Below, one piece after another: positions 1 through 64,000 of a stretch of 64,000 nucleotides of DNA. Made by a program: the position numbers and the translations under genes. The DNA comes from an uncultured bacterium (GTDB taxonomy: Bacteria > Planctomycetota > UBA1135 > GCA-002686595), in the NCBI GenBank assembly GCA_937896235.1, contig CALBMX010000036.1:114309-178308 (forward strand), written 5' to 3'. The notes under the pieces were generated by a model. That model ran no database searches and was not told the origin of the DNA. It saw only the letters and a list, made by a program, of their open reading frames with translations. The stretch's first letter is position 1. Every line of letters starts with the position of its first letter.

Positions 1-1360
1 TTGCGACGTGTCCACCTGCAAAATACGCCATCATCCAAAGTCCGATGTCGTCTTGATGCCGAGGCGCAGGCTCTCCCGGCCAGGAGAACCTCTTCCAGTC
101 CCCAGCTTCGGACTCTGCAAACCTCAGGGACTCCTCCGAGGAGGCTGGCATGACCGCACCGGGGTCCTTACGAATGTAGTGGTCGTGGATACGAACACGA
201 GCAACATCAAAGACACCCGTAAGAGGCATGTGGCACGAGACACAATCCTCGGCACTCTCGTTGGTCGCGCCTGTTCGATTGCAGGTCGCCGCCATACCCG
301 TTTCGTGGCACTTTCCGCAGGCATTCCGTACCAAGGCCCGCTCGGATTCGATGTGCAGAGTGCGATGGGGGTCGTGGCAGGTTGTACAAGTCATTTCCGA
401 TGCTAGAAAACATTGGCTGCGAACGAGTCGCTCCGTTTGACTTACAAAACCGACCTCGTGGGTCTGCTTATCGGCCACAAAAACTGCGCGCTGTTCCAGC
501 AAGTTTCCACCTGGTGCCGGAGGTCCGAGCTCTTCGCCATTTAGCACAATTCGCGCGTCCCCCTGTAGATGGCACGCGGCACAAATGGAGAGCTGCTCCA
601 CGCGAGGGAGGGACCCGATGTTGAGAATGGGATCGGGTCTCCCAGGAGTCTCTAGACTCTCTTGATAGCTGACATGGCTCTCACCAAGGCCATGACAGGC
701 GTTGCAGGAGATGCCACGGGGTTCCCAATCAGAGGCAAGGACGGTCCCGTTTAAGGGGAACGTCTTGGGTGGCAAATGATCCGTGTGACACCCAAGGCAC
801 TCGGCGGTTATGGGGACGGAAAGGCGCGAAGCCGGTGAGATCGCTGCACCAGGCGACAAGACACCGAGGCGCCCCTCGTTTTCCGTGAGGACTTCGATTG
901 GTGCGAACCACATGTTGCTTCCATGGGCAACGGCGTAGGATCGGTCAAGCTCGCCGGAACCGATTCCAAATAGGACCTCATACCCCATGGCAAAATGGGG
1001 ATCCTTTGCATGCGTCTCTCCTAAAACGAATGCCCTGTGGTCGGGGGACTCGGCGAAGAAATAGCCGTATCCGCCCTCGGACTCCACAACTCCCGGGATA
1101 CCTGAAAGTTCGCCCGGGACCTCGCTCCCTGAGGGGGCAACGGATCCAAGGGTTCGTGCCATCCCCGTCATGCTCCAGCTTCTAACGATGTCGGCATGGC
1201 AGTCGAGGCACAGCTCCGAGCCGCCCTCCGAGGGAGCAACCTTCCAGGCTGGGCCCAGGTTGGACACCTTCATCTGCACCTGCTCTGGCTGGGGGGAACA
1301 CGCAGCGAGGATTGCGGCAAACAATAGGCATGCAGTGAGCCGGTTGGAACGAGGGAGCAT
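1..1360 (-). CDS. Multiheme (at least 7 heme) c-type cytochrome lipoprotein, partial
   Basis: An open frame runs on the minus strand from the ATG at 1360 off the left edge (about 453 codons, no stop). It encodes seven CxxCH heme-binding motifs, at 1196-1210 (CLDCH), 785-799 (CLGCH), 692-706 (CNACH), 569-583 (CAACH), 374-388 (CTTCH), 305-319 (CGKCH) and 230-244 (CVSCH). The N-terminus has a short hydrophobic stretch ending LAAC, a lipobox, so the mature protein should be a lipoprotein on the outside of the inner membrane or in the outer membrane. The region between hemes 1 and 2 has a GxGSGELDRSY-type stretch which, as I recall, is typical of cytochrome c554-like proteins that often carry C-terminal TPRs; any such tail lies outside the window. 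It diverges from the CRTAC1-like gene at 1451. An electron-transfer role is secure; the partner is unknown. Confidence 0.9.
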   Translation of the reverse strand, partial: MLPRSNRLTACLLFAAILAACSPQPEQVQMKVSNLGPAWKVAPSEGGSELCLDCHADIVRSWSMTGMARTLGSVAPSGSEVPGELSGIPGVVESEGGYGYFFAESPDHRAFVLGETHAKDPHFAMGYEVLFGIGSGELDRSYAVAHGSNMWFAPIEVLTENEGRLGVLSPGAAISPASRLSVPITAECLGCHTDHLPPKTFPLNGTVLASDWEPRGISCNACHGLGESHVSYQESLETPGRPDPILNIGSLPRVEQLSICAACHLQGDARIVLNGEELGPPAPGGNLLEQRAVFVADKQTHEVGFVSQTERLVRSQCFLASEMTCTTCHDPHRTLHIESERALVRNACGKCHETGMAATCNRTGATNESAEDCVSCHMPLTGVFDVARVRIHDHYIRKDPGAVMPASSEESLRFAESEAGDWKRFSWPGEPAPRHQDDIGLWMMAYFAGGHVA

Positions 1361-1436
1361 GCTAATAGTTTCGCATAAAGCATGGCCCGAATCACGCATG
1401 CTTCCCATCGGGTGGGAAGGTCGATCCCTCGTTGGG

Positions 1437-1442
1437 TATATT
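1437..1442 (+). promoter_or_regulatory. Candidate -10 (TATATT) for the CRTAC1-like gene
   Basis: TATATT ends 8 bases before the ATG at 1451. Transcription would begin at or beside the start codon. The intervening bases include GGAGGT directly against the ATG, which is too close to act as an ordinary Shine-Dalgarno. No convincing -35 was found. Confidence 0.35.
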
Positions 1443-1450
1443 CTGGAGGT

Positions 1451-3262
1451 ATGCAAACTCTCTCCTTTTTTGTGCTCGCCTGCCCCCTTGCCCTTGCTAC
1501 CCAAGGCCCTCCTAAGCCCGAGTTACCGGAACCGGGATTCTCGAATGCCTCGGTTGCCCTAGGACTCGGTCCCACAATCGTTCCGGAGACCATCGCTCGC
1601 GTTCTCTTCACCGATCTCAATGGGGACGGCATGCCAGATCTCGTGGTGGACCGTCATCGTGTCTTTTTGAACACGATGGACGAGCTCAACCGGGAGGGGG
1701 CGAAGAGAACTCCCGGCCGTATTTTCCTCGAAGTCCCAGCGGAGAAGACCGGGCTTCCGGAGCCTGCTCCATCGACCTTGGTTGTTTTTGCGGACCTAGA
1801 TAACGATGGTCATCAAGATGCTTTGATCACCCAGTACTTTGAATCGGTTGCAATGCAGCCGGGCGACGCGAAAGGTACGGCGTGGTATCGAGGTCGTGGT
1901 GACGGGACGTTCGGCCCAGCCCAGTTCCTTGAAGGGTTGCCAACTAGCTCGACAAGTGCAGTCGCTGTGGGGGACGTGAACCTAGACGGCTATTTGGACG
2001 TTTTTCTGGGCAACTGGTATGTGCGCTATGGAGTGTCCAACCTCGGCTACCCTAATGACCTGCTCTGGGGCGACCCCTCTGGAAAAGCTCCACTGTTTCG
2101 CCGGGAAAGTCTACCTGGTAAGTCACCCCGTATTTTTGATGTTGACGAGGCCTTGCCGGACTTCTCTACCGAAACAGATCCTGACGGTCGTCCGACCTAT
2201 GGAGCCATGATCGCGGACCTCGATGGAATGGGAGGACCGGAGATTTTAGAGCTTAACTACGGTCGTCGCTGGAATCGACTTTGGCACCAATCGAAGGGGA
2301 ACGCTCTCTGGGAAGACATCGGCCCCGCAAGCCACTTTGATGGCGATTTGATTAGGCATGGACGATACCCCCAGTGGGCTATCGAGGCGTTCGCAAAGCG
2401 CGTCCCACCAATCGAGCGTGAGCCAGAGGCGCCATTTCGATCAAACGGAAACACCTTTGACTGCTCGGTTGGCGATGTCGATAACGATGGCGACTTTGAT
2501 ATTCTGCTAACGACCATCGCGCATGCTTGGGCGGGTAGTTCAAGTGACCGTTCGCGGATTCTCCTGCAAGGTGAGCCCCTTACTTTTACCCAAGCGCCCA
2601 CCCTTTCACTCAATCGTCTGGGAGAGAACCCGACCGGTGGAAATCAAGGCGACCTCTTTGGCGAGCTCGCCGATCTCGATCACGATGGCAGGTTGGATGT
2701 CTTGCTCTCTTCGGGGGACTACTCCGACAACCAAAGGTTGCGAATCTACCTGCAAGAGAGTGCGGGTGCTCTTACGGACAGAACGGCGGAACTTGGTGTT
2801 GATCACGACGGCTCACAGCAGCTTAGTCTTGCGGATATAGATAACGATGGGGATCTAGACATCGCTGTTGGCCAAACTTTCAACCGCTTTTCGGCCGAAC
2901 AGAAGAGCGGCCGTAGTCCAGCCCTCAAACTACTCCTCAACGAATGCTCGAATGCAGGCTCCTCTCTTACGATCCAACTCGAAGGAGACGGGATTCACAC
3001 GAATCGGGACGCCCTTGGTGCGGTAATTCGCGCGCGGCTAGAAGGCGGGCAGGTTCTCTCTCGGCAGCTCATCGGAATCGGGGGCCACGCGGGGAAGCAG
3101 CATGCGTTCACGATCCACTTCGGATTGGGGGAGGCGCACCTTATCCAGGAGCTCACGGTGATTTGGCCAAACAGGCAGCATAAACAAGAGGTCTTCCGCA
3201 ACGTGCATCCCGGTGCTTACACCCTAAGGGAGGGTGGGGAGCTAAAGAGGCGATCCCAGTAG
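1451..3262 (+). CDS. CRTAC1-family FG-GAP/VCBS repeat protein with ASPIC/UnbV domain
   Basis: Exported protein of 603 residues. The ATG at 1451 is chosen because it gives a signal peptide (MQTLSFFVLACPLALATQG); the frame is open further upstream but without export features. Seven FG-GAP-like blades carry calcium-loop motifs such as DLNGDGMPD, DLDNDGHQD, DVNLDGYLD, DVDNDGDFD, DLDHDGRLD and DIDNDGDLD, which predicts a beta-propeller. The last 100 residues or so match the ASPIC/UnbV module (GAVIRARLEGG, then IGIGG, LGEA and VIWPNR). Proteins of this kind are abundant in Planctomycetota and often sit beside multiheme cytochromes, as here, but their biochemical role is not established. Family assignment is firm; function is not. 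Confidence 0.9.
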   Translation: MQTLSFFVLACPLALATQGPPKPELPEPGFSNASVALGLGPTIVPETIARVLFTDLNGDGMPDLVVDRHRVFLNTMDELNREGAKRTPGRIFLEVPAEKTGLPEPAPSTLVVFADLDNDGHQDALITQYFESVAMQPGDAKGTAWYRGRGDGTFGPAQFLEGLPTSSTSAVAVGDVNLDGYLDVFLGNWYVRYGVSNLGYPNDLLWGDPSGKAPLFRRESLPGKSPRIFDVDEALPDFSTETDPDGRPTYGAMIADLDGMGGPEILELNYGRRWNRLWHQSKGNALWEDIGPASHFDGDLIRHGRYPQWAIEAFAKRVPPIEREPEAPFRSNGNTFDCSVGDVDNDGDFDILLTTIAHAWAGSSSDRSRILLQGEPLTFTQAPTLSLNRLGENPTGGNQGDLFGELADLDHDGRLDVLLSSGDYSDNQRLRIYLQESAGALTDRTAELGVDHDGSQQLSLADIDNDGDLDIAVGQTFNRFSAEQKSGRSPALKLLLNECSNAGSSLTIQLEGDGIHTNRDALGAVIRARLEGGQVLSRQLIGIGGHAGKQHAFTIHFGLGEAHLIQELTVIWPNRQHKQEVFRNVHPGAYTLREGGELKRRSQ

Positions 3263-3333
3263 ATTCAAAACCAATGCGGGGTGGTATCCTGTTCGCCTCA
3301 TTCTCCGCAACACCCTCATTTCTGGCCCCCCCT

Positions 3334-5181
3334 ATGGCTGAGCTCGGCTTTCACGCAGTTTCTTTTTCCTTTGGCGCGAAGCCCCTTCTCGATGGTGTAG
3401 ACCTGCAGATTGAGGCTGGGGAGAGGATCGGTTTACTCGGCTGTAATGGCACGGGGAAGTCCACCCTACTCAAGCTCTTGCAGGGTGAACACCAGCCCGA
3501 TAAGGGGCGGATATCCAAGCGTATTGGACTCCGTATTGCTGGCTTGGAGCAAGATGTCCCGGGTGCCATCGAGGGAACGGTTGCCGAGCTATTGCAGGCC
3601 GCACTTCCAGAAGAAGCGGCCTCCGATGCGTGGAAGGCCGAGAAGGATATTGCGCGCGTGGTCTCGCAGCTACGGGTCGACCCACTTGCACGGTTCGCCG
3701 ATTTGTCCGCCGGCAGTAAGAGGCGGGCTATGCTCGCACGAGCGCTGTTGAGCGAGCCGGACTTATTGATCCTCGATGAGCCCACGAACCACCTCGATCT
3801 CGAGGCCATCTGCGGGCTGGAAGAGCTTTTGTTGCGCAGGAAGGGCGCACTTCTTTTTGTCACTCACGACCGGGCCTTTCTCCGCAAACTGTCGACCCGA
3901 ATTGTCGATCTGGACCGCGGCTCCCTGACCAGTTACGAGTGCGACTATGAGACCTACCTGCTGCGGAAGCTCGAAGTGCTCGAGGCGCAGGAAAAACAGG
4001 CGATGCAGTTTGATAAGAAGCTGGCCCAAGAAGAGACGTGGCTGCGGCGTGGTGTGAAAGCTAGGCGAACGCGTAATATGGGTCGTGTCCGTGCCTTGTT
4101 AGATATGCGGAATGAGCGATCGGATCGCCGCGAGCTCTCCGGCAAAGCGCGCGTTCAAGTACAGGATGCTGCTCGGACGGGGAGAAACGTGGTTCGAGTT
4201 TTGGGTTTGTCCCAAGACTTCGGAGCGGGCCCGCTCTTCCAAAACCTGGACCTAGAGATTCAGCGCGGGGATCGGGTCGGGTTGATGGGGCCAAACGGAA
4301 GTGGCAAGACCACTCTCTTGCGAATCCTTTTAGGCGAACTCAAACCGCAGTCGGGCTCCGTTGAGTACGGCACAAACTTAGAGGCGGCTCGTTTTGACCA
4401 GCTGCACACGGAGCTGGATGACAAGCTAACGGTAGCCCAGAACATCTGCGGCGACTCGGATTCGGTCCTCATCAATGGGAACTTCCGGCACATCAACGGA
4501 TACCTGAATGACTTCCTGTTTGACAATGAGCAGATCCGCGGCCCGATTTGGAACTTGTCTGGCGGAGAGCGGAAGAGACTCGCACTCGCAAAAGTTCTTG
4601 CGCGGCCTTCGAATCTCTTGGTACTAGACGAACCGACGAACGACCTTGACCTTGAGACTCTCGACCTCTTTGAGTCCCTTCTCGCCAGCTATACAGGAAC
4701 CCTGATTGTTGTCAGCCACGATCGTGAGTTCTTGAATAACACGATGACCTCGATGGTCCTCTTTGAAGGTCCAGACGACTCTGGTATTGGAGTTGTTCGC
4801 GAATATGTCGGTGGCTATGACGATGCCATTGCGCAGCAGGCTACGATCCTAGCGGGCTCAAAATCCAGCACCGGGCAAGTCGCGAAAACAAACAAGCCTC
4901 ACGCACGAACGGAGCGAGTTCGGAGCAAGCGGGCCCGACGCCTTAGCTTCCTAGAGTCCAAAGAGCTTAAGGATCTTCCAGGGCAGATTAGCTCACTGGA
5001 GGAGTCCATTGAAAAGTTGCAGGCGGCGATGGCCGAACCAGATTTCTATAAACGTGGCGGAGGCCTTATAGCTGCCGATCAGGCTAGTTTTGACAAGCTT
5101 GAGTCCTCGTTGGCTACCGCGATGGAGCGTTGGGAGTTGCTCGAGGCGATCTCGATAGGGGAGCACGAAGGCGAGAGCTAA
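3334..5181 (+). CDS. uup: ABC-F family ATPase, Uup-like
   Basis: Soluble protein of 615 residues with two ABC nucleotide-binding domains and no membrane segments, the ABC-F layout. Domain 1 has Walker A GCNGTGKST near residue 36, a divergent signature LSAGSKRR and Walker B LLILDEPTNHLD. Domain 2 has GPNGSGKTT near residue 318, LSGGERKR and LLVLDEPTNDLD followed by the switch histidine (VVSHD). A charged linker separates them, and a C-terminal tail of about 80 residues rich in Leu, Glu and Lys suggests the coiled coil typical of Uup. ABC-F proteins act on translating ribosomes; Uup has also been linked to DNA branch processing. The start at MAELGF is preferred over the ATG at 3274 because the extra 20 residues are not conserved-looking. 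Confidence 0.92.
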   Translation: MAELGFHAVSFSFGAKPLLDGVDLQIEAGERIGLLGCNGTGKSTLLKLLQGEHQPDKGRISKRIGLRIAGLEQDVPGAIEGTVAELLQAALPEEAASDAWKAEKDIARVVSQLRVDPLARFADLSAGSKRRAMLARALLSEPDLLILDEPTNHLDLEAICGLEELLLRRKGALLFVTHDRAFLRKLSTRIVDLDRGSLTSYECDYETYLLRKLEVLEAQEKQAMQFDKKLAQEETWLRRGVKARRTRNMGRVRALLDMRNERSDRRELSGKARVQVQDAARTGRNVVRVLGLSQDFGAGPLFQNLDLEIQRGDRVGLMGPNGSGKTTLLRILLGELKPQSGSVEYGTNLEAARFDQLHTELDDKLTVAQNICGDSDSVLINGNFRHINGYLNDFLFDNEQIRGPIWNLSGGERKRLALAKVLARPSNLLVLDEPTNDLDLETLDLFESLLASYTGTLIVVSHDREFLNNTMTSMVLFEGPDDSGIGVVREYVGGYDDAIAQQATILAGSKSSTGQVAKTNKPHARTERVRSKRARRLSFLESKELKDLPGQISSLEESIEKLQAAMAEPDFYKRGGGLIAADQASFDKLESSLATAMERWELLEAISIGEHEGES

Positions 5182-5186
5182 TAGCT

Positions 5187-5219
5187 GCCCCCCAGTAGGT
5201 GATACCAGCTACGGGGGGC
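5187..5219 (+). terminator. Possible hairpin downstream of the ABC-F gene
   Basis: GCCCCCC at 5187-5193 pairs perfectly with GGGGGGC at 5213-5219 across a 19-base loop, 6 bases after the stop codon. No T-tract follows, so it is only a candidate terminator or transcript stabiliser. Confidence 0.35.
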
Positions 5220-5320
5220 GGAGCTCGGGCTAGGCGGTCCCAAGAGTCTCCCAGAGAGGTTCCTAATCATCTTTGGGAAGGACAAACCCGCTGCACTCTG
5301 CGCTCCCCGCTAAGTCGGCC

Positions 5321-6643
5321 TCAAGGGCCGGCCTCATCATGAGCGTCCATCGCATCGATTCTCTTTTGGAAGCCGCGGCCTAGGAGAGGGGCCAGGCAAA
5401 GCCAGACCACACTGACAGGAATGGCTAGTGCCGCGAGTCCAGTGAGGCCAAGCCCAGCCGCAGCAAGTCCTTTGTAGGCAAGTGAGGACACGGCATCGCC
5501 CGCTCGGTAGAGGCCGACGTCGATAAGGTTCTTCGCCAGATATTTCTCTTCCGTGGGGAGCGGCGTATAGAGCATCTCGCGAGCGGGCCGAGTCAACCCG
5601 TAGTTTGTTGCCCGCCTTAGGACTTGTGCGACGACAACAACCCAATAGACAGGCAGCGCCCAGAGGAGGCAGAAGCTGACAATAGTAAGTGCGGGTAGGA
5701 TAGCCAATGTCCAGCCGACGCCGACTACGTGAACCACACTTCGAACGGCGCCCATCTGGAGTAAGATGCTAGCGGTATTGGTGATCAGGTCAATATAGGC
5801 AAACTTCTCAATGCGAGCGCCCATGTCGGACTCCAAAGCGTCGATTACACTGCCTTGGATCAAGTAGGCGAAAGTGCCTGTAATTGTGTAAAAGAGGACG
5901 TATCCGCTGATGCCAAGAAGATACGGGGAGTGGAGCGTTTGCCGGATGCCATCCCAAGAGGATGCGCGAAGCGGTTTGTTGGAAGAGACCTTGCCGCGCT
6001 GGTTGGGGTAGACGGGCGCTGAGCGAACGATGGCCTTTACAGAACGCGCTGCGAGCTCAAGTAAGAGAGCGGCGAAGACCAGTAAGTGAAGGGGGCTCCA
6101 CTCGTGACGCCCCATGAATCCGATAAGGAAGACAACAAGCGCACTTCCAATGATTCCTCCTAGGGAACAACCCGCAGCCGCAAACCCAAAGAGCTGCTTT
6201 GCCCTGTCGGGGGGGAACAGCTCGGCGAGGAGACTCCATAATAGGGAGCCGATCAGGACGCTAAAGGCTGACACCCAGATGTAGAGCCCGTGGCCTATCG
6301 TTGTTCGGACCCCATCGGAATACGTGATCCAGTGGGGTAGATAGACCAGAGCAAAGTAGAAGAGCAGCAGGTTCCCGGCCAAAAAACGATAGACGAATTG
6401 CGCCATCGTCTCCCGGGAGAGTTTGGTGGCCAGTTGACCGATCAACGGATTGATCAAAACGCCGAGGAGAACCGTGCCCACCATAAGTAGGGGAAGATCG
6501 CCTGCTCCCCCTTGAATGCCCATGGCCTCGCGAATCGGCCGGATCGTATACCAGCTAGCGAATAGAAGGAAAAAGCACACAAATGCATGGAGAATGGCGG
6601 GGCGCTCTTCTTCTGTTGCCGGCAGCAGTTTCCTAAGAATCAT
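5321..6643 (-). CDS. ATP/ADP-translocase-like (NTT/MFS) membrane carrier
   Basis: Integral membrane protein of 440 residues with about 11-12 hydrophobic segments. The opening (a short cytosolic EEERPAIL stretch, then FLLFASWYTIRPIREAMG) resembles the TLC/NTT nucleotide-transporter group within the MFS, which free-living planctomycetes and Bacteroidetes also carry. Substrate cannot be read from sequence; ATP/ADP exchange is the family prototype but is not implied for a free-living cell. The ATG at 6643 was chosen over one 9 bases upstream because MILRKLLPA leads directly into the conserved region; either is possible. It diverges from the epimerase-like gene at 6862. Confidence 0.75.
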   Translation of the reverse strand: MILRKLLPATEEERPAILHAFVCFFLLFASWYTIRPIREAMGIQGGAGDLPLLMVGTVLLGVLINPLIGQLATKLSRETMAQFVYRFLAGNLLLFYFALVYLPHWITYSDGVRTTIGHGLYIWVSAFSVLIGSLLWSLLAELFPPDRAKQLFGFAAAGCSLGGIIGSALVVFLIGFMGRHEWSPLHLLVFAALLLELAARSVKAIVRSAPVYPNQRGKVSSNKPLRASSWDGIRQTLHSPYLLGISGYVLFYTITGTFAYLIQGSVIDALESDMGARIEKFAYIDLITNTASILLQMGAVRSVVHVVGVGWTLAILPALTIVSFCLLWALPVYWVVVVAQVLRRATNYGLTRPAREMLYTPLPTEEKYLAKNLIDVGLYRAGDAVSSLAYKGLAAAGLGLTGLAALAIPVSVVWLCLAPLLGRGFQKRIDAMDAHDEAGP

Positions 6644-6861
6644 GGCAGCCAAGGAAGCATATTCTTCAAGCAGGGGGCAAGATCTGAATTACCCAATTTT
6701 GAAATCGGGTGCCTTGTTCTTACAGGCTCTTCTACATCTGGCCACCTGTAAGGGCAGGCTACAATCCTTTAGGAAATCAAAAGTTGACTTCCTATTTGGC
6801 GATGAAAACTTCTTAATAGTTGACCCTCTCTTCGACGAGCTCCCCCCAAAACAGAACTCCC

Positions 6862-8010
6862 ATGACTTCTCGCCCGACACGTCGCGCCTTACTGCGGACT
6901 GGCCTAGCGGCTAGCGTTTCCCTCCCCCTAGTTGGTGTTGCTCAAGACACGTCCGGGGCCACCGCCGCCGAGGGAAATGGCAAGAAACTTCTTGTCCTAG
7001 GTGGGACTCGTTTCGTCGGTCCCGCCGTTGTGGATGCAGCCATAGCCCGTGGGTATGAAGTGACCCTCTTCAACCGGGGTGTGTCGAATCCGCAGCTCTA
7101 CCCCGAGCTGGAGAAGCTACGCGGAGATCGGAATACGGGCGATCTGGACTCCCTTAGGGGGCGGAAGTTTGACGTCGTCGTCGACCCCTCGTGCTACTTG
7201 CCCAGTCATGCCTCAGAGATGGCGGAAGTGCTTGGTGAGAACATTGGCCACTACGTTGTGATCTCCAGTATTTCTGCCTATGCCGATGTGCAGGAGAGTT
7301 ACGTCGTTGATGAGGAGTCCCCCTCGGGAATCATTACCGAGGAGAATGTCGGCAAAGTGACGACGATTCAGGAGGTAATGGTCGATGGCGGCATTTACTA
7401 CGGACCCTTGAAGGCCCTCTGCGAGCAAAAACTAGAAGAGCTGATGCCCGGACGAGTCACCAGCCTGCGGCCCGGTGTGATCTGTGGAAAGGATGACCCC
7501 TCCGACCGTCTGCCTTATTGGGTCAAACGCATCTCGGAAGGTGGAGAGGTTCTCTGTCCAGGGGATCCAGATCAGGACATGCAATTCACCGATGTGCTCG
7601 ATCTTGGGGGATGGAGCGTCGACTTTGGGGAGCGCGGTGTAGGCGGTGTCTTTAATGCCGTCGGTTTCGATGGGAAGGTCACCCTGCAAGAGTTCCTTCA
7701 CGGTTGCAAGGTCGTGCTGGGATCGAACGATACATCCTTCTCCTGGGCAGATGAGAAGTTCCTGTTGGAGCACGAGGTCCGTCCCTTTTCAGAGATGCCC
7801 TTCTGGTTACCCGCAGAGGCTGCGCATCACTATTCGCCCCAACGAGGAATCGATTCAGGAATGACCTTCCGCCCTATAGCGGAGACGATTGCGAACACGA
7901 TGGCGTGGTGGACTGCTACTAGAGATGCCAGCTATAAGTGGCGCTACTACGGTATGGCGAAAGACCGCGAACTCGACCTGCTCGGCAAGTGGCATGGCTC
8001 CCAGGAATAG
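6862..8010 (+). CDS. Tat-exported NAD-dependent epimerase/dehydratase-fold protein
   Basis: Protein of 382 residues. The start at 6862 exposes a twin-arginine signal (TRRALLRTGLAAS) followed by a hydrophobic core, so the folded protein should be exported, probably with bound nucleotide. A Rossmann fold begins near residue 40 with LLVLGGTRFVGP, a GxxxxxG dinucleotide-binding motif; the middle has VVISSISAY and a YYGPLKALCE stretch resembling the YxxxK active-site pair of extended SDRs. Chloroplast RNA-binding-like epimerase relatives with Tat signals are common in planctomycetes. The substrate is unknown. A strong hairpin at 8028-8063 follows the stop. Confidence 0.85.
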   Translation: MTSRPTRRALLRTGLAASVSLPLVGVAQDTSGATAAEGNGKKLLVLGGTRFVGPAVVDAAIARGYEVTLFNRGVSNPQLYPELEKLRGDRNTGDLDSLRGRKFDVVVDPSCYLPSHASEMAEVLGENIGHYVVISSISAYADVQESYVVDEESPSGIITEENVGKVTTIQEVMVDGGIYYGPLKALCEQKLEELMPGRVTSLRPGVICGKDDPSDRLPYWVKRISEGGEVLCPGDPDQDMQFTDVLDLGGWSVDFGERGVGGVFNAVGFDGKVTLQEFLHGCKVVLGSNDTSFSWADEKFLLEHEVRPFSEMPFWLPAEAAHHYSPQRGIDSGMTFRPIAETIANTMAWWTATRDASYKWRYYGMAKDRELDLLGKWHGSQE

Positions 8011-8027
8011 GGCGCATCTCTAGCAGT

Positions 8028-8063
8028 CGGTTCGCTTTGGAATCATGCTTCCTAAGCGAACCG
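8028..8063 (+). terminator. Long hairpin after the epimerase-like gene
   Basis: CGGTTCGCTT (8028-8037) pairs perfectly with AAGCGAACCG (8054-8063). Inside, after a T-T mismatch, GGAA pairs with TTCC around a 6-base loop. The stem is therefore 14 base pairs with one mismatch. No long T-tract follows, so it may be a Rho-independent-like terminator or an RNA stability element. Confidence 0.5.
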
Positions 8064-8118
8064 GCAGCTTTGAAGCATAGATTCCGGAAGGGAACTCCCA
8101 CAGCGACGGGGTAGCCTC

Positions 8119-8124
8119 TATCTT
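8119..8124 (+). promoter_or_regulatory. Candidate -10 (TATCTT) giving a leaderless mRNA
   Basis: TATCTT is followed by exactly 6 bases (CTCGGC) and then the ATG at 8131, which places the predicted transcription start on the start codon. No Shine-Dalgarno is present. Confidence 0.4.
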
Positions 8125-8130
8125 CTCGGC

Positions 8131-9519
8131 ATGAATACCTATGACGTTCTTGTTATCGGCGGCGGAAGCGCCGGTACATCTGCCGCCGCAACTGCTCAAG
8201 CTGCCCTTGGGCCCAATGCTAAGGTGGGGTTGTTCAACAAAGGCGAGCTTGGCGGTCTCTGCATTCTCCGCGGGTGCATGCCCACGAAAACCCTCCTACA
8301 TGCCGCTCACCTCGTCCATGAGGCCTCCGCCCACCATACTCCGGGTATTGGGCACGGCAAACTGGACATTGATTTCGATGCGGTCATGGCCAACAAGGAC
8401 GCCAAAGTGGCCCGCTTCAAGAAGGCCAAGCTCGGGGGAATCGCGTCGGGTGGGTATGAAGTGATCGACGCCTATGCCCGCTTCTCCGGACCCGACACCA
8501 TCGAAGCAGATGGCGAGACCTATCGCTTTACGAAAGGAGCTGTACTTGCAGCCGGCTCCGATGTGGCATTGCCTCCGATCGCTGGGATTGAAAATGTGAC
8601 GGTATGGGATAGCGATGACATCATGGAGCTTGAGGAGCTTCCCGAGTCCGCCATTGTGATGGGTGGGGGAGCGATTGGTTTAGAGCTTGGCCTCTTCCTC
8701 GCTCGAATGGGGTGCAAAACGATTCAAGCGAACCGTTCGCGCATTTTCTCAAAGCTCGATGCGGAGCTAGCGGATGAGATGCAGGCAGTACTCGAGTCGG
8801 AACCTAACATGACACTCGTAGCACCATTTCGTGCGACGGGTATTGAGGAGAAGGATGGCCAGGTGCATCTCCATCTCGAGACAACGGATGGACCCAGAAC
8901 CCTGGTTGCCAAACATTTCATTGCCGCGACGGGGCGCAGCGCGCGAATAGAAGATATGGGGCTAGAAGCTGCTGGTGTCGTCTTCGAACGTGGTCGCGTG
9001 CAATGCGACGCCGCCATGCGAACAACTAATCCGCGCATCTTTGTTGCGGGAGATGCAACAGGTGAGGACCTGTTACTCCACGTGGCAAACTGGGAGGGCA
9101 AGGCGGCCGGTAAAGGCGCGGCGGAAGTTCCTGGTGATCATGCTGTTGAGCGGCGCTTACACATGACGGCCATCTTTACGGACCCTCCTCTTGCGACGAT
9201 TGGAATGACTCAAATGGCTGCGGAGGCAGCGGGTATCCCCATTGTCACGGCCTCGGCCAAACTTGCGCAGACGGGACGGGCCATCACCATGGACGTGCAG
9301 CATGGTTTGTGGAAAATGATCGCGCATAAGAAAACTGGCGAGCTGCTTGGTTGTCAGATTCTTGGGCCGCGTGCTGACGATTTGATTCACATCATTTCCA
9401 CAGCCATGTACTACAAGGGCACGGCTATGGACCTTTTGGAAATGCCTTGGTATCACCCGACACTGGCGGAAGTCGGGCTTACTTTGGCGCGTAATTTAGT
9501 TGCTCAAGTCGAGCTCTAG
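8131..9519 (+). CDS. Dihydrolipoyl dehydrogenase-like pyridine nucleotide-disulfide oxidoreductase
   Basis: Flavoprotein of 462 residues with the full class I layout: N-terminal FAD site (VLVIGGGSAGTSAAATA), the redox-active pair in GGLCILRGCMPTK near residue 50, a second Rossmann site (AIVMGGGAIGLELG) for NAD(P)H, the ATG..GD FAD motif (VAGDATGEDL) and a C-terminal dimerisation domain ending in YHPTLAEV, which supplies the catalytic His-Glu. The disulfide loop (CILRGC in place of CLNVGC) differs from housekeeping lipoamide dehydrogenases. No 2-oxoacid dehydrogenase genes are adjacent, so it may be a mercuric-reductase-like or glutathione-reductase-like relative with another substrate. Cytosolic. 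Confidence 0.9.
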   Translation: MNTYDVLVIGGGSAGTSAAATAQAALGPNAKVGLFNKGELGGLCILRGCMPTKTLLHAAHLVHEASAHHTPGIGHGKLDIDFDAVMANKDAKVARFKKAKLGGIASGGYEVIDAYARFSGPDTIEADGETYRFTKGAVLAAGSDVALPPIAGIENVTVWDSDDIMELEELPESAIVMGGGAIGLELGLFLARMGCKTIQANRSRIFSKLDAELADEMQAVLESEPNMTLVAPFRATGIEEKDGQVHLHLETTDGPRTLVAKHFIAATGRSARIEDMGLEAAGVVFERGRVQCDAAMRTTNPRIFVAGDATGEDLLLHVANWEGKAAGKGAAEVPGDHAVERRLHMTAIFTDPPLATIGMTQMAAEAAGIPIVTASAKLAQTGRAITMDVQHGLWKMIAHKKTGELLGCQILGPRADDLIHIISTAMYYKGTAMDLLEMPWYHPTLAEVGLTLARNLVAQVEL

Positions 9520-9655
9520 TTTCTCGAACCGGGAGAGAAGCCGGGTCTTGTAACGTTAGGCCAGTGTTTGGACTGGAGTCGGGCTTGGGAATGGAGGGCG
9601 AATGAGGCTAGGATCACCAACCTGACTCTTCCCCTTCTCCCCCTGCTCGAACCAC

Positions 9656-12600
9656 ATGTCTCTTCCAAACCGTGCCACCTTTGTAGCCCTCCTACTCGGT
9701 TTTTCCTTTTCTAGCCAAGCCCTGGGTGCATGTGTCACACCGCCCGCAGGTGAGCCACCTATTCGTTTGCCTGTCGTCGCTTCGCAAGACGTGACCTTGC
9801 TTTTGCAAGAGCCAACGATCTCCAAAGAGCACATTGTCTTCCGGTACGCCCAAGACTTGTGGGTGACATCAAGGTCTGGCGGAGAGGCCCGGCGACTCAC
9901 CAGCAGCCCCGGTGTCGAGTCGAATCCTCAAATCAGTCCCGATGGAACTATGGTCGCCTTTACGGGGCAGTATGAGGGGAACTCGGACGTCTATGTCACC
10001 TCCATTTTTGGGGGGGCTCCCAAGCGTCTGACCTACCACCCCAGTTCCGATCAAGTCCAGGATTGGCTCCCCGATGGAAGTGCCGTTCTCTTCACGTCCG
10101 GAAGAACCTCAGGCGCCCCCATTGTTCAAGCATGGACCATTTCCGTTGCAGGTGGAATGCCCACTCCGCTCGAGCTGCCACGGGTCGGACACATCGCTTT
10201 GAACGAGTCCGAAACGCATTTTGCGTACACCAAATCGTTTGACGCGTTTCGAACTTGGAAGCGCTACCGCGGCGGGCGGCTTGCGTCCGTGTGGATTTTC
10301 GATCGCGCGACTCACGAAGTTGAGGTCGTGCCCGAAGCCGGCGCCAATGACACCTTTCCCGCCTGGCTTGGCGGAGACGTTTACTTCGCATCCGACCGAG
10401 AGGGCATCATGAACCTCTATCGCTTCACGCCCGGATCCGATGAGGTTGAGGCTCTGACAGATTACGAGTCTTTTGATGTTCGGAACTTGGACACGGGTGG
10501 CGGCCTTGTTGTGTTTGAGCAGGCGGGCTCTTTGCATGTCTTTGACCCTCTCATTGGAGAGGTCGAGGATCTAGCTATCTGCGTGCGAACCGACGGACTC
10601 TCCTCGACACCACGCTGGCAATCGGTTGAGAATCACATTCGCAACGCGAGTATTTCCCCCAACGGGAAGCGGGCTGTATTTGAGGCTCGTGGGGAGATCC
10701 TCACCGTACCGAAGGAGTTTGGAGACGTGCGTCACCTCACCGCCTCGCCGGGAGCCCACGACCGGAATCCGATTTGGTCACCTGATGGCAACACGATTGC
10801 CTGGTTTAGTGACAAGAGCGGCGAATACCAGCTCCTCGTTTCGGATCAGCTGGGCCGTGAAGAGCCCAGGGTGTTCGACCTCGATGGCGCTGGATTTTAC
10901 GACAACCCGATGTTCAGTCCCGATGGCAAGCACATCCTGTATACCGACAAGGGGAATCGTATCGCCTACATCACCCTGGAGTCGTCTGTCATCACGGAGG
11001 TTGCCGTCGTTCAGGGCTCCCTAGGGACTGTGTCGCCGTCCTATGATTGGTCGTCAGATTCTCAATGGGTTGCTTTCGAGAATCGGAACCCTATTACGCT
11101 CTACGATCACATTGCCCTGTTCGAGTTGGCTTCGGGCTCGACGACCAACTTGACCGATAGCTTTGGCGCAGCGGCTTCGCCAGCTTTTTCTCGCGATGGG
11201 GCGTACCTCTACTTCTTTGCCTCCATCAACCGAGGGCCACACTTCCAGGGGCTAAACATGAGCACCCAGGTGACACGCGATTGGGATGGCAATCTCTATG
11301 CGTGTGTCTTGAAGGCTGATGGTGAGAACCCCCTGTTTCCCGAAAGTGATGAGGGTGTTGAAGATAAGAGCTCGGAGGTGGCTCCGCCCTCAGAGGGCGA
11401 AGATGAGAACGGTGTCGATCTGGTTGTTGTTCCCACCGACTCAGCGGACGGGGAGGAGACCAAAGAAGACGCACCTAAGGGCCCAAGTATTGATCTAGAA
11501 GGGCTCGAGGGCCGCATCCTCGCCTTGCCACTTCCACGAGGTAACTACAGCGACTTAGCTGGCGGAGATGAAAAACTGTATTTCCGTGAGCGTGGAGAAG
11601 GCCGCTCCAGCGCCCTCAAGAGCTTCGACTTCTCTTCCAAGAAAGCGACTACCGTCAAGGACGGGGTCAACGGTTACCAAGTCTCCGCGGATGGAAAATC
11701 CCTACTCTTGTTCGATGACTCGAATACGATTACGGACGCTTCGGGGGGGGATGGGAAGGCTCTACCCATCAACTCGGTAAAGGTGTATGTCGACCCGCGT
11801 GCTGAGTGGCCACAGATCCTTCGGGAGGTCTGGCGTATTGAGCGTGACTACTTCTATGACTCCAATATGCACGGTGTGGATTGGGACAAGATGCTAGAGC
11901 GTTGGATGGCGATGGTTCCCTATGTCCAACATCGTGACGACTTAAACATGCTCATTGGCGAGCTCATTGGCGAGCTCTGCTGCGGACACGAATACGTCGG
12001 TGGAGGCGAAAAAGACCGTGCCCCCGAAGGAATTGACATGGGGCTCCTTGGAGCCAACTGGATCCAAGAAGACGGGCACTTTCGCATCGCCCAAATCCTA
12101 ACTGGCCAGAACTGGATCCCCAGCCAAAGGTCACCCCTGACCGAACCTGGGGTGGACGCTCAAGTGGGGGACTACCTTATCGCTGTAAACGGGGTGCCCA
12201 TCGTGGCGCCATCCAACCTCTACCAAGCTTTTCAAGGCCTAGCGAATACGCAGGTCGAGTTGACGCTAGGTTCGACTCTGGACGAGGCGGACCGCCGCAC
12301 AACGCGTGTAGTCCCCGTCTCATCGGAGTCTTCATTGCGTTTCTCCTCATGGGTCGAGTCCAACCGCAAGCGAGTCGACGAGCTCTCCGGCGGACGTCTT
12401 GCCTACATCTATATGCCCGATACCGGTGGTCGTGGAATGGACTCGTTCGACCGAGACTTCTATAGCCAGCTCGATCGGGAAGGTGTGATCCTCGATGAAA
12501 GGTACAACGGTGGAGGCATGGTCGCTGACTATGTTGTGGAGACCCTGAACCGAAACGTGATGTCTTACTGGTTCAACCGTGAGGAGTGGTTAGCTCGCTC

Positions 12601-12994
12601 TCCATCTGCAGTGATGCCTGGCCCCAAAGTGATGATCATCAACGAGCGCGCTGGCTCCGGCGGGGATTGGATGCCTTGGGCTTTCAAATCCCAAGGAATC
12701 GGCTCGTTGGTAGGAACCCGCACATGGGGGGGGCTTGTTGGGATCTCTGGCTATCCGTCCCTGGTTGATGGGGGCAGCGTCACGGCGGCAAGCTTTGGTG
12801 TTCTGGACACGGAGGGGAATTGGATCATCGAGAATGAAGGGGTTCACCCCGATTACCAGGTGGTTGAGTGGCCTGCAGCTATTATTGCTGGTGGGGATCC
12901 CCAGCTTGAAAAGGCCGTTCAGGTCGCGCTGAAGCAGCTAGAGGCAAACACGCCCAAGCCTCTACCCAAGTTTCATCCTCCTGCGCCTCGCTAG
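9656..12994 (+). CDS. Tricorn protease homologue (S41 family), exported
   Basis: Large protein of 1112 residues with an N-terminal signal peptide (ATFVALLLGFSFSSQALG). The first 700 residues or so are PD40/WD40-like propeller blades (repeated SPDG motifs such as ISPDGTMVAF and WSPDGNTIAWF), then a tricorn C1 helical region, a PDZ domain (VGDYLIAVNGVPI) and an S41 catalytic core. Catalytic residues are visible: His near 776 in CCGHEYV, Ser near 999 in RAGSGGDW and Glu near 1059 in ENEGVHPD. The Ser that precedes the catalytic His in archaeal tricorn is Gly here. An acidic insertion of about 60 residues (encoded around 11340-11480) interrupts the propeller region. Tricorn homologues cut peptides into small fragments, here probably in the periplasm. 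A strong terminator follows. Confidence 0.92.
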   Translation: MSLPNRATFVALLLGFSFSSQALGACVTPPAGEPPIRLPVVASQDVTLLLQEPTISKEHIVFRYAQDLWVTSRSGGEARRLTSSPGVESNPQISPDGTMVAFTGQYEGNSDVYVTSIFGGAPKRLTYHPSSDQVQDWLPDGSAVLFTSGRTSGAPIVQAWTISVAGGMPTPLELPRVGHIALNESETHFAYTKSFDAFRTWKRYRGGRLASVWIFDRATHEVEVVPEAGANDTFPAWLGGDVYFASDREGIMNLYRFTPGSDEVEALTDYESFDVRNLDTGGGLVVFEQAGSLHVFDPLIGEVEDLAICVRTDGLSSTPRWQSVENHIRNASISPNGKRAVFEARGEILTVPKEFGDVRHLTASPGAHDRNPIWSPDGNTIAWFSDKSGEYQLLVSDQLGREEPRVFDLDGAGFYDNPMFSPDGKHILYTDKGNRIAYITLESSVITEVAVVQGSLGTVSPSYDWSSDSQWVAFENRNPITLYDHIALFELASGSTTNLTDSFGAAASPAFSRDGAYLYFFASINRGPHFQGLNMSTQVTRDWDGNLYACVLKADGENPLFPESDEGVEDKSSEVAPPSEGEDENGVDLVVVPTDSADGEETKEDAPKGPSIDLEGLEGRILALPLPRGNYSDLAGGDEKLYFRERGEGRSSALKSFDFSSKKATTVKDGVNGYQVSADGKSLLLFDDSNTITDASGGDGKALPINSVKVYVDPRAEWPQILREVWRIERDYFYDSNMHGVDWDKMLERWMAMVPYVQHRDDLNMLIGELIGELCCGHEYVGGGEKDRAPEGIDMGLLGANWIQEDGHFRIAQILTGQNWIPSQRSPLTEPGVDAQVGDYLIAVNGVPIVAPSNLYQAFQGLANTQVELTLGSTLDEADRRTTRVVPVSSESSLRFSSWVESNRKRVDELSGGRLAYIYMPDTGGRGMDSFDRDFYSQLDREGVILDERYNGGGMVADYVVETLNRNVMSYWFNREEWLARSPSAVMPGPKVMIINERAGSGGDWMPWAFKSQGIGSLVGTRTWGGLVGISGYPSLVDGGSVTAASFGVLDTEGNWIIENEGVHPDYQVVEWPAAIIAGGDPQLEKAVQVALKQLEANTPKPLPKFHPPAPR

Positions 12995-13032
12995 GGGAAA
13001 CGGAACAGTTGGTAGGTCGGCAGGCCTAGTGG

Positions 13033-13068
13033 GGTCGCGGGATCATCTCCCGCGACCTTTCTTTTTTT
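13033..13068 (+). terminator. Rho-independent terminator after the tricorn gene
   Basis: GGTCGCGGGA (13033-13042) and TCCCGCGACC (13048-13057) form a perfect 10-bp stem with a 5-base loop, followed by TTTCTTTTTTT. This is the clearest intrinsic terminator in the window. Confidence 0.93.
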
Positions 13069-13091
13069 GGAACTTGTCTCCGATTCAGCCT

Positions 13092-13117
13092 AGTAAGTGA
13101 GTGAATATTCACTTACT
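13092..13117. promoter_or_regulatory. Overlapping palindromic operators for the TetR regulator
   Basis: Two palindromes with different centres share this site. AGTAAGTGA (13092-13100) is the exact inverted repeat of TCACTTACT (13109-13117), and inside it GTGAATATTCAC (13101-13112) is a perfect 12-bp palindrome. The site overlaps the candidate -10 at 13114-13119 and lies 9 bases before the TetR start, the usual arrangement for TetR autorepression. Confidence 0.75.
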
Positions 13118-13119
13118 AT
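13114..13119 (+). promoter_or_regulatory. Candidate -10 (TACTAT) of the tetR-ric operon
   Basis: TACTAT is followed by 6 bases and the ATG at 13126, predicting a leaderless transcript. Operator binding at 13092-13117 would cover it. Confidence 0.45.
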
Positions 13120-13125
13120 CAGTGC

Positions 13126-13722
13126 ATGTCACCCATAAACAAAGAGCTGGTAGCGAGAAAGAGCGCGGTGGAACGCCGGCAAGAGATTGGCATGGCGGTC
13201 CTCGTGCTCATTGGAATCGACGGCGCCAAGGCTCTGACCGCGGCGAAAATTTCAGCTCACTTGAAGCTGAGTGCCGGAGCCATCTTTCGCCACTTCGCAT
13301 CACTAGATGAGATGCTTGAGGCCGCAGTCGACCTCGCGATTGATCTACTGGAAGCCTCCATCCCCTCGAAAGCACTCCCCCCTAAAGAAAGGCTGCGCCA
13401 GCTGGGCCTAAACCGAATCCAGACGGTCAGGACCCATCCCGGCATCTCCTGGTTGTTGCTCTCCGACCAGGGATTGCTCGGTGTACCCGAGCCCGCCTCC
13501 AAGCGTATCCGCGGGCTTGTTCGCCGCTCGCGAAAGTTCATTTCGGACTCGTTTTCCGAAGCCAACGACACGGGCTGCTTAGCACAAGGTGTCGACCCCA
13601 AGGTCGCCGCCATTTTGTTTATCGGGGCCACCCATGCCCTTATTCGATCGGGCAACCAGCGCAGTGCGCCAAGACCCGAAGTTGTGCTTGAGAGCCTTAT
13701 GGGGTTGCTCTTTATCGGCTAA
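13126..13722 (+). CDS. TetR/AcrR family transcriptional regulator
   Basis: Protein of 198 residues. Residues 15-65 form the TetR HTH domain: a first helix (RRQEIGMAVLVLIGIDGAKALT) and the recognition region LKLSAGAIFRHFASLDEMLEAAV, which matches the family pattern of a short turn followed by YRHF-like residues. The C-terminal ligand domain is divergent, so no ligand can be named. The promoter region carries overlapping palindromes (13092-13117), pointing to autoregulation. The ric gene starts 47 bases downstream on the same strand, so it is probably co-transcribed and controlled. Known Ric genes are usually under NsrR, FNR or NorR control, so TetR control would be less usual. Confidence 0.9.
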   Translation: MSPINKELVARKSAVERRQEIGMAVLVLIGIDGAKALTAAKISAHLKLSAGAIFRHFASLDEMLEAAVDLAIDLLEASIPSKALPPKERLRQLGLNRIQTVRTHPGISWLLLSDQGLLGVPEPASKRIRGLVRRSRKFISDSFSEANDTGCLAQGVDPKVAAILFIGATHALIRSGNQRSAPRPEVVLESLMGLLFIG

Positions 13723-13769
13723 CCACACCGCCACATTTCCAATACTCAACCGCCACCCACCACTCAAAA

Positions 13770-14447
13770 ATGACAATCTCTCCAAGCTCTACCGTTGCCG
13801 ATATTGCGACCCAGTTCCCTCTTGCTACACGAGTCTTCGCCCGACACTCCGTCGATTTTTGTTGCGGAGGACACGAACCGCTTGCGGAGACATGTGAAAC
13901 CCGAGGACTAAATCTAGAGCAAATTCTCGCTGAACTGGAGGTGGAGATTCGTGAGGGTGCGCTCCAAAAGCGCTGGGACGAAGCACCCATCCCAGAGCTC
14001 GTTCAGCACATCCTCGATGTGCACCACGCCCCGCTTGCGGAAGAGCTTGCGCGTATCGAGTCCATGGCACGCAAGGTGCACAATGTTCACGGGGACAAGG
14101 ATATTGAGATGTTTGACGGAATCCTGAACACGTTTCTTGCCATCCGAGCGGAAGTCGAGCCGCACCTCATCACGGAAGAGGAGCAGCTCTTTCCCGAGAT
14201 TCTCGCCGGGCGCTTTCATCCCGATGCGAGCACGATGGGTGAGATTGAAAAGGAGCATGAGGTTCTTGGGGAGCTCTTGAGAACCATGCGAAGGATCTCA
14301 AACGACTTCGTAGTCCCGATGCAAGCCTGTAATACTTGGAGGGCCCTATTGGTAGGACTCGAAGCACTCGAGAGCGATTTTCATCGGCATATCCACCTTG
14401 AGAACCACGTCTTGTTTCCTCGCGTACGAGCCCAAAGCAACATTTAG
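13770..14447 (+). CDS. ric: Iron-sulfur cluster repair di-iron protein Ric (ScdA/YtfE)
   Basis: Protein of 225 residues. The N-terminal DUF542/ScdA_N domain has the diagnostic FCCGG motif near residue 30 (HSVDFCCGGHEPL). The hemerythrin-like domain that follows supplies the di-iron ligands: DVHH near residue 88, HLITEEE with its Glu ligands, EKEHEVL and HIHLENHVLFPR near the C-terminus. Ric proteins restore Fe-S clusters damaged by nitric oxide or oxidants and act in the cytosol. It lies 47 bases behind the TetR gene. The length matches family members. A 16-bp hairpin follows the stop. Confidence 0.95.
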   Translation: MTISPSSTVADIATQFPLATRVFARHSVDFCCGGHEPLAETCETRGLNLEQILAELEVEIREGALQKRWDEAPIPELVQHILDVHHAPLAEELARIESMARKVHNVHGDKDIEMFDGILNTFLAIRAEVEPHLITEEEQLFPEILAGRFHPDASTMGEIEKEHEVLGELLRTMRRISNDFVVPMQACNTWRALLVGLEALESDFHRHIHLENHVLFPRVRAQSNI

Positions 14448-14473
14448 GGAGATAAAATCCATGGTTTCTAGCC

Positions 14474-14509
14474 GTAGGGCCCTGTATCTGAAAAGATGCG
14501 GGGCCCTAC
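14474..14509 (+). terminator. 16-bp hairpin with GAAA tetraloop after ric
   Basis: The left arm GTAGGGCCCTGTATCT (14474-14489) pairs along its whole length with AGATGCGGGGCCCTAC (14494-14509), with two G-U wobbles, around a GAAA tetraloop. It starts 26 bases after the ric stop. No T-tract follows directly, so it may act as a terminator or as a 3' protective structure. Confidence 0.6.
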
Positions 14510-14565
14510 TGCGTAGATCGAGTTTCCGACTAAGGTCACTCACCCACGGTTTTTCATCCCCCCCC

Positions 14566-17493
14566 ATGAAGTCAGCCTCCATTCTTCTTGCCATCATTTG
14601 CGCCATCGCCATCGCGGTGACTGCACTGCTCGTCTTTGAACCATCGAATGCCGTCCAGAGCTCCGCAATCGATCATGGGGAGGCTCTGGAACAAATCGAG
14701 ACTCGCAGCGACCAACGCCAAGATTCGATGGGCGACTCTGTCGAGGTGGACCGCGCAGATCCCGCACGGGTAGCGGTAAAGGGGAAAGCGGTCCTTGAGG
14801 GGCCAAGTAAGGCAGAGACGATGCTGGCGCTAAAGGCCAATGGGCCCTTTCTCACCGGCAAGGTGGTGAATGAGCTTGGATTTCCCGTTGGTAAAGCAGA
14901 AGTTCGAATCACCAGCGATTCCGCGGTGGGGAACATCTTCGCGTTGGGGGCACCCGGTTTAGTCTCCCAAGATGTGACGGATGCGGGAGGAGGCTTCCGG
15001 GCAAGCCGATTCGGCCTTAGTGGTGACGGGGTGCAAGTCAAGATTATGGCCCGGGGCTTTTTGCCCTATCGCGCCCCCCACCGTGCAGACCGCTCCACAG
15101 GTGACGCCAAACTTGGGGTCATGGAGCTTGAGCGAGGAATCATTCTCGCGGGGAATGTTCGCGATGCTAAGGGGCGCCCCGTGGCAGGAGCAACGGTACG
15201 GAGGACGGCACCTGGAGAGGAGGGAATGTTCGACGGCATGATGGGGATGGCCGCATCCTTTAAGGGTATGGGAAGTCAGTCAGCGATCACCGACGAAGAG
15301 GGGCGCTTCGAGCTAGCTAATGAACCCTTTGGTGACTTCACCGTTGTCGCAACTCACGAGGCCTTTGAGAAGGCTCGCTTGGAGGGGAATGCCCCCTTTG
15401 AAGGGTATGAGAAGCTTGACCTAGTGTTGGAGTTCCCGGCCTCATCCAGTATTGCTGGGAGGCTAAGCGGGTTTCCCACTGGCAAAAAATTCGTGAAGAT
15501 CAAAGCAGTGCCGATCCAAGATGCGACGAGTGAGGACAAATCGGGGATGGAGATTCTTCTCCAAGATTTCACAGGTTCGGGTTATGACGCCGATGTCAAT
15601 CCAGATGGGAGTTTTGTCGTCCTAGGCCTCCCTGCCAACAAGGAGTTTGAGCTCAGCGCTTCGATCAAGGAGGGCTTCATGCAAGATGTTCTCTGTAGCA
15701 ACTCGGTTCGCGCAAGAGCCGGTGAGCAAGAGGTCCAACTCGATTACGACAGCGGTGCCATGATTACCTTCCACACCGTGGATCAGGACACGGGCAAAAA
15801 GATCGCCGGCTGTGTTGTCCGGTATCGTTGGACCAGCGATGCCGATGTGGGGTTTCAGATTGGCGCAAAGAGGCTTGAGTTCGGCACCAGCCTGGTGGAG
15901 ATCGGTGAGCTTCGTCCGGGCGACGAGCCGCAGCTATTGACCTTCACCATCTCGATACCTGGGTATCGAGAACACACAGAGGCCGATGTCCCCATAAGCA
16001 AGAACGAGCGTGTTGACTTGGGCACAATCAAAATGGGCCAGGCGGCGATCCTGCGGGTTCGCGTGCTGGAGGCTGGAACCGGAAAGCCCCTCAGCCGGGC
16101 CCGTGTGGGGCTTACAGCTACGGTTGTCGGTGAGACTTCGGCCCGCTCCATGTTTAGTGACGAGCTCGGCGCTCTTAGTACGGGGGTTGACTCCGAACGT
16201 ACGGACAAGGATGGATGGGTTGAGCTCAGCGTTTGTAGTACGCCAACGGGAACGCTCACCATCCGGCGGTCCGGTTATGCGGTGACCGTTGTCGAGGATG
16301 TCATCATGCCCGTTTCGGGTTGGCGCGAAGAGTTTGTGAACATCTCAGAGGGTGGAGAGATCGATGTCCTTGTACTGGATACGCTCGGCAACCCTGTTGA
16401 TAATGCAGAGGTTCGCTACCAAGGCGAGAGCGGTAATGATGGGTCCGGAAAAACGAGTAAGAAAGGTCAAATCAAGTTCCGTGATCTTGAAGAGGGGGCA
16501 TATCAATTCATGGCTGTTCGGGAGGGGAACACCCGTGCATTTCGCGTTCAAGCAGACAGCCTAGAAAGTAAGGGACTGTGGATCCCCGTAAAGGTCGCCT
16601 CTGGAGTGGACGGGGATCTGACTCTGCGAATACCTCAAGACACCGTTCTGAAAGGTGTCGTGACTGCCGGGGGGCAACCTCTCGGGGGGGCCACGGTAGG
16701 ATTCGTCTCTGGTCCTATGGTCGATGGCGAGACGGCGGGAATGCAGCTCTCGGGGGACATGCGGCGGTTTGGTGGTAACGACTCAACGGTTACGGATACA
16801 ACCGGTCACTTCGAACTGAAGCAGCTTGAACCTGGAAAGCACCGCCTGAATATTCAAGCTGGTGAGTCCGTTCCCGGCCAATATGTTGGGGTCGAACTAC
16901 GTGAAGGTGAAAACAACCATACGTTCGAAATCAAGATCGGAAAGATCGAGGGAGTCGTGCTCGATGCAAGCGGCAGCCCTGCCGCAGGCGCGAGAATCAC
17001 GGTTCGTCATTTGGCCGACGGCAATGGGGACAAGCGCAAGTTCATGCGCTCCCTCTTTGGGGGGACTCTAGGTGAGAAGGCTGGCATGGACGGTACGTTT
17101 ATGATCAAGGGTGTGCCAACGGATACCCCTCTCTTGCTAAGCGCCTCCCTGCAGGGGCACACAGACGGAGACTCCGAGTCCGTCACCGTCGGCGAAGGCA
17201 AAGCCGTGCGCGACGTCAAGATTAGCTTGGGTTTGGGCGCATCCATCCGGGTGACCATTTTGGGTGAACCGACACCATTCCAAGTGGTGCGGGCAAGGTT
17301 ATTAGAAGCGGAGGACGGAGAGGGGACCCAAGACTCCACCAAATTTATCCAAGGGAGTGAGGGGCTTCTCAAGGATCTGGAGCCCGGGCGCTGGGAGGTC
17401 TGGATGGGGAACCGGGGAAAAACCTCCGAACGCATCGAGGTGACGATTCGAGCCGGAGAAGAGGGGCAGGTTACTCTTGCCACGGGTTCTTGA
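14566..17493 (+). CDS. Large membrane-anchored protein with carboxypeptidase-regulatory-like repeats
   Basis: Protein of 975 residues. The ATG at 14566 is chosen because it begins a hydrophobic segment (SILLAIICAIAIAVTALLVF) that serves as signal anchor; the frame is open for 56 more codons upstream but that stretch overlaps the ric hairpin. The rest is a string of beta-sandwich repeats of carboxypeptidase-regulatory/transthyretin-like type, each opening with a pattern like GxVxDxxGxPVxGAxV (for example around residues 100, 195, 545, 625, 720 and 795) and often followed by TDxxGxFxL. No catalytic motif was seen. Such proteins in planctomycetes are thought to be surface or periplasmic adhesive or structural proteins; the role here is unknown. 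Confidence 0.75.
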   Translation: MKSASILLAIICAIAIAVTALLVFEPSNAVQSSAIDHGEALEQIETRSDQRQDSMGDSVEVDRADPARVAVKGKAVLEGPSKAETMLALKANGPFLTGKVVNELGFPVGKAEVRITSDSAVGNIFALGAPGLVSQDVTDAGGGFRASRFGLSGDGVQVKIMARGFLPYRAPHRADRSTGDAKLGVMELERGIILAGNVRDAKGRPVAGATVRRTAPGEEGMFDGMMGMAASFKGMGSQSAITDEEGRFELANEPFGDFTVVATHEAFEKARLEGNAPFEGYEKLDLVLEFPASSSIAGRLSGFPTGKKFVKIKAVPIQDATSEDKSGMEILLQDFTGSGYDADVNPDGSFVVLGLPANKEFELSASIKEGFMQDVLCSNSVRARAGEQEVQLDYDSGAMITFHTVDQDTGKKIAGCVVRYRWTSDADVGFQIGAKRLEFGTSLVEIGELRPGDEPQLLTFTISIPGYREHTEADVPISKNERVDLGTIKMGQAAILRVRVLEAGTGKPLSRARVGLTATVVGETSARSMFSDELGALSTGVDSERTDKDGWVELSVCSTPTGTLTIRRSGYAVTVVEDVIMPVSGWREEFVNISEGGEIDVLVLDTLGNPVDNAEVRYQGESGNDGSGKTSKKGQIKFRDLEEGAYQFMAVREGNTRAFRVQADSLESKGLWIPVKVASGVDGDLTLRIPQDTVLKGVVTAGGQPLGGATVGFVSGPMVDGETAGMQLSGDMRRFGGNDSTVTDTTGHFELKQLEPGKHRLNIQAGESVPGQYVGVELREGENNHTFEIKIGKIEGVVLDASGSPAAGARITVRHLADGNGDKRKFMRSLFGGTLGEKAGMDGTFMIKGVPTDTPLLLSASLQGHTDGDSESVTVGEGKAVRDVKISLGLGASIRVTILGEPTPFQVVRARLLEAEDGEGTQDSTKFIQGSEGLLKDLEPGRWEVWMGNRGKTSERIEVTIRAGEEGQVTLATGS

Positions 17494-17587
17494 CGTTCAC
17501 GTATAGCCCTCGCAAGTGAGCTAAAACACGCTTGTCATGGGGCCTGGGATCGGATCTGATAGGGACAACCCCCTTGAAGGCCATCCT

Positions 17588-19810
17588 ATGCAGCGCAAAG
17601 TAATCTCACTCCCCCTTCCCAATCACGCAACCTTGTTGTGCGCCCTGTTAGCGCTCTGCTTTCTCGGTGGAATCGCGGGTGCTCAAGTCGGACCAGATGG
17701 GCAACCTCTAAGCCGGGATGAGATGTGGCGCGCACCAACTGCCGAAGAGTGGGCTCAACCCGTTCTGATCAAGTGGCAGCGCTCCTACGATGACGCGAAG
17801 GTGATCTCCAAGGAGACGGGAAAGCCCATTTTGGTTTGTGTCAATATGGATGGAGAGATTGCCAGCGAGCACTATGCTGGCGTTCGCTATCGGCAACCTG
17901 AAATCGCCGAACTCTACGAGCCCTACGTTTGTGTCATCGCCTCGGTGTACCGTCACAATCAACGCGACTATGACCCCACGGGCGCAAGTATTCCCTGCCC
18001 TCGATTTGGCACGGTCACCTGTGGAGAGCATATTGGCATTGAGCCCGGACTGTTTGACGAGTTTTTCGAGGACACGCGAGTAGCCCCTAGGCATATCGCC
18101 GTCGAGTTGGATTCGACGGAAATGTACGACGTCTTCTACGCATTTGATACGGACTCCGTATTTAAGCAGATCAAAGATGCGGTCATCGATCGCCCGATTA
18201 TCGATCCAATCCCGGGTAAGTCGGATCGTTCGATTGTCGATCGAGTGCAGAGCCAGGACGTCGTTGATCGAGAAGCCGTAGAGCTTGCTTATCAGAACGG
18301 TGATGCATCGATCCGTCGCGAACTTCTAACGGCGGCCATCCAACATGCTGGCTCTTCGCAGGTCGGCATCATGCGACTCGCCCTCCTTGGACCCGATCTA
18401 GAATTACAGCAGTTGGCTTGGGAAGGATTAACTAGGAACTCGGATCAGTTGAGTGTGGGTGGCGGTGCGGTCGATTTGATCGCCGAAGCGCTTCGCTTTC
18501 CCATGCCTATGGAGCAGCAGAGCAGCTTGATCTCGACACTTGAGAAAATGGGTGAGTCTTCGTTCCGCGCTCGTCGGCTTGCGAATGTCTATACCGGGCT
18601 GGGTAAGTCTAGCGACGTACTCGATCTCCAACTCTGGCTGACAAGTTTGCGCGGCAAAGATCTCTCCATTCCACCCCTTCGTATCGCGCCCCCAGAGGAG
18701 ATGCCAAGTCCGGACGACACGGATGGCTTGGTGGACTATGCAGTCTCTCTAATCAATTTCGCCTTCGCTCCGGACACAGACCCCGCCTTCGCGAAGCTCC
18801 TCGTCGACGATGCTCGCCAAGCCATTACCCAAGCTCAGGCCGCTGGAATCATGGACTGGCGCGTATCCGCTGTTCTTGGTTTGAGCGCTTATTTTCTGGG
18901 GGAAACCCGGAGTGCCTATGCCCAGGCAGAGGGAGCCGTCAAAGGAATGCCGGTAGGCGATTCCAGCCCCCTTTCCATGGCAGTCCTAGGGCTCTTTGGG
19001 GAAGCGCGCCAACGTGGGATTGTTGGCGCCATGCGTCGCCCCCAGCCATGGCCAGCGGAATGGATGACAGACATACACTCGACCTATACCGTGCTTCTCC
19101 ATCACCCCTATGGCACGGACTTACAGGCAGTAGGGAACTACGATTTCTTGAAGGGCCTCGAGGCAACCGGCCACTCCTCGCGCTTCCTAGAAGACGCCTT
19201 AGCTCGCTTCCCCGACTCCTGGCCTCTGCATGAGCGGCTCCGAAAGCAACTTCTCGAGGATCGCAAGGTCGACGCCATCGACGGAATCGAAACCGTATAT
19301 GGACGCATGCTGGCCGCCCCCGATGCCTCTCCAGCGTTGCCGTGGTTTGCAGGGTACGCATCCTTTTTGGCGGCTGAGGCCCATCGTCGCATTGGCAATC
19401 CCACTCAGGCGGGCAATTCCTACAAGCGATCGATCAGCTACTTCCAAGAGGCAATCGAAAGTGATGACTCCCGAGCGCTAACGGCAAACCACCACATCGC
19501 TATGGGACAGGCCGGCCTAGCCCGAGTTGCCTATGAGCTCATGGACGACGTTTCGGCAGTGGACTCTATCTTGGCGTCCTTTGAAACCGACCCAGAGTCA
19601 GGCGCGACGCTCGATGGCATGCTGTTGACTCCCGTAGGCACAGCACGCGCTATTTTGGTTAGGTTGCGAGCCACGAATCAGGTGGAGCTCACCGCCAAGA
19701 TTGAAGGTGCGCTTCAATACCTTGGGAAGCTTGACCCTGCTCTGCTAGAGCTACCCGTTTTTGAACGTGGGGGACCCGTTGGTCCCACCAATCCAGCGCC
19801 CGCAAAATAG
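17588..19810 (+). CDS. Exported thioredoxin-fold protein with TPR-like C-terminus
   Basis: Protein of 740 residues with a signal peptide (TLLCALLALCFLGGIAGAQ). Residues 50-210 look like a thioredoxin-type domain: a conserved Trp-containing start (WQRSYDDAKVISKETGKPILV), a middle strand and a late cis-Pro-like VAPRHIAVEL. There is no CxxC active site; two cysteines occur as CPRFGTVTC instead. The remaining 500 residues are helical and TPR-like with regularly spaced Ala, Leu and Tyr. It ends 6 bases from the end of the convergent subtilase gene. A role in envelope protein handling is possible but not shown. ATG at 17588 is preferred because it begins directly at the signal peptide. Confidence 0.7.
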   Translation: MQRKVISLPLPNHATLLCALLALCFLGGIAGAQVGPDGQPLSRDEMWRAPTAEEWAQPVLIKWQRSYDDAKVISKETGKPILVCVNMDGEIASEHYAGVRYRQPEIAELYEPYVCVIASVYRHNQRDYDPTGASIPCPRFGTVTCGEHIGIEPGLFDEFFEDTRVAPRHIAVELDSTEMYDVFYAFDTDSVFKQIKDAVIDRPIIDPIPGKSDRSIVDRVQSQDVVDREAVELAYQNGDASIRRELLTAAIQHAGSSQVGIMRLALLGPDLELQQLAWEGLTRNSDQLSVGGGAVDLIAEALRFPMPMEQQSSLISTLEKMGESSFRARRLANVYTGLGKSSDVLDLQLWLTSLRGKDLSIPPLRIAPPEEMPSPDDTDGLVDYAVSLINFAFAPDTDPAFAKLLVDDARQAITQAQAAGIMDWRVSAVLGLSAYFLGETRSAYAQAEGAVKGMPVGDSSPLSMAVLGLFGEARQRGIVGAMRRPQPWPAEWMTDIHSTYTVLLHHPYGTDLQAVGNYDFLKGLEATGHSSRFLEDALARFPDSWPLHERLRKQLLEDRKVDAIDGIETVYGRMLAAPDASPALPWFAGYASFLAAEAHRRIGNPTQAGNSYKRSISYFQEAIESDDSRALTANHHIAMGQAGLARVAYELMDDVSAVDSILASFETDPESGATLDGMLLTPVGTARAILVRLRATNQVELTAKIEGALQYLGKLDPALLELPVFERGGPVGPTNPAPAK

Positions 19811-19816
19811 TGGAGC

Positions 19817-21613
19817 TTAGAACGTTAGCGTCAGCAGCTCACTAGGCCTGCATGTGCTTAGCTCGGCAAGCTGAATCCAGATCGTCAATCCGCCCAAACC
19901 AGGTGGGACAGGGATACTAAAGTCAGCCTCGCCTGCCCCGTTGACTAAACCGGCACCGTACAAATTGGGGGCGTTTATGTCGACTTGAACGCCGGGTGCG
20001 CAACCGGGTAAGGTGACAGCGCCCGGTCCAAAGCCAAAGACCAAATACACAAAGCTTCCAGGCGTAGCGCCGGTGACATGGAAGGTATTGAGGACGCCGG
20101 AGAGACCGGGCTCCATCGGGCCTAAGTCCAAATGCTGATTTGCCTTGTTGGCTTGAAGGAGACCATACCCCTCTGCAAATAAGGGGTCGGGTTTAGGCGC
20201 ACCAATCGAACTGGCGGTTGCAAACAGCTGCTTACGCATCGCGCTAACGGACCAGGTCGGATTGGAATCGGTGAGGCAGGCCACCGCACCTGCAACAAGA
20301 GGTGTTGAAAGGGAGGTTCCACTAACAGCCACCAAGTTGGTCGTGTCGGACGGCGAGGCGGCTACGGTGCTGACTCCCCAAGCTAGTACTTCAGGCTTCG
20401 TTCGACCATCGGAGGTAGAACCATCGGAGCTAAAGCCTGCAAGTGTTGCACTTGAGTCGACGGCGCCGCACGCAATCACGTCAAAGGCGTCCGAGGGGGC
20501 AATTAGGTGGCTCGTAAAGGGGTCCCCGTCATTTCCGGAGTTACCTACAGCCGTACAACAGTGCACACCATTTTGGGTGGCGATATTGACCGCCTTCGTC
20601 GTGACCGCTGAGAGTCCATTGAGATTGGCCTGGGTATACCAGTCGATATAACCAAGGGAGGACGTGGCGACATCGCCACCGTTGAGCTCTATAAATTGGA
20701 GCCCCGCGACGTAGAAGTCCTCTTCAACTTGTGTCTCACTAGCAATGTCTTCTGTCTTGCAGAGGATGAAACTTGCGTCGTAGGCAGCCCCTATAAATGT
20801 ATCCGGGAGATAACCCGCGATCGTGCTTAGCACCATGGTGCCATGATCGTGTTGGCCAGGAAAATCGCCGGGCTCTTCCCCAACAACCCCATCGCCATTG
20901 ACAAAGTCAAACTGGGCGAGGACTTGAATGGAGTGACCAGGGAAATTGAAGACGTCATGATCCAGGCGGAAACCTGAGTCGAGCACGCCGATCACCACGC
21001 CGCTTCCGGTATGACCCGCCGTGTGAAGGTCTGGCAGATCAATCTGTGCTAGTTGTGATTCGGTTTGTCCATAGAATCCGGCAGCGGTTGGGGGCGAAGG
21101 GAGGAGAGAGGGTGGTGATGCTGGCTGATTCAGGCGAACCCCCCGACCGACCAAGCGAATTGTTTCTAGACACTCTAGATCCTCTAAAAGAACGAGGTCG
21201 TCGGCATCGACGAGTGCGCTTACAGCATTAAGCCATGTGCTCTCTATGACAATCTCAGCACCGGCCTCTTGGACGGCTGCTAGGTAAGATTCTTCTAGCG
21301 GGAGGTCGCGCACATCAAACAACCCGTCTGGGCCAGAAGTCGCCCTTCTTAGTGAGCGCCGCCACGTCGCTCGAGCGGGATAGGTCTGCTCCAATTTTCG
21401 CAAGCCGTCTTGTACCTCGACCGGACTGGAGAGGCCTTTGTCGCGAAAGGAGAGCCAGACCTTCACCGGTGCATTCGATTCGGAAAGGCGGCGATGGACA
21501 TCCGGGTGAATCACACCGTCAGCAGGGAGAGGCTGGGCGGCTCCGCTTGAGGTGATTAGGCTTGCGACATAAATAAGAAGCAGCGAGTTCGGAGTTTTGG
21601 GGGAGACGGCCAT
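19817..21613 (-). CDS. Subtilisin-like serine peptidase (S8), secreted
   Basis: Protein of 598 residues with signal peptide (SLLLIYVASLITSSGAAQ). The S8 triad is complete: Asp near 212 (VIGVLDSGFRLDHD), His near 256 (HDHGTMVLSTIAG) and Ser near 433 (SGTSLSTPLVAGAVA), with a plausible oxyanion Asn (GNSGNDGDP). About 100 residues before the catalytic domain may form the propeptide. After it comes a C-terminal beta-rich domain of about 130 residues (ending RPSELLTLTF), resembling the all-beta tails often found in planctomycete secreted proteins. The frame is open for 95 more codons upstream, but the ATG at 21613 starts the signal peptide. Convergent with the TPR gene. Confidence 0.9.
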   Translation of the reverse strand: MAVSPKTPNSLLLIYVASLITSSGAAQPLPADGVIHPDVHRRLSESNAPVKVWLSFRDKGLSSPVEVQDGLRKLEQTYPARATWRRSLRRATSGPDGLFDVRDLPLEESYLAAVQEAGAEIVIESTWLNAVSALVDADDLVLLEDLECLETIRLVGRGVRLNQPASPPSLLPSPPTAAGFYGQTESQLAQIDLPDLHTAGHTGSGVVIGVLDSGFRLDHDVFNFPGHSIQVLAQFDFVNGDGVVGEEPGDFPGQHDHGTMVLSTIAGYLPDTFIGAAYDASFILCKTEDIASETQVEEDFYVAGLQFIELNGGDVATSSLGYIDWYTQANLNGLSAVTTKAVNIATQNGVHCCTAVGNSGNDGDPFTSHLIAPSDAFDVIACGAVDSSATLAGFSSDGSTSDGRTKPEVLAWGVSTVAASPSDTTNLVAVSGTSLSTPLVAGAVACLTDSNPTWSVSAMRKQLFATASSIGAPKPDPLFAEGYGLLQANKANQHLDLGPMEPGLSGVLNTFHVTGATPGSFVYLVFGFGPGAVTLPGCAPGVQVDINAPNLYGAGLVNGAGEADFSIPVPPGLGGLTIWIQLAELSTCRPSELLTLTF

Positions 21614-21859
21614 AGGAAGGTATTTTGAGGTGGGGAGGGGCTCTCCCAAGGTAAACGGGGGCGGGGAATCGAGGGGCTGCGACCTTACTTTTAGTTGTTC
21701 TAGCACTGATGAGAAAGGGCAAGAAGCAACCCGATCCCCACCATAGCGATCAGAAGCCGTCACGGTAGCCCACGGAGATTTTGTAGAGAACACGGTAAGT
21801 CTCCGACGCCCATCTGAGCACGCCCTAGATTTCCTCTCGCATGATGCGATGGTGATCGC

Positions 21860-22229
21860 ATGGATATCTCTCAACTCGGCGACCGTCCGACGGCGCACAA
21901 AGACCTTGCGGATTGGTACTTATCCGCCCTAGCCTGTCAGGTCGGCAGCAGCCTGAGTCTGAGCTTATTTGCAGCTAGCATTCGCGTTACGCCTGAGAAC
22001 CTCTTGCAGTGGCGGCGGCTTCCGTCCCCCCGAAACTGTCGGGGCCTTTGCCGACGAACTCGAAGTGCAGAAGCTGCTGCAAGTCGAGCTGAGGTCCGAG
22101 CCGCTTGGGTTGGCGCAAGCGCCTTTCTTGCTTCACGTCGGCGACCAAGACCCGCTTGAGGTCACGCCCCACTTTGACGGGGCAACCCTTCGCAGGCTTG
22201 TCGAATTCCTTCGGCATGCTGTAGCTTAG
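21860..22229 (+). pseudogene. tnpA: IS66 tnpA (OrfA) remnant, frameshifted
   Basis: The first part (from the ATG at 21860) reads as a helix-turn-helix segment ending FAASIRVTPENLLQWRR, similar to the DNA-binding part of IS66 OrfA. The frame is then lost and OrfA-like sequence continues in another frame, ending with the typical tail DGATLRRLVEFL before a stop at 22229. At least one frameshift near 22020 separates the halves. Confidence 0.7.
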
Positions 22230-22568
22230 CGGCGGAAGAATCTTCGTCGTGACGGGCCCGACCGACATGCGGAATTCTTTCAATGGGCTAGCGGGGATCG
22301 TTCGGGGCAAATTGCAAGCAGACCCGATGTCTCGTGATCTCTTCCTCTTCTGCAACCGAAGTCGCAACAGCTTGAAAGTCTTGGTCTATGACGAGGCTGG
22401 AGTTTGGGTGCTCGCCAAGCGCCTCGACGAGGGGACGTTTGCGTGGCCAATGGAGCGCGATGGCTAGACCCAAATCTAATACGGCGAAGAGCACTTACCC
22501 TGCTTCTTCGCGGCTTTGACACCGATGGATTGCGATTGCCCAAGTGGCGCAGGCGCTTCAAAAAGTAA
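22225..22568 (+). pseudogene. tnpB: IS66 tnpB (Orf2) remnant, frameshifted
   Basis: From 22225 the frame reads LSGGRIFVVTGPTDMRNSFN followed by LAGIVRG, the conserved IS66 Orf2 start, and continues through LFLFCNRSRNSLKVLVYD to EGTFAWP. It then hits a stop at 22467. The expected C-terminus resumes in another frame (LLLRGFDTDGL and WRRRFKK) and ends at 22568. No start codon is present: the codon before the conserved frame is TAG. IS66 Orf2 is an accessory protein needed for transposition. Confidence 0.8.
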
Positions 22569-22689
22569 GTCGACTCAAGTCTAATAAACCGTGACCTCTA
22601 GATGCGACTTTGGTGTCATTAGGGGTAGAGGGAGCACGTCGCCAGACGCCCCTCTTCAAGATCTCAAGAGGCTCTAGCAATCCCTCGCT

Positions 22690-23362
22690 GCCAGTGAAGT
22701 AGAGCTTGCCATCAGCAATGCTGCGCTCATCGATCGCGTTGCCAAGGTGGCATATTTCAGAGGAAGGCTGCTCGGTCTCGAAGTCCGTTTCGAACAACTG
22801 CTCGCTGGCCGTGGGAGCCGCCATACACTTGCCGAAGGACAAGCCGTTCTCTTCCCGACCGAGGTCGTCCCCGTTGACGAGACTCCAGAGCACGCGAACG
22901 AAGCCCCCGATGGCGGAACGCCAGACGCCACAATCTAGCGCAAGAATCGGCCGGCCGAAATCGCCTGCGAAGAGGGCGGATCACTCAGCTCTTCCCGTGA
23001 AGAAGACTTTGCACGAACTACCCGAAAGCGAGCGTTTTTGCCTGGATACGGGTCTTCCTCTGATTTCGGTCGGCACCCAAGTTACAACCGAGATCGAGTA
23101 CAAGCGAGCAGAGCTTTTCCTGATCGAACACACACAAGTCATCTTCGGGCCCGAACACTCTGTAGATCGCCAAGTTGAGGAGCGCGTAGCGCCTCTTCCA
23201 AGGTGCCCGCTCGTAGGCGGCGCTGCGAGCGCGTACCTGCTGGCATGGATGCTCGTTCAGAAGTACGCCATTCTGAGTGCCCGAGGTCATGTTTTGGGGC
23301 TGGCGGACGCTTACAGAACACGGGTGCTTCCGGTAGGACCTGCTCGGCAGCTTCAGGATTGA
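22690..23362 (+). pseudogene. tnpC: IS66 tnpC (transposase) remnant, truncated
   Basis: The N-terminal coiled-coil region is readable around 22690-22938 (VAYFRGRLLGLEVRFEQLL). After a frameshift, the segment preceding the catalytic domain follows, with HELPESERFCLDTGLPL and AELFLIEHT typical of IS66 transposases, then SAYLLAWMLVQKYA. The catalytic DDE part is absent or unrecognisable. An in-frame TAG lies upstream of the coiled coil. Clearly inactive. Confidence 0.8.
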
Positions 23363-23603
23363 GAACGGCGCGAACTGCCGGCGTATGGTCCACTCTCCTG
23401 GCCCCCCGTGTAGTCTCTTGGTTCCCACCCGGTGTGCTTGGCAGCAGAACCAATTCCAAGTTAGACACAGCTAAACTTATGGTGGGTCTTCCAAAGACTA
23501 TTCGTCTGAGTCCTGGCTACTTCAGAGGGGGGGAGTCCACTTGGCATTGGGAACGCTGGCAAGCTGACAGCCGGCTTCCCTGGACACCCACGTCCCAACA
23601 CTA

Positions 23604-23609
23604 GATAAT
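23604..23609 (+). promoter_or_regulatory. Candidate -10 (GATAAT) for slyX, leaderless
   Basis: GATAAT is followed by 6 bases (CAAAGC) and the ATG at 23616. This is one of the best matches to a leaderless promoter in the window; there is no Shine-Dalgarno. Confidence 0.5.
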
Positions 23610-23615
23610 CAAAGC

Positions 23616-23831
23616 ATGTCCGACCCAGCACCTAATGTTATTGATCTACAGATGAAGCTCGCGTTCCTTGAGCGGACCGTTGAGATTCTCAACGAGGTCG
23701 TTTTGGAACAAAGCGCCCAGCTTCAAAACCAAAGCGTGCGCCTCGAACGACTCGAGGCGCACGCCAAGGGGAATGCTTCCGCCACCAGTGAGGAGCTGCG
23801 ACCGCATGACGATCCTCCTCCTCATTACTAG
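23616..23831 (+). CDS. slyX: SlyX family protein
   Basis: Small protein of 71 residues. It has the SlyX pattern: an N-terminal coiled coil (LQMKLAFLERTVEILNEVV, with heptad Leu/Val through residue 45) and the diagnostic C-terminal PPPHY. The molecular role of SlyX is not known. It survives intact between two decayed insertion elements, so it is the only clearly host gene in the 21.9-25.4 kb island. The 43-residue membrane ORF at 23862 follows 30 bases downstream. Confidence 0.88.
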   Translation: MSDPAPNVIDLQMKLAFLERTVEILNEVVLEQSAQLQNQSVRLERLEAHAKGNASATSEELRPHDDPPPHY

Positions 23832-23861
23832 GCTCGGCGCAGGCTAGGACAATACCTCCCC

Positions 23862-23993
23862 ATGCCACACACCAAATCAAAGCCCTTCTTTTGGGGAATC
23901 CTATCCCTCTTTTCACTCACGTTAGGTGGGTTGGCTTTAGCGTCCCACTTTTTTCGTCGTCGTTCACAGCCGTTCGAGAGGATGACGCCCTAG
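23862..23993 (+). CDS. Small predicted membrane protein, 43 residues
   Basis: The ATG at 23862 opens 43 codons: a short basic N-terminus, one hydrophobic helix (FFWGILSLFSLTLGGLALAS) and a basic tail (HFFRRRSQPFERMTP). The charge pattern and length suit a single-pass inner-membrane peptide. It lies 30 bases behind slyX and just before IS-derived sequence, so it may be the truncated start of a longer gene. No homologue is recognised. Confidence 0.45.
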   Translation: MPHTKSKPFFWGILSLFSLTLGGLALASHFFRRRSQPFERMTP

Positions 23994-24180
23994 CAGCTCG
24001 TTGTAGAAATAGCGTTTTGGATCAGCGTCCAGTTTCATGCCCCAAGCGCTGTTGAGTTGGCGAAAAACGTGCACCGAACTTCCAGGACGAGCCAATCTCC
24101 GAATCCGCGCGCCATGGCCTTCTCCAGCAGCCCTGTTGCGTTCCTCCATGAACTTGCACTAGCAAATTGTCATAGCGCAG

Positions 24181-24342
24181 CATCCATCCCGCTCCAGCAC
24201 AGCTCGGCGTAAGCCCGAGCAGGAGCTTCTTCGCAAGGATAAAGCGCTCGCGGAGTTGGCGGCCCTGATCACGCTCCAAAAAAAAGCACAGGCCATTTGG
24301 GGGGACGAGGACGGTCCCACGAGCAAGAGGAGCGAGTCATGA
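24181..24342 (+). pseudogene. IS3-type orfA remnant (C-terminal part only)
   Basis: The frame reads KPEQELLRKDKALAELAAL and KAQAIWGDED, matching the C-terminal end of OrfA from IS3-type elements, and stops at 24340-24342 with an ATGA overlap to orfB. The N-terminal helix-turn-helix portion is missing. A run of eight A at 24278-24285 lies in the frame and might be a slippage site. Confidence 0.6.
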
Positions 24343-25361
24343 CTTTAGGGATACTCGACGAAGCGCTCAGCGCTGGCGCACGACTAAAGCCGGCTTGCGA
24401 AGTCCTGGGTTTGAACCCATCAACTGTCCAGAGATGGCGAGCGCGCGGGCCTTCCGGTGATGCTCGAAATGGCCCCCGCTCAAAGTCCAAAAGTGCGCTT
24501 TGTGACTCGGCTAGAGCCGAGATTCTGGAAATCGCGAACTGGCCGGAGTTCCGCAGTAAAAGCCCAAAGCAGATCGTCCCGACTCTCTTAGATCAGGGCA
24601 TCTATGTCGCTTCGGAAGCTTCGTTTTCTCGCGTGCTTCGAGATGCGAAACAGTTAAAGCACCGCGAAACTTCGAAGCAGCCGACGAAGCGCCCTCGCCC
24701 GACTCCGCTTGTGGCGACTGGCCCGAATCAGGTCTGGAGTTGGAACATCACTTACCTTCACACTCTGACGAAGGGGAGCTTCTACTACCTCTACTTAGTT
24801 CTCGACGTTTGGAGCCGTAAGATTGTTGGCTTCGAGGTTCACGAATGCGAAAGCGCTCAGCACGCCTCGAGATTGATCGATGCCAGTTGTGAGTTCGAGT
24901 CGATTATGAAGGACCAGCTCACACTCCACTCGGACAACGGCGCGCCCATGAAGGGTTCGACGATGCTCGCGACACTCCAAGAGCTCGGCGTGGCGGCGGC
25001 GTTCAGTCGCCAGAGCGTCTCGAACGACAACCCCTTTAGCGAGTCCGCGTTCCGGACTCTCAAGTATCGGCCAGAGTATCCGGCCAAGCCCTTCGAATCA
25101 CTTGAGCATGCCCGCGAGTTCGTCGAGGCGTTTGTGAAGTGGTACAACGAAGAGCACCTGCACAGCTCGATCAAGTTCGTCACTCCGTCGGACCGTCACG
25201 CAGGCAGCGATGTGGGACTGCTGGAGAACCGCAAGCGCGTTCTCGAGACTGCCAGGGCGAAGAGACCGGAGCGTTGGTCGGGGACCACCCGAGAATGGTC
25301 GCACACCAAGATCGTTGAACTCAACCCGGCCCCGAGCAGGGACGGAAAGCAAACCGCATGA
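24339..25361 (+). pseudogene. IS3-type orfB integrase with D-to-N catalytic substitution
   Basis: Intact frame of 340 residues starting at an ATG that overlaps the orfA stop (ATGA). It has an HTH region (CEVLGLNPSTVQRWRA), then an rve integrase core. The first catalytic Asp is Asn: WSWNITYL near residue 136, codon AAC at 24744-24746, where family members have WSWDITYL. The second Asp (LHSDNGAPMKG, about 198) and the Glu (NPFSESAFRTLKY, about 236) are present. With one DDE residue lost, catalysis should be abolished, so it is annotated as functionally dead although the frame is open. Confidence 0.8.
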
Positions 25362-25399
25362 CTTAGACATGGACGCTGCAACTATCTTGACACCCACCG

Positions 25400-26755
25400 C
25401 TAGGCGCCCGTAACCGAAACGCCACCGACTAGGATCCAAGGCGCTATGAAACGACCACAATGGGGCTTGGGATCTTTGGATATCCCATGGATGTCTTTGA
25501 GTAGATCAAAGACATTCCCCGCGATCATGGTCTCCGTGAGCGGGTGCTGGTGGCGGCCATTTTTGTAGAAGTGACTGCCCTTGGCAATCCCTGAGAAGTC
25601 GCCGGTAAGGGGGTCGACGTTGCCGCTAAAGCGCTCCACAAGAATTGCCTGGTCAACCGACTGCAAGAGCTCCTCTCGGGTCGAATCTCCCCCAGTGATC
25701 TCGATCGTATGCATACCTCCGCAATGTCCTGTTGACGAGGTGCCACGGCGACTCGCGGTATAGGTGGAGTCTAGGTGTGCCCGGAGTACACCATCCTCGA
25801 TAATGACCGTCGGCTTGGTCGCCACGCCCTCTGCGTCATAGGGAGTTGCTCCCATTAGCTTTACGTTGTGTGCAGAATCCACGAGAGTGAAGCTTGGGGA
25901 TGCCACCAGCTCTCCAAGGCTCGCCTCCCAGCGGGATTTCCCATCCATTAGGGAAGAGCCTGATACGTGGTAGCTAATGGGGCCTAGGAACATGTCTGCA
26001 ACAACCGCAGGGGAGAGAACAATATGGCCTTTGTAGCTTTCGCATGACCTTGGGCCAAAGCTCTGGAGGATATTGGACACAAGTTTCGCGGCTGTCTCTT
26101 TGGCCTTTTCGGTGGCTCCGGCCAAGCTCCAAGTGGAGTCAGACAAGTAGTCAAACGAGGTGGTTTCCGTCTCTGTCTTTCCAAGTCCCATCACCGTCCA
26201 ATCCAGGCGAGTGACGGCGTCGGTCCGGCTCATGCCGTTTGAGTTGACTAGGGCCTCGCAGTACTTGGTGACCTCTACTTGCCCACCATCCAAACTGATT
26301 CGCGGGTCAGCACTAGCGGCGGCGATGAACTCCGCCGCAAGGGCGTGCAGGTCATCCGTACCGAGCTCAGCTAAGGAGGAATCATAGCGGCCCGGAACCT
26401 CGGTAGTGATGCCATTCTCGGGCAAGGAAAGGTGCTCATCCTCAATGGAAAAGCTCGCAAGGCTAAGGGCCCGTCTGGCCGTATCCGCGAGTGCATCCAC
26501 ACCCAACTCGTTTGTTGTCGCGGTGCCCTTCTTTCCGTTTTTATAGACCTTCAAAGAGAGCGTGAGCTTCCCATTTGTCGAAGTGCACGTGAAGTCGTTC
26601 TTCTCGTAGCGAACCTTGGTCTCCTCTACACCGCGAGAGATCACCTGAGCTTCATCTGCACCTTGTTCGAGTGCGACTTGCAACAATGCCGAGGCGCGAT
26701 CGAGGAGTCCAGCTTCGTCTATCGCACTGATCCTCCTAGTTTGAGAGAGACTCAC
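25400..26755 (-). CDS. tldE: TldE/PmbA family metalloprotease subunit
   Basis: Protein of 451 residues. The GTG at 26755 is chosen because it overlaps the tldD stop (GTGA) and has GGAGGT at proper distance; the frame extends 33 codons further but only inside tldD. It lacks the HExxxH zinc motif of TldD, as expected for TldE, and shows the conserved middle (VVADMFLGPISYHVSGSSL) and C-terminal regions (FSGNVDPLTGDFSGIAKGS, GNVFDLL). TldD and TldE form a heterodimeric protease that degrades unfolded peptides and matures some ribosomal peptides, such as microcin B17. Cytosolic. The IS3-type element ends right behind the stop codon. Confidence 0.93.
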   Translation of the reverse strand: MSLSQTRRISAIDEAGLLDRASALLQVALEQGADEAQVISRGVEETKVRYEKNDFTCTSTNGKLTLSLKVYKNGKKGTATTNELGVDALADTARRALSLASFSIEDEHLSLPENGITTEVPGRYDSSLAELGTDDLHALAAEFIAAASADPRISLDGGQVEVTKYCEALVNSNGMSRTDAVTRLDWTVMGLGKTETETTSFDYLSDSTWSLAGATEKAKETAAKLVSNILQSFGPRSCESYKGHIVLSPAVVADMFLGPISYHVSGSSLMDGKSRWEASLGELVASPSFTLVDSAHNVKLMGATPYDAEGVATKPTVIIEDGVLRAHLDSTYTASRRGTSSTGHCGGMHTIEITGGDSTREELLQSVDQAILVERFSGNVDPLTGDFSGIAKGSHFYKNGRHQHPLTETMIAGNVFDLLKDIHGISKDPKPHCGRFIAPWILVGGVSVTGA

Positions 26756-28140
26756 TGGCGACCTCCAAGCGTAATCTCGCAGCGAACATAGGGCCCGCCG
26801 GCATCCACTTTTGCGGGCTGCCATTTGCCACAGTATCCGGCACCCAGGTCCCACTTGAACTCCGAGCCCACCGCGTCCACTGTGGAGAGCACATCAAAGG
26901 CGACCCCTGAGATGGTGGCCTCTTTGAACTTCCGACCAAGTTTTCCATTCTTGATTTCAACAGCATAGTCCGTTCCAAACATGAACTCGCCGGTGGCGTC
27001 GGCTTGTCCGGAGCCGGCTCCAACGAGAAGGAAGCCTTCATCGGTCGAGGCGACCATCTCTTCGAAACTGGTAGTGCCCGGGCTGATGTAGGTGTTTCGC
27101 ATTCGTATCAGAGGCTCATCGTGATAGAGCCAAGCGCGCGCGTTGCCGGTTGGGGCGACTCCAAAGTGCGCGGCCGACTCGCGGTTGTGGAGATAGCTTT
27201 TGAAGACTCCATCTTCAATTATGACGGTGTTCTCCGTCGGGACGCCCTCGTCATCGAAAGCCATGAGTCCACCCGGTGTGGGGCCAAACTCAGCTGCTCC
27301 CGAATCGCACAAGGTGACTAGTTCCGAGGCGACCCTCTTTCCGATCTTTCCTGCCGCAACGGACCCCGACATCACGAAGTCGGCCTCGACCGTGTGCCCT
27401 ATGGCCTCATGACTTAGCAAACCGACAACACTCGGCTCGAGAATCACCTTCGTCTTTCCACCAGGTAGGTGGGGGGCCCCCAAGAGGTCAACGGCACTCC
27501 GTACCGTGTCCTCTATAATCGCGCCCGCCTTGTGATGGTTGAAGAGGCAATCCCAACCACCGGTCACACCTAGGGAAGTGTGGCCAATGTTCTGCTCACC
27601 ATCACCGCTAGCGTAAGCAACAAGGCGCAGTTCGGGCCGCACGAGCTTCTGCGAAATGGACGCTCCGTCCGAGGTGACCACCACCTTGTCCTCAAAGATC
27701 TCCCGGTAACTAGCCATTGCAGTATGGATTTGCGAGGCGCTCCCCGCGGCCTCACGCTCCATGCTAACCATTGCGCTGAGTTTGTCTTCAAGGGGGCGAC
27801 TCATCAGCTCGTCATACCCAGGAAGAGTGATGTCCCCTTGTCCAAGTGTGACGCGCGGAAGAGCGGGGATCTTCTTAGCCTGAATCTTGGAGATCTCAAG
27901 TGCATTGGCGCGCGCGGTTTCAATGGCTGACTCGATTGCTGCGGCACTCAGGTTGACTGTGCTCGCGAACCCCCAGGATCCGTTCTCTAATACACGAACC
28001 CCGATGCCACCGGTGACACTTGAGTTAGCGACGTCAACACGACCTTTCTGAACGGTAAAGTCGTTAAGTAAGCGGCGGTGATAGCGAAGCTCAACCCAGC
28101 CCGTCTGTTTCGCCACAATGGCTTCGAGAAATGATCTCAT
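26752..28140 (-). CDS. tldD: TldD family metalloprotease subunit
   Basis: Protein of 462 residues containing the TldD zinc motif HEAIGH (near residue 243, LLSHEAIGHTVEADFV) and the conserved C-terminal GAGSGQADATGEFMFGTDYAVEIKNG region (only partly quoted motifs are needed: QADATGEF and GTDYAVEI). It forms the active subunit of the TldD/TldE protease. It overlaps tldE by 4 bases, implying translational coupling. Upstream of the ATG there is AAGGA at a somewhat long distance. No ribosomal-peptide precursor was recognised nearby, so the substrate is unknown. Confidence 0.94.
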   Translation of the reverse strand: MRSFLEAIVAKQTGWVELRYHRRLLNDFTVQKGRVDVANSSVTGGIGVRVLENGSWGFASTVNLSAAAIESAIETARANALEISKIQAKKIPALPRVTLGQGDITLPGYDELMSRPLEDKLSAMVSMEREAAGSASQIHTAMASYREIFEDKVVVTSDGASISQKLVRPELRLVAYASGDGEQNIGHTSLGVTGGWDCLFNHHKAGAIIEDTVRSAVDLLGAPHLPGGKTKVILEPSVVGLLSHEAIGHTVEADFVMSGSVAAGKIGKRVASELVTLCDSGAAEFGPTPGGLMAFDDEGVPTENTVIIEDGVFKSYLHNRESAAHFGVAPTGNARAWLYHDEPLIRMRNTYISPGTTSFEEMVASTDEGFLLVGAGSGQADATGEFMFGTDYAVEIKNGKLGRKFKEATISGVAFDVLSTVDAVGSEFKWDLGAGYCGKWQPAKVDAGGPYVRCEITLGGRQ

Positions 28141-28247
28141 GTTGTTCTGTCCTTGCTGTCAGTGAGGGGTGAATTGCCTATCGAGTCGGTATGCGGGGCG
28201 CACTGCCGTTTTGAAAGCTTAGCAGTTGATGGGGGTTGGTTTCTCGG

Positions 28248-30035
28248 TTAAGTCGCAAGGGCGAGCAAGACTTGCAGCTTCAAGAAATCTACGTCCTCGA
28301 TGATAATTCCGATCGAGTATCCCTCGGTGAAAGACAAGAGCCGTTTTCCCTGCTGAATGGTTAGTGTCGATCCTTCAAACTTCGGGCGATCACCGATTGT
28401 TCGTGATGGCAAGAAGCCTGTGACATGAAGTCCCACGAGCTCAATCTCCATTCCCGCACGATTCACACGCAGGATTTTGGCTGGAAGTTTCTGGCCGATC
28501 ATCGGCTCCATCAGCTGGCAAACTTTGAGATCAAATACCGCGCGCTCGGCCATCTCCGCAAAGCTTGATTGATGGGAGGCATGCGTGGCCATGGAGTTCA
28601 AATCGAGCAGCAGCCCCTCTCCTCGCAACTCGCTCTCCTTTTCACCATCCCCATTGAGGATCTCGTTGAGCCAACGGTGGACGATCAAGTCTGGATAGCG
28701 CCTGATCGGAGACGTGAAGTGCAGGTAGGCCTTGCGCGCGAGCCCCCAGTGCGTGGCAACGTCTTCGTGATCCTTGACCTCGTAGACGGCCTTTTCGACA
28801 AGCCCCATGATGCGCTGCACGAGCGCCTCCGCATTAACGCGCTTGCGAGCGAGAGTGATCATACGTCCAATGTCGCGACCACTGAGGCGCTCCTTTTTAG
28901 GCACACGGATACCAACCTTTTCCAACAGGGCCATCACCTTCTCGGCCTCTTCCGGATCTTTCTCGGGGTGTACGCGATAGATCGTGGGCAGTCCTTTTTG
29001 GCGGAAAAAATCACCAACAGCCTGGTTGGCTGCAAGGGCTGTTTCTTCGATCAGGGTTTGGGAGAAATAGTTGGCGGCTATAAAGATCTCAACGGGCTCA
29101 TGCGCGTCATCAAATCGAAAGCGCTTCTCTTTGCTCTGCATGCGCATGGAGCCTTTCGCGTCACGAAGAGCCTGCTGTTTGCGAGTCCAAAGTTTGAAGT
29201 GCCCCAAGGCTTCTTTGAGCGGGGCAAGCTCGCGTGTCTCTTCCGTGTCTTTGCCATCTAGCAATTCCTGAACAACTCGGTAGGTAGCGCGCTTCTTGCT
29301 GCGAATCACACTCTTTGCGAAATGGGACGCCGTTCGCTCTCCGGCGGCATCAAACTCCATGATTACGGAGAATGCCAAGCGGTCTCGATCGGGCACCAAA
29401 GAGCAGAGGCCATTGGAGAGCTCTTCTGGAAGCATCGGTACGACCTGGTCGGCGAGGTAGACGCTTGTGCCACGTGCAAGAGCCTCGTCATCAAGAATCG
29501 TCCCTTCGCATACATAGTGGCTCACATCTGCAATGTGAACACTGATCCGGTAGCAGCCTTTCTGCTCCATGGGCTCGATCTGGATCGCATCGTCGTAGTC
29601 TTTTGCATCGGCACCATCGACCGTGAAGATGAGCTGATCCCGTAGGTCGAGGCGCCCCTCGATATCCTCTGGGCGCGGATCGCTAGGAAGGCTAGCCGTC
29701 TCTTCGAGAACGTCCTTCGGGAAGATGGTTCGAAGCCGAAAGGAGCGCAGAATCCCGAGCTCCTCGGACTTCGGATCTCGATAGCAATCCGGGCCTGTAT
29801 CCATGGGGCCAAATCCAGAGGGGCGACCAGAGATTCTATCTGGAATGTCTGTCTGGACCGCGGGTAGGGCCGCCAACTCTTCCTCAGTGAGTTCGTACTC
29901 CTCGTCCCCCGAGAGCAGGGTCCAACCTTTCTCCTCGGCAGGCGCAGGCAGCTCCTTCTCAGGGCCGTCATGGGTAGCTTTGCGGAGGGCGTCAAAGCTG
30001 CTAAAACTGCTGCCTCCTGAATCTTTGGAACTCAT
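28248..30035 (-). CDS. rnr: RNase R/RNB family 3'-5' exoribonuclease, short form
   Basis: Protein of 595 residues with the RNB catalytic domain: the metal-binding motif DGADAKDYDDAI near residue 137 and the conserved IHIADVSHYV, TSPIRRYPDLIVHRWL and YLADQVVPMLP segments. A C-terminal S1-like domain follows (KLPAKILRV to about residue 585). The N-terminus is only about 110 residues, acidic and low in hydrophobics, and has no recognisable cold-shock domains; classical RNase R has two OB folds there and is 700-800 residues long. The start at 30035 is chosen because MSSKDSGGS has a TATGCT -10-like hexamer 6 bases upstream; the longer frame runs into promoter sequence. Role: RNA decay in the cytosol. 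Confidence 0.9.
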   Translation of the reverse strand: MSSKDSGGSSFSSFDALRKATHDGPEKELPAPAEEKGWTLLSGDEEYELTEEELAALPAVQTDIPDRISGRPSGFGPMDTGPDCYRDPKSEELGILRSFRLRTIFPKDVLEETASLPSDPRPEDIEGRLDLRDQLIFTVDGADAKDYDDAIQIEPMEQKGCYRISVHIADVSHYVCEGTILDDEALARGTSVYLADQVVPMLPEELSNGLCSLVPDRDRLAFSVIMEFDAAGERTASHFAKSVIRSKKRATYRVVQELLDGKDTEETRELAPLKEALGHFKLWTRKQQALRDAKGSMRMQSKEKRFRFDDAHEPVEIFIAANYFSQTLIEETALAANQAVGDFFRQKGLPTIYRVHPEKDPEEAEKVMALLEKVGIRVPKKERLSGRDIGRMITLARKRVNAEALVQRIMGLVEKAVYEVKDHEDVATHWGLARKAYLHFTSPIRRYPDLIVHRWLNEILNGDGEKESELRGEGLLLDLNSMATHASHQSSFAEMAERAVFDLKVCQLMEPMIGQKLPAKILRVNRAGMEIELVGLHVTGFLPSRTIGDRPKFEGSTLTIQQGKRLLSFTEGYSIGIIIEDVDFLKLQVLLALAT

Positions 30036-30041
30036 GGAGAC

Positions 30042-30047
30042 AGCATA
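30042..30047 (-). promoter_or_regulatory. Candidate -10 (TATGCT) for the RNase R gene, leaderless
   Basis: On the minus strand TATGCT is followed by GTCTCC and the ATG at 30035, a 6-base spacing. No Shine-Dalgarno is visible. Confidence 0.4.
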
Positions 30048-30291
30048 GCAGCGCATGGATTCCTTTCCGGGAGTGTGCGGGGCATCTGTTACGATTTTTT
30101 GGCACTGCCGGTGGGGGACGCTTCGACACGGGGCTTCTTCCGCCTTCCCATCTAGAGGGTTTGTTTGCCCTGGGGGTAGATCCAACTTTCGGAACCAAAG
30201 GTGTTCTCAGCTAGAATGGGTGGCGGTCAGGACAGTACAGTGCTGCAAGGGCTTCCCCACACCACCCCCGAATCCTTCCCCACTCGCAAAA

Positions 30292-31077
30292 ATGAAAAAT
30301 CCGATCGATCCGATTACGACTGCTGGGCAAGAGACGCCTCTCGCGAAGGGTGAAACAACCCAGGCAAAGCACGACTCGAAACTGATGAAAGAGTCCATAT
30401 GGGATATCTACTATCCACGGGACCTGAGTGGCGACAAGCAGGCGGTCCTGGTTGCATCGTTCCCGATGATCATTTACTTCTGGCCGACCATGTTTACATT
30501 CCTTCTTTGTGGAGTGCTGCAGGCCATGAACGTATCGCCCACGATGCTGGGGTGGTGGGCCTCGGCCGCCTTGCTCTTTAACTTGCTGGTTATCGTCACC
30601 GACCTCAACCAGAAGAAGTTTTTAATCGCGATGCTCACTTTGCTCGTGGGTGGGCTCTTGCTGTACATCTCAGCTGATAAGAATGTCAGCTTTGTGGGTG
30701 ACCTTGGACTTTGGATAGGAAGTCTCACGATGACCTATAGCACACATGTCTATTTTCTAATCGGGGGCTTCCTGTTCGTTTTTATGGGACTCGGCATCTT
30801 GCAACCGAGGTTGGATTACTGGCGCTTTGAGCCCAATGAGTTCACCCACTACTTGCAACCATGGGGACGCGATCAGAGCGTTCCGCGGCAGGGTAGTACG
30901 GTCACTCGCGAGATCCCCGACGTACTGGAGCTCCTGCTGACCTTTGGTGGTGGGACACTACTTATTCGACGGGACAATCAAGTCGTCGCCAAGATCGAGA
31001 ACGTTCCCTTCCTAGGGCGTCGCATGAAGGCGATTGAGCAGATGCTTGGAGTTACCAGAGTCCAAACCATGGGGTAA
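30292..31077 (+). CDS. Conserved-looking membrane protein of unknown function
   Basis: Protein of 261 residues. After a hydrophilic start come four predicted membrane helices (ASFPMIIYFWPTMFTFLLCG, MLGWWASAALLFNLLVIV, FLIAMLTLLVGGLLLYI and YFLIGGFLFVFMGLGIL). The last 85 residues are soluble, with DYWRFEPNEFTHYL and TREIPDVLELLLTFGGGTLLI, loosely like bacterial PH-type membrane-protein domains, though that is only an impression. The ATG at 30292 is chosen as the start because the frame upstream lies in the RNase R promoter. Convergent with the EamA gene (15-base gap). No function is proposed. Confidence 0.7.
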   Translation: MKNPIDPITTAGQETPLAKGETTQAKHDSKLMKESIWDIYYPRDLSGDKQAVLVASFPMIIYFWPTMFTFLLCGVLQAMNVSPTMLGWWASAALLFNLLVIVTDLNQKKFLIAMLTLLVGGLLLYISADKNVSFVGDLGLWIGSLTMTYSTHVYFLIGGFLFVFMGLGILQPRLDYWRFEPNEFTHYLQPWGRDQSVPRQGSTVTREIPDVLELLLTFGGGTLLIRRDNQVVAKIENVPFLGRRMKAIEQMLGVTRVQTMG

Positions 31078-31091
31078 GTGGGACCGGTCCG

Positions 31092-32021
31092 CTAATAGCC
31101 AAGCAGCGGGCCTAGAAAAGTGACCATCGCCACCCCCAGGAGGCCCATGGCGAGGCCTAGCATACCGCGTGTCGTCAAGGGCTCCTTGAGCACCACCACG
31201 GCGAGCAGGAAGGTAAAGAGCGTTGCCGTTTGGTTGAGCGCTGAGGCAATAGACGCATCGGCGTACTTGAAGCCTCCCATCCAGAGGAGAAGGGAACAGA
31301 AGCTGCCCAGGAAGATTCCGGGGAGCATGAATTTCCAAATGCGCCTCTCCCAAAGTTTCCCAAAGGAGCGTCTCTGTTTGTTGAGAGATGCCCAGACGAC
31401 GAGACTTGCAAGCAGTCCACCCATGAGTCTCCAGGAGGTCATCCAGAGTAGCGGCCAATCCGACAAGAACGGCTTGATCATTACGATCGAAACCGCTTGG
31501 GTAAGTGAAGCCGCGATTCCAAAGAGGACTCCGGATACGAGGTGCTCTATCGGCTTCTTTACGATCCCACCTTCCGGCCACCCAACGCTTAGTACGGCGC
31601 CCAGAATGAGGGCGACGCCGCTATATTGAAACAGGGTCAGTCTCTCCCCTAGAAATACGACACTAAAGAGGATGATGATCGGACTGTAAGACGTGTTGAC
31701 GATCGCTTGGCGGCTCGCACCGATCCTGTTGAGGCAGACAAAGAAGAACAGGTCTGCTACGGCAACTCCAAGTACGCCACTGCCTAAAAGTAAGGCGTAG
31801 TCACTCCAGTCCACGTGAGCAGGGGAAACGGAACCCGCTAGAAAGAAGGTCAAGAAGAACAGTGGGGTAACCAGGGCGTTCTTGGCGAGGTTCAGCGTGA
31901 TCGGAGGGATGGACTCTCCTGTTTTTCGGAACAGGAGGACTGCGAAAGACCAGCAAATGGGCGAGGCGAGGGCGAGCACCTCCCCTAAATGGGCGAACTC
32001 TATAGGTGCATCGGATGGCAT
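31092..32021 (-). CDS. EamA/DMT family transporter
   Basis: Integral membrane protein of 309 residues with ten hydrophobic helices arranged as two five-helix EamA repeats. The second repeat includes the conserved GASRQAIVNTSYSP-like and FLGERLTLFQYSGVALILGA stretches at the end of repeat 1, and VVLKEPLTTRGMLGLAMGLLG at the end of repeat 2. The family exports metabolites or amino acids or imports nucleotide sugars; the substrate cannot be told here. It diverges from the VLRF1-like gene. Confidence 0.9.
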   Translation of the reverse strand: MPSDAPIEFAHLGEVLALASPICWSFAVLLFRKTGESIPPITLNLAKNALVTPLFFLTFFLAGSVSPAHVDWSDYALLLGSGVLGVAVADLFFFVCLNRIGASRQAIVNTSYSPIIILFSVVFLGERLTLFQYSGVALILGAVLSVGWPEGGIVKKPIEHLVSGVLFGIAASLTQAVSIVMIKPFLSDWPLLWMTSWRLMGGLLASLVVWASLNKQRRSFGKLWERRIWKFMLPGIFLGSFCSLLLWMGGFKYADASIASALNQTATLFTFLLAVVVLKEPLTTRGMLGLAMGLLGVAMVTFLGPLLGY

Positions 32022-32029
32022 GTCCGCAG

Positions 32030-32035
32030 AGGATA
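32030..32035 (-). promoter_or_regulatory. Candidate -10 (TATCCT) for the EamA transporter gene
   Basis: Read on the minus strand, TATCCT lies 8 bases before the ATG at 32021, which would give a leaderless or nearly leaderless mRNA. Confidence 0.35.
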
Positions 32036-32112
32036 AGGAGTCGCCTGGTAGACCGCTCTGCTATTGACGGCAGATTCCAGTATTCTTTCCGGCTGCCCAC
32101 GGGGTTTCACCT

Positions 32113-32790
32113 ATGCCATCTCCCTCACTTCCAAGACATTCACCGACAACGTTTCCGTGGGAGGACTGTGAAGAGATCTGCGAAGAGACTCTGGCCGAGG
32201 CTAGGGCGTTGGGTCTTACCGTGACCTGTTCAGAGGATCGTCGTGCTTTCATTCTCGGGGAGAGCCGGATCGAGCCGCCCTTGGTTTTCCCCATAGGGCC
32301 TCTTTGTACTTCTCTCGATCACTTCGTAGAGAACCTTCCTGTGGAGCCCGGCCTGCATGTGGTTTTGTTGATGCAGGCTGGCGCATCATCCCTTGCCGTT
32401 TTTGAAGGTGGTGAGGTGCTTCGAACAAAGACGTTCAAACGCTACGTTGTGCGTGGCAGCGGACGGGCACAGCCGACTCACCTCAACGCAAAGGGGAAGT
32501 CCCGCTACGGGTCTAGATTGCGCTTGCAGAACGCGCGCGCCATCCTGGAGGAAACGAACGAGAAACTTCACGATTGGTGGAGCGAGTTTGGAACACCGGA
32601 AACCGTCTTTTATAACGCACCCGTCCGGCTTTGGGCCGACCTTCGTTCCGCAAAACCGGTGCCACCATTCACCGAATCCCTATCCTTAGTTCGCATCCCA
32701 TTGGACCTCCCCAAGCCGACGACGGATGTCCTATTGCGCGCCTATCGCTCGCTTTGTTACGGCCGTATTTCCACGATCGACGCGTCATGA
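32113..32790 (+). CDS. Bacterial VLRF1 (Vms1/ANKZF1-like release factor) domain protein
   Basis: Protein of 225 residues. Residues 92-150 match the VLRF1 fold of eukaryotic Vms1/ANKZF1: a strand ending in a KTFKRYVVR motif (residues 106-114), a short G-rich loop with Gln at 120 (GSGRAQ), then KGKSRYGSRLRLQN (127-140) and a helix. In Vms1 the same arrangement (KTFxxYT.R...GGSQ...GS.LRR.N) holds the catalytic Gln that cleaves peptidyl-tRNA on stalled 60S subunits. By analogy this protein would act on ribosomes or tRNA in the cytosol. The stop overlaps the rsmE start (ATGA), so the two are translationally coupled. The assignment is by motif recognition only; a profile search would decide it. Confidence 0.65.
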   Translation: MPSPSLPRHSPTTFPWEDCEEICEETLAEARALGLTVTCSEDRRAFILGESRIEPPLVFPIGPLCTSLDHFVENLPVEPGLHVVLLMQAGASSLAVFEGGEVLRTKTFKRYVVRGSGRAQPTHLNAKGKSRYGSRLRLQNARAILEETNEKLHDWWSEFGTPETVFYNAPVRLWADLRSAKPVPPFTESLSLVRIPLDLPKPTTDVLLRAYRSLCYGRISTIDAS

Positions 32791-33503
32791 ATTTGATCCT
32801 GCTCTTCCCCGAAGATTTCCAATCAGATACCTGCGCCACACTTGAAGGGCGTAGATTCCGACATGTGCTCGATGTTCATAAAGCTGAAGTCGGTGCCCAG
32901 CTGCGGGTTGGACGCATGGACGGAAAAGTCGGAGTGGGGCGTGTTCTCTCGATCTCAGAGCGCTCACTCGAGCTGGAAGTGACCCTCGATGAACAACCCC
33001 CGCGCCCCCTCCCTGTGACTTTGATTCTCGGGTTGCCAAGGCCCCGTATGCTCAAGCGAACTTTGCAGACAATCTCAGCAATGGGGGTGAAAGATCTGTA
33101 TTTGATCAACTCCTACCGGGTCGAGAAGAGCTTCTGGCAGACACCGGTTCTAAGCCCCGAAGGAATCCATGAGCATCTTGTCCTAGGCTTGGAGCAAGCC
33201 GTAGATACTTCGATGCCGAAGGTTCATCTTCGCAAGCTGTTCAAGCCGTTTGTGGAAGACGAGCTACCAGGGATTGCAGCGGGTACACGTGGCATTGTCG
33301 CACACCCATATCAAGCGGCCAAACTCCCAAGTGCTAGCCATGAGGCTACGACCTTGGCTGTGGGGCCCGAAGGCGGTTTTATCGATTACGAAGTCGCCAA
33401 ACTGCAAGAGTCGGGGTTGCAATCAGCCCATCTTGGCCCGCGCATATTGCGAGTGGAAAATGTAGTTCCCGTTTTGCTCGCTAGGCTTTTCCCCGTGATC
33501 TAA
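32787..33503 (+). CDS. rsmE: 16S rRNA (uracil-1498-N3)-methyltransferase RsmE
   Basis: Protein of 238 residues. The C-terminal SPOUT domain shows the RsmE/Trm-like knot motifs: LAVGPEGGFIDYE and the terminal LGPRILRVENVVPVLLARL. The N-terminal PUA-like domain starts at FPEDF and includes FRHVLDVHKAEVGAQLRVG. The ATG at 32787 overlaps the VLRF1-like stop; the longer frame upstream lies wholly inside that gene. RsmE methylates N3 of U1498 in helix 44 of 16S rRNA, near the decoding site. The stop codon overlaps that of the convergent gene at 33500. Confidence 0.93.
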   Translation: MNLILLFPEDFQSDTCATLEGRRFRHVLDVHKAEVGAQLRVGRMDGKVGVGRVLSISERSLELEVTLDEQPPRPLPVTLILGLPRPRMLKRTLQTISAMGVKDLYLINSYRVEKSFWQTPVLSPEGIHEHLVLGLEQAVDTSMPKVHLRKLFKPFVEDELPGIAAGTRGIVAHPYQAAKLPSASHEATTLAVGPEGGFIDYEVAKLQESGLQSAHLGPRILRVENVVPVLLARLFPVI

Positions 33504-34675
33504 GTGTTCGACTTGCGCCGCTCCGCAAGGATCAAATCGATTAGCAAGCTATAGCTTGTCACTCCCTCAGCTTGACCATGACTGCGTAGATAAGCGTCGT
33601 TCGATAGCTCAGCGAGATCGCTCAAAACGCCAAGCTGCTCCATCCACCACACACTGGCCCTGTGGCGGTCTTGCCGAACCTCGTCACTCAGGGTCTCTAC
33701 GATTTGGGCCGCGCGCCTGCTTTGGGCCGGATGGGAAGACTCATGAATTGCCAAGGCGTTTAAGCCTAGTCCAAGGGCAACCATATTGGCCGAATAGAGC
33801 AGTCCTGCATCTTTCGAACTCTGGCAGGCCTGCCACGCAACGAAGTTCGCTTCACCCTCAGCAGCGATGCCGAGTTGATGGGCCATCTCGTGACAGGCCG
33901 TAAATGGTTGCGACCAATCGGGTATGTCGCCATTCACGTGAGCGTCACCTGAAAACGGTGAGTAGATCCCGCTGATGCCAAGGCGGGAAAGTAGGCGGCT
34001 GGCCGCGGCGACTCGAAACCTAGGACGGAGGCCATGGAAGATCGGTGTGGCGGCCGCGAATTTTGTCATGGCAGCTACCGCGTCTGTTCCACCGCGAGCG
34101 CCCTCTCCGACGAGCTCCAGTCGATGAGGGTTGAGTGAGCTCCTCAGGGAGTTGCAGCTGGCTGCCAGGTCCAAACAGAGGGAGGTGAGCTCCAGCTCAA
34201 GGTCGGCGGCTTCCGCTTGTTCCAAGCTCTCCTGCAAACCAACGTGAACGGCATAGGGTCGTCGGGCGTGGTGGAATCCCCACAGCAGCAGGAAACAGCA
34301 ATATACGATGCAACACAACCAAAGGGCTCGGCGTAGCGCTGCGATGATTAGGGCGCCGAAGCTAACTTCCTGGGACACGACCTTGCGAACGCTCAAAAAG
34401 GCTCGAAGCCCAAGGAGTAGAACAAGCAGGACCAGCCCAACCTCACTCACGGAAAAAGGTAGGCCCTCCAATAACCGGGCTTGCGCGTGGAATATGAGAG
34501 GGTAAAGCCGCTTGCAGTACAAGTCCTCTACGAGCTCGGCCGGAGCCCAGTTCACCGCAGCTGCGCCCAGGGCGGAAATTGCCAGAGCAGCGAGCACGCG
34601 TTGGCTACTGACTCCTCGCATCCCCTGCGCGCCACCGGGGCCGGAGTTATCGCCTGATTCATTATGGTCCTGCAC
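33500..34675 (-). CDS. DUF3810-like membrane protein with HExxH motif
   Basis: Protein of 391 residues. Two or three N-terminal membrane helices (VLAALAISALGAAAV, VGLVLLVLLLGLRAFL, ALWLCCIVYCCFLLLWGF) precede a soluble domain with HEMAHQLG near residue 262 and EGEANFVAW 15 residues later, the zinc-peptidase-like signature of DUF3810. The active site should face the periplasm. The GTG start at 34675 is supported by a TAGCCT hexamer exactly 6 bases upstream. No substrate is known for the family. It ends on a stop codon shared (CTAA) with rsmE. Confidence 0.8.
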   Translation of the reverse strand: MQDHNESGDNSGPGGAQGMRGVSSQRVLAALAISALGAAAVNWAPAELVEDLYCKRLYPLIFHAQARLLEGLPFSVSEVGLVLLVLLLGLRAFLSVRKVVSQEVSFGALIIAALRRALWLCCIVYCCFLLLWGFHHARRPYAVHVGLQESLEQAEAADLELELTSLCLDLAASCNSLRSSLNPHRLELVGEGARGGTDAVAAMTKFAAATPIFHGLRPRFRVAAASRLLSRLGISGIYSPFSGDAHVNGDIPDWSQPFTACHEMAHQLGIAAEGEANFVAWQACQSSKDAGLLYSANMVALGLGLNALAIHESSHPAQSRRAAQIVETLSDEVRQDRHRASVWWMEQLGVLSDLAELSNDAYLRSHGQAEGVTSYSLLIDLILAERRKSNT

Positions 34676-34681
34676 GTAAAG

Positions 34682-34687
34682 AGGCTA
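34682..34687 (-). promoter_or_regulatory. Candidate -10 (TAGCCT) before a GTG start
   Basis: On the minus strand TAGCCT is followed by CTTTAC and GTG at 34675, the 6-base leaderless spacing. Confidence 0.35.
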
Positions 34688-34790
34688 CCTTCTCTTGCTC
34701 ACCGGGGAGTTGGATTGCCGGGGAATCTGACCTGTCGGTATCGATTTAGTTCGTCCCACTATTTTCTCAAACAAACTCGAATCACACTTC

Positions 34791-35723
34791 ATGAGCTCTA
34801 GCTTCTTTGCACTGTTTGATGACATTGCCTCTGTCCTGGACGATGTCGCCACCATGGCCAAAGTGGCCGCCAAGAAGACGGCGGGCCTCCTCGGTGATGA
34901 CCTTGCACTCAATGCCGAACAGGTTGCGGGCGTGCATGCCGATCGAGAGCTCCCCGTGGTTTGGGCCGTTGCCAAAGGTTCCTTCCGAAACAAGGCAATC
35001 CTTGTCCCAGTTGCCGTACTCATCAGTGCGGTTGCGCCTTGGCTGATCATTCCCCTTCTCATGCTAGGGGGGGCGTATCTCTGCTTCGAGGGTGCCGAAA
35101 AATTGGTGCATAGGGGGGAGCCTGACGACAAGTTACTCGCGGCTTTAGCTGATGAAAACGTGGACTTGGTTGCGTTCGAAAAGATCAAAATCAAGGGGGC
35201 TATTCGAACGGACTTCGTACTGTCAGCGGAGATCATTGCGATCACGCTAAGCACCGTCTCTTCAGAGTCGATCGGGCATCAGTTTTTAGTCTTAGCCGTG
35301 ATCGGGCTCGTCATGACGGTTGGCGTCTATGGGTTCGTAGCTGCAATCGTTAAGATGGATGATGTCGGGCTTTACCTAGCGGGTAAATCCGAACCTAAAT
35401 GGACGGATCGTCTCTCACGTCGACTGGGCCTTCTCCTACTTAGTGCTGCACCCCGCCTGATGAAGTCCCTCACTATTGTGGGGACGATTGCCATGTTCCT
35501 GGTAGGTGGTGGGATCATCGTTCATGGAATCCACCCGATGGACGCATGGATTCAAGACATGAGCATGGCTGCCGGAGACGTCGCAGGCATCGGTTGGCTT
35601 CTTGGTGGACTGGTCTCTACCTTACTTAAGGGACTCGCAGGCCTCGCTATTGGAGTGCTACTTGTGCTTGCCTACAAGCGTCTCCCAACCAGAAGGTCGC
35701 CCGCGAGTAGAGACCACTCCTGA
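34791..35723 (+). CDS. yedI: DUF808 family inner membrane protein YedI
   Basis: Protein of 310 residues that begins with the DUF808 signature (SSFFALFDDIASVLDDVATMAKVAAKKTAGLLGDDLA spans residues 3-40; key parts are FFALFDDIA and KTAGLLGDDLA), then NAEQVAGV and five or six membrane helices. A later ISAEIIAIT-like stretch (LSAEIIAITLS) is also typical. The function of YedI is unknown. Divergent from the DUF3810-like gene; no clear promoter. Confidence 0.92.
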   Translation: MSSSFFALFDDIASVLDDVATMAKVAAKKTAGLLGDDLALNAEQVAGVHADRELPVVWAVAKGSFRNKAILVPVAVLISAVAPWLIIPLLMLGGAYLCFEGAEKLVHRGEPDDKLLAALADENVDLVAFEKIKIKGAIRTDFVLSAEIIAITLSTVSSESIGHQFLVLAVIGLVMTVGVYGFVAAIVKMDDVGLYLAGKSEPKWTDRLSRRLGLLLLSAAPRLMKSLTIVGTIAMFLVGGGIIVHGIHPMDAWIQDMSMAAGDVAGIGWLLGGLVSTLLKGLAGLAIGVLLVLAYKRLPTRRSPASRDHS

Positions 35724-35750
35724 CGCATGAGACCGCAGATTGCGGAAGCC

Positions 35751-37442
35751 CTACTCAAACGTAACGCTGGAACTATGGAGGCCCAGAATGCGGTTCAGAT
35801 GGACGATTTGGAGGTCATCGGCGACCTGCTCCGTCTCAAAGGTCGTCGTGTTTTCCCCCGGCTCGAACCACAATCGCTTGTTGCCGTGCGTCCACGAAAG
35901 GTCAATCGGCACCTTGAAGTGACCTTGGGGATTTTCAACTTTCACACTGACGGTCGTTCCCTGCACCGTAACTTCTACTGTTAGTTTGGGCGTACCAACG
36001 CCGTAGACCCACTGCTCGAAAAAATAGCCCCAGTCCTTTGCGGTGACTCTCTCTAGTACAGCCCTGAAGTCTTCCGTTGTCGCGTTGCCATACCGAAAGG
36101 TCATGTTGAATTCCCTTAGCGCTCTCCACCAGGCGTCGTCGTCATCGACATAGTTGCGAAGGGTATGCAGGACGGTGGCACCCTTGCTGTAGATAATGCC
36201 TGTGTAGGCGTCACCGGACGTTGGATGGTCCCCTCGATACAAGGCACCTCTCGTGGGGGAGACCCCCCTTCCCATTTCCTTAAAGAAGGTATCGGCGGAC
36301 TCTCTGCCCTGCGTACCCTCGACATAGACTCCCTCAGCGTAAGTTCCAAAGCCCTCATGGATCCAGAAGTGGCCCCAATGTTCGGCACTTACGCCGTTTC
36401 CCCACCACTCGTGGGCGACCTCGTGTATCAAGATATAATCAAACCACTTGTTACGTGAGGCATAGGGGTCCTTTTGGCCATTGGCCACACACCAAGCAGG
36501 GTAACTTGAGCCGTAGGAGACCGCCGTCGAGTGTTCCATTCCCCATACGTTTGATTCCACAAGGCCGAACTTCGAGTCGGGGAAGGGGAATGGTCCAAAC
36601 GCTTCCGAGTAGATCCGAATCAAGTCGGGTACCTGCTGGAACTGGAGTGCAGCTTTCTCTGCATTCTCCGGGAGAACGTAATACGCGAACCTGATTTTGT
36701 TGTCGTTTCCCGGCACCTCAAGCAGCCTCTCGACAACGGTGTAGTTCGCGATATTGAGGCTAGCTGCGTAGGTCTCGAGAGGGTATTCGTGCTGCCAAAC
36801 GTACGTTTTGTAGTCCTTGCCGTTGGTCTCGAACCACTCGAAAGCGCCCCGCTGTTCTTCGACAAGTTTTCCATTTCCCACCGCATACAAATCAGCGGGA
36901 ACGGCAACCGACATATAGAAAGCTTCCGGCTTGTCTTCTGGATGGAAGAAGCTCGCCTTGCACGGAAACCAATAATGCGCACCGAGGCCTTGGCACGCGG
37001 TATTGATCCAAGGTTGACCACTTGCCGACGTCTTCCAATGGAAACCATCGAAGCCGCCACCCTTCGGTTGCCCGACGTAGTGGATGTTCGCTACAAGCTC
37101 ATCGCCCTTGTTGAGAGCATCTCCAAGGTCGATAACAAGTCCATCAGGAGTGCGTGTGAAGGTAAGGCTCGTGCCTTGGCCGTCGGTTACGCCGAGCACT
37201 TTGTACAAGTCATAGAGGTCGACTTGCATCTCCTTAAGCTTCTCCGCCGTCGCAACGCCGATGATGGCCACCTTCCCTTCCAGCGTCTGCGTTTCGGGGG
37301 TAACGGCCAGCTCTAACTCATAGCGTGTTACATCATAATCGCCACGCAAGTCATTGGCGGCGGGCGCTTCCTGGCAGAGGGCAACCTCCTGGAAAAACAG
37401 GAGGGCCGCTGTAAGGAGAAGAACCTTGGATCGGACGTTCAT
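35751..37442 (-). CDS. M1 family aminopeptidase, exported
   Basis: Protein of 563 residues with a signal peptide (VLLLTAALLFFQEVALCQ). The zinc site is HEVAHEWWGN near residue 342, followed by HEGFGTYAEGVYVE, which provides the third ligand Glu. The exopeptidase GxMEN motif appears as VWGMEHS. The N-terminal beta domain begins YDVTRYELELAVTPE. Such enzymes release N-terminal residues from peptides, here in the periplasm. It is shorter than cytosolic PepN and lacks the large C-terminal helical domain. The ATG at 37442 is chosen for the signal peptide; TAGGTA lies 7 bases upstream. Convergent with yedI. Confidence 0.92.
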   Translation of the reverse strand: MNVRSKVLLLTAALLFFQEVALCQEAPAANDLRGDYDVTRYELELAVTPETQTLEGKVAIIGVATAEKLKEMQVDLYDLYKVLGVTDGQGTSLTFTRTPDGLVIDLGDALNKGDELVANIHYVGQPKGGGFDGFHWKTSASGQPWINTACQGLGAHYWFPCKASFFHPEDKPEAFYMSVAVPADLYAVGNGKLVEEQRGAFEWFETNGKDYKTYVWQHEYPLETYAASLNIANYTVVERLLEVPGNDNKIRFAYYVLPENAEKAALQFQQVPDLIRIYSEAFGPFPFPDSKFGLVESNVWGMEHSTAVSYGSSYPAWCVANGQKDPYASRNKWFDYILIHEVAHEWWGNGVSAEHWGHFWIHEGFGTYAEGVYVEGTQGRESADTFFKEMGRGVSPTRGALYRGDHPTSGDAYTGIIYSKGATVLHTLRNYVDDDDAWWRALREFNMTFRYGNATTEDFRAVLERVTAKDWGYFFEQWVYGVGTPKLTVEVTVQGTTVSVKVENPQGHFKVPIDLSWTHGNKRLWFEPGENTTTFETEQVADDLQIVHLNRILGLHSSSVTFE

Positions 37443-37612
37443 TTGTATATACCTAATTTTGCGGATCGACAGGGCCCAGCCTAAGCCGGCGTCACCCAAG
37501 AATCGTTTCCAATATATGCTTTTGATTCAAGGGGTCCCTAAGCATGTGGTCCTTACCAGCAACGATTGCAACGGACTCTTCGCATCGGGACTCTAGAGAC
37601 TAACCCAGTCCC

Positions 37613-39433
37613 TTAATTCGCGGGAGAGTATTGGAGTCGATACAGCTTCCAGTAGAAACCCTTCTTGGCAAGCAAGTCACTGTGGCTTCCCTGTTCGACA
37701 AGCTCCCCTTTGTGCATGACCAAGATTCGATCGACGTCCCGGATGGTAGAGAGCCGGTGAGCGATGATAAGAGAGGTGCGATCTTTCATCACTCGGCCCA
37801 CAGCCTGCTGTAGCAGATCCTCCATTCGAGAATCTACACTAGAGGTTGCTTCGTCCAACGCGAGTACGGCGGGCTTAAGGGCGAGGACCCTGGCGAATGA
37901 AATTAGCTGCCGCTCTCCAGAGGAGAGACCTTTGCCACGCTCACGAACGGGCTCATGATAACCACCAGGAAAACGAGAGACGACAACGTCTAAATGAAGC
38001 TCATCAGCTGCCGCCCTCGCGGCAGCGTCGTCGATCTCGGGATGGCCAAGGTGAATGTTGTCGATGATGTTTCCCGCGAAGAGAAAGACGTCCTGCTGAA
38101 CGATCCCAACACGGGACCGAAGGTCTTTGAGGCCGTAGTCCTTGACGTTGATACCATCGATCTCGATCGATCCGCTGCTCACCTCGTAGAGGCGAGTGAG
38201 AAGTTTTAAGATCGTTGTTTTCCCTGCGCCGGTAGCCCCAACAAACGCAACTTTCTCGCCGGGTCGAACTTCGAAGGTGACTCCTTTAAGAACGGGGTTT
38301 GCCTCGTCATAGCCAAAGACCACATTGTTAAATCGTATGTGACCTGCCGTCTTTGGGCCCTGGAAAGGAGTCGGCGATTCGGGCATCTTGTCGTCGTTAT
38401 CGAGCAAACGGAAGACGCGATCAGAGGCAGTCATCGCATTTTGCATGACCGTGTACTTCATGCTGAGCTCCGTGAGTGGTCCGAAGAAGCGCTCCATGTA
38501 TTGAAGGAAGGCAACCAACGTTCCCAGGGTCATCCCCGCAGCGACGCCTCCTGTAGTACTTGGTAGTCCGCTCGCCCGCAGGGAGAGTGCCTCGAGTGCC
38601 TGACCGCCGCCGTACCAGAGGATCAAGGCCATGGTGACCGAACTTAGCATCTCTGTGAGGGCTGACAGAATGGACTCCCAGTTAACGCTCTCCAATTGGG
38701 ACTCGCACAAGCTCTCATTGATTTCATCAAACTTACGCTTCGTTCGGCGCTCGCGGCGAAACCCTTGAACCAAGGACATGCCCGAGGCTTGCTCGTGAAG
38801 ATAAGCGTTCAACTGAGACCTCTTTGAGATCATCTTTTCATAGGCACGGCGCACTCTAACGCGCGTCCACATCGTCGTAACCAGGAGGACAGGAACAGAG
38901 CAAAGTGCCACTAACGTCAACTGCCAATCCAGCCAAAAGAGGATGCTAAGGATGGCTATCAGGTTGAGCAGATCACCGAGAATGGTGACGACGCCTGATG
39001 CAAACATCTCCCCTAAGGATTCGATATCCGTGGTGACTCGCCCGATAAGTTTGCCGATCGGGTTCCGATCATAGAATCGTGCGGAGAGCCTTTGAAGGTG
39101 GCTGAACACCTCAAGGCGGAGATCGAGCAGGGCATTCTGACCGGCGAGATCTAGGGTGTAGGCTTGGAGTGCGCGGCCTGCGAGTTCACCTAGAACGGCA
39201 ATCGCAACACCGCCTAAAATCCAGCCAAAACCTGCCATCTCACCCTTCATTAGGTAGTCATCGATGGCAAATCGAATCAGCATGGGCTGCACTAACCCGA
39301 GTGCCGAGGTCAGCACCAGAAGCCCTAAGGAGATCCAAAGCCAGCGCTGGTAGGGGGAGACGAATTGCCAAAGGCGCTTCATCAGCCGCGCATCGTAGGC
39401 TGCCCCTGGGCTTCGCTTATTGGTGGCGCTCAC
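37613..39433 (-). CDS. ABC exporter half-transporter B (MsbA/MDR-like)
   Basis: Protein of 606 residues with six membrane helices, then an ABC domain: Walker A GATGAGKTT near residue 400, signature LSSGERQ near 500 and Walker B VLALDEATSSVD. The GTG start at 39433 shares one base with the stop of the upstream half-transporter, so the two form an overlapping pair and very likely a heterodimer. The Walker B Glu (DEATS) is canonical here, so this subunit should hydrolyse ATP. Substrate unknown; lipids or drugs are typical. Confidence 0.9.
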   Translation of the reverse strand: MSATNKRSPGAAYDARLMKRLWQFVSPYQRWLWISLGLLVLTSALGLVQPMLIRFAIDDYLMKGEMAGFGWILGGVAIAVLGELAGRALQAYTLDLAGQNALLDLRLEVFSHLQRLSARFYDRNPIGKLIGRVTTDIESLGEMFASGVVTILGDLLNLIAILSILFWLDWQLTLVALCSVPVLLVTTMWTRVRVRRAYEKMISKRSQLNAYLHEQASGMSLVQGFRRERRTKRKFDEINESLCESQLESVNWESILSALTEMLSSVTMALILWYGGGQALEALSLRASGLPSTTGGVAAGMTLGTLVAFLQYMERFFGPLTELSMKYTVMQNAMTASDRVFRLLDNDDKMPESPTPFQGPKTAGHIRFNNVVFGYDEANPVLKGVTFEVRPGEKVAFVGATGAGKTTILKLLTRLYEVSSGSIEIDGINVKDYGLKDLRSRVGIVQQDVFLFAGNIIDNIHLGHPEIDDAAARAAADELHLDVVVSRFPGGYHEPVRERGKGLSSGERQLISFARVLALKPAVLALDEATSSVDSRMEDLLQQAVGRVMKDRTSLIIAHRLSTIRDVDRILVMHKGELVEQGSHSDLLAKKGFYWKLYRLQYSPAN

Positions 39434-41337
39434 TACATGTCCTCCTTGGGTTTCTGGGAGGCTTCAAAGTCGGCATTGAGTTCAGCCTCTAGCTGGGCTG
39501 CAACATCGCTCTCAACTCGGCTTTGCTCTTGCCAGCTCCAAGTGCTGGCATACCAGCCTTGGCTCGCCAGCAGCTCGGCATGGGTTCCTGATTCCAGAAC
39601 TCGCCCCTCCTCTAAAACAACAATGTTGTCCGCGTGACAAATACTGCTGAGGCGATGGGCAATCAGGATGGTCGTGCGATCCTTTGCAAAAGGTCGTAGG
39701 TGCTCCAGGATCGCGTCTGAAGTATGCGTGTCTACAGCAGAGAGAGTATCGTCGAGAATCAGGAGCTTGGGAGAGAGGAGAAGAACCCGTGCCAAGGCCG
39801 TCCGCTGCCGCTGCCCGCCGCTTAGGTTGACACCGCGCTCGCCGATCATCGTGTCCATACCACTTGGAAGTTGATCCAAGTCGACAGCGAGTTGAGCTCC
39901 CGTGAGTGCTTCAAATACATCGCTTCGGCCAGCATCGGGAGACCCCAGTGCGACGTTGTCATGAAGCGTCTCTCCAAAGAGAAAGGCATCTTGAGGCACA
40001 TAGCCCGTCGCGCTTCGCAGCTCGTCAATGGGAAGGCTCGTGATGTCCTGACCATCGATAAAGACCATACCTGGGTCGACTTCGAGCATTCTCGCCAGGA
40101 CGCGCGCTATGGTTGTCTTGCCCGAGCCCGTGTGTCCGACGATGGCGAGGGTCGTACCGGCCGGAACTTCAAAATTGACATTGTCCAAGACCGTACGAGA
40201 CACGTCGGAGTCACCTCCAATGTGCTCCAAGGGTATGCTACCTGTCAAATGCGGCTGTTCTGAGAGTGGCGCATAGATCACGGTTAGACCAGAGACACGC
40301 AAGGCTGCGGCCCCGATCCCATCTCCCAAGGAATCACTCTCCTGCTTGAGGCTGACCTTGGAATCAATGATCTCTCGCAACCGCTCAAACGCGGCGGTTC
40401 CACGTCGCAGTGAGCTAATCACAAACCCAAGGGTGCGCGTTGGAACAGCAAGCATCGTCAGGTAGGTGAGCATCACACCAAAATCGCCCAAGCTCATCGC
40501 GCCAGTGGCCACCCGCTCACCGCCAATTCCAAGGACAAGGATGGTGGACAGGCCACCCAGTCCCATCATAGTTCCGATCAGTAATGCACGGAGCCTGGTG
40601 GTCCGAAGATTGAGGCGTTTGAACTCCGCACAGCGCTCCCGGAAACGGCCAAGATCAAACTCCTCTAGGGTGAGGGTTTTGATAATCAATTGGCCCGATA
40701 AGCTCTCATCTACCTTTTCGGAGATGTCTCCTAGTGAGGCCTGAGCCGCACCCGCGGTGACTTGAATCTTGAGCGCGATGCGCCGGGCCAAGTACAAGAA
40801 CAGGGGATAGGGAGCGATCGCAATAAGCGTCAGCTGCACGTCGATGGTAAACATCAACGGAACCGTGAGCGCGTACATGAGGAAGGTCTCGGCCATGTAC
40901 ATGTAGACGGCGCCACCAAGGCCTCGAACATATTCACGGTCGTTGATGCATCGCGACATCAACTGGCCGGTCGGGTTGCGCTCGTAGAAGGACGGGGCCA
41001 GCTTGAGTAGCCTAGCGAAGATGACCTCTAACAGATCTCTAGAGAGCTTCCGGCTATTGCCAAGCACCAAGATACGGCTAGCCGTTCGTATGGGACCGCT
41101 CAAAAGGGCGGAGGCCAAGATCCAGAACGCCGCAGTGCGGATCAACCCCCCCGCGTCTTCCAAGGCAAACTCGGATTGGCCAAGTTCTAGATCCCGAAGA
41201 TCGTTTAGTGCGCCCCAAAAATAGCGTGGTATCTGAAGCTTGAGCCAAAGACTCAAGATAATGCAGACGGTACCTAGGATATAGGCCCGACGATAGCGTC
41301 GCAGAAGGGGAAGTAGGGGGCGGAGTGTTTCGCGCAT
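39433..41337 (-). CDS. ABC exporter half-transporter A
   Basis: Protein of 634 residues with six membrane helices and an ABC domain: Walker A GHTGSGKTT near residue 400, signature LSGGQRQ and Walker B LLILDDTLSAVD. The catalytic Glu after Walker B is Asp (LDDTLS), as in the degenerate-site subunit of heterodimeric exporters such as TM287/288 and BmrCD. Together with the partner at 37613 it should form an asymmetric exporter. The ATG at 41337 (MRETLRPLLPLL) is preferred to a TTG 36 bases upstream. It diverges from the SUI1 gene. Confidence 0.9.
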   Translation of the reverse strand: MRETLRPLLPLLRRYRRAYILGTVCIILSLWLKLQIPRYFWGALNDLRDLELGQSEFALEDAGGLIRTAAFWILASALLSGPIRTASRILVLGNSRKLSRDLLEVIFARLLKLAPSFYERNPTGQLMSRCINDREYVRGLGGAVYMYMAETFLMYALTVPLMFTIDVQLTLIAIAPYPLFLYLARRIALKIQVTAGAAQASLGDISEKVDESLSGQLIIKTLTLEEFDLGRFRERCAEFKRLNLRTTRLRALLIGTMMGLGGLSTILVLGIGGERVATGAMSLGDFGVMLTYLTMLAVPTRTLGFVISSLRRGTAAFERLREIIDSKVSLKQESDSLGDGIGAAALRVSGLTVIYAPLSEQPHLTGSIPLEHIGGDSDVSRTVLDNVNFEVPAGTTLAIVGHTGSGKTTIARVLARMLEVDPGMVFIDGQDITSLPIDELRSATGYVPQDAFLFGETLHDNVALGSPDAGRSDVFEALTGAQLAVDLDQLPSGMDTMIGERGVNLSGGQRQRTALARVLLLSPKLLILDDTLSAVDTHTSDAILEHLRPFAKDRTTILIAHRLSSICHADNIVVLEEGRVLESGTHAELLASQGWYASTWSWQEQSRVESDVAAQLEAELNADFEASQKPKEDM

Positions 41338-41441
41338 GGGAGGCCGAAGTTTGGGCGGGCGCCATTTTCGCAAAGTGGGGGTGATCAGGGAAGCTCCGCT
41401 CGGCCCTTCTCTGAAAGGACTACACGACTCTGCTCGAGTGG

Positions 41442-41447
41442 TAGAAT
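41442..41447 (+). promoter_or_regulatory. Candidate -10 (TAGAAT) for the SUI1 gene
   Basis: TAGAAT is followed by 7 bases and the ATG at 41455, consistent with a leaderless transcript. No Shine-Dalgarno. Confidence 0.4.
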
Positions 41448-41454
41448 CTGCACC

Positions 41455-41793
41455 ATGGCAAGCACTCCAGGAAAACGCCGCGACGGTATCGTCTATTCGA
41501 CTAGGGACCTTGGTCCCGACAGCCCGGCTCCAAGCGGAGCGGGTTTGAATCGGGATAACATTGTCCGAGTCGGACGGGAGACCAAGGGGCGAAAAGGCGC
41601 TGGCGTCACCGTCGTGATTGGAGCACCTGTTGATGGAAAGGAGCTGCTCGCCTTAGCCAAGGAGCTCAAAAAGAAGTGCGGGGTTGGTGGGACCTTGCGT
41701 GAGAGCGTCATCGAGGTCCAAGGCGACAAGCGCGATCAAGTAATCCAAATTCTCGAGAAGCGCGGCTGGAACGTCAAGCGTGTTGGCGGCTAA
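41455..41793 (+). CDS. yciH: YciH/SUI1 (eIF1-like) translation factor
   Basis: Protein of 112 residues. A basic, flexible N-terminus precedes the SUI1 domain with GAGVTVVIGAP, LLALAKELKKKCGVGGTLRE and the terminal HxG-equivalent region (QVIQILEKRGWNVKRVGG). The KKKCGVGGTLR stretch is the core family motif. eIF1-like YciH can influence start-codon fidelity and has been reported to inhibit stress translation in E. coli. This is notable here because many genes in the window appear to lack leaders and Shine-Dalgarno sites, although no functional link is shown. Confidence 0.93.
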   Translation: MASTPGKRRDGIVYSTRDLGPDSPAPSGAGLNRDNIVRVGRETKGRKGAGVTVVIGAPVDGKELLALAKELKKKCGVGGTLRESVIEVQGDKRDQVIQILEKRGWNVKRVGG

Positions 41794-41829
41794 AAAGAAA
41801 CCGCCTTGCACCTGATCGGTGGAAGGCGG
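41792..41829 (-). terminator. Rho-independent terminator for the DUF1570-like gene
   Basis: Read on the minus strand, a 7-bp outer stem (CCGCCTT/AAGGCGG, 41801-41807 with 41823-41829) and a 4-bp inner stem (CACC/GGTG) around a 5-base loop are followed by TTTCTTTTT. It lies 22 bases after the stop at 41851. Its T-tract overlaps the SUI1 stop codon; on the plus strand there is no T-tract. Confidence 0.85.
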
Positions 41830-41850
41830 CTCCAACAGAAGTCCGTGTTG

Positions 41851-43476
41851 CTATTCAGCGCCAAGCATCTTTCGCCAGTCCGGAAAGAAGCGATTCTCCG
41901 GGTCCAAGCTTACGGCAAGGCCTGCCTCTTTTCGCGCCTCTGCGAGGTTCTCAGCCTTTTCGAACACGTTCTTTTTCTCCGAAGTGAAGTTTCGGAAGGA
42001 AGGAATCCCTAGCAGGTAGTGGCTTCGATCGAAGTGGTGCTGTGCGTTTAGTGGATCAAGCTCGATTGCATGGTTGATGTCTTCCAACGCGACCGACATT
42101 TTCGAGCCAAGGGCATTGGCAACGGCTCGCGTTGAGAAGGCGCGTGGATCGGTGAGGCCCGCGTCAATAGCTGCTGTCAAATCTTCCATCGACTCTTTGT
42201 ATTCACCCATCATGGCGCTTCTGAGGCCACGCTTGAGGCGGGCATCTGGGGCATCAATGGGAATACTAGCGATGTATTCCAACCACTCCTTCTCCAGGGC
42301 ATCGAGGTCATTCACCTTGATTTTCTTCAGCAGGAAATCCCGGATGTCATTGGGTTTGACAACCTTTGACATCCCGGTACCACCGCCATACCCCGATTGG
42401 TTCTCTGATTCCACCCCCTTCAGGGTGTAGAGATCCTTGAAGAACTTTCCGAATCCACTCTCGTATTTGCCATCCATCCCGTTATTGAGGAAGTAGACAA
42501 AGGACCAGGCATGGGCATATTGAAACGCTCCAAAGCCATCCTTTTCGAGCAAGAACAGTTTCTGAAGCCCAATCGCCTCATCGTCCTTGATTGCTTGCTG
42601 GACCGTCAGGACACGATCTGTCTGCAGCTTGCCTGGGGTGATATCGAGTTTGCCGTTCTTCTCTTCGACGATCGTGGCGCTACCGTAATAATCCGCCATG
42701 GCCTCGTTGATCCAAATCTGAGCTTTGAACTGCTGATCGATTAGATACGTCAAGAGGTGGGTGCACTCATGCAATCCAACCCAACGACTCTTCGCGGGCT
42801 CGTCATAGTCATGGTAAAAGTTCAGGGTGGAGTTCGCTCCAATGGGCATAAAGAACCCAGCCACGCCTGGCTCCATCCCCGTCAGCCTGGTGAACTCCTC
42901 GCGGCTCTTATAGATGTTGACCTGCAACTTGATGCCACGCATGGTGGGAGTTGGTTTGATGCCGACGGCCTTGTTCATCATCTTGTAGTACGTGTCGAGA
43001 AGGTCCCCGTAGTACTCCATCAGCTCCGGTGAGGTATTGGATCGAAGTAAAAAATACTTCGACTCGCCCTCAAGTGCATCCTCCCAATCCGTGTAGGAGG
43101 CCGCCTCGTCTGCCGCTTCCTTGCTATCTTTGGATTCCCGGTTTAGTTCGGTTTGATAGCCACGCTTGGACATCCACTTGCCCCGATAGCGGACAAAGCC
43201 TTGCTCGAGAAAGTCGCGCTCTTTGTCGTCTTTGGGTACGTAGTCGGACATGTCGCCCTCGACCTCGACGGCCTTGACCATGCTGCGATCTTTCAACACG
43301 ATGACGCCATCGGGAAACTCTAGGCGGTAGCCCTCACCTTCTTCGCGAGCCTTGGTGACGATGATTTGGCGACCGTCAATCGTGACAATACGGTCGGCGC
43401 TAGCCTGGGGCACAAGGGTGAGTAGGCTCATGGCGGCAAGGCCACATGCCGGTAATGCGTTGCGAAAACGAATCAT
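41851..43476 (-). CDS. Exported DUF1570-like protein with HExxH motif and TPRs
   Basis: Protein of 541 residues with a signal peptide (ALPACGLAAMSLLTLVPQASA). Residues 110-330 hold a gluzincin-like domain with HECTHLLTYLID near 235 and WINEAMADYYG about 20 residues on, which supplies the third ligand. This resembles DUF1570 of planctomycetes. The C-terminal 130 residues are TPR-like (ALEDINHAIELDPLNAQHHF). The ATG at 43476 is chosen for the signal peptide. It probably acts on proteins or peptides in the periplasm, but catalysis is not demonstrated for the family. A clear terminator follows. Confidence 0.8.
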   Translation of the reverse strand: MIRFRNALPACGLAAMSLLTLVPQASADRIVTIDGRQIIVTKAREEGEGYRLEFPDGVIVLKDRSMVKAVEVEGDMSDYVPKDDKERDFLEQGFVRYRGKWMSKRGYQTELNRESKDSKEAADEAASYTDWEDALEGESKYFLLRSNTSPELMEYYGDLLDTYYKMMNKAVGIKPTPTMRGIKLQVNIYKSREEFTRLTGMEPGVAGFFMPIGANSTLNFYHDYDEPAKSRWVGLHECTHLLTYLIDQQFKAQIWINEAMADYYGSATIVEEKNGKLDITPGKLQTDRVLTVQQAIKDDEAIGLQKLFLLEKDGFGAFQYAHAWSFVYFLNNGMDGKYESGFGKFFKDLYTLKGVESENQSGYGGGTGMSKVVKPNDIRDFLLKKIKVNDLDALEKEWLEYIASIPIDAPDARLKRGLRSAMMGEYKESMEDLTAAIDAGLTDPRAFSTRAVANALGSKMSVALEDINHAIELDPLNAQHHFDRSHYLLGIPSFRNFTSEKKNVFEKAENLAEARKEAGLAVSLDPENRFFPDWRKMLGAE

Positions 43477-43706
43477 AGTTTTGAATTGGAGAATTTGGCG
43501 CTGAATCAAGCTGTCAGTGACTACAGGAGTTTACGGGGGCGAGCCGCAGACCTATAGGGGTAAAAGGGAGTGATCTCTAGTCTCCGGGTCGCCCGCTTCA
43601 AAAAGGATAGGGGCCAGGTCTTTTTTGCGTGGGGGAAACGGGCAGCAGGTCCGCAGCCGGACTTTTCTGGCGAGCGGTTAGCCTTGCTGTCTGGCAAAAT
43701 GGACAG

Positions 43707-44159
43707 ATGGACGAACGCAAACAAGCCATCTACACTCCTGCCGGTGGACCTCCTGCGGGAGCCCGCCCCTCCCTGGAGATCCTAATTGAGATTGGGGAGC
43801 CTGGCATCTTCTCACTCCTCGAGGCCTTCTATGTGAGATTGGCTGAGAGCCGAATTCAGCACTTTTTCCCTACAGGGGAGAGCGAAATGGTGGCCGCGTC
43901 GCAGAAGTCAGCCGCATTTTTCGTTCAACTCCTGGGGGGGAGACCACTCTTCTCGCAACACTTCGGACCACCTCAAATGCGACGGAGGCACTTCCCCTTT
44001 GAGATTGATGCGGCGGCCCGCCAGGAGTGGTTGGACTGCTTTGCGGAGACGCTAAAAGATGCCATGGCGGCGGGAACTTTTCCCGCCGCGCATGAACCGA
44101 GCTTCTCCGCTTTTCTCGAGTCCTTTTCCTCTTGGATGGTGAACGTCGCCCCTGACTAA
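43707..44159 (+). CDS. Truncated hemoglobin (2-on-2 globin)
   Basis: Protein of 150 residues. The globin pattern runs from the A/B helices (FSLLEAFYVRLAE) through the E region (KSAAFFVQLLGGRPLFSQHFG) to the F helix with the proximal His in PQMRRRHFPFEID, then the G/H helices (ARQEWLDCFAETL, FLESFSSWMV). It resembles group II truncated hemoglobins. These bind oxygen or nitric oxide; the Ric protein at 13770 would be a functional companion against nitrosative stress, though far away. The start at 43707 is tentative; another ATG lies 8 bases upstream in a different frame. The stop overlaps that of the convergent pepF (CTAA). Confidence 0.85.
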   Translation: MDERKQAIYTPAGGPPAGARPSLEILIEIGEPGIFSLLEAFYVRLAESRIQHFFPTGESEMVAASQKSAAFFVQLLGGRPLFSQHFGPPQMRRRHFPFEIDAAARQEWLDCFAETLKDAMAAGTFPAAHEPSFSAFLESFSSWMVNVAPD

Positions 44160-45874
44160 ACCTTTAGATCGAGGACGGCTGCCGCATGCCCCATAAGGTC
44201 GCGAATCACTTCGGGGTCAAATGGAGAGCGCAAGCCGGCTCCTTCGAAAATGGACAGGACACTCTTGGTTCCACCCAAGCGACATAACTCCAGATAGGTT
44301 GCGAGGCATGCCTCGTGATCCTCAAGATCGATCAGGCCAAGCTGCATCGCTCCCGTCTCGGCGATGGCGTAATCGATATAGTAAAAGGGATACCGAAAGA
44401 CGTGAAGTTGGGCGTACCAGCGAAGCGGTTCGAACTGCGCAGCTTCACCCGACCAGTCGACCCCCGGCATGTAGATATTTTTGAGTCGAACGAACTCGTC
44501 GTCGCGTTCATCACAAGTGGCCGTTGGAGTGGCGTAGACCCAGTGCTGAAATTCATCGATCACACTGACGTAGCAGAGGATCTCAACCGCTTTCGCCCAC
44601 CGGTTCCGCGTAAAGGTCTCCAAGTTTTTAGGCGAGAAGAACTCATCCAGATAGGGCAGGCTTAAAAATTCCATTCCCATCGAGTGGACTTCGCATGCGT
44701 CTGAAGTTGGCCAGCGCAGCTCGATCGCCTCAATCCATTGGCTCTCCCAACCTTGAAAGGCATGGCCCATCTCGTGGGTAAGTGTCCCGATATCACCTTC
44801 GTTCCCAGTTGAGTTACACAAAATGGCGACTCGCTCTTCATCGGGAAAGCTGGTGCAATAAGCCCCGGCCCCCTTGCCTTTGCGATTCTCCAAATCGATT
44901 AGGTTCTCGGCGCGCATTCGCTCGAAGTGGCTTGCTAGCTTTGGGGAGAGGCGATCAAAAACACGCCCCATTTTATCGAGTTGACCATCAACAGGTTTCG
45001 CAATACCACTCGGTAAGCTCAACTCTGGGTGATAACCCGTATCCCATGGCTTGAGAGTTTTTGTACCGAGTGCCGCAGCTTGGCGAACGCGCTGAGCTTT
45101 GTATAAGGGAGAGGCGAACTCGCGGACGGCATTGCGAAACCGATTCACCTCGGAGGGCCCATAATCGGTGCGCTCCATTCCTGCGTAGCCCAGTGGAATG
45201 AACGAATCGTGCCCCAGATTTCGGCCCATTTGATCCCGGAGACCAACCTGCTTGGAGAAAATCTCGGCGAGCTCGGCTTGGTGGTCGCGGTACCAACCGT
45301 AGTAGGCGAAGTAGGCCTCTTTTCGAGTCGCAGCATCCTCCGATGAGGTCTTGCCTCTGGCGACAGCTAAGGTCATTTTCTCGCCCGCGACCTCAACTTC
45401 ACCACCTGCAATTAGCTTATCGTAGCTTTTGGCTAGCTCCCCTGTTTGAACGCGCAGTTCACTGTTGATTGGGGCGATGGTTTCCAGCCCGATCTCGAGT
45501 ACAGCTAAGTACTGTTCACCGAATCGCTGGCCGAGTGCTGTGCGATGGGGGCTTGCCAAAACTGCAGCAACAAGATGCGCGTTCCCTTTCTCTAGAACTG
45601 GAGTGACACCCTCTCGGTTCGCGCGCTCTCTCGCCTCGGCCTGCTCGTCAGCCAGGTTTTTCGCATAGGCGTGGCTAATGCGGGCGCGCTCTCCCTCCGC
45701 ATATGCCTTGAGCGCATTCCAGTCTTCCGCAAGAGCAATCCAGCTGTCGGGACTGGGTTCGGCATCAGCATTTTGAATCCGCGCGTGCAGTCCTGCGAAC
45801 TGCCCCGTAAGCCAAGACCCGGTGAGGGACTCGGGGCGATCTGGCATGTACTTTAGTTGAATCGTGGTAGTCAT
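44156..45874 (-). CDS. pepF: M3 family oligoendopeptidase (PepF type)
   Basis: Cytosolic peptidase of 572 residues with the M3 zinc motif HEMGHAF near residue 366 (TLTHEMGHAFQG) and a downstream Glu ligand in the helical region after it (DACEVHSMGMEFL). Length and layout match the oligoendopeptidase F branch rather than the thimet/oligopeptidase A branch represented at 55403. It cuts short peptides internally. It begins 47 bases after the sugar-cluster flavoprotein on the same strand and may share its transcript. Confidence 0.93.
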   Translation of the reverse strand: MTTTIQLKYMPDRPESLTGSWLTGQFAGLHARIQNADAEPSPDSWIALAEDWNALKAYAEGERARISHAYAKNLADEQAEARERANREGVTPVLEKGNAHLVAAVLASPHRTALGQRFGEQYLAVLEIGLETIAPINSELRVQTGELAKSYDKLIAGGEVEVAGEKMTLAVARGKTSSEDAATRKEAYFAYYGWYRDHQAELAEIFSKQVGLRDQMGRNLGHDSFIPLGYAGMERTDYGPSEVNRFRNAVREFASPLYKAQRVRQAAALGTKTLKPWDTGYHPELSLPSGIAKPVDGQLDKMGRVFDRLSPKLASHFERMRAENLIDLENRKGKGAGAYCTSFPDEERVAILCNSTGNEGDIGTLTHEMGHAFQGWESQWIEAIELRWPTSDACEVHSMGMEFLSLPYLDEFFSPKNLETFTRNRWAKAVEILCYVSVIDEFQHWVYATPTATCDERDDEFVRLKNIYMPGVDWSGEAAQFEPLRWYAQLHVFRYPFYYIDYAIAETGAMQLGLIDLEDHEACLATYLELCRLGGTKSVLSIFEGAGLRSPFDPEVIRDLMGHAAAVLDLKV

Positions 45875-45920
45875 AAGGGGAAGGAGACCATTTCAAAGGG
45901 AAGAGTTCAAGCGGCCTAAC

Positions 45921-47144
45921 CTAGCATGTTTTGTCGAGCCAACGAAGTGCGCCTACAGCCGCAGCTCTCCCTGTTGCAAAACAAGCCTGAAGGAGATACC
46001 CACCCGTAGGCGCGGTCCAATTCAGCATTTCACCCGCAACAAACACACCGGGGAGTTTTGCGAGCATCCAGTCGCTAGAGAGCTCATCCTCGAGTATTCC
46101 TCCGCGCGTCGAAATGGCGCGAGCAATCGGCTCGGGCCCATCGAGCTTTAGCTTTGCGCGGTGTATGAGGTCCGCAAGTCGCTCAGGTTCGCGCGGAACG
46201 TTGTTTCTTGTAATCTCTCGGAGTAGGGAAATGGCGACGGGAGAAAGTTTGGCAGTCCTCTCCAGAAGCTTGGGGAGGGAGAGGTTGGTCCGTGTGTTTT
46301 CCAGCCTAGTCTTGAGAACGCCATGAGCGATGTCGGGCGCGAGGTCAAGCATTAGGTGGGGCTTCGTTCCGAGAGAATGGAGAGCGTCAGAGAGTGCGTA
46401 GATGGGGCCACCTTCGATTCCTGTGCTCGTGATCATGGCATCCCCACGAGACGCGGTTGCACCAATGGAGCAGCGCACATTTTTAAGGGGAACTCCGGCA
46501 AAGTGTTCCCGAAACACAGGCGTCCAAGTTACTCGGTACCCGCAATTCGTCGGTGTTAGCGGGGCCGAGCCGATGCCCATTTTGGACATAAGGGGAGTCC
46601 ACGTCCCATCGGAACCCGTACGCGGCCAGCTTGCTCCGCCTAGGGCGAGGACGATGACATCTGCGCCGAATTCCTTGACCGGTCCATCCTTAGGGACGCA
46701 ACCGATCACGAGCTTAGGGCCGTCGTCTTCTGGGGGTAGAAAACCCGTGAACCTCAAGCCCGTTTGGAGGGACACGCCTAGCTCTCCGAGTTCGATCAAC
46801 CACGAACGCAACAACTCCGTCGCTCGGAAGGACTCCGGAAAGATGCGCCCACTTGAACCGACAACAGTCTTGTGCCCAAGACCTTCGGCCCATGAGCAAA
46901 GGGCTTGAGGGGGGAAGGCCTCCACGGCAGGTTGGAGCCAGGGTTTTGCCTCGCCATAACGAGTCAGAAACTGTGGCAAACTTTCGCTATGCGTCAGATT
47001 CAAGCCGCCGCGTCCTGCCATCAAGAACTTCCGGCCTGGAGTCTGGCATTGTTCAATCACGGTCACCCGAAGTCCCGCCCTGGCGAGGGTCTCGGCGGCC
47101 ATCAAGCCTGCTGGCCCCGCGCCGACTACGATTGCAATACGCAT
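45921..47144 (-). CDS. HI0933/BaiN-like FAD-dependent oxidoreductase
   Basis: Flavoprotein of 407 residues with the N-terminal dinucleotide site (IVVGAGPAGLMAAETLARAG), the family-typical GRKFLMAGRGGLNLTHS and the C-terminal FVAGEMLNWTAPTGGYLLQACFATG region (key parts AGEMLNW and GGYLLQACFATG). It belongs to the HI0933-like group, specifically the variant with C-terminal GGYLLQ. Enzyme activity is unknown for most members. Its ATG overlaps the stop of the upstream methyltransferase (TGATG), so it is the last gene of the overlapping sugar operon; whether it works in that pathway is open. Confidence 0.9.
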   Translation of the reverse strand: MRIAIVVGAGPAGLMAAETLARAGLRVTVIEQCQTPGRKFLMAGRGGLNLTHSESLPQFLTRYGEAKPWLQPAVEAFPPQALCSWAEGLGHKTVVGSSGRIFPESFRATELLRSWLIELGELGVSLQTGLRFTGFLPPEDDGPKLVIGCVPKDGPVKEFGADVIVLALGGASWPRTGSDGTWTPLMSKMGIGSAPLTPTNCGYRVTWTPVFREHFAGVPLKNVRCSIGATASRGDAMITSTGIEGGPIYALSDALHSLGTKPHLMLDLAPDIAHGVLKTRLENTRTNLSLPKLLERTAKLSPVAISLLREITRNNVPREPERLADLIHRAKLKLDGPEPIARAISTRGGILEDELSSDWMLAKLPGVFVAGEMLNWTAPTGGYLLQACFATGRAAAVGALRWLDKTC

Positions 47145-47791
47145 CAGCTCACGGCTCTTTCCATCAACCAGATAGCGATCCGATCCTCACTCTTGACCCC
47201 GGTCCTCGCCTGCATGTCCTGGTGATCGCCCGTCGTGAGTCCAACCAATTGCAAATCACCTGAATGAGCGAATAGGGCGCCATAGTCGCGCTTATAAGTC
47301 ATGACTTCCTGGCTGGGGAGGTGGTGGTAGGGGACGTCAATATCGGAGTCCGGATAGAAGTCACCGAGAAGGAGAAGACCACCAGGTACGAGGAGCTCAG
47401 ACACTCGCTCTTGCAAAATAGGAATCGATGCCCTGTCCATCCAGTGAAGCAAGAAGTGGATCACAATCAAGTCGAATGTGCCGCTCAGCTCTACGCTCTC
47501 CGCGGATGAGCAATGCAGCTCAATCCCATAGCGTCTCTTGCCATCTTCGACCGCCCGACTAGACGCGTCCGTACCAACGACCTCACACCCGTACCGGTCT
47601 CGTAGCGCAGCCAACCGGAACCCGTTCGCCGCACCAATCTCGAGCACTCGACTGGGTGCGCATTGGACATCTTTCAGTACCCTGCAGGCCAAATCTTGGA
47701 CCGGATCGAAAGAGAGGAGACGTGCTTCATTGCGAGCAAACCAAGCGTCTCCCTCTCCTTCCTCAAAAGCTTTTGATTGTTTACCAGTCAC
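47144..47791 (-). CDS. Class I SAM-dependent methyltransferase (sugar cluster)
   Basis: Protein of 215 residues with the SAM-binding motif VLEIGAANGFRLAAL, the acidic residue in GTDASSRAVEDG and motif IV-like FDLIVIHFLLHW. The opening (AFEEGEGDAWFARN) is typical of methyltransferases found in flagellin-modification or nonulosonic-acid loci. It starts with GTG overlapping the previous stop (GTGA). O- or N-methylation of the sugar product is a reasonable inference from context. Confidence 0.85.
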   Translation of the reverse strand: MTGKQSKAFEEGEGDAWFARNEARLLSFDPVQDLACRVLKDVQCAPSRVLEIGAANGFRLAALRDRYGCEVVGTDASSRAVEDGKRRYGIELHCSSAESVELSGTFDLIVIHFLLHWMDRASIPILQERVSELLVPGGLLLLGDFYPDSDIDVPYHHLPSQEVMTYKRDYGALFAHSGDLQLVGLTTGDHQDMQARTGVKSEDRIAIWLMERAVS

Positions 47792-49866
47792 TTCGTGGCC
47801 GCGCTCTTGATCGCTGAGCTTGCACGGAAAACGGGCTCGATAAGCTGTCCGTCGATGGCTTCGAGGACGCGATCCTCAAGGATCGCCGCCTGCAAAACAC
47901 GGGTCGCTCCAAGGAGTGCGTCGAGAATCCGATCGATGTCACAAGTGCTATGGGCCGTCGAAAGGAAGAAACAAGAGCGGGTAAGAACACCACGTCGAAC
48001 GAGCTCCTGCTGGAGAAGAGTCTGAAGCTCAAGGGCGGAGTTGCTCTCCGTCGCTGACAGGCTATACCCTGGAAAATAGGGCAACCCTATGGACTTGAGA
48101 GACGTGCACTCCGCCTGTTTAGCAACACGCTGCATACCGTCTATCAGCCGACTCCCTAGGCTTGCTAGGATTGCCGTTGAGTCCTCTGCCTGCATGATCT
48201 CTAGGGTCTTTATTGCAGCAGCAATTGAGGGGAGCTCGCCTCCAAACGTGAAGGAAAAGAAGGCCTCATCTAGGACCTGCATGTATTCGCGCTTCCCGCA
48301 AAGGACTGCCAAAGGAAAGCCTGCGGCGATTCCCTTGCCCAGGGTGGATAGATCGGGGGTCACACCATAGACCGCTTGGGCACCACCCAGATGGATGCGG
48401 AAGCCGGTGATGATCTCATCAAAAATCAAAAGCGCTCCATACTTGGTGCACAGGTCCCGTACACCTTGCAGATAGCCCGGAGGCGGCTCAACTAAGCTGA
48501 TGGGCTCCAGGATTACACCCGCGACGTCACCCTCCCTAAGGACCGCCTCTAAGGCATCGAGGTCGCCATAGGGAAAGGAGGTCGTTAGCTCGGCCGTTGC
48601 TGGGGGAACGCCGAGATTTCTGGTCGTCGATCCAATGTACCAATCTTGCCATCCATGATATCCACAGCAGGCGATTCGATTGCGCCCCGTAAACCCGCGG
48701 GCAATCCGGGTAGCGCCTGCAGTTACATCGGAGCCATTTTTTCCAAAGCGAACCATCTCAGCGCTCGGGACAAGCCTACAGATCTCTTTGGCCAGCTTTA
48801 GTTCGAGGGGATGGGGAAGTGAGGGCGTCAGGAATAGTTCATTTGCACACTCACTTGCTGCCGCATTTACTACGGGATGGCAGTGTCCAAGAATGGCGGG
48901 GCCGAGCCCCAGCACGCAGTCGATAAACTCGTTTCCATCCGCATCCCAAACCCGGCTACCAATCCCCCGGATGAGCACTTTAGGTGCCGTTCCCTTTACG
49001 TATTGTAAAGGTGACTTGGAGAACGTCTGCCCGCCTCCTGGAATGTATTGGGAGGCCTCCTGCCATAGCTGGTCACCTTTTGTGGTGACCAGTGGCGGCG
49101 CAGGTTGCCCGGAGGTTATGTCAAATGAGGGCGCAACCCATCCCTCCCCAAATGTGTGTCCGCGCGAAGGATCCTCAAAGTGGTTCCGAAGAAGCGCTAC
49201 CAGCTCTTTCAGCGGGGGGACTTGCCCCGACCCGTCTTGCAGAGCCAGCTCGATGGCGTCGAGATCACTCGGATAGTCAACCGTGAGTCGTACATCGGAC
49301 ATGTCGGTCGAGGCGTCCACCCGGTGCGTACGAAAGCGCTCCGGAGCTTGCCAGAACGCGAAGGTCACGTGTTCGCGTTGATCCGCAGCACGGGCCTCGT
49401 TCCAAATCGTTGTCAGCGCCGCCATCGAGAACACCTCGACATCCATTCCATCGGGGAACGTTCCGGGTGGAGGCGCGGTATTCGCCGCATAGTCGTAGTC
49501 GTCTGCCAGGAAGGCGTGCACGACCTCGTCGACGACAGCTGGGTCAATGAGGGGACAATCCGCCGTCAACCTGACAACGATCGTTGCCCCAAAGTGACTT
49601 GCTGCCCGATAGGTTCGATCGAGTACGTCAACTTCAGAACCACGAAAGTGAAGGGCGTTTTCGCGTTTGCAAAAAGCGATCAAGGGATCATCAGCCACGG
49701 AGCCACTTGTGGCGACGACGATCTTGTCTAAGGTCGTCGCCCTAGCTAGTTGGCTCAGCTGCCAGGCGAGCAGCGGCTTGCCCGAGACGGGCGTGAGAAC
49801 CTTGCCTGGAAAACGTGAAGAATTGTGCCGTGCTTGAATGATGGCAACGATGTGATGGTTACTCAC
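47788..49866 (-). CDS. Fused SpsF-like cytidylyltransferase and GSA-type aminotransferase
   Basis: Protein of 692 residues made of two enzymes. Residues 1-245 are an SpsF/NeuA-like nucleotidyltransferase (AIIQARHNSSRFPGKVL, RLTADCPLIDP, LTVDYPSDL). Residues 265-690 are a class III PLP aminotransferase of the glutamate-1-semialdehyde aminomutase type, with GLGPAILGHCHP, LIFDEIITGFR and the PLP lysine in STLGKGIAAGFPLA. Such pairs are usually separate genes in flagellin-glycosylation loci; here they are fused. The first half should activate a sugar acid with CTP; the second would aminate a precursor. The start overlaps the pseG-like gene by 8 bases, and the stop overlaps the methyltransferase start. 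Confidence 0.88.
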   Translation of the reverse strand: MSNHHIVAIIQARHNSSRFPGKVLTPVSGKPLLAWQLSQLARATTLDKIVVATSGSVADDPLIAFCKRENALHFRGSEVDVLDRTYRAASHFGATIVVRLTADCPLIDPAVVDEVVHAFLADDYDYAANTAPPPGTFPDGMDVEVFSMAALTTIWNEARAADQREHVTFAFWQAPERFRTHRVDASTDMSDVRLTVDYPSDLDAIELALQDGSGQVPPLKELVALLRNHFEDPSRGHTFGEGWVAPSFDITSGQPAPPLVTTKGDQLWQEASQYIPGGGQTFSKSPLQYVKGTAPKVLIRGIGSRVWDADGNEFIDCVLGLGPAILGHCHPVVNAAASECANELFLTPSLPHPLELKLAKEICRLVPSAEMVRFGKNGSDVTAGATRIARGFTGRNRIACCGYHGWQDWYIGSTTRNLGVPPATAELTTSFPYGDLDALEAVLREGDVAGVILEPISLVEPPPGYLQGVRDLCTKYGALLIFDEIITGFRIHLGGAQAVYGVTPDLSTLGKGIAAGFPLAVLCGKREYMQVLDEAFFSFTFGGELPSIAAAIKTLEIMQAEDSTAILASLGSRLIDGMQRVAKQAECTSLKSIGLPYFPGYSLSATESNSALELQTLLQQELVRRGVLTRSCFFLSTAHSTCDIDRILDALLGATRVLQAAILEDRVLEAIDGQLIEPVFRASSAIKSAATK

Positions 49867-51610
49867 TGGGTTGTTCGGAATCCATAGAGGGTGTGTGATG
49901 TTCGGGGAACCACTTGTGATACCAGCGTTCGCTCTTCTCTAAAACGAAGCCGGCTGCCCGGTAGAGTTTCTGTGCAGGTAGATTACGGCCTTGTGTCACG
50001 ACTTCCACACGTGGAAGGTCCTCTTCTTCAAACCACTGCAAGGCGCGCTGAATCAGTTGGGCACCTAGACCTTGACCGCGGAAGCCCTCCGCGATTCCCA
50101 CTAGGCCAATTTGGCCAAGATTGGAGCTAGCCTTGCGGCAGGAGACGTAGCCAGCTACCTCTCCTGCAACCTCTGCGACAAAGACAATGTCATCAAACTC
50201 CCCGGTGACGGACTTCTGAATCCAATCGCGGTAAAAATTCTGGCAGAGCTCACGGGGGAAGTTGCCGTCGAAAAAGTAGCGACTGAACTCATAGGCATTC
50301 CCAGCGGTTTCGCCCAAAAAGGGAAGATCCGCAAGTTGAGCTTTCCGGATCCCGGGGGCTTCGGAGGCTCCCGCACCCATGCGACTGGCTACCTGCGAGA
50401 GAGAGAATGTGAGCCGCTCGTCCACCCAACGGAATCCATTTCCATCGGCAAGGGCAAAGGTCTCTTGATCCTTGTCGGAGGCTAGGAAATACAGGCAGGC
50501 GATCTGCTCCTTCTCGGCGTGTCGGAGCGCTAGATTGAGGATGCGTCTAGTGAGAAACCCGCCGTGAAGCGTGGCAATACCGAAACCAAAAAATTCGGAG
50601 TCCCAGGGTAGGGTTTCAAAAAAGCGAACCCTCTGAACCACGCTTTGGCGGCCTTGGCCGGGGAGTGCACAGCGTCCACCATGGGAGAGACTAGCCTGGA
50701 GACCCTTGTCCTTCAGGATGTTAGCCATACCATGAGCGAGAGATTCCGAGGAGACCTCCCCCGCACCGCCAAGGAACCTAGCGCCACCCAAACTTGCCAG
50801 GCGAACCGCGCTATCGCGCTGGTGATCATATTGGGAGACGGCCAGAGTCGGGGCGCCGAGGGCGGCGGCCATCAGCATCGTTGTGCCCCCGTTACAAACC
50901 GCCAGCGCAGCAGTAGGGAAAAGATCTAATAAGGGGGCGTCCGTTAGTAAGGTGAGACCCTCGTGCTCCTTGGCCGCTTCGCGAAGCGTGGCGAGATTTG
51001 CGTGGGAGCTAGACACTGCCAAGATTCCGGTTTCTTCGGTTTGAAGGAAAGCCCACGCTCCGATGAAGAGCTCTGCAAATCCGCCCGGGTCGTAACCTCC
51101 AAAGGACGCGATCACGCCACTCCGCAGGGGGTGGGGCACTTGAGAGCCCGGCGCCTCGCCGGCAAGCGCAGTCAAAATGGTAAACCCAAATCCCTCGACA
51201 GATGCTCCGCACCCCCAAAATGCGGGGTTGATGGAGAGGTCCGATCTGGCGGGATTGTCCGGATCATCCATAGAGACAACCACAAAACCGGCTCGCTGGA
51301 GGGCCGAGATCGAGCTACCGGACTGTCCGAGGTTGTCCAAAAAGACGACTTCGGTTTGATGGTCGCTTGCTACCTTCAGCAAGTTCTCTTGCTCCGAGCT
51401 CTCCTCTCTCTTTTCGGCGACCTCAAACCCCGCTGAACGTACCCGTTCCACCAATACCCTCGCCTCATCTCCAGCAGAGCTCATGAGGAAAAGGGGCGCG
51501 GCCCCCGACCTCTTTAGATCACCGGCGATAGCCAAGCAGCGGGCCACATGGCCCGTGCCAAGCTCGCGAACTTTGCCTCCATCACAACGAATCAGGACGC
51601 GCGTTGCCAT
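49859..51610 (-). CDS. pseG: Fused PseG-like UDP-sugar hydrolase and GNAT acyltransferase
   Basis: Protein of 583 residues. Residues 1-340 resemble PseG, the GT-B-fold hydrolase that releases UDP during pseudaminic acid synthesis: RCDGGKVRELGTGHVARCLA (the His in GTGHV is in the place of the catalytic His) and AVCNGGTTMLMAAALGAP near residue 255. The last 230 residues form a WecD/RffC-like double GNAT unit: LPWDSEFFGFG at its start, then a second half with the acetyl-CoA loop GFRGQGLGAQL. Fusion suggests that N-acylation and UDP removal occur in one polypeptide. The ATG at 51610 shares one base with the stop of the upstream synthase (TAATG); a 12-codon upstream extension is not needed. Confidence 0.87.
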   Translation of the reverse strand: MATRVLIRCDGGKVRELGTGHVARCLAIAGDLKRSGAAPLFLMSSAGDEARVLVERVRSAGFEVAEKREESSEQENLLKVASDHQTEVVFLDNLGQSGSSISALQRAGFVVVSMDDPDNPARSDLSINPAFWGCGASVEGFGFTILTALAGEAPGSQVPHPLRSGVIASFGGYDPGGFAELFIGAWAFLQTEETGILAVSSSHANLATLREAAKEHEGLTLLTDAPLLDLFPTAALAVCNGGTTMLMAAALGAPTLAVSQYDHQRDSAVRLASLGGARFLGGAGEVSSESLAHGMANILKDKGLQASLSHGGRCALPGQGRQSVVQRVRFFETLPWDSEFFGFGIATLHGGFLTRRILNLALRHAEKEQIACLYFLASDKDQETFALADGNGFRWVDERLTFSLSQVASRMGAGASEAPGIRKAQLADLPFLGETAGNAYEFSRYFFDGNFPRELCQNFYRDWIQKSVTGEFDDIVFVAEVAGEVAGYVSCRKASSNLGQIGLVGIAEGFRGQGLGAQLIQRALQWFEEEDLPRVEVVTQGRNLPAQKLYRAAGFVLEKSERWYHKWFPEHHTPSMDSEQPSE

Positions 51611-52734
51611 TATCCTAGGAGCGAATCCCATGTAATCGGGTCCCATGCAGAGATGGAAGTCCGTGCTGTCTTGCCGAGCAGGATTTCCAAGTACTTGGGT
51701 GCGATCCCCTGCATCCCTTCGCCCGGCCTCAAGGCGCGAATGTTCTCGGCGGTCAAGCGCTCACCTTGGGCTATATCCGCTATGGCGAACAAGCCCTTAA
51801 ACGCAAAGTCGCGAACGTAGACCTCGCTATCCAGGGTCCTTTTGGAGGCAGAGCCCCAGAGCACGGGATCAACTTCCGGCCGGCCTCCAGCGTTGTAGTC
51901 AGTCCGCAGTGTGTTCATGACAAGGACCATCTGCCGAAGCTCTTCGGGTTCCGTGGCGAAGCCGTGATCGGGGCCAGGTAAATTCCGATCCGTTGTGATG
52001 TGAATCTCGAAGAGGTCGGCACCAGCGGCCGCTGCGGCAAGGGGCACCTGTAACTTGTCAATCTGGCCATCGGGCAAACGAAAGCCGTTGTTGGAAAACC
52101 CAGTAGGCAATCCAAAGGCGCTCCGCATCGTCCCCATGGCAGCCAGGTTGGCATGGTGGAGGGGCGCGGGGTACTCCGTCACGCAATGCATAATCGCCAG
52201 AGGACAGCCGGCCTGTTGTATCACCTGGATCGCTTCCTCAATCTCCCCGAGATTGGCGGCACCAGTCGACAGGATGATCGCCGGTGCGACGTTGGCCACC
52301 TCGCGAACGAAAGGGAGGTTCGTCAGCTCGTAAGAGGAGATTTTCAAGGCCGGGGTATTCACCTTAGTCAGGATCGCAAGCGCGTGCGCTCCGATGGGGG
52401 CAGAAAAGAAGATGATGTCCCGCTTGTCGCAGTGCGATTTCAAGAGCCGCACCCACTCTTCCGACATTTCGAGCTCCTTGTGGAGGTCAAAAATCGGGAT
52501 CTCTTGGCCCATCAGATGATAGGTGCCCGCCCGCTTGCCCTCGACGTAGACATCTTCGGCACGAAACGTTTGAAACTTAGCCGCTGAACACCCTGCACGG
52601 GCGGCGACATCAATTAACTCACGAGCAAGATCGAGATCCTGATTGTGGTTTAGGCCGATTTCGGCGATGAAAAACAGGGGGTGCCCAGGACCGATGACTC
52701 GATCAGCAACGGCACAGGAAGTTGTGCTTACCAC
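51610..52734 (-). CDS. NeuB/PseI-type nonulosonic acid synthase
   Basis: Protein of 374 residues. The TIM-barrel NeuB domain shows FFIAEIGLNHNQDLDLA, AKFQTF and the metal-associated EIHITTDRNLPGPDHGF. A C-terminal SAF antifreeze-like domain ends ARTSISAWDPITWD. It condenses a six-carbon sugar with phosphoenolpyruvate to a nine-carbon acid. The adjacent PseG-type hydrolase favours a pseudaminic or legionaminic product over sialic acid. Start is GTG, overlapping the SDR stop by 7 bases. Confidence 0.92.
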   Translation of the reverse strand: MVSTTSCAVADRVIGPGHPLFFIAEIGLNHNQDLDLARELIDVAARAGCSAAKFQTFRAEDVYVEGKRAGTYHLMGQEIPIFDLHKELEMSEEWVRLLKSHCDKRDIIFFSAPIGAHALAILTKVNTPALKISSYELTNLPFVREVANVAPAIILSTGAANLGEIEEAIQVIQQAGCPLAIMHCVTEYPAPLHHANLAAMGTMRSAFGLPTGFSNNGFRLPDGQIDKLQVPLAAAAAGADLFEIHITTDRNLPGPDHGFATEPEELRQMVLVMNTLRTDYNAGGRPEVDPVLWGSASKRTLDSEVYVRDFAFKGLFAIADIAQGERLTAENIRALRPGEGMQGIAPKYLEILLGKTARTSISAWDPITWDSLLG

Positions 52735-53531
52735 GCGGAGAATCCCCCGTCGACGACAAGATTATGGCCTGTCACATAAGAGGAAGCGTCACTGGCTAAG
52801 TAGGCGACAGCACCTGCAATGTCATCAGCTCTCGCCATGCGCGCCATAGGGGTCCGGCTCTCGTAGGCGTCGACAAACGACTTCGCCTGATTGGCGAAAA
52901 CGCCGCCTGGTGAGACGCTGTTTACCCGAATTCCCCGTGGAGCTAAGTGAACGGCAAAGTAGCGAGACATCTGTACGACTCCCGCTTTGGTTGCTCCGTA
53001 TATTTCGGAGCTGTTGCGTCCAGAGTCACCGTACACACGCGGGTCGGGAGAGACGATTCCATAGACGGAAGCGATGTTGATCACGCTGCCGCCATGGGCT
53101 GAGAGCAGCTCTCGAAACGCGTCGATACAGTGAAAGGTCCCGCCTAAGTTGATCTCAAAAACGGACCGAAACTCGTCCTCCGTCCGCTCTTCCGATGGAG
53201 TAAACACTCCGATACCAGCATTGTTGACCAGGATGTTTACGTGGCCGAAAGAACCTTCAACTTGACTTGCAAGCGTCCGAACTGCGGACTTGGAGGTGAG
53301 GTCGGCCTCGAAAACTCTGTGGCGTTGACCTTCCTCGACGGGGAGCGCTCTCAAGAGCTGGTTTGCGCCTTCCGTATCCACGTCAACAAGTGCAAGACTT
53401 GCGCCGAGCTGAGCAAGACCGGTCGAGATTGCGGTGCCTAGTTGACCGGATGCGCCCGTCACGATGGCCACTCGGCCTGTTAGCAAGAAGCGATCGGCGA
53501 GCGAAGGGGTTGGAGAAGGGATAGTATTCAC
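52728..53531 (-). CDS. SDR family oxidoreductase, PtmA-like
   Basis: Protein of 267 residues. It has the classical SDR features: NAD(P) motif TGASGQLGTAIS, NNAG (VNNAGIGVF), catalytic Ser in INIASVYG, and Tyr-Lys in YGATKAGVVQMS, then a C-terminal GHNLVVDGGFSAW. The SVYGIVSPDPRVY stretch recalls PtmA, an SDR of flagellin-modification clusters. It is the first gene of the overlapping operon (GTG start at 53531). The exact redox step is unknown. It diverges from the Maf-like gene across 100 bases. Confidence 0.9.
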   Translation of the reverse strand: MNTIPSPTPSLADRFLLTGRVAIVTGASGQLGTAISTGLAQLGASLALVDVDTEGANQLLRALPVEEGQRHRVFEADLTSKSAVRTLASQVEGSFGHVNILVNNAGIGVFTPSEERTEDEFRSVFEINLGGTFHCIDAFRELLSAHGGSVINIASVYGIVSPDPRVYGDSGRNSSEIYGATKAGVVQMSRYFAVHLAPRGIRVNSVSPGGVFANQAKSFVDAYESRTPMARMARADDIAGAVAYLASDASSYVTGHNLVVDGGFSAW

Positions 53532-53632
53532 CTAAGAATGCGTATGGGGAGCAGTAAAATCTGAGAGGGAATATGAAGGTCTAAGGCGGCCATGTCAAAT
53601 GCCCCTTGACTTGACTGTCCATCTGTTTTGGG

Positions 53633-54916
53633 ATGCTCGACGAGACGATGCCAAACTCACCCAACCATTCCCTATTAAAAGCGCGCTGGCCAGAGCTGGC
53701 CACCGCCATCGCAAAGGCTCCCCTGGCCAAGTGCGAAGATCGGTCCAAGCTCGTTCCCTCGATGGCCTGTGAGGGCCTCCTGCTACGGAGCGCCTATGCT
53801 CCCAAAGAAGAGGCTGCTCTCCAGGCGTCTCGAGTCCCTGAGGACGCTAAGAAGGTGACGGTCTATGGACTCGGGATGGGGGATTTGCCAAGGTTCCTAC
53901 TTGCCAATCCACTTCTATTGGAGCTAAAGGTGGTCCTCTTGAATCTCTCCGTGGCCCGGGCGGTTTTGGAGTCTAGCCACCAGGAGGATTGGCTCCAAGA
54001 TCCTCGCGTTTGCTTGCAGTACTCCCCAGAGCAGCGTCTGCCCGAAGAGCCATTTTGCGCAGTTCCACCCTGCCTCCAGCTCGCAGACCCGAGTAATTTC
54101 GCCCTTCGCGATGCTCTCTCGGCGAAACTCCAAGAACCCTTTATCGCGGGTAAATGGAGTGAGCGCGAGGCGGTCTTACGCAAGCACATCAAAGCGAACG
54201 AAACCCTAGTGGCACTGGACACCGACGTGGGCGAACTCTTCGACACCCGCCGTGGGGAAAAGTTCTTGGTTGTCGGCCCCGGTCCTTCCCTGAGTGGTGG
54301 GATGGAGCGTATCCGGGCACTCCACCCGAGCTCTGTTTTGGTCGCCATCTCGACTTCGCTTCAGCCACTTATCACCGCTGGACTCCAACCTGATTTTGTT
54401 GTGATGATCGACTCTCACTCGATCAATCCACTTCAAGATTCGCAACACGAGGCCTTTCGAAACATCCCCTTGGTCTATGTGCCCGACGTGCAGACCGATA
54501 CCCTGAGGGCTTGGCCCGGTCCGCGCCTAGTTGGCTTTTTGGATCGCCCTCGCCATGCACGACTTAACACAATCGCTTCACGCGGAGTGCTTTGGACCCA
54601 AGGGACAGTTGCTCATACTGCAGTCGATTTTGCGGTGAGGTGTGGCGCCTCCCAAGTCACACTCTTTGGCCTAGATTTCGGTTATCCAGGTGGGGCGAGT
54701 CACGCCGAGGGAACCCCCGACTATCAAGCCGCAGGCAGTGGCGACATCGGTCGTACGCTGCTCGATGGCTATGGCCAGCGGATTGCCTCGGACCCCAACT
54801 TGATTTCCTATTTACGGGACCTTGAGGAGTACGTCGCGAGGCATCCGAACGTGCAGTTTTTGCGTGCGGACAAAACCGGTGCAGCTATGGAGGGGATCGA
54901 GTGGTTGACCGACTGA
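53633..54916 (+). CDS. Maf/DUF115 family motility-associated glycosyltransferase-like protein
   Basis: Protein of 427 residues; an alternative ATG lies at 53648. The DUF115 (6-hydroxymethylpterin pyrophosphokinase MptE-like) domain spans roughly 200-385: KFLVVGPGPSLSGGMERI, VAISTSLQPLITAGLQPDFVVMIDSH (key parts AISTSLQPL and PDFVVMIDSH) and VTLFGLDFGYPGG. Maf proteins transfer pseudaminic or legionaminic acid onto flagellin in several bacteria. It diverges from the nonulosonic-acid operon, so it is the probable transferase for its product. No flagellin gene is in the window. The end overlaps the next small ORF by 16 bases. Confidence 0.9.
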   Translation: MLDETMPNSPNHSLLKARWPELATAIAKAPLAKCEDRSKLVPSMACEGLLLRSAYAPKEEAALQASRVPEDAKKVTVYGLGMGDLPRFLLANPLLLELKVVLLNLSVARAVLESSHQEDWLQDPRVCLQYSPEQRLPEEPFCAVPPCLQLADPSNFALRDALSAKLQEPFIAGKWSEREAVLRKHIKANETLVALDTDVGELFDTRRGEKFLVVGPGPSLSGGMERIRALHPSSVLVAISTSLQPLITAGLQPDFVVMIDSHSINPLQDSQHEAFRNIPLVYVPDVQTDTLRAWPGPRLVGFLDRPRHARLNTIASRGVLWTQGTVAHTAVDFAVRCGASQVTLFGLDFGYPGGASHAEGTPDYQAAGSGDIGRTLLDGYGQRIASDPNLISYLRDLEEYVARHPNVQFLRADKTGAAMEGIEWLTD

Positions 54917-55164
54917 GACTTCAAATTGAGCTGCTTGCTCACAACTATCGCATCGGGGCAATCGGTGCTGCTAGCGATGGGTTCGCGAAGCTCATCGATG
55001 ACCTAATTCACTTCCTGCAAGCCGCACCAGCTGGGGTGGATCCCGCGCAGCTTCTCCCATGGATCCAACAGGGTTTAGCTGCTCAACAACGTGCCGACTT
55101 CCTAGAGCTCGCAGACATCTTGCAGTTTGAGGTATCCCCCCGCCTGCTACCCGCACCTCGCTAG
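54901..55164 (+). CDS. Small helical protein coupled to the Maf-like gene
   Basis: An 87-codon frame that starts with GTG inside the last 16 bases of the Maf-like gene. The product is predicted almost wholly alpha-helical, with an acidic, amphipathic pattern (LRLQIELLAHNYRIGAIG, FAKLIDDLIHFLQAA, QRADFLELADILQFEV). No membrane segment or signal. The overlap and same strand suggest coupled synthesis with the Maf-like protein and perhaps an assembly or partner role, but no family is recognised. Confidence 0.65.
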   Translation: MVDRLRLQIELLAHNYRIGAIGAASDGFAKLIDDLIHFLQAAPAGVDPAQLLPWIQQGLAAQQRADFLELADILQFEVSPRLLPAPR

Positions 55165-55236
55165 CGATCACTCGAAGGCGCTCTCTTTGCAGCGTTCCTC
55201 CCTACATTTCAGCACGACTAAGCTGCGCCCCGAGTT

Positions 55237-55256
55237 GAGATCCGTAGCTGGATCTC
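55237..55256. repeat. Short perfect inverted repeat in the Maf-M3 convergent gap
   Basis: GAGATCC (55237-55243) and GGATCTC (55250-55256) around a 6-base loop. Lies 73 bases after the small ORF; no T-tract. Confidence 0.4.
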
Positions 55257-55328
55257 TAGGCCCATGTTCTGCAGAGGATCCTCCGCAAGCGCTAGATGGG
55301 AGTCCCCCCTTGGACTCGTCTAGCAAAG

Positions 55329-55363
55329 GAGCCAGGCTTCGGCTTGATGCCGCCGCCTGGCTC
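55329..55363. terminator. Nested hairpin between convergent genes
   Basis: GAGCCAGGC (55329-55337) pairs with GCCTGGCTC (55355-55363); the loop contains a smaller CGGC/GCCG stem. It lies 40 bases beyond the end of the M3 peptidase gene on the minus strand and beyond the small ORF on the plus strand, so it may serve both as a bidirectional terminator. T-tracts are weak. Confidence 0.5.
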
Positions 55364-55402
55364 TGGTCGCTCCTTGATCGGAGTGTCGCTCGAACGAGGT
55401 CC

Positions 55403-57487
55403 CTAGGCGATGCCGCGGTGGCGCAGTAGGGCGTCTACCTCAACTGCACGACCACGGAAAGCTTCAAAGACTACGGCGGGTTTTTCGCTCCCACCTAGGG
55501 CCAGGACGGTATCCCGGAACTTGCGGCCGAGGGCGCGGACGGCCTGATCGTTGTCCAGTCCGACCTCTTCAAAAGCACCAAAGGCATCGGCGCTGAGCAC
55601 TTCGGCCCACAGATAGCTGTAGTAACCGGCGGCGTAACCACCGGCAAAAACGTGGGTAAAGGCACAGAGGAAGCGATCCTCCATAAGGGGCATCATCGGA
55701 AGCGTTCGCTCAGAGACCTTTCGCTGCAAATCAAAGACGGTCCCATCGGTGGCCGGGTTGTAGTCGAAGTGCAGGGCGAGATCGATTTCACCAAACGCGA
55801 GCTGCCGAAGCACACCCGACCCAGTGTGAAATGTTCTCGCTTCCGTCAATTTTTGGAAGAGCTCGTCCGGGAGCGGCTCGCCGGTTTTCCAGTGGCCACT
55901 GAAGCCCTGCAAGGTCTCTTTGTGGTAACACCAGTTCTCCATGAACTGGCTGGGAAGCTCCACGGCATCCCACTCCACTCCGGATGTCCCGGAAGCTGCA
56001 TCGTAGTCCACGGTGGTCAGCATATTTTGAAGCGCGTGGCCAAACTCGTGAAACAGTGTCTCGACGTCACCAAAGCTCAACAGGGCGGGTCGATCTCCAA
56101 CGGGTCCTGGAAAATTGCACACGACATAGGGGACAGCTCGCTGAGCCGTAGCACCTTCCGGTGCGAGAACAACACTGCGCCCAATGCTGCCAGAAACCCA
56201 GGCGCCTCCTCGCTTGTTTTCGGGGCGAGAAGTCGCGTCGAGGTAGAAGCTTGCGATATGGGAGTCGTCCTCGTCATATACATTAAAGAAGTGGACGTCC
56301 TTGTTCCAGACTGGGGTGTCACCGTTGGCGGCTTCAACACGAACCCCGAACAACTTGTTGGTCAAGGCAAACAGGCCGTCCAAAACTTTGCCTAGGGGAA
56401 AGTAGGGTCGCAGCGCTTCGGAGTCAAAGTCCAGACGCTCAACGCGCAGCTTCTTCAGCCAATAGGAGACATCCCAGTTCATGAACTCGCTGGCGGCTGG
56501 ACCACCTTTGGCCGCTGCAAATTCACGAATCTCGATGATCTCGGCATCACCTTTTGGCTTTGCAAGACCAAGCACTTTTTCCATGAGAGCTCGAACTTCG
56601 GGAACGTCTTTAGCCATTTTGCGAGAGAGGCTGATATCGGCATAGTTCGAATAGCCAAGCAGCTTGGCCTGGCTTGCGCGAAGCCGGAGAATCTCATCAA
56701 TGCGGGGCTTGTTGTTATCCGGTCCTTCACTTCCGCGCGTCACCATGGCGCGATAAATTTTCTCGCGGAGGTCGCGTCGATCCGCGGACTCCATAAAGGG
56801 CCCGTAGCTTGGGAAGTCCAAAGTGATGTGCCAAGGGCCGTCTTCGGCCGTAGCCTCGGGACTCCCATTGGTGGAGGCGCTTTGGGCAGCCATCCCGAGC
56901 AGCGTTTCGGGCAGTCCCGAAACCTCATCCTTCTCGGTCAGGATCATGCGAAAGGCGCGCGTTGCATCCAGGACCGTGTTACCGAACTCCATAGACAATG
57001 CTGCTAGTCGACTATCTTGGCTGTTGAACGTGACCAGGTCGTCTTCCCCAAGAGCAATGCCGGACAGCTCCATGTCGTGAATCGATTTCCCGAGGATACG
57101 TCGCTGTGCAGCGTCAAGATCACCGGGTTCCCCAGCGAGCTCCTTGGACGCGGCATAGATGGACTTACTTTGGGAGGCCCTATTCACAAGCGCGATAACT
57201 TCTGGTTGAACCTCGGCAATCGCATTCCGTAGCTCTTCCGAGTTGTGCACACCGAGCAGGTGATAGGCGGTTCCCCAGGCACGGTTTAGCGTGGCGAAAA
57301 TACGCGTCATCTCCTCGTCTACATCACCCCACCTGGGCTGGACGACTGCCTCGAAGGCCTCGAGTTTCCCTTGTGTATCTGCGATCGCAGCGCGAATGCC
57401 GGGAACGACTTGATTCGGCTCAATCTGGTCGAAAAGAGGGAGTTTGGTACGGTCGAGAAGCGGGATGGACGGGGCGGGAGATGACAT
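55403..57487 (-). CDS. M3 family oligopeptidase (PrlC/OpdA-like)
   Basis: Cytosolic metallopeptidase of 694 residues. The zinc motif HEFGHALQ is near residue 477 (ETLFHEFGHALQNML), with the third ligand in the following ELPSQFMENW helix. Length and C-terminal YLWAEVLSADAFGAFEE match the oligopeptidase A/dipeptidyl carboxypeptidase branch. It cleaves short peptides. A second M3 enzyme of another branch is at 44156. The ATG at 57487 is preferred; a GTG lies 9 bases upstream. Confidence 0.94.
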   Translation of the reverse strand: MSSPAPSIPLLDRTKLPLFDQIEPNQVVPGIRAAIADTQGKLEAFEAVVQPRWGDVDEEMTRIFATLNRAWGTAYHLLGVHNSEELRNAIAEVQPEVIALVNRASQSKSIYAASKELAGEPGDLDAAQRRILGKSIHDMELSGIALGEDDLVTFNSQDSRLAALSMEFGNTVLDATRAFRMILTEKDEVSGLPETLLGMAAQSASTNGSPEATAEDGPWHITLDFPSYGPFMESADRRDLREKIYRAMVTRGSEGPDNNKPRIDEILRLRASQAKLLGYSNYADISLSRKMAKDVPEVRALMEKVLGLAKPKGDAEIIEIREFAAAKGGPAASEFMNWDVSYWLKKLRVERLDFDSEALRPYFPLGKVLDGLFALTNKLFGVRVEAANGDTPVWNKDVHFFNVYDEDDSHIASFYLDATSRPENKRGGAWVSGSIGRSVVLAPEGATAQRAVPYVVCNFPGPVGDRPALLSFGDVETLFHEFGHALQNMLTTVDYDAASGTSGVEWDAVELPSQFMENWCYHKETLQGFSGHWKTGEPLPDELFQKLTEARTFHTGSGVLRQLAFGEIDLALHFDYNPATDGTVFDLQRKVSERTLPMMPLMEDRFLCAFTHVFAGGYAAGYYSYLWAEVLSADAFGAFEEVGLDNDQAVRALGRKFRDTVLALGGSEKPAVVFEAFRGRAVEVDALLRHRGIA

Positions 57488-57635
57488 GGGAAGCACTTAC
57501 TGGGGGGGGCCAACGAAAACAATAGAGGGAGCAGTCTATCTGCGAACCGAGGTCAGCTCAGCAACTAGCTCCATTCCGTAACAGAAGACTTCCAAACAAC
57601 CTCACTTTTCAAGCATGGGGGTCGGGAACTCGGGG

Positions 57636-58640
57636 CTACAACTCAAAAATCATTCCTTCTCGAGCAAGGCCATAACCTGCAGTAAACACCTGTTTTGCGG
57701 CTTCGCTACCAGGAGTGCTCACGGGATTCGTATGGTTGAAGTGGGTGAAGAAAACTTTGTTGCGGTCCACCTCTGCCAGAGCGGCGAACCGCTCCATGGA
57801 CTCCGTAATGAAGGGATGGGGGATCTCATCTATAGATCGCCCAGGAATCTCTCCATCTTCAAAGAAGGTGCCGTCGAGTAGAGCGTAGTCAACGGACCGG
57901 ATTAGCGATTCGATCTGATCCTCTCCCCAGACACTCCATTTATCGATGTCGGGTAGGTATGCCAGGCTCGCCTGGGAGGTCTTGACAATAAAGCAAACGG
58001 TATCGCTGTACTCGTCTCGGTGGGGGACACCGATGGCTTGGATGCTTAGGTCCCCGGAGAGCGAGTAAAGTTGACCGCTAGGCAAAGTTTCCATCCGAAA
58101 CGTCCCGTCCCTTAGCATTTGCTTCCAAGGTGCGCTCTCCGAAAAAAAAGAGCTGAGCCGTGGTGTTCCCACAATGAGCTGCCCCTGGGTTCCGTAGGCC
58201 TCGCGGCCCAGCTGAAGGAGGCCGCTGTAGTGGCCCATATGTGCGTGGGTCAAGAAAATCCCATCAAAGAGTTGGGGCCTTGCGCCATTCACTATCGCCC
58301 CTTCATATTCCCTTGGGTGAGCTTTGGAAAGCTCAACCTGTTCGGGCAAGTCTGGTGAGGCGTCCAAGAGGTAGCGCGTACCAGCTGTTGGATCTACCAG
58401 AAGTAGAGACGTAACTAGACGACGTGTCTGGGGCGATTCGCGGGCGGTTTGGCACCGGTCGCAGTCGCACCCGATCTGAGGGAGTCCCGCGTCCTGAGCT
58501 GTCCCGAGAACAAGTACGTAGGGGCGCTGTTGCGGGGCGACTTTGGCTTCCATCGTCGCGGCACACGAAGCCCAAATTAAAAGTGTAAGCGACACGAGGA
58601 CGCGTTGTAGAGGAGGGGAACTCCAACCCGGATTTGTCAT
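57636..58640 (-). CDS. PqqB-like MBL-fold metallo-hydrolase, probable lipoprotein
   Basis: Protein of 334 residues. A hydrophobic N-terminus ends in WASC, a likely lipobox. The mature part opens VLVLGTAQDAGLPQIGC with a CDCDRC cluster, as in PqqB-like MBL proteins. The metal site is THAHMGHYSG (residue 3 of HxHxDH is Gly rather than Asp, which I recall as usual in this subgroup), with further His in IGVPHRDEYSD and FTHFNHTNP. No PQQ-synthesis genes are nearby, so a different hydrolase role is likely. TACGAT stands 6 bases before the ATG at 58640. Confidence 0.85.
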   Translation of the reverse strand: MTNPGWSSPPLQRVLVSLTLLIWASCAATMEAKVAPQQRPYVLVLGTAQDAGLPQIGCDCDRCQTARESPQTRRLVTSLLLVDPTAGTRYLLDASPDLPEQVELSKAHPREYEGAIVNGARPQLFDGIFLTHAHMGHYSGLLQLGREAYGTQGQLIVGTPRLSSFFSESAPWKQMLRDGTFRMETLPSGQLYSLSGDLSIQAIGVPHRDEYSDTVCFIVKTSQASLAYLPDIDKWSVWGEDQIESLIRSVDYALLDGTFFEDGEIPGRSIDEIPHPFITESMERFAALAEVDRNKVFFTHFNHTNPVSTPGSEAAKQVFTAGYGLAREGMIFEL

Positions 58641-58646
58641 GTTGGA

Positions 58647-58652
58647 ATCGTA
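58647..58652 (-). promoter_or_regulatory. Candidate -10 (TACGAT) for the PqqB-like gene
   Basis: On the minus strand TACGAT is followed by TCCAAC and the ATG at 58640, the 6-base leaderless spacing. No Shine-Dalgarno. Confidence 0.4.
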
Positions 58653-58824
58653 CCTAGACGTGAGTTGAATAGGGAGCATGTTGGCCTTCGTTGGGAGAAG
58701 CATGTAGTCTCAAGCGAGTTCCAATCACCCCGATCCAGGTTAAGCCATATCCTCTCTCCAACATCCCGATAGCGTTCGCTTCTCACCACGCGCCTGCTCC
58801 AGTGGGTTCGTGAATGCCGCCTAT

Positions 58825-59901
58825 ATGACCCCCAAGCCTTTGGCAAGTCTTCGGGCACTTCACGCATCTACAGAGCGCTATGAGCGGCCGGACTTTGGCA
58901 GGGAGGATTTCTTTGATCCCCCCGAGCGAGTTCGCGGTTTATTAGCCCAGCTTGTCGGTGGGGAGGCGGGGCAGTTCAGCTTGACGGGTGCGGTTAGTTT
59001 TGGACTCTCCACCTTGGCCTGGAATCTCCGGTTGCAGGCGGGTGAGCTGGTCGGCAACAAGCGCACCATCCTTGGAATCAACGGGCAGTTCCCGAGCAAC
59101 GTACAAGCGTGGCGAAGGCTCGAGCAAGCTGGATTTAAATTTCGTCTCGTTGAAGGTGGACGGGGTGCAACGGAACGACTCCTAGATGTCGTAGATGATG
59201 ACACCGCACTTGTTGCCGTTGCGCCGCTTTCCTGGACGGACGGATTGCGTATTGATGTCGAGCGCATCGGCTTCAGGGCGCAACAGGTCGGTGCCCTGTT
59301 TGCCCTGGACGTCACGCAGAGTATAGGGGCGGACGGACCTCTCCCCGAAGGGTTGAAGTGTGACGTGGTGGTGGGGGCTGGATACAAGTGGCTATTGGGT
59401 CCCTATGGCACGGGATTCCTTCGACTATCCTCCGAACTTCAGCAGAAGCTTGAGCCCCTGGAGCCCAACTGGAAAAATTTCAAAGGCGCGGATGACTTCA
59501 ACCGGCTAGGGGAATACCTCCCCGAGTTCATGAACCCCGCGGCGGGGTTTGACCACGGCCAAGGATCGGCTTTTGTCCGTATGGCCGGGTGGGAGGCTTC
59601 GCTTCGTGAGCTCATCGAGATTGGACCGCATCAAATCGCCAAACACTGTAGAGGCTTTGGCGACAAGCTCGCCGCTGAGCTCGACCATGTCCGGTATACG
59701 ATCAGTGACTTCACTGACGGGATGCAGGCAGCGCACCTCTTCCGGATTGCGCCCAAGGATGCGTCAAGATTCGACGAGGTGTCGGCCGCGCTTGTTTCCG
59801 CAGGAGTTACCGTCTCCCAGCGCGATGGCGGGTGGCGAATCTCACCGCACGTCTACAATGATAGCGCTGATGCCGAGCGCATTCTGCTTGCCCTAGAGTA
59901 G
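58825..59901 (+). CDS. Class V aminotransferase family PLP enzyme
   Basis: Protein of 358 residues. The fold-type I PLP enzyme is shown by the cofactor lysine in VVVGAGYKWLLGPYGTGFL (about residue 187), the preceding Asp in LFALDVTQSIGADG and a substrate-pocket TGAVSFGLSTLAW. It resembles cysteine desulfurase/isopenicillin epimerase-like members but lacks a clear catalytic Cys loop. Substrate unknown. The ATG at 58825 is preferred to a GTG 15 bases earlier. The GST gene follows after 10 bases, suggesting a two-gene operon. Confidence 0.88.
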   Translation: MTPKPLASLRALHASTERYERPDFGREDFFDPPERVRGLLAQLVGGEAGQFSLTGAVSFGLSTLAWNLRLQAGELVGNKRTILGINGQFPSNVQAWRRLEQAGFKFRLVEGGRGATERLLDVVDDDTALVAVAPLSWTDGLRIDVERIGFRAQQVGALFALDVTQSIGADGPLPEGLKCDVVVGAGYKWLLGPYGTGFLRLSSELQQKLEPLEPNWKNFKGADDFNRLGEYLPEFMNPAAGFDHGQGSAFVRMAGWEASLRELIEIGPHQIAKHCRGFGDKLAAELDHVRYTISDFTDGMQAAHLFRIAPKDASRFDEVSAALVSAGVTVSQRDGGWRISPHVYNDSADAERILLALE

Positions 59902-59911
59902 CCACACCTAC

Positions 59912-60553
59912 ATGCCCATCCTCTACAGTTTTCGACGCTGTCCCTATGCAATGCGCGCGCGCCTAGCCCTAGCCGTCAGCGGGCAGTCCTGCGTGCTCCG
60001 GGAGGTCGCACTCCGCGATCGACCAGCGGAGCTCTACGCCGTTTCTCCTAAGGGCACCGTGCCCGTTCTCGTGCTCGGCGAGCGCGTGATCGATGAGAGT
60101 TTAGACATCATGAAGTGGGCTCTTCAAAAGGCCGACCCTGAGGGATGGTTGCTGCCAGGGAAGAGTGAGTTCGAGGCTGCGGAGAGGTTGATCGAAGCCT
60201 GCGACGGTAAGTTCAAGTTCAACCTAGATCGCTACAAGTATTCGGCACGACATGAGCCCGCGAGGCGGGAAGAGTTCCGTGAACTAGGCGCCGTATTCTT
60301 GAGGTCTCTAGAAGAGAAGCTGGCTAAAAATGCTTTCTTGTTCGGTCCTGCACGGTCCTTGGCTGATCAAGCGATTGCACCATTTGTACGTCAGTATGCC
60401 CTAACCGACAGAGACTGGTTTGAGGCTCAAGATTGGCCGCATTTGGCGCTTTGGCTCGAGGCGTTTGTTCGCACGGATTTATGGGGGCGTGTCATGACAA
60501 AGTTCCCTGTTTGGAATCCTGATGACACGCCCCTTCGGCTCTCTTGGATCTAA
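59912..60553 (+). CDS. Glutathione S-transferase family protein
   Basis: Protein of 213 residues with an N-terminal thioredoxin-like GST domain (LYSFRRCPYAMRARLAL, then SPKGTVPVL with the cis-Pro and DESLDIMKW with the glutathione-contact Glu/Asp-Ser) and an all-helical C-terminal domain containing SLADQAIAPFVRQYAL. The CPYAMR motif is like that of dehydroascorbate-reductase or omega-class relatives. Cytosolic; substrate unknown. It ends base-to-base against the convergent gene at 60554. Confidence 0.9.
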   Translation: MPILYSFRRCPYAMRARLALAVSGQSCVLREVALRDRPAELYAVSPKGTVPVLVLGERVIDESLDIMKWALQKADPEGWLLPGKSEFEAAERLIEACDGKFKFNLDRYKYSARHEPARREEFRELGAVFLRSLEEKLAKNAFLFGPARSLADQAIAPFVRQYALTDRDWFEAQDWPHLALWLEAFVRTDLWGRVMTKFPVWNPDDTPLRLSWI

Positions 60554-61561
60554 TTACTCGCTAACAGGTAGTCGCCATACTTGCTTGGTATCGTGCGCCG
60601 TAATCCACGCTCCTCCGTGGCCGACACGAACGCCGCCACTACCAGCAGTCGGACCGTACCGTTGGACGACTTGATTGGTCTCCGCATCAATGACGGAGAG
60701 CAAGACCTTCGAGGCCCGCACCCAGACCTTCCCGTAGCCCACGGCTATATCACCTCCGGAACCATCGACCCCCACTTCAATAGTTGCGGCCACTTGGTTG
60801 GTCGAGGGATCGACTCGGCTCACCGTTCCCTCTCCTTGGTTGATCACCCAAACTCCGCCTTCGCCGGCTGCGAGAAACAGCGGCTTCGTTCCGACGGGAA
60901 TGGTTGCGATGACCACCTTCGCATTGGCATCAACACGCTGTAGCGACCCTGGAATGGTCCCTCTCCAGCCACCCGTGTTACTTACCCAGACACTTCCAAA
61001 GCCAGCGGCCAGTCCATAAGAGTTCGGCTTCACTTGAACTCGCCCCGCTAGGAGATTGGTCCGAGGATCGATGTAGGAGAGTGTGCCCTCTTGATCGGAG
61101 AGCACCCAAAGCATGCCACCAGCTATGGCCATCGAGCTCTCATAACCAACAATCGGAACGTCAACGATGGCCTGGACTTCGCGTGTTTGGGGATCAATCC
61201 GATAGATGTTGGACCCGGCCCGACGCCCCATACTATTCGCCACCCAAAGAGAGCCAAATCCCATCACCGTTGCAGCGATTGGCGAGGGCACCTCCACACT
61301 GCCGATCACACCCTCTTTCGAGACGAGCTCCACGGCGTGTGTACTTGGATTCATGATCCAAGCCGACTCCTCGTCGAAGACGTCTAAGAAGTCAGGATCG
61401 CCGGGAACGTGGATCTCGATAGCGACATCGGCAATCGGCACAATGGGAACATCAAGAAAGCTGCCCAGCGGCAGGGGGGCTGAATCCGGAGGATTACTCA
61501 TTGTTGTCGAGGCGCAGGCGGCGGTAGTTGCAAGGACTAAGAATGCGGTTAGGTGCTTCAT
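60554..61561 (-). CDS. YVTN/virginiamycin B lyase-like beta-propeller lipoprotein
   Basis: Protein of 335 residues. The signal peptide ends in TTAACAS, a lipobox. The rest consists of about six blades of 40-45 residues with repeating patterns of the type GSLWVANS..GxxIYRIDPQTREV and VWVSNTGG..LQRVDANAKV, typical of NHL/YVTN or Vgb-like propellers. No catalytic site was recognised. It is probably an outer-surface or periplasmic binding protein. The ATG at 61561 is chosen for the signal peptide. Confidence 0.8.
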   Translation of the reverse strand: MKHLTAFLVLATTAACASTTMSNPPDSAPLPLGSFLDVPIVPIADVAIEIHVPGDPDFLDVFDEESAWIMNPSTHAVELVSKEGVIGSVEVPSPIAATVMGFGSLWVANSMGRRAGSNIYRIDPQTREVQAIVDVPIVGYESSMAIAGGMLWVLSDQEGTLSYIDPRTNLLAGRVQVKPNSYGLAAGFGSVWVSNTGGWRGTIPGSLQRVDANAKVVIATIPVGTKPLFLAAGEGGVWVINQGEGTVSRVDPSTNQVAATIEVGVDGSGGDIAVGYGKVWVRASKVLLSVIDAETNQVVQRYGPTAGSGGVRVGHGGAWITAHDTKQVWRLPVSE

Positions 61562-61689
61562 GGGGATGGGGCGAAAAAGTTCTGTCGTTGGGGCGGATAC
61601 GGATCCTAGCGAATCCCAACCCCGAGTTCCCGCATCACCTTTCCCGATGGGTTTCCACCTTGGACGGCCCAAGGCTTAGCTAGATCGAA

Positions 61690-61695
61690 TAGCAT
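61690..61695 (+). promoter_or_regulatory. Candidate -10 (TAGCAT) for the MFS gene
   Basis: TAGCAT ends 8 bases before the ATG at 61704. Same arrangement as several other genes here; no Shine-Dalgarno. Confidence 0.3.
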
Positions 61696-61703
61696 CTCGC
61701 GCC

Positions 61704-62912
61704 ATGTCGACTCTGCGCACGAACCCTAGGCTACTTTGCACGTTTAGCGCGCTCCAGATGAGCCTATTCCCTATGGCTATCCTTACGGTCTATTTCCGTC
61801 AGGACATCGGTATGAGCCTAAGGGAGATCTTTCTACTCCAAGGCGCGTTTGGGCTCGTAATGGCTCTCTTTGAGTTCCCCTCAGGGTATCTCGCCGATCG
61901 AATAGGCTATCGCCGTACCCTGATCATTTCATCAATTCTAAACGCGATGGGGTGGTCGATCTATGTCCGAGCGGACTCGATTGAGCACATCCTTCTGGCG
62001 GAGATTGTCCTTGGGGTCGGGATCTCTTTGATCTCGGGGACGGACTCCGCCTTGCTATACGAGTCCCTACAGGAGACCAAGCAAGAGTCCGAATTCGGTG
62101 TTTGGACGGGACGGGTGAAATTCTTTGGGCAACTTGGAGAGGGCACGGCCGCAATCGTTGCTGGACTTTTATACGCTTATTGGCATCGCTCACCGTTCGT
62201 ACTAGAGGTCCTTATTTGGGTTGTCAACCTCGGCGTGGCGTGGAAGCTCGTGGAGCCTGCGCGCCACCGCCCGCCTCTGCAGGAGAACTGGAAACAGATC
62301 AAGGGAATGGTGCGCCACGTAGCGGTTGATAACCTGCGCCTACGAGCCGTTGTGCTCATAACTATTGCCCTCGGTATGGCGTCCTTTGTTCCCGTGTGGA
62401 CGATTCAACTCTATGCAACGGATGCTGGAATCAGCGCCACCTGGCTCGGCTTGATCTGGGCGGCAGCAAACTACTCCGTCGCTTTTGGTTCTCTCTATTC
62501 AACCCGTATCTCCCAGGCGATTGGCATGCAGAGGATGCTTCTATTCTGCATTCTTCTCATCGCCGCAGGCTATGCGGGTATGGGGTTGGTCCATACCGCT
62601 TGGGGCGTGGGATTCTACTTCCTGCTGACGTTTATGCGGGGCCTCAATGGGCCGACACTTCACCACGAAGAGCAACGCCGAATCCCATCAAGTGATCGGG
62701 CGGGATTCGTCTCGATGCGGAGCCTCATCTTCAGGTGTTTCTTCCTAGTGCTGGGCCCCTTGGTCGGCTTGAATATGGATCGTTTCGGCCAGCACCCAGT
62801 GCTCCTCGTTGTCGGTGCGGGGCTTGTCATTGCAGCAGGTGCTGCCATGATGATGATGCGAAGCTCTGGCGCCCTCAACGGCGGGTATGCAGAGGGGCCC
62901 GACTCGGCTTAG
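61704..62912 (+). CDS. MFS transporter
   Basis: Integral membrane protein of 402 residues with about 12 helices. The conserved loop 2-3 motif is present as GYLADRIGYRR near residue 65. The central loop separates two six-helix halves. It ends MMMMRSSGALNGGYAEG. The substrate is unknown; overall look is that of drug- or metabolite-efflux members. It is the last host gene before the right-hand IS66 element. Confidence 0.9.
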   Translation: MSTLRTNPRLLCTFSALQMSLFPMAILTVYFRQDIGMSLREIFLLQGAFGLVMALFEFPSGYLADRIGYRRTLIISSILNAMGWSIYVRADSIEHILLAEIVLGVGISLISGTDSALLYESLQETKQESEFGVWTGRVKFFGQLGEGTAAIVAGLLYAYWHRSPFVLEVLIWVVNLGVAWKLVEPARHRPPLQENWKQIKGMVRHVAVDNLRLRAVVLITIALGMASFVPVWTIQLYATDAGISATWLGLIWAAANYSVAFGSLYSTRISQAIGMQRMLLFCILLIAAGYAGMGLVHTAWGVGFYFLLTFMRGLNGPTLHHEEQRRIPSSDRAGFVSMRSLIFRCFFLVLGPLVGLNMDRFGQHPVLLVVGAGLVIAAGAAMMMMRSSGALNGGYAEGPDSA

Positions 62913-62954
62913 GCTGGCTCTATTCTGCGAAAGGGAAGGCGTCTGTAGTGTTAG

Positions 62955-63005
62955 CCGTAGCGTGACGCCCACCTTGTCACACTCGGGAATCGCGTCACGC
63001 TACGG
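62955..63005. repeat. 14-bp perfect inverted repeat before the right IS66 element
   Basis: CCGTAGCGTGACGC (62955-62968) is the exact inverted repeat of GCGTCACGCTACGG (62992-63005), with a 23-base loop. It ends 3 bases before the first ATG of the element. It could be a terminator for the MFS gene, a fold that hides the transposase start from read-through translation, or a target site. Confidence 0.65.
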
Positions 63006-63008
63006 GGC

Positions 63009-63327
63009 ATGCAAAAGTCCTACTACGACCCCGCCGAAGTGCGGCGCTCTCTCGACCAGCGACCGCCTAGCACTCAAGCAGCTCTCGGTCCTCTCCGGCA
63101 TTCCCATCCACGTCTTCACATATTGGATTCGCCAGGACAAGGAGGCGGCGCTCACTGCCGAGGAATCCGCTCCGGCTTTCCTTGAACTCGTGCCCGCCGG
63201 AAGCCCCCAAGCAGCTCCGAGTACGAGCGGAATCGAGCTCCTTCTCCCGTGCGGAACTCGCGCGATCTTAGCGCCCGACTTTGACGAGGCGAGCCTCGCT
63301 CGCCTGCTTGCAGCCGCCCGTTGCTAA
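63009..63327 (+). pseudogene. tnpA: IS66 tnpA (OrfA), probably frameshifted
   Basis: The natural N-terminus reads MQKSYYDPAEVRRSLDQ from the ATG at 63009, but the rest of OrfA (LALKQLSVLSGIPIHVFTYW, then IELLLPCGTRAIL and DFDEASLARLL) is in a different frame that ends at 63327. A single-base frameshift near 63056-63070 would join them. Without it there is no OrfA with both halves. A programmed shift cannot be excluded, but no slippery run is present. Confidence 0.65.
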
Positions 63328-63584
63328 GTCTAGATTCGCAGACGGCGATCTACCCCTGCCGCGAGGCGGTCGGCTTTCGCAAGGCGCACGATGGACTAGT
63401 TGCTATCATCCGCAACCAACTTGACGAGAACGTTTTCGAGGGCGGCCTGTTCGTCTTCCTGAACAAGCGTCGCGACCGTATCAAGTTGCTTCGTTGGGAT
63501 CGCAACGGATTGTGGATGCACTATGAGCGTTTAGAGAAAGGGACCTTCCGCTGGGTGCTTTCGGGCACCTCGAACAAGGCCTAA
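63321..63584 (+). CDS. tnpB: IS66 TnpB (Orf2) accessory protein
   Basis: Frame of 87 residues from a TTG start that overlaps the tnpA stop by 7 bases, reading MLSLDSQTAIYPCREAVGFR, the standard start of IS66 Orf2 apart from the initiator. The core motifs LFVFLNKRRDRIKLLRWDRNG (shown in part: LFVFLNKRRD, IKLLRWD) and EKGTFRW are present. The protein stops about 25 residues short of typical members. IS66 Orf2 helps the transposase in an unknown way. Confidence 0.85.
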   Translation: MLSLDSQTAIYPCREAVGFRKAHDGLVAIIRNQLDENVFEGGLFVFLNKRRDRIKLLRWDRNGLWMHYERLEKGTFRWVLSGTSNKA

Positions 63585-63714
63585 ATGACCCGCGCGGATC
63601 TCTCGATGTTTCTTGAAGGAATCGACCTAAAAGCTGGTAAGTTTCGCCCTCCTTTCTCAGCTGGCATACGTATGAAAGAGCGTGAAAGTGAGGGACAAAA
63701 ACGACGAGCAACCG

Positions 63715-64000
63715 ATGGACATCGAGGCGCTTTTGCGCCTGGTTCAAGACCAGCAAGTCGCCCTCTCTGAACGCGACCAAACCCTCGCTAGCCGCGACCA
63801 AACCCTCGCTAGCCGCGATCAAACCCTCGCTAGCCGCGATCAAACCCTCGCTAGCCGGATCAAACCCTCGCTAGCCGGATCAAACCCTCGCTAGCCGGAT
63901 CAAACCCTCGCTAGCCGCGATCAAGAGATCGCCAATCTCAAGCACAACCTCGCCGTGTTTGCCCGCATGCTCTTTGGCCAAAAGTCCGAGCGCAAGCTTA
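63715..64000 (+). pseudogene. tnpC: IS66 tnpC transposase, N-terminal part, broken by repeat slippage
   Basis: The frame starts with an ATG at 63715 (or a GTG at 63682) and encodes MDIEALLRLVQDQQVALSER, then a repeated heptad DQTLASR, and after it DQEIANLKHNLAVFARMLFG with QKSERKL, the usual IS66 TnpC coiled coil. Within the repeat, three consecutive units lack one base each, so the frame leaves and then re-enters, with a TAG at 63892-63894 in between. The catalytic domain lies beyond the window. As read, translation ends after about 60-70 codons. Confidence 0.8.
63775..63918 (+). repeat. Seven tandem 21/20-bp repeats inside tnpC
   Basis: Unit GATCAAACCCTCGCTAGCCGC. Units 1-3 (63775-63837) and 7 (63898-63918) are 21 bp; units 4-6 (63838-63897) are 20 bp, each missing the final C. 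The first two start GAC, the others GAT. The three short units together lose three bases, so the frame is restored downstream, but a TAG is read within unit 6. Confidence 0.95.

Follow-up and report, generated by a model that had tools for sequence, protein, structure and literature searches.

What does a small bacterial relative of Vms1 do when its gene runs directly into one for a ribosomal RNA methyltransferase? In yeast, Vms1 is the factor that releases proteins caught in jammed ribosomes. In bacterial ribosome quality control (RQC), the tail-adding factor is RqcH, a homologue of Rqc2, and the passages of PMC8012679 and PMC11317155 that deal with the end of the process describe termination as unknown or as lacking a dedicated factor. 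The locus considered here lies in a 64,000-nucleotide stretch of planctomycete DNA (the window; Table 1), for which the initial annotation proposed a Vms1-like release factor acting together with its neighbor RsmE. The release-factor identity holds, the rsmE link is corrected to one local to a single genus, and the component that co-occurs with VLRF1 across the phylum sample is RqcH.

The VLRF1 reading frame opens with ATG and its product contains KTFKRYVVR-GSGRAQ-PTHLNA-KGKSRYGSRLRLQN. The sole Pfam match over its cut-off in this protein is bVLRF1 (PF18826), which at 76.8 bits against a gathering cut-off of 27 (E 2.2e-21) is far above chance; 595 proteins match at E<=1e-3, the window's own counted in. 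The protein is weakly similar to acVLRF1 over part of the domain, and membership of that family was rejected at 19.7 versus 27.1 bits (PF18859) and 17.2 versus 125 bits (NF041024), as was membership of baeRF10, also below its Pfam cut-off. GxuQ, in which u is a tiny residue, is given as the VLRF-1 motif of the catalytic loop in PMC6514570; here it reads G117-R-A-Q120, with Gln120 encoded by CAG at 32470-32472. In an alignment of 57 sequences, comprising the window protein and 56 of 70 named loci, R114, G117 and Gln120 are invariant (57/57) and residue 119 is Ala or Ser in 56. Equally invariant are S130, R131, G133, R135, L136 and R137, located where the helix following the loop begins; the arginines there are predicted in PMC6514570 to bind large-subunit rRNA.

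Table 1. Positions of the VLRF1 and rsmE features within the window.
Feature	Positions	Strand	Basis
bVLRF1-family (Vms1-like) release-factor gene, planctomycete type, 225 aa	32113..32790	+	ORF, Pfam, model
N-terminal extension, residues 10-77, aligned with Vms1 core	32140..32343	+	structure alignment
Catalytic loop R114-G-S-G-R-A-Q120 (GxuQ motif)	32452..32472	+	motif, alignment
S130-R-Y-G-S-R-L-R137, helix start after loop	32500..32523	+	alignment invariance
rsmE, 16S rRNA (uracil1498-N3)-methyltransferase, 238 aa	32787..33503	+	RsmE equivalog model
ATGA overlap, VLRF1 stop / rsmE start	32787..32790	+	sequence

The predicted fold agrees with this assignment. An AlphaFold2 model (pLDDT 91) has a helix at residues 131-159, and the only segment with pLDDT below 50 spans residues 116-126. 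Its best structural match is yeast Vms1, over residues 10-222 and with the loop Gln aligned. The aeRF1/eRF1, Pelota and Balon proteins have a core fold in common with the model over about residues 78-216; alignments to eRF1, Pelota and Balon begin only at residues 76-80, with the exception of aRF1 (4af1), which aligns over residues 13-215 but with an rmsd of 11.0. The N-terminal extension common to eukaryotic VLRF-1 is recognized by structure only, Vms1 being aligned from residue 10. Of the initial interpretation, family membership and the catalytic-loop Gln are borne out, no homologue in the alignment having lost Gln120, and the predicted fold is Vms1-like. The product of the window gene is confirmed as a bacterial VLRF1-family protein that stands alone and has the loop Gln of yeast Vms1. 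Compared to Vms1 and ANKZF1, it is small, its loop is one residue shorter, and it lacks the Rei1-type zinc finger, ankyrin repeats and other added domains that PMC6514570 lists for them.

Within bVLRF1, the planctomycete-type proteins are a separate branch. A tree of 91 rows was built from the window protein, those named loci whose rows reach 150 aa or more (63 of 70), and 27 proteins hand-picked from 119 new ones that a Lentisphaera query had returned. One branch, with support 100/99, has 61 planctomycete-type rows and 3 ungrouped proteins on one side and 10 Bacteroidota and 10 Lentisphaera rows on the other; the 61 include 6 labelled Acidobacteriota or Thermoanaerobaculia and Riflebacteria. 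The planctomycete-type loop reads Y-VVR-GxGxAQ, whereas the Bacteroidota/Lentisphaera type reads Y-MVR-KKQGxxQ, one residue longer and with the spacing of Vms1. Among the matches listed out of the 595, the short loop and the same spacing to Gln are each found in 120 of 120, the window's own included; 67 of the 70 named loci have the short loop, the other 3 being Lentisphaerae with KKQGxxQ. Short spacing also occurs in 13 of the 119 Lentisphaera-query proteins, a set in which the loop-pattern scan misread 3 rows. The window protein resembles Bacteroidota-type bVLRF1 in Pfam family, in GxuQ, in the Arg-rich beginning of the helix and in being small and stand-alone, but membership of the Bacteroidota/Lentisphaera subgroup was rejected, as it has no KKQGxxQ loop with Vms1 spacing and lies on the separate branch; its own type is found mostly in RqcH-carrying planctomycetes. 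VLRF1 has a patchy distribution: it occurs in 12 of 41 genomes in one survey (own included), in 16 of 294 in a phylum sample, and, in the phylum of Lentisphaera marina, in 1 of 194, namely Lentisphaera marina itself. Separately, five proteins (P0100, P0190, P0206, P0224 and P0235) are annotated with both baeRF_family10 (PF18854) and bVLRF1 (PF18826) and may connect these families.

The window's genome encodes one RqcH homologue (G000:C39, a 538-aa frame), elsewhere than the VLRF1 locus, that matches the RqcH of 7aqc (4.4e-38); Pth and tmRNA are encoded as well. At RqcH position 97-98, which we take to be an acidic-Arg pair, assuming its numbering, species and role, D/E is kept in 47 and R in 45 of 50 aligned rows, and entry 7ope reads A-A. 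In the phylum sample, PF05833 (RqcH) exceeds its curated cut-off in 123 of 294 genomes, or in 176 at a looser E<=0.001. Among the 16 genomes with VLRF1 it does so in 14 (Fisher p 1.6e-4, related genomes being counted as independent); the exceptions are G193 (family f15), with a weak match, and G264 (f63), with none. The VLRF1, RqcH and rsmE samples, of 294 genomes each, are treated as one set, and the genomes they share agree. Related genomes are not independent, and the association sits at the family level: in a hand tally, 10 of 10 VLRF1 families belong to the 41, out of about 95, that have RqcH (P ~1e-4); here a strong match means a best E<=1e-9, the figure of 95 is taken from the highest family label encountered, and labels f2-f4 came from the 41-genome survey and may lie outside the phylum sample. 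The window's own family contributes 11 genomes to that sample, all 11 with RqcH and 2 with VLRF1.

A second data set, not independent of the first as the two overlap in genomes, consists of the 70 named VLRF1 genomes, where RqcH is over the cut-off in 55 (35/50 plus 20/20). These 55 are found among the 67 genomes with planctomycete-type VLRF1, and the 3 Lentisphaerae have none. The 15 without such a match are G323, G324, G326, G329, G330, G331, G333, G340, G347, G356, G358, G363, G367, G368 and G369, of which G326 (L035) is apparently G016, a genome 65% complete. When the window's own RqcH was used to search 17 RqcH-negative genomes again, with G322 as the positive, G358 gained an 82-bit match, G331 showed a short fragment, and nothing was found in 12 of the 17. 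Three genomes labelled Acidobacteriota or Thermoanaerobaculia (G329, G330, G356) have NFACT-R-like frames of 151-176 aa instead of full RqcH. Bacteroides ihuae, the single Bacteroidota control genome, has neither VLRF1 nor RqcH. Uncorrected for phylogeny, the link is strong in the planctomycete sample; it is absent in the three Lentisphaerae. Table 1 of PMC11633108 gives rqcH in 7 of 211 PVC genomes, against 123 of 294 here; RqcH may be under-detected in PVC, or the genome sets may differ.

From statements in the literature, among them that prokaryotic VLRF-1 occurs independently of other RQC components (section 13 of PMC6514570) and that the termination step is unknown (PMC8012679, as above), we arrive at planctomycete VLRF1 as a proposed terminator of RqcH-driven tailing. 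It would be a Vms1-type factor releasing stalled, RqcH-tailed chains from the 50S subunit via Gln120, a reading for which we consider the chances evenly balanced. RqcH would tail the stalled chain first; VLRF1 would afterwards enter peptidyl-tRNA-bearing 50S subunits on their A-site side and use Gln120 for release, the predicted chemistry being either ester-bond hydrolysis or, as has been described for Vms1, cleavage at the 3' end of the tRNA. We infer catalysis, the 50S substrate and action after RqcH. By title or abstract start, a literature search found no paper linking planctomycete VLRF1 with RqcH tailing. Several observations count against the proposal: VLRF1 is rare among RqcH carriers (14 of 123 RqcH genomes, and 2 of the 11 in its own family), no rqcH was found beside it within the flanks of the 70 named loci, an RqcH match over the cut-off is missing from 12 of the 67 planctomycete-type genomes and from all 3 Lentisphaerae, its loop is shorter than that of Vms1, and section 13 of PMC6514570 describes the occurrence of prokaryotic VLRF-1 as independent of the remaining RQC components. 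The genome also has Pth, which PMC11317155 reports to release RqcH-tailed chains in B. subtilis; Pth (peptidyl-tRNA hydrolase, PF01195) belongs to a different Pfam family, to which the VLRF1 protein shows no match at E<=1. The wider picture, a eukaryote-like RQC in planctomycetes in which RqcH adds the tail on the 50S subunit while tailing is ended and the stalled chain freed by a dedicated short-loop factor of the Vms1 type, is offered tentatively and may well prove wrong. If true, bacteria would have their first dedicated RQC terminator, and an Rqc2-Vms1 pair would be acting jointly outside eukaryotes. A Vms1-type protein accompanying RqcH in one bacterial phylum is a named candidate for the end step of RQC, and it bears on how eukaryotes joined Rqc2 and Vms1 in one pathway.

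The same protein could instead be a single-component release factor serving stalled or damaged ribosomes without RqcH, its co-occurrence with RqcH reflecting merely shared lineages. This is doubtful, though it carries real weight. Burroughs and Aravind proposed RqcH-independent action of prokaryotic VLRF-1 (PMC6514570, section 13), the Lentisphaerae holders fit it, three of five acidobacterial-labelled holders (L038, L039, L074) have only a short NFACT-R-like stretch, and VLRF1 is patchy and spread over phyla. The enrichment of RqcH in VLRF1 genomes, set beside a flat rsmE control, argues the other way, and the Lentisphaera proteins lie across the main branch of the tree from the planctomycete type. 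A role as a non-catalytic binder of the A site, in hibernation or splitting as for Balon or Pelota, is unlikely: both are among the structural matches, but the invariant loop Gln and the constant loop-to-Gln spacing among the matches listed argue for a release enzyme. PMC6514570 reports that this Gln, like the constraint on the length of the loop, is missing from most baeRF-1 families, which it regards as inactive.

A functional module of VLRF1 and RsmE, joining nascent-chain release with small-subunit modification, was the interpretation first put forward, and it is now highly improbable. The neighbor is RsmE (NF008700 equivalog, 328.5 bits versus a cut-off of 252), and the reported ATGA common to the VLRF1 end and the rsmE start is present in the sequence; in a congener (L031) the shared letters are GTGA, so that both genus members examined have such an overlap. 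The ATGA overlap likely brings about translational coupling, which, judged by these overlaps, appears real in the window's genus. Beyond the genus, the adjacency is not seen. Among 12 loci from 12 genomes (the window's included, flanks up to 1.5 kb), in a survey repeated with a 13-sequence profile, rsmE adjoins VLRF1 only in the window and the congener. The 70 named loci were examined with flanks of up to 6 kb, which on the downstream side of VLRF1 reach 1 kb or more in 65 loci and less in 5; rsmE is adjacent in 1, L031 of the same congener, by a two-sequence RsmE profile that recovered 11 of 11 RsmE controls. A scan of 16 VLRF1 genomes for PF04452 (RsmE) matched 10, again beside VLRF1 only in the window and the congener; on the complete chromosome of Pla163, rsmE lies more than 1.5 Mb from VLRF1, and in that of Poly30 (G337), as in G336, G338, G339, G327 and G324, VLRF1 is present and a PF04452 match was not found. 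Presence of rsmE is not associated with VLRF1 in the phylum sample (12/16 versus 201/278 genomes, p 0.54; 213/294 overall, with a PF04452 match absent in 81/294). Within the loci examined, the adjacency is confined to one genus, the overlap is lost in homologous loci, and the module is largely refuted. The best reading of the overlap is an operon that formed in one genus and would merely co-express two ribosome-related genes.

The remaining surroundings of the pair vary. In the window, an EamA transporter gene lies upstream of VLRF1 on the other strand, and a DUF3810 gene (33500-34675, minus strand, E 3e-73) converges on rsmE with a 4-base overlap at its end, so that VLRF1 and rsmE are an isolated same-strand pair. 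About 2 kb from VLRF1, an ORF at 28248-30185 on the minus strand is presumably an RNase R/RNB exoribonuclease, which it resembles by eye. Between 31900 and 33700, a search found no sigma-70 promoter and two terminator-like sites, the latter at chance level. A conserved gene context was rejected, as families differ among 10 neighbor proteins scanned from 9 loci: DUF502 (L032, L034), asparaginase (L037), UPF0176 (L036), PKD (L057), DUF2911 (L039), histidine kinase (L041), and protein kinase (L043), while two had no match. Some 20 loci have recurrent blocks that look like the synteny of one clade. In the two close relatives with DUF502, that gene lies directly 3' of VLRF1 (L032:6754-7389 and L034:1186-1863).
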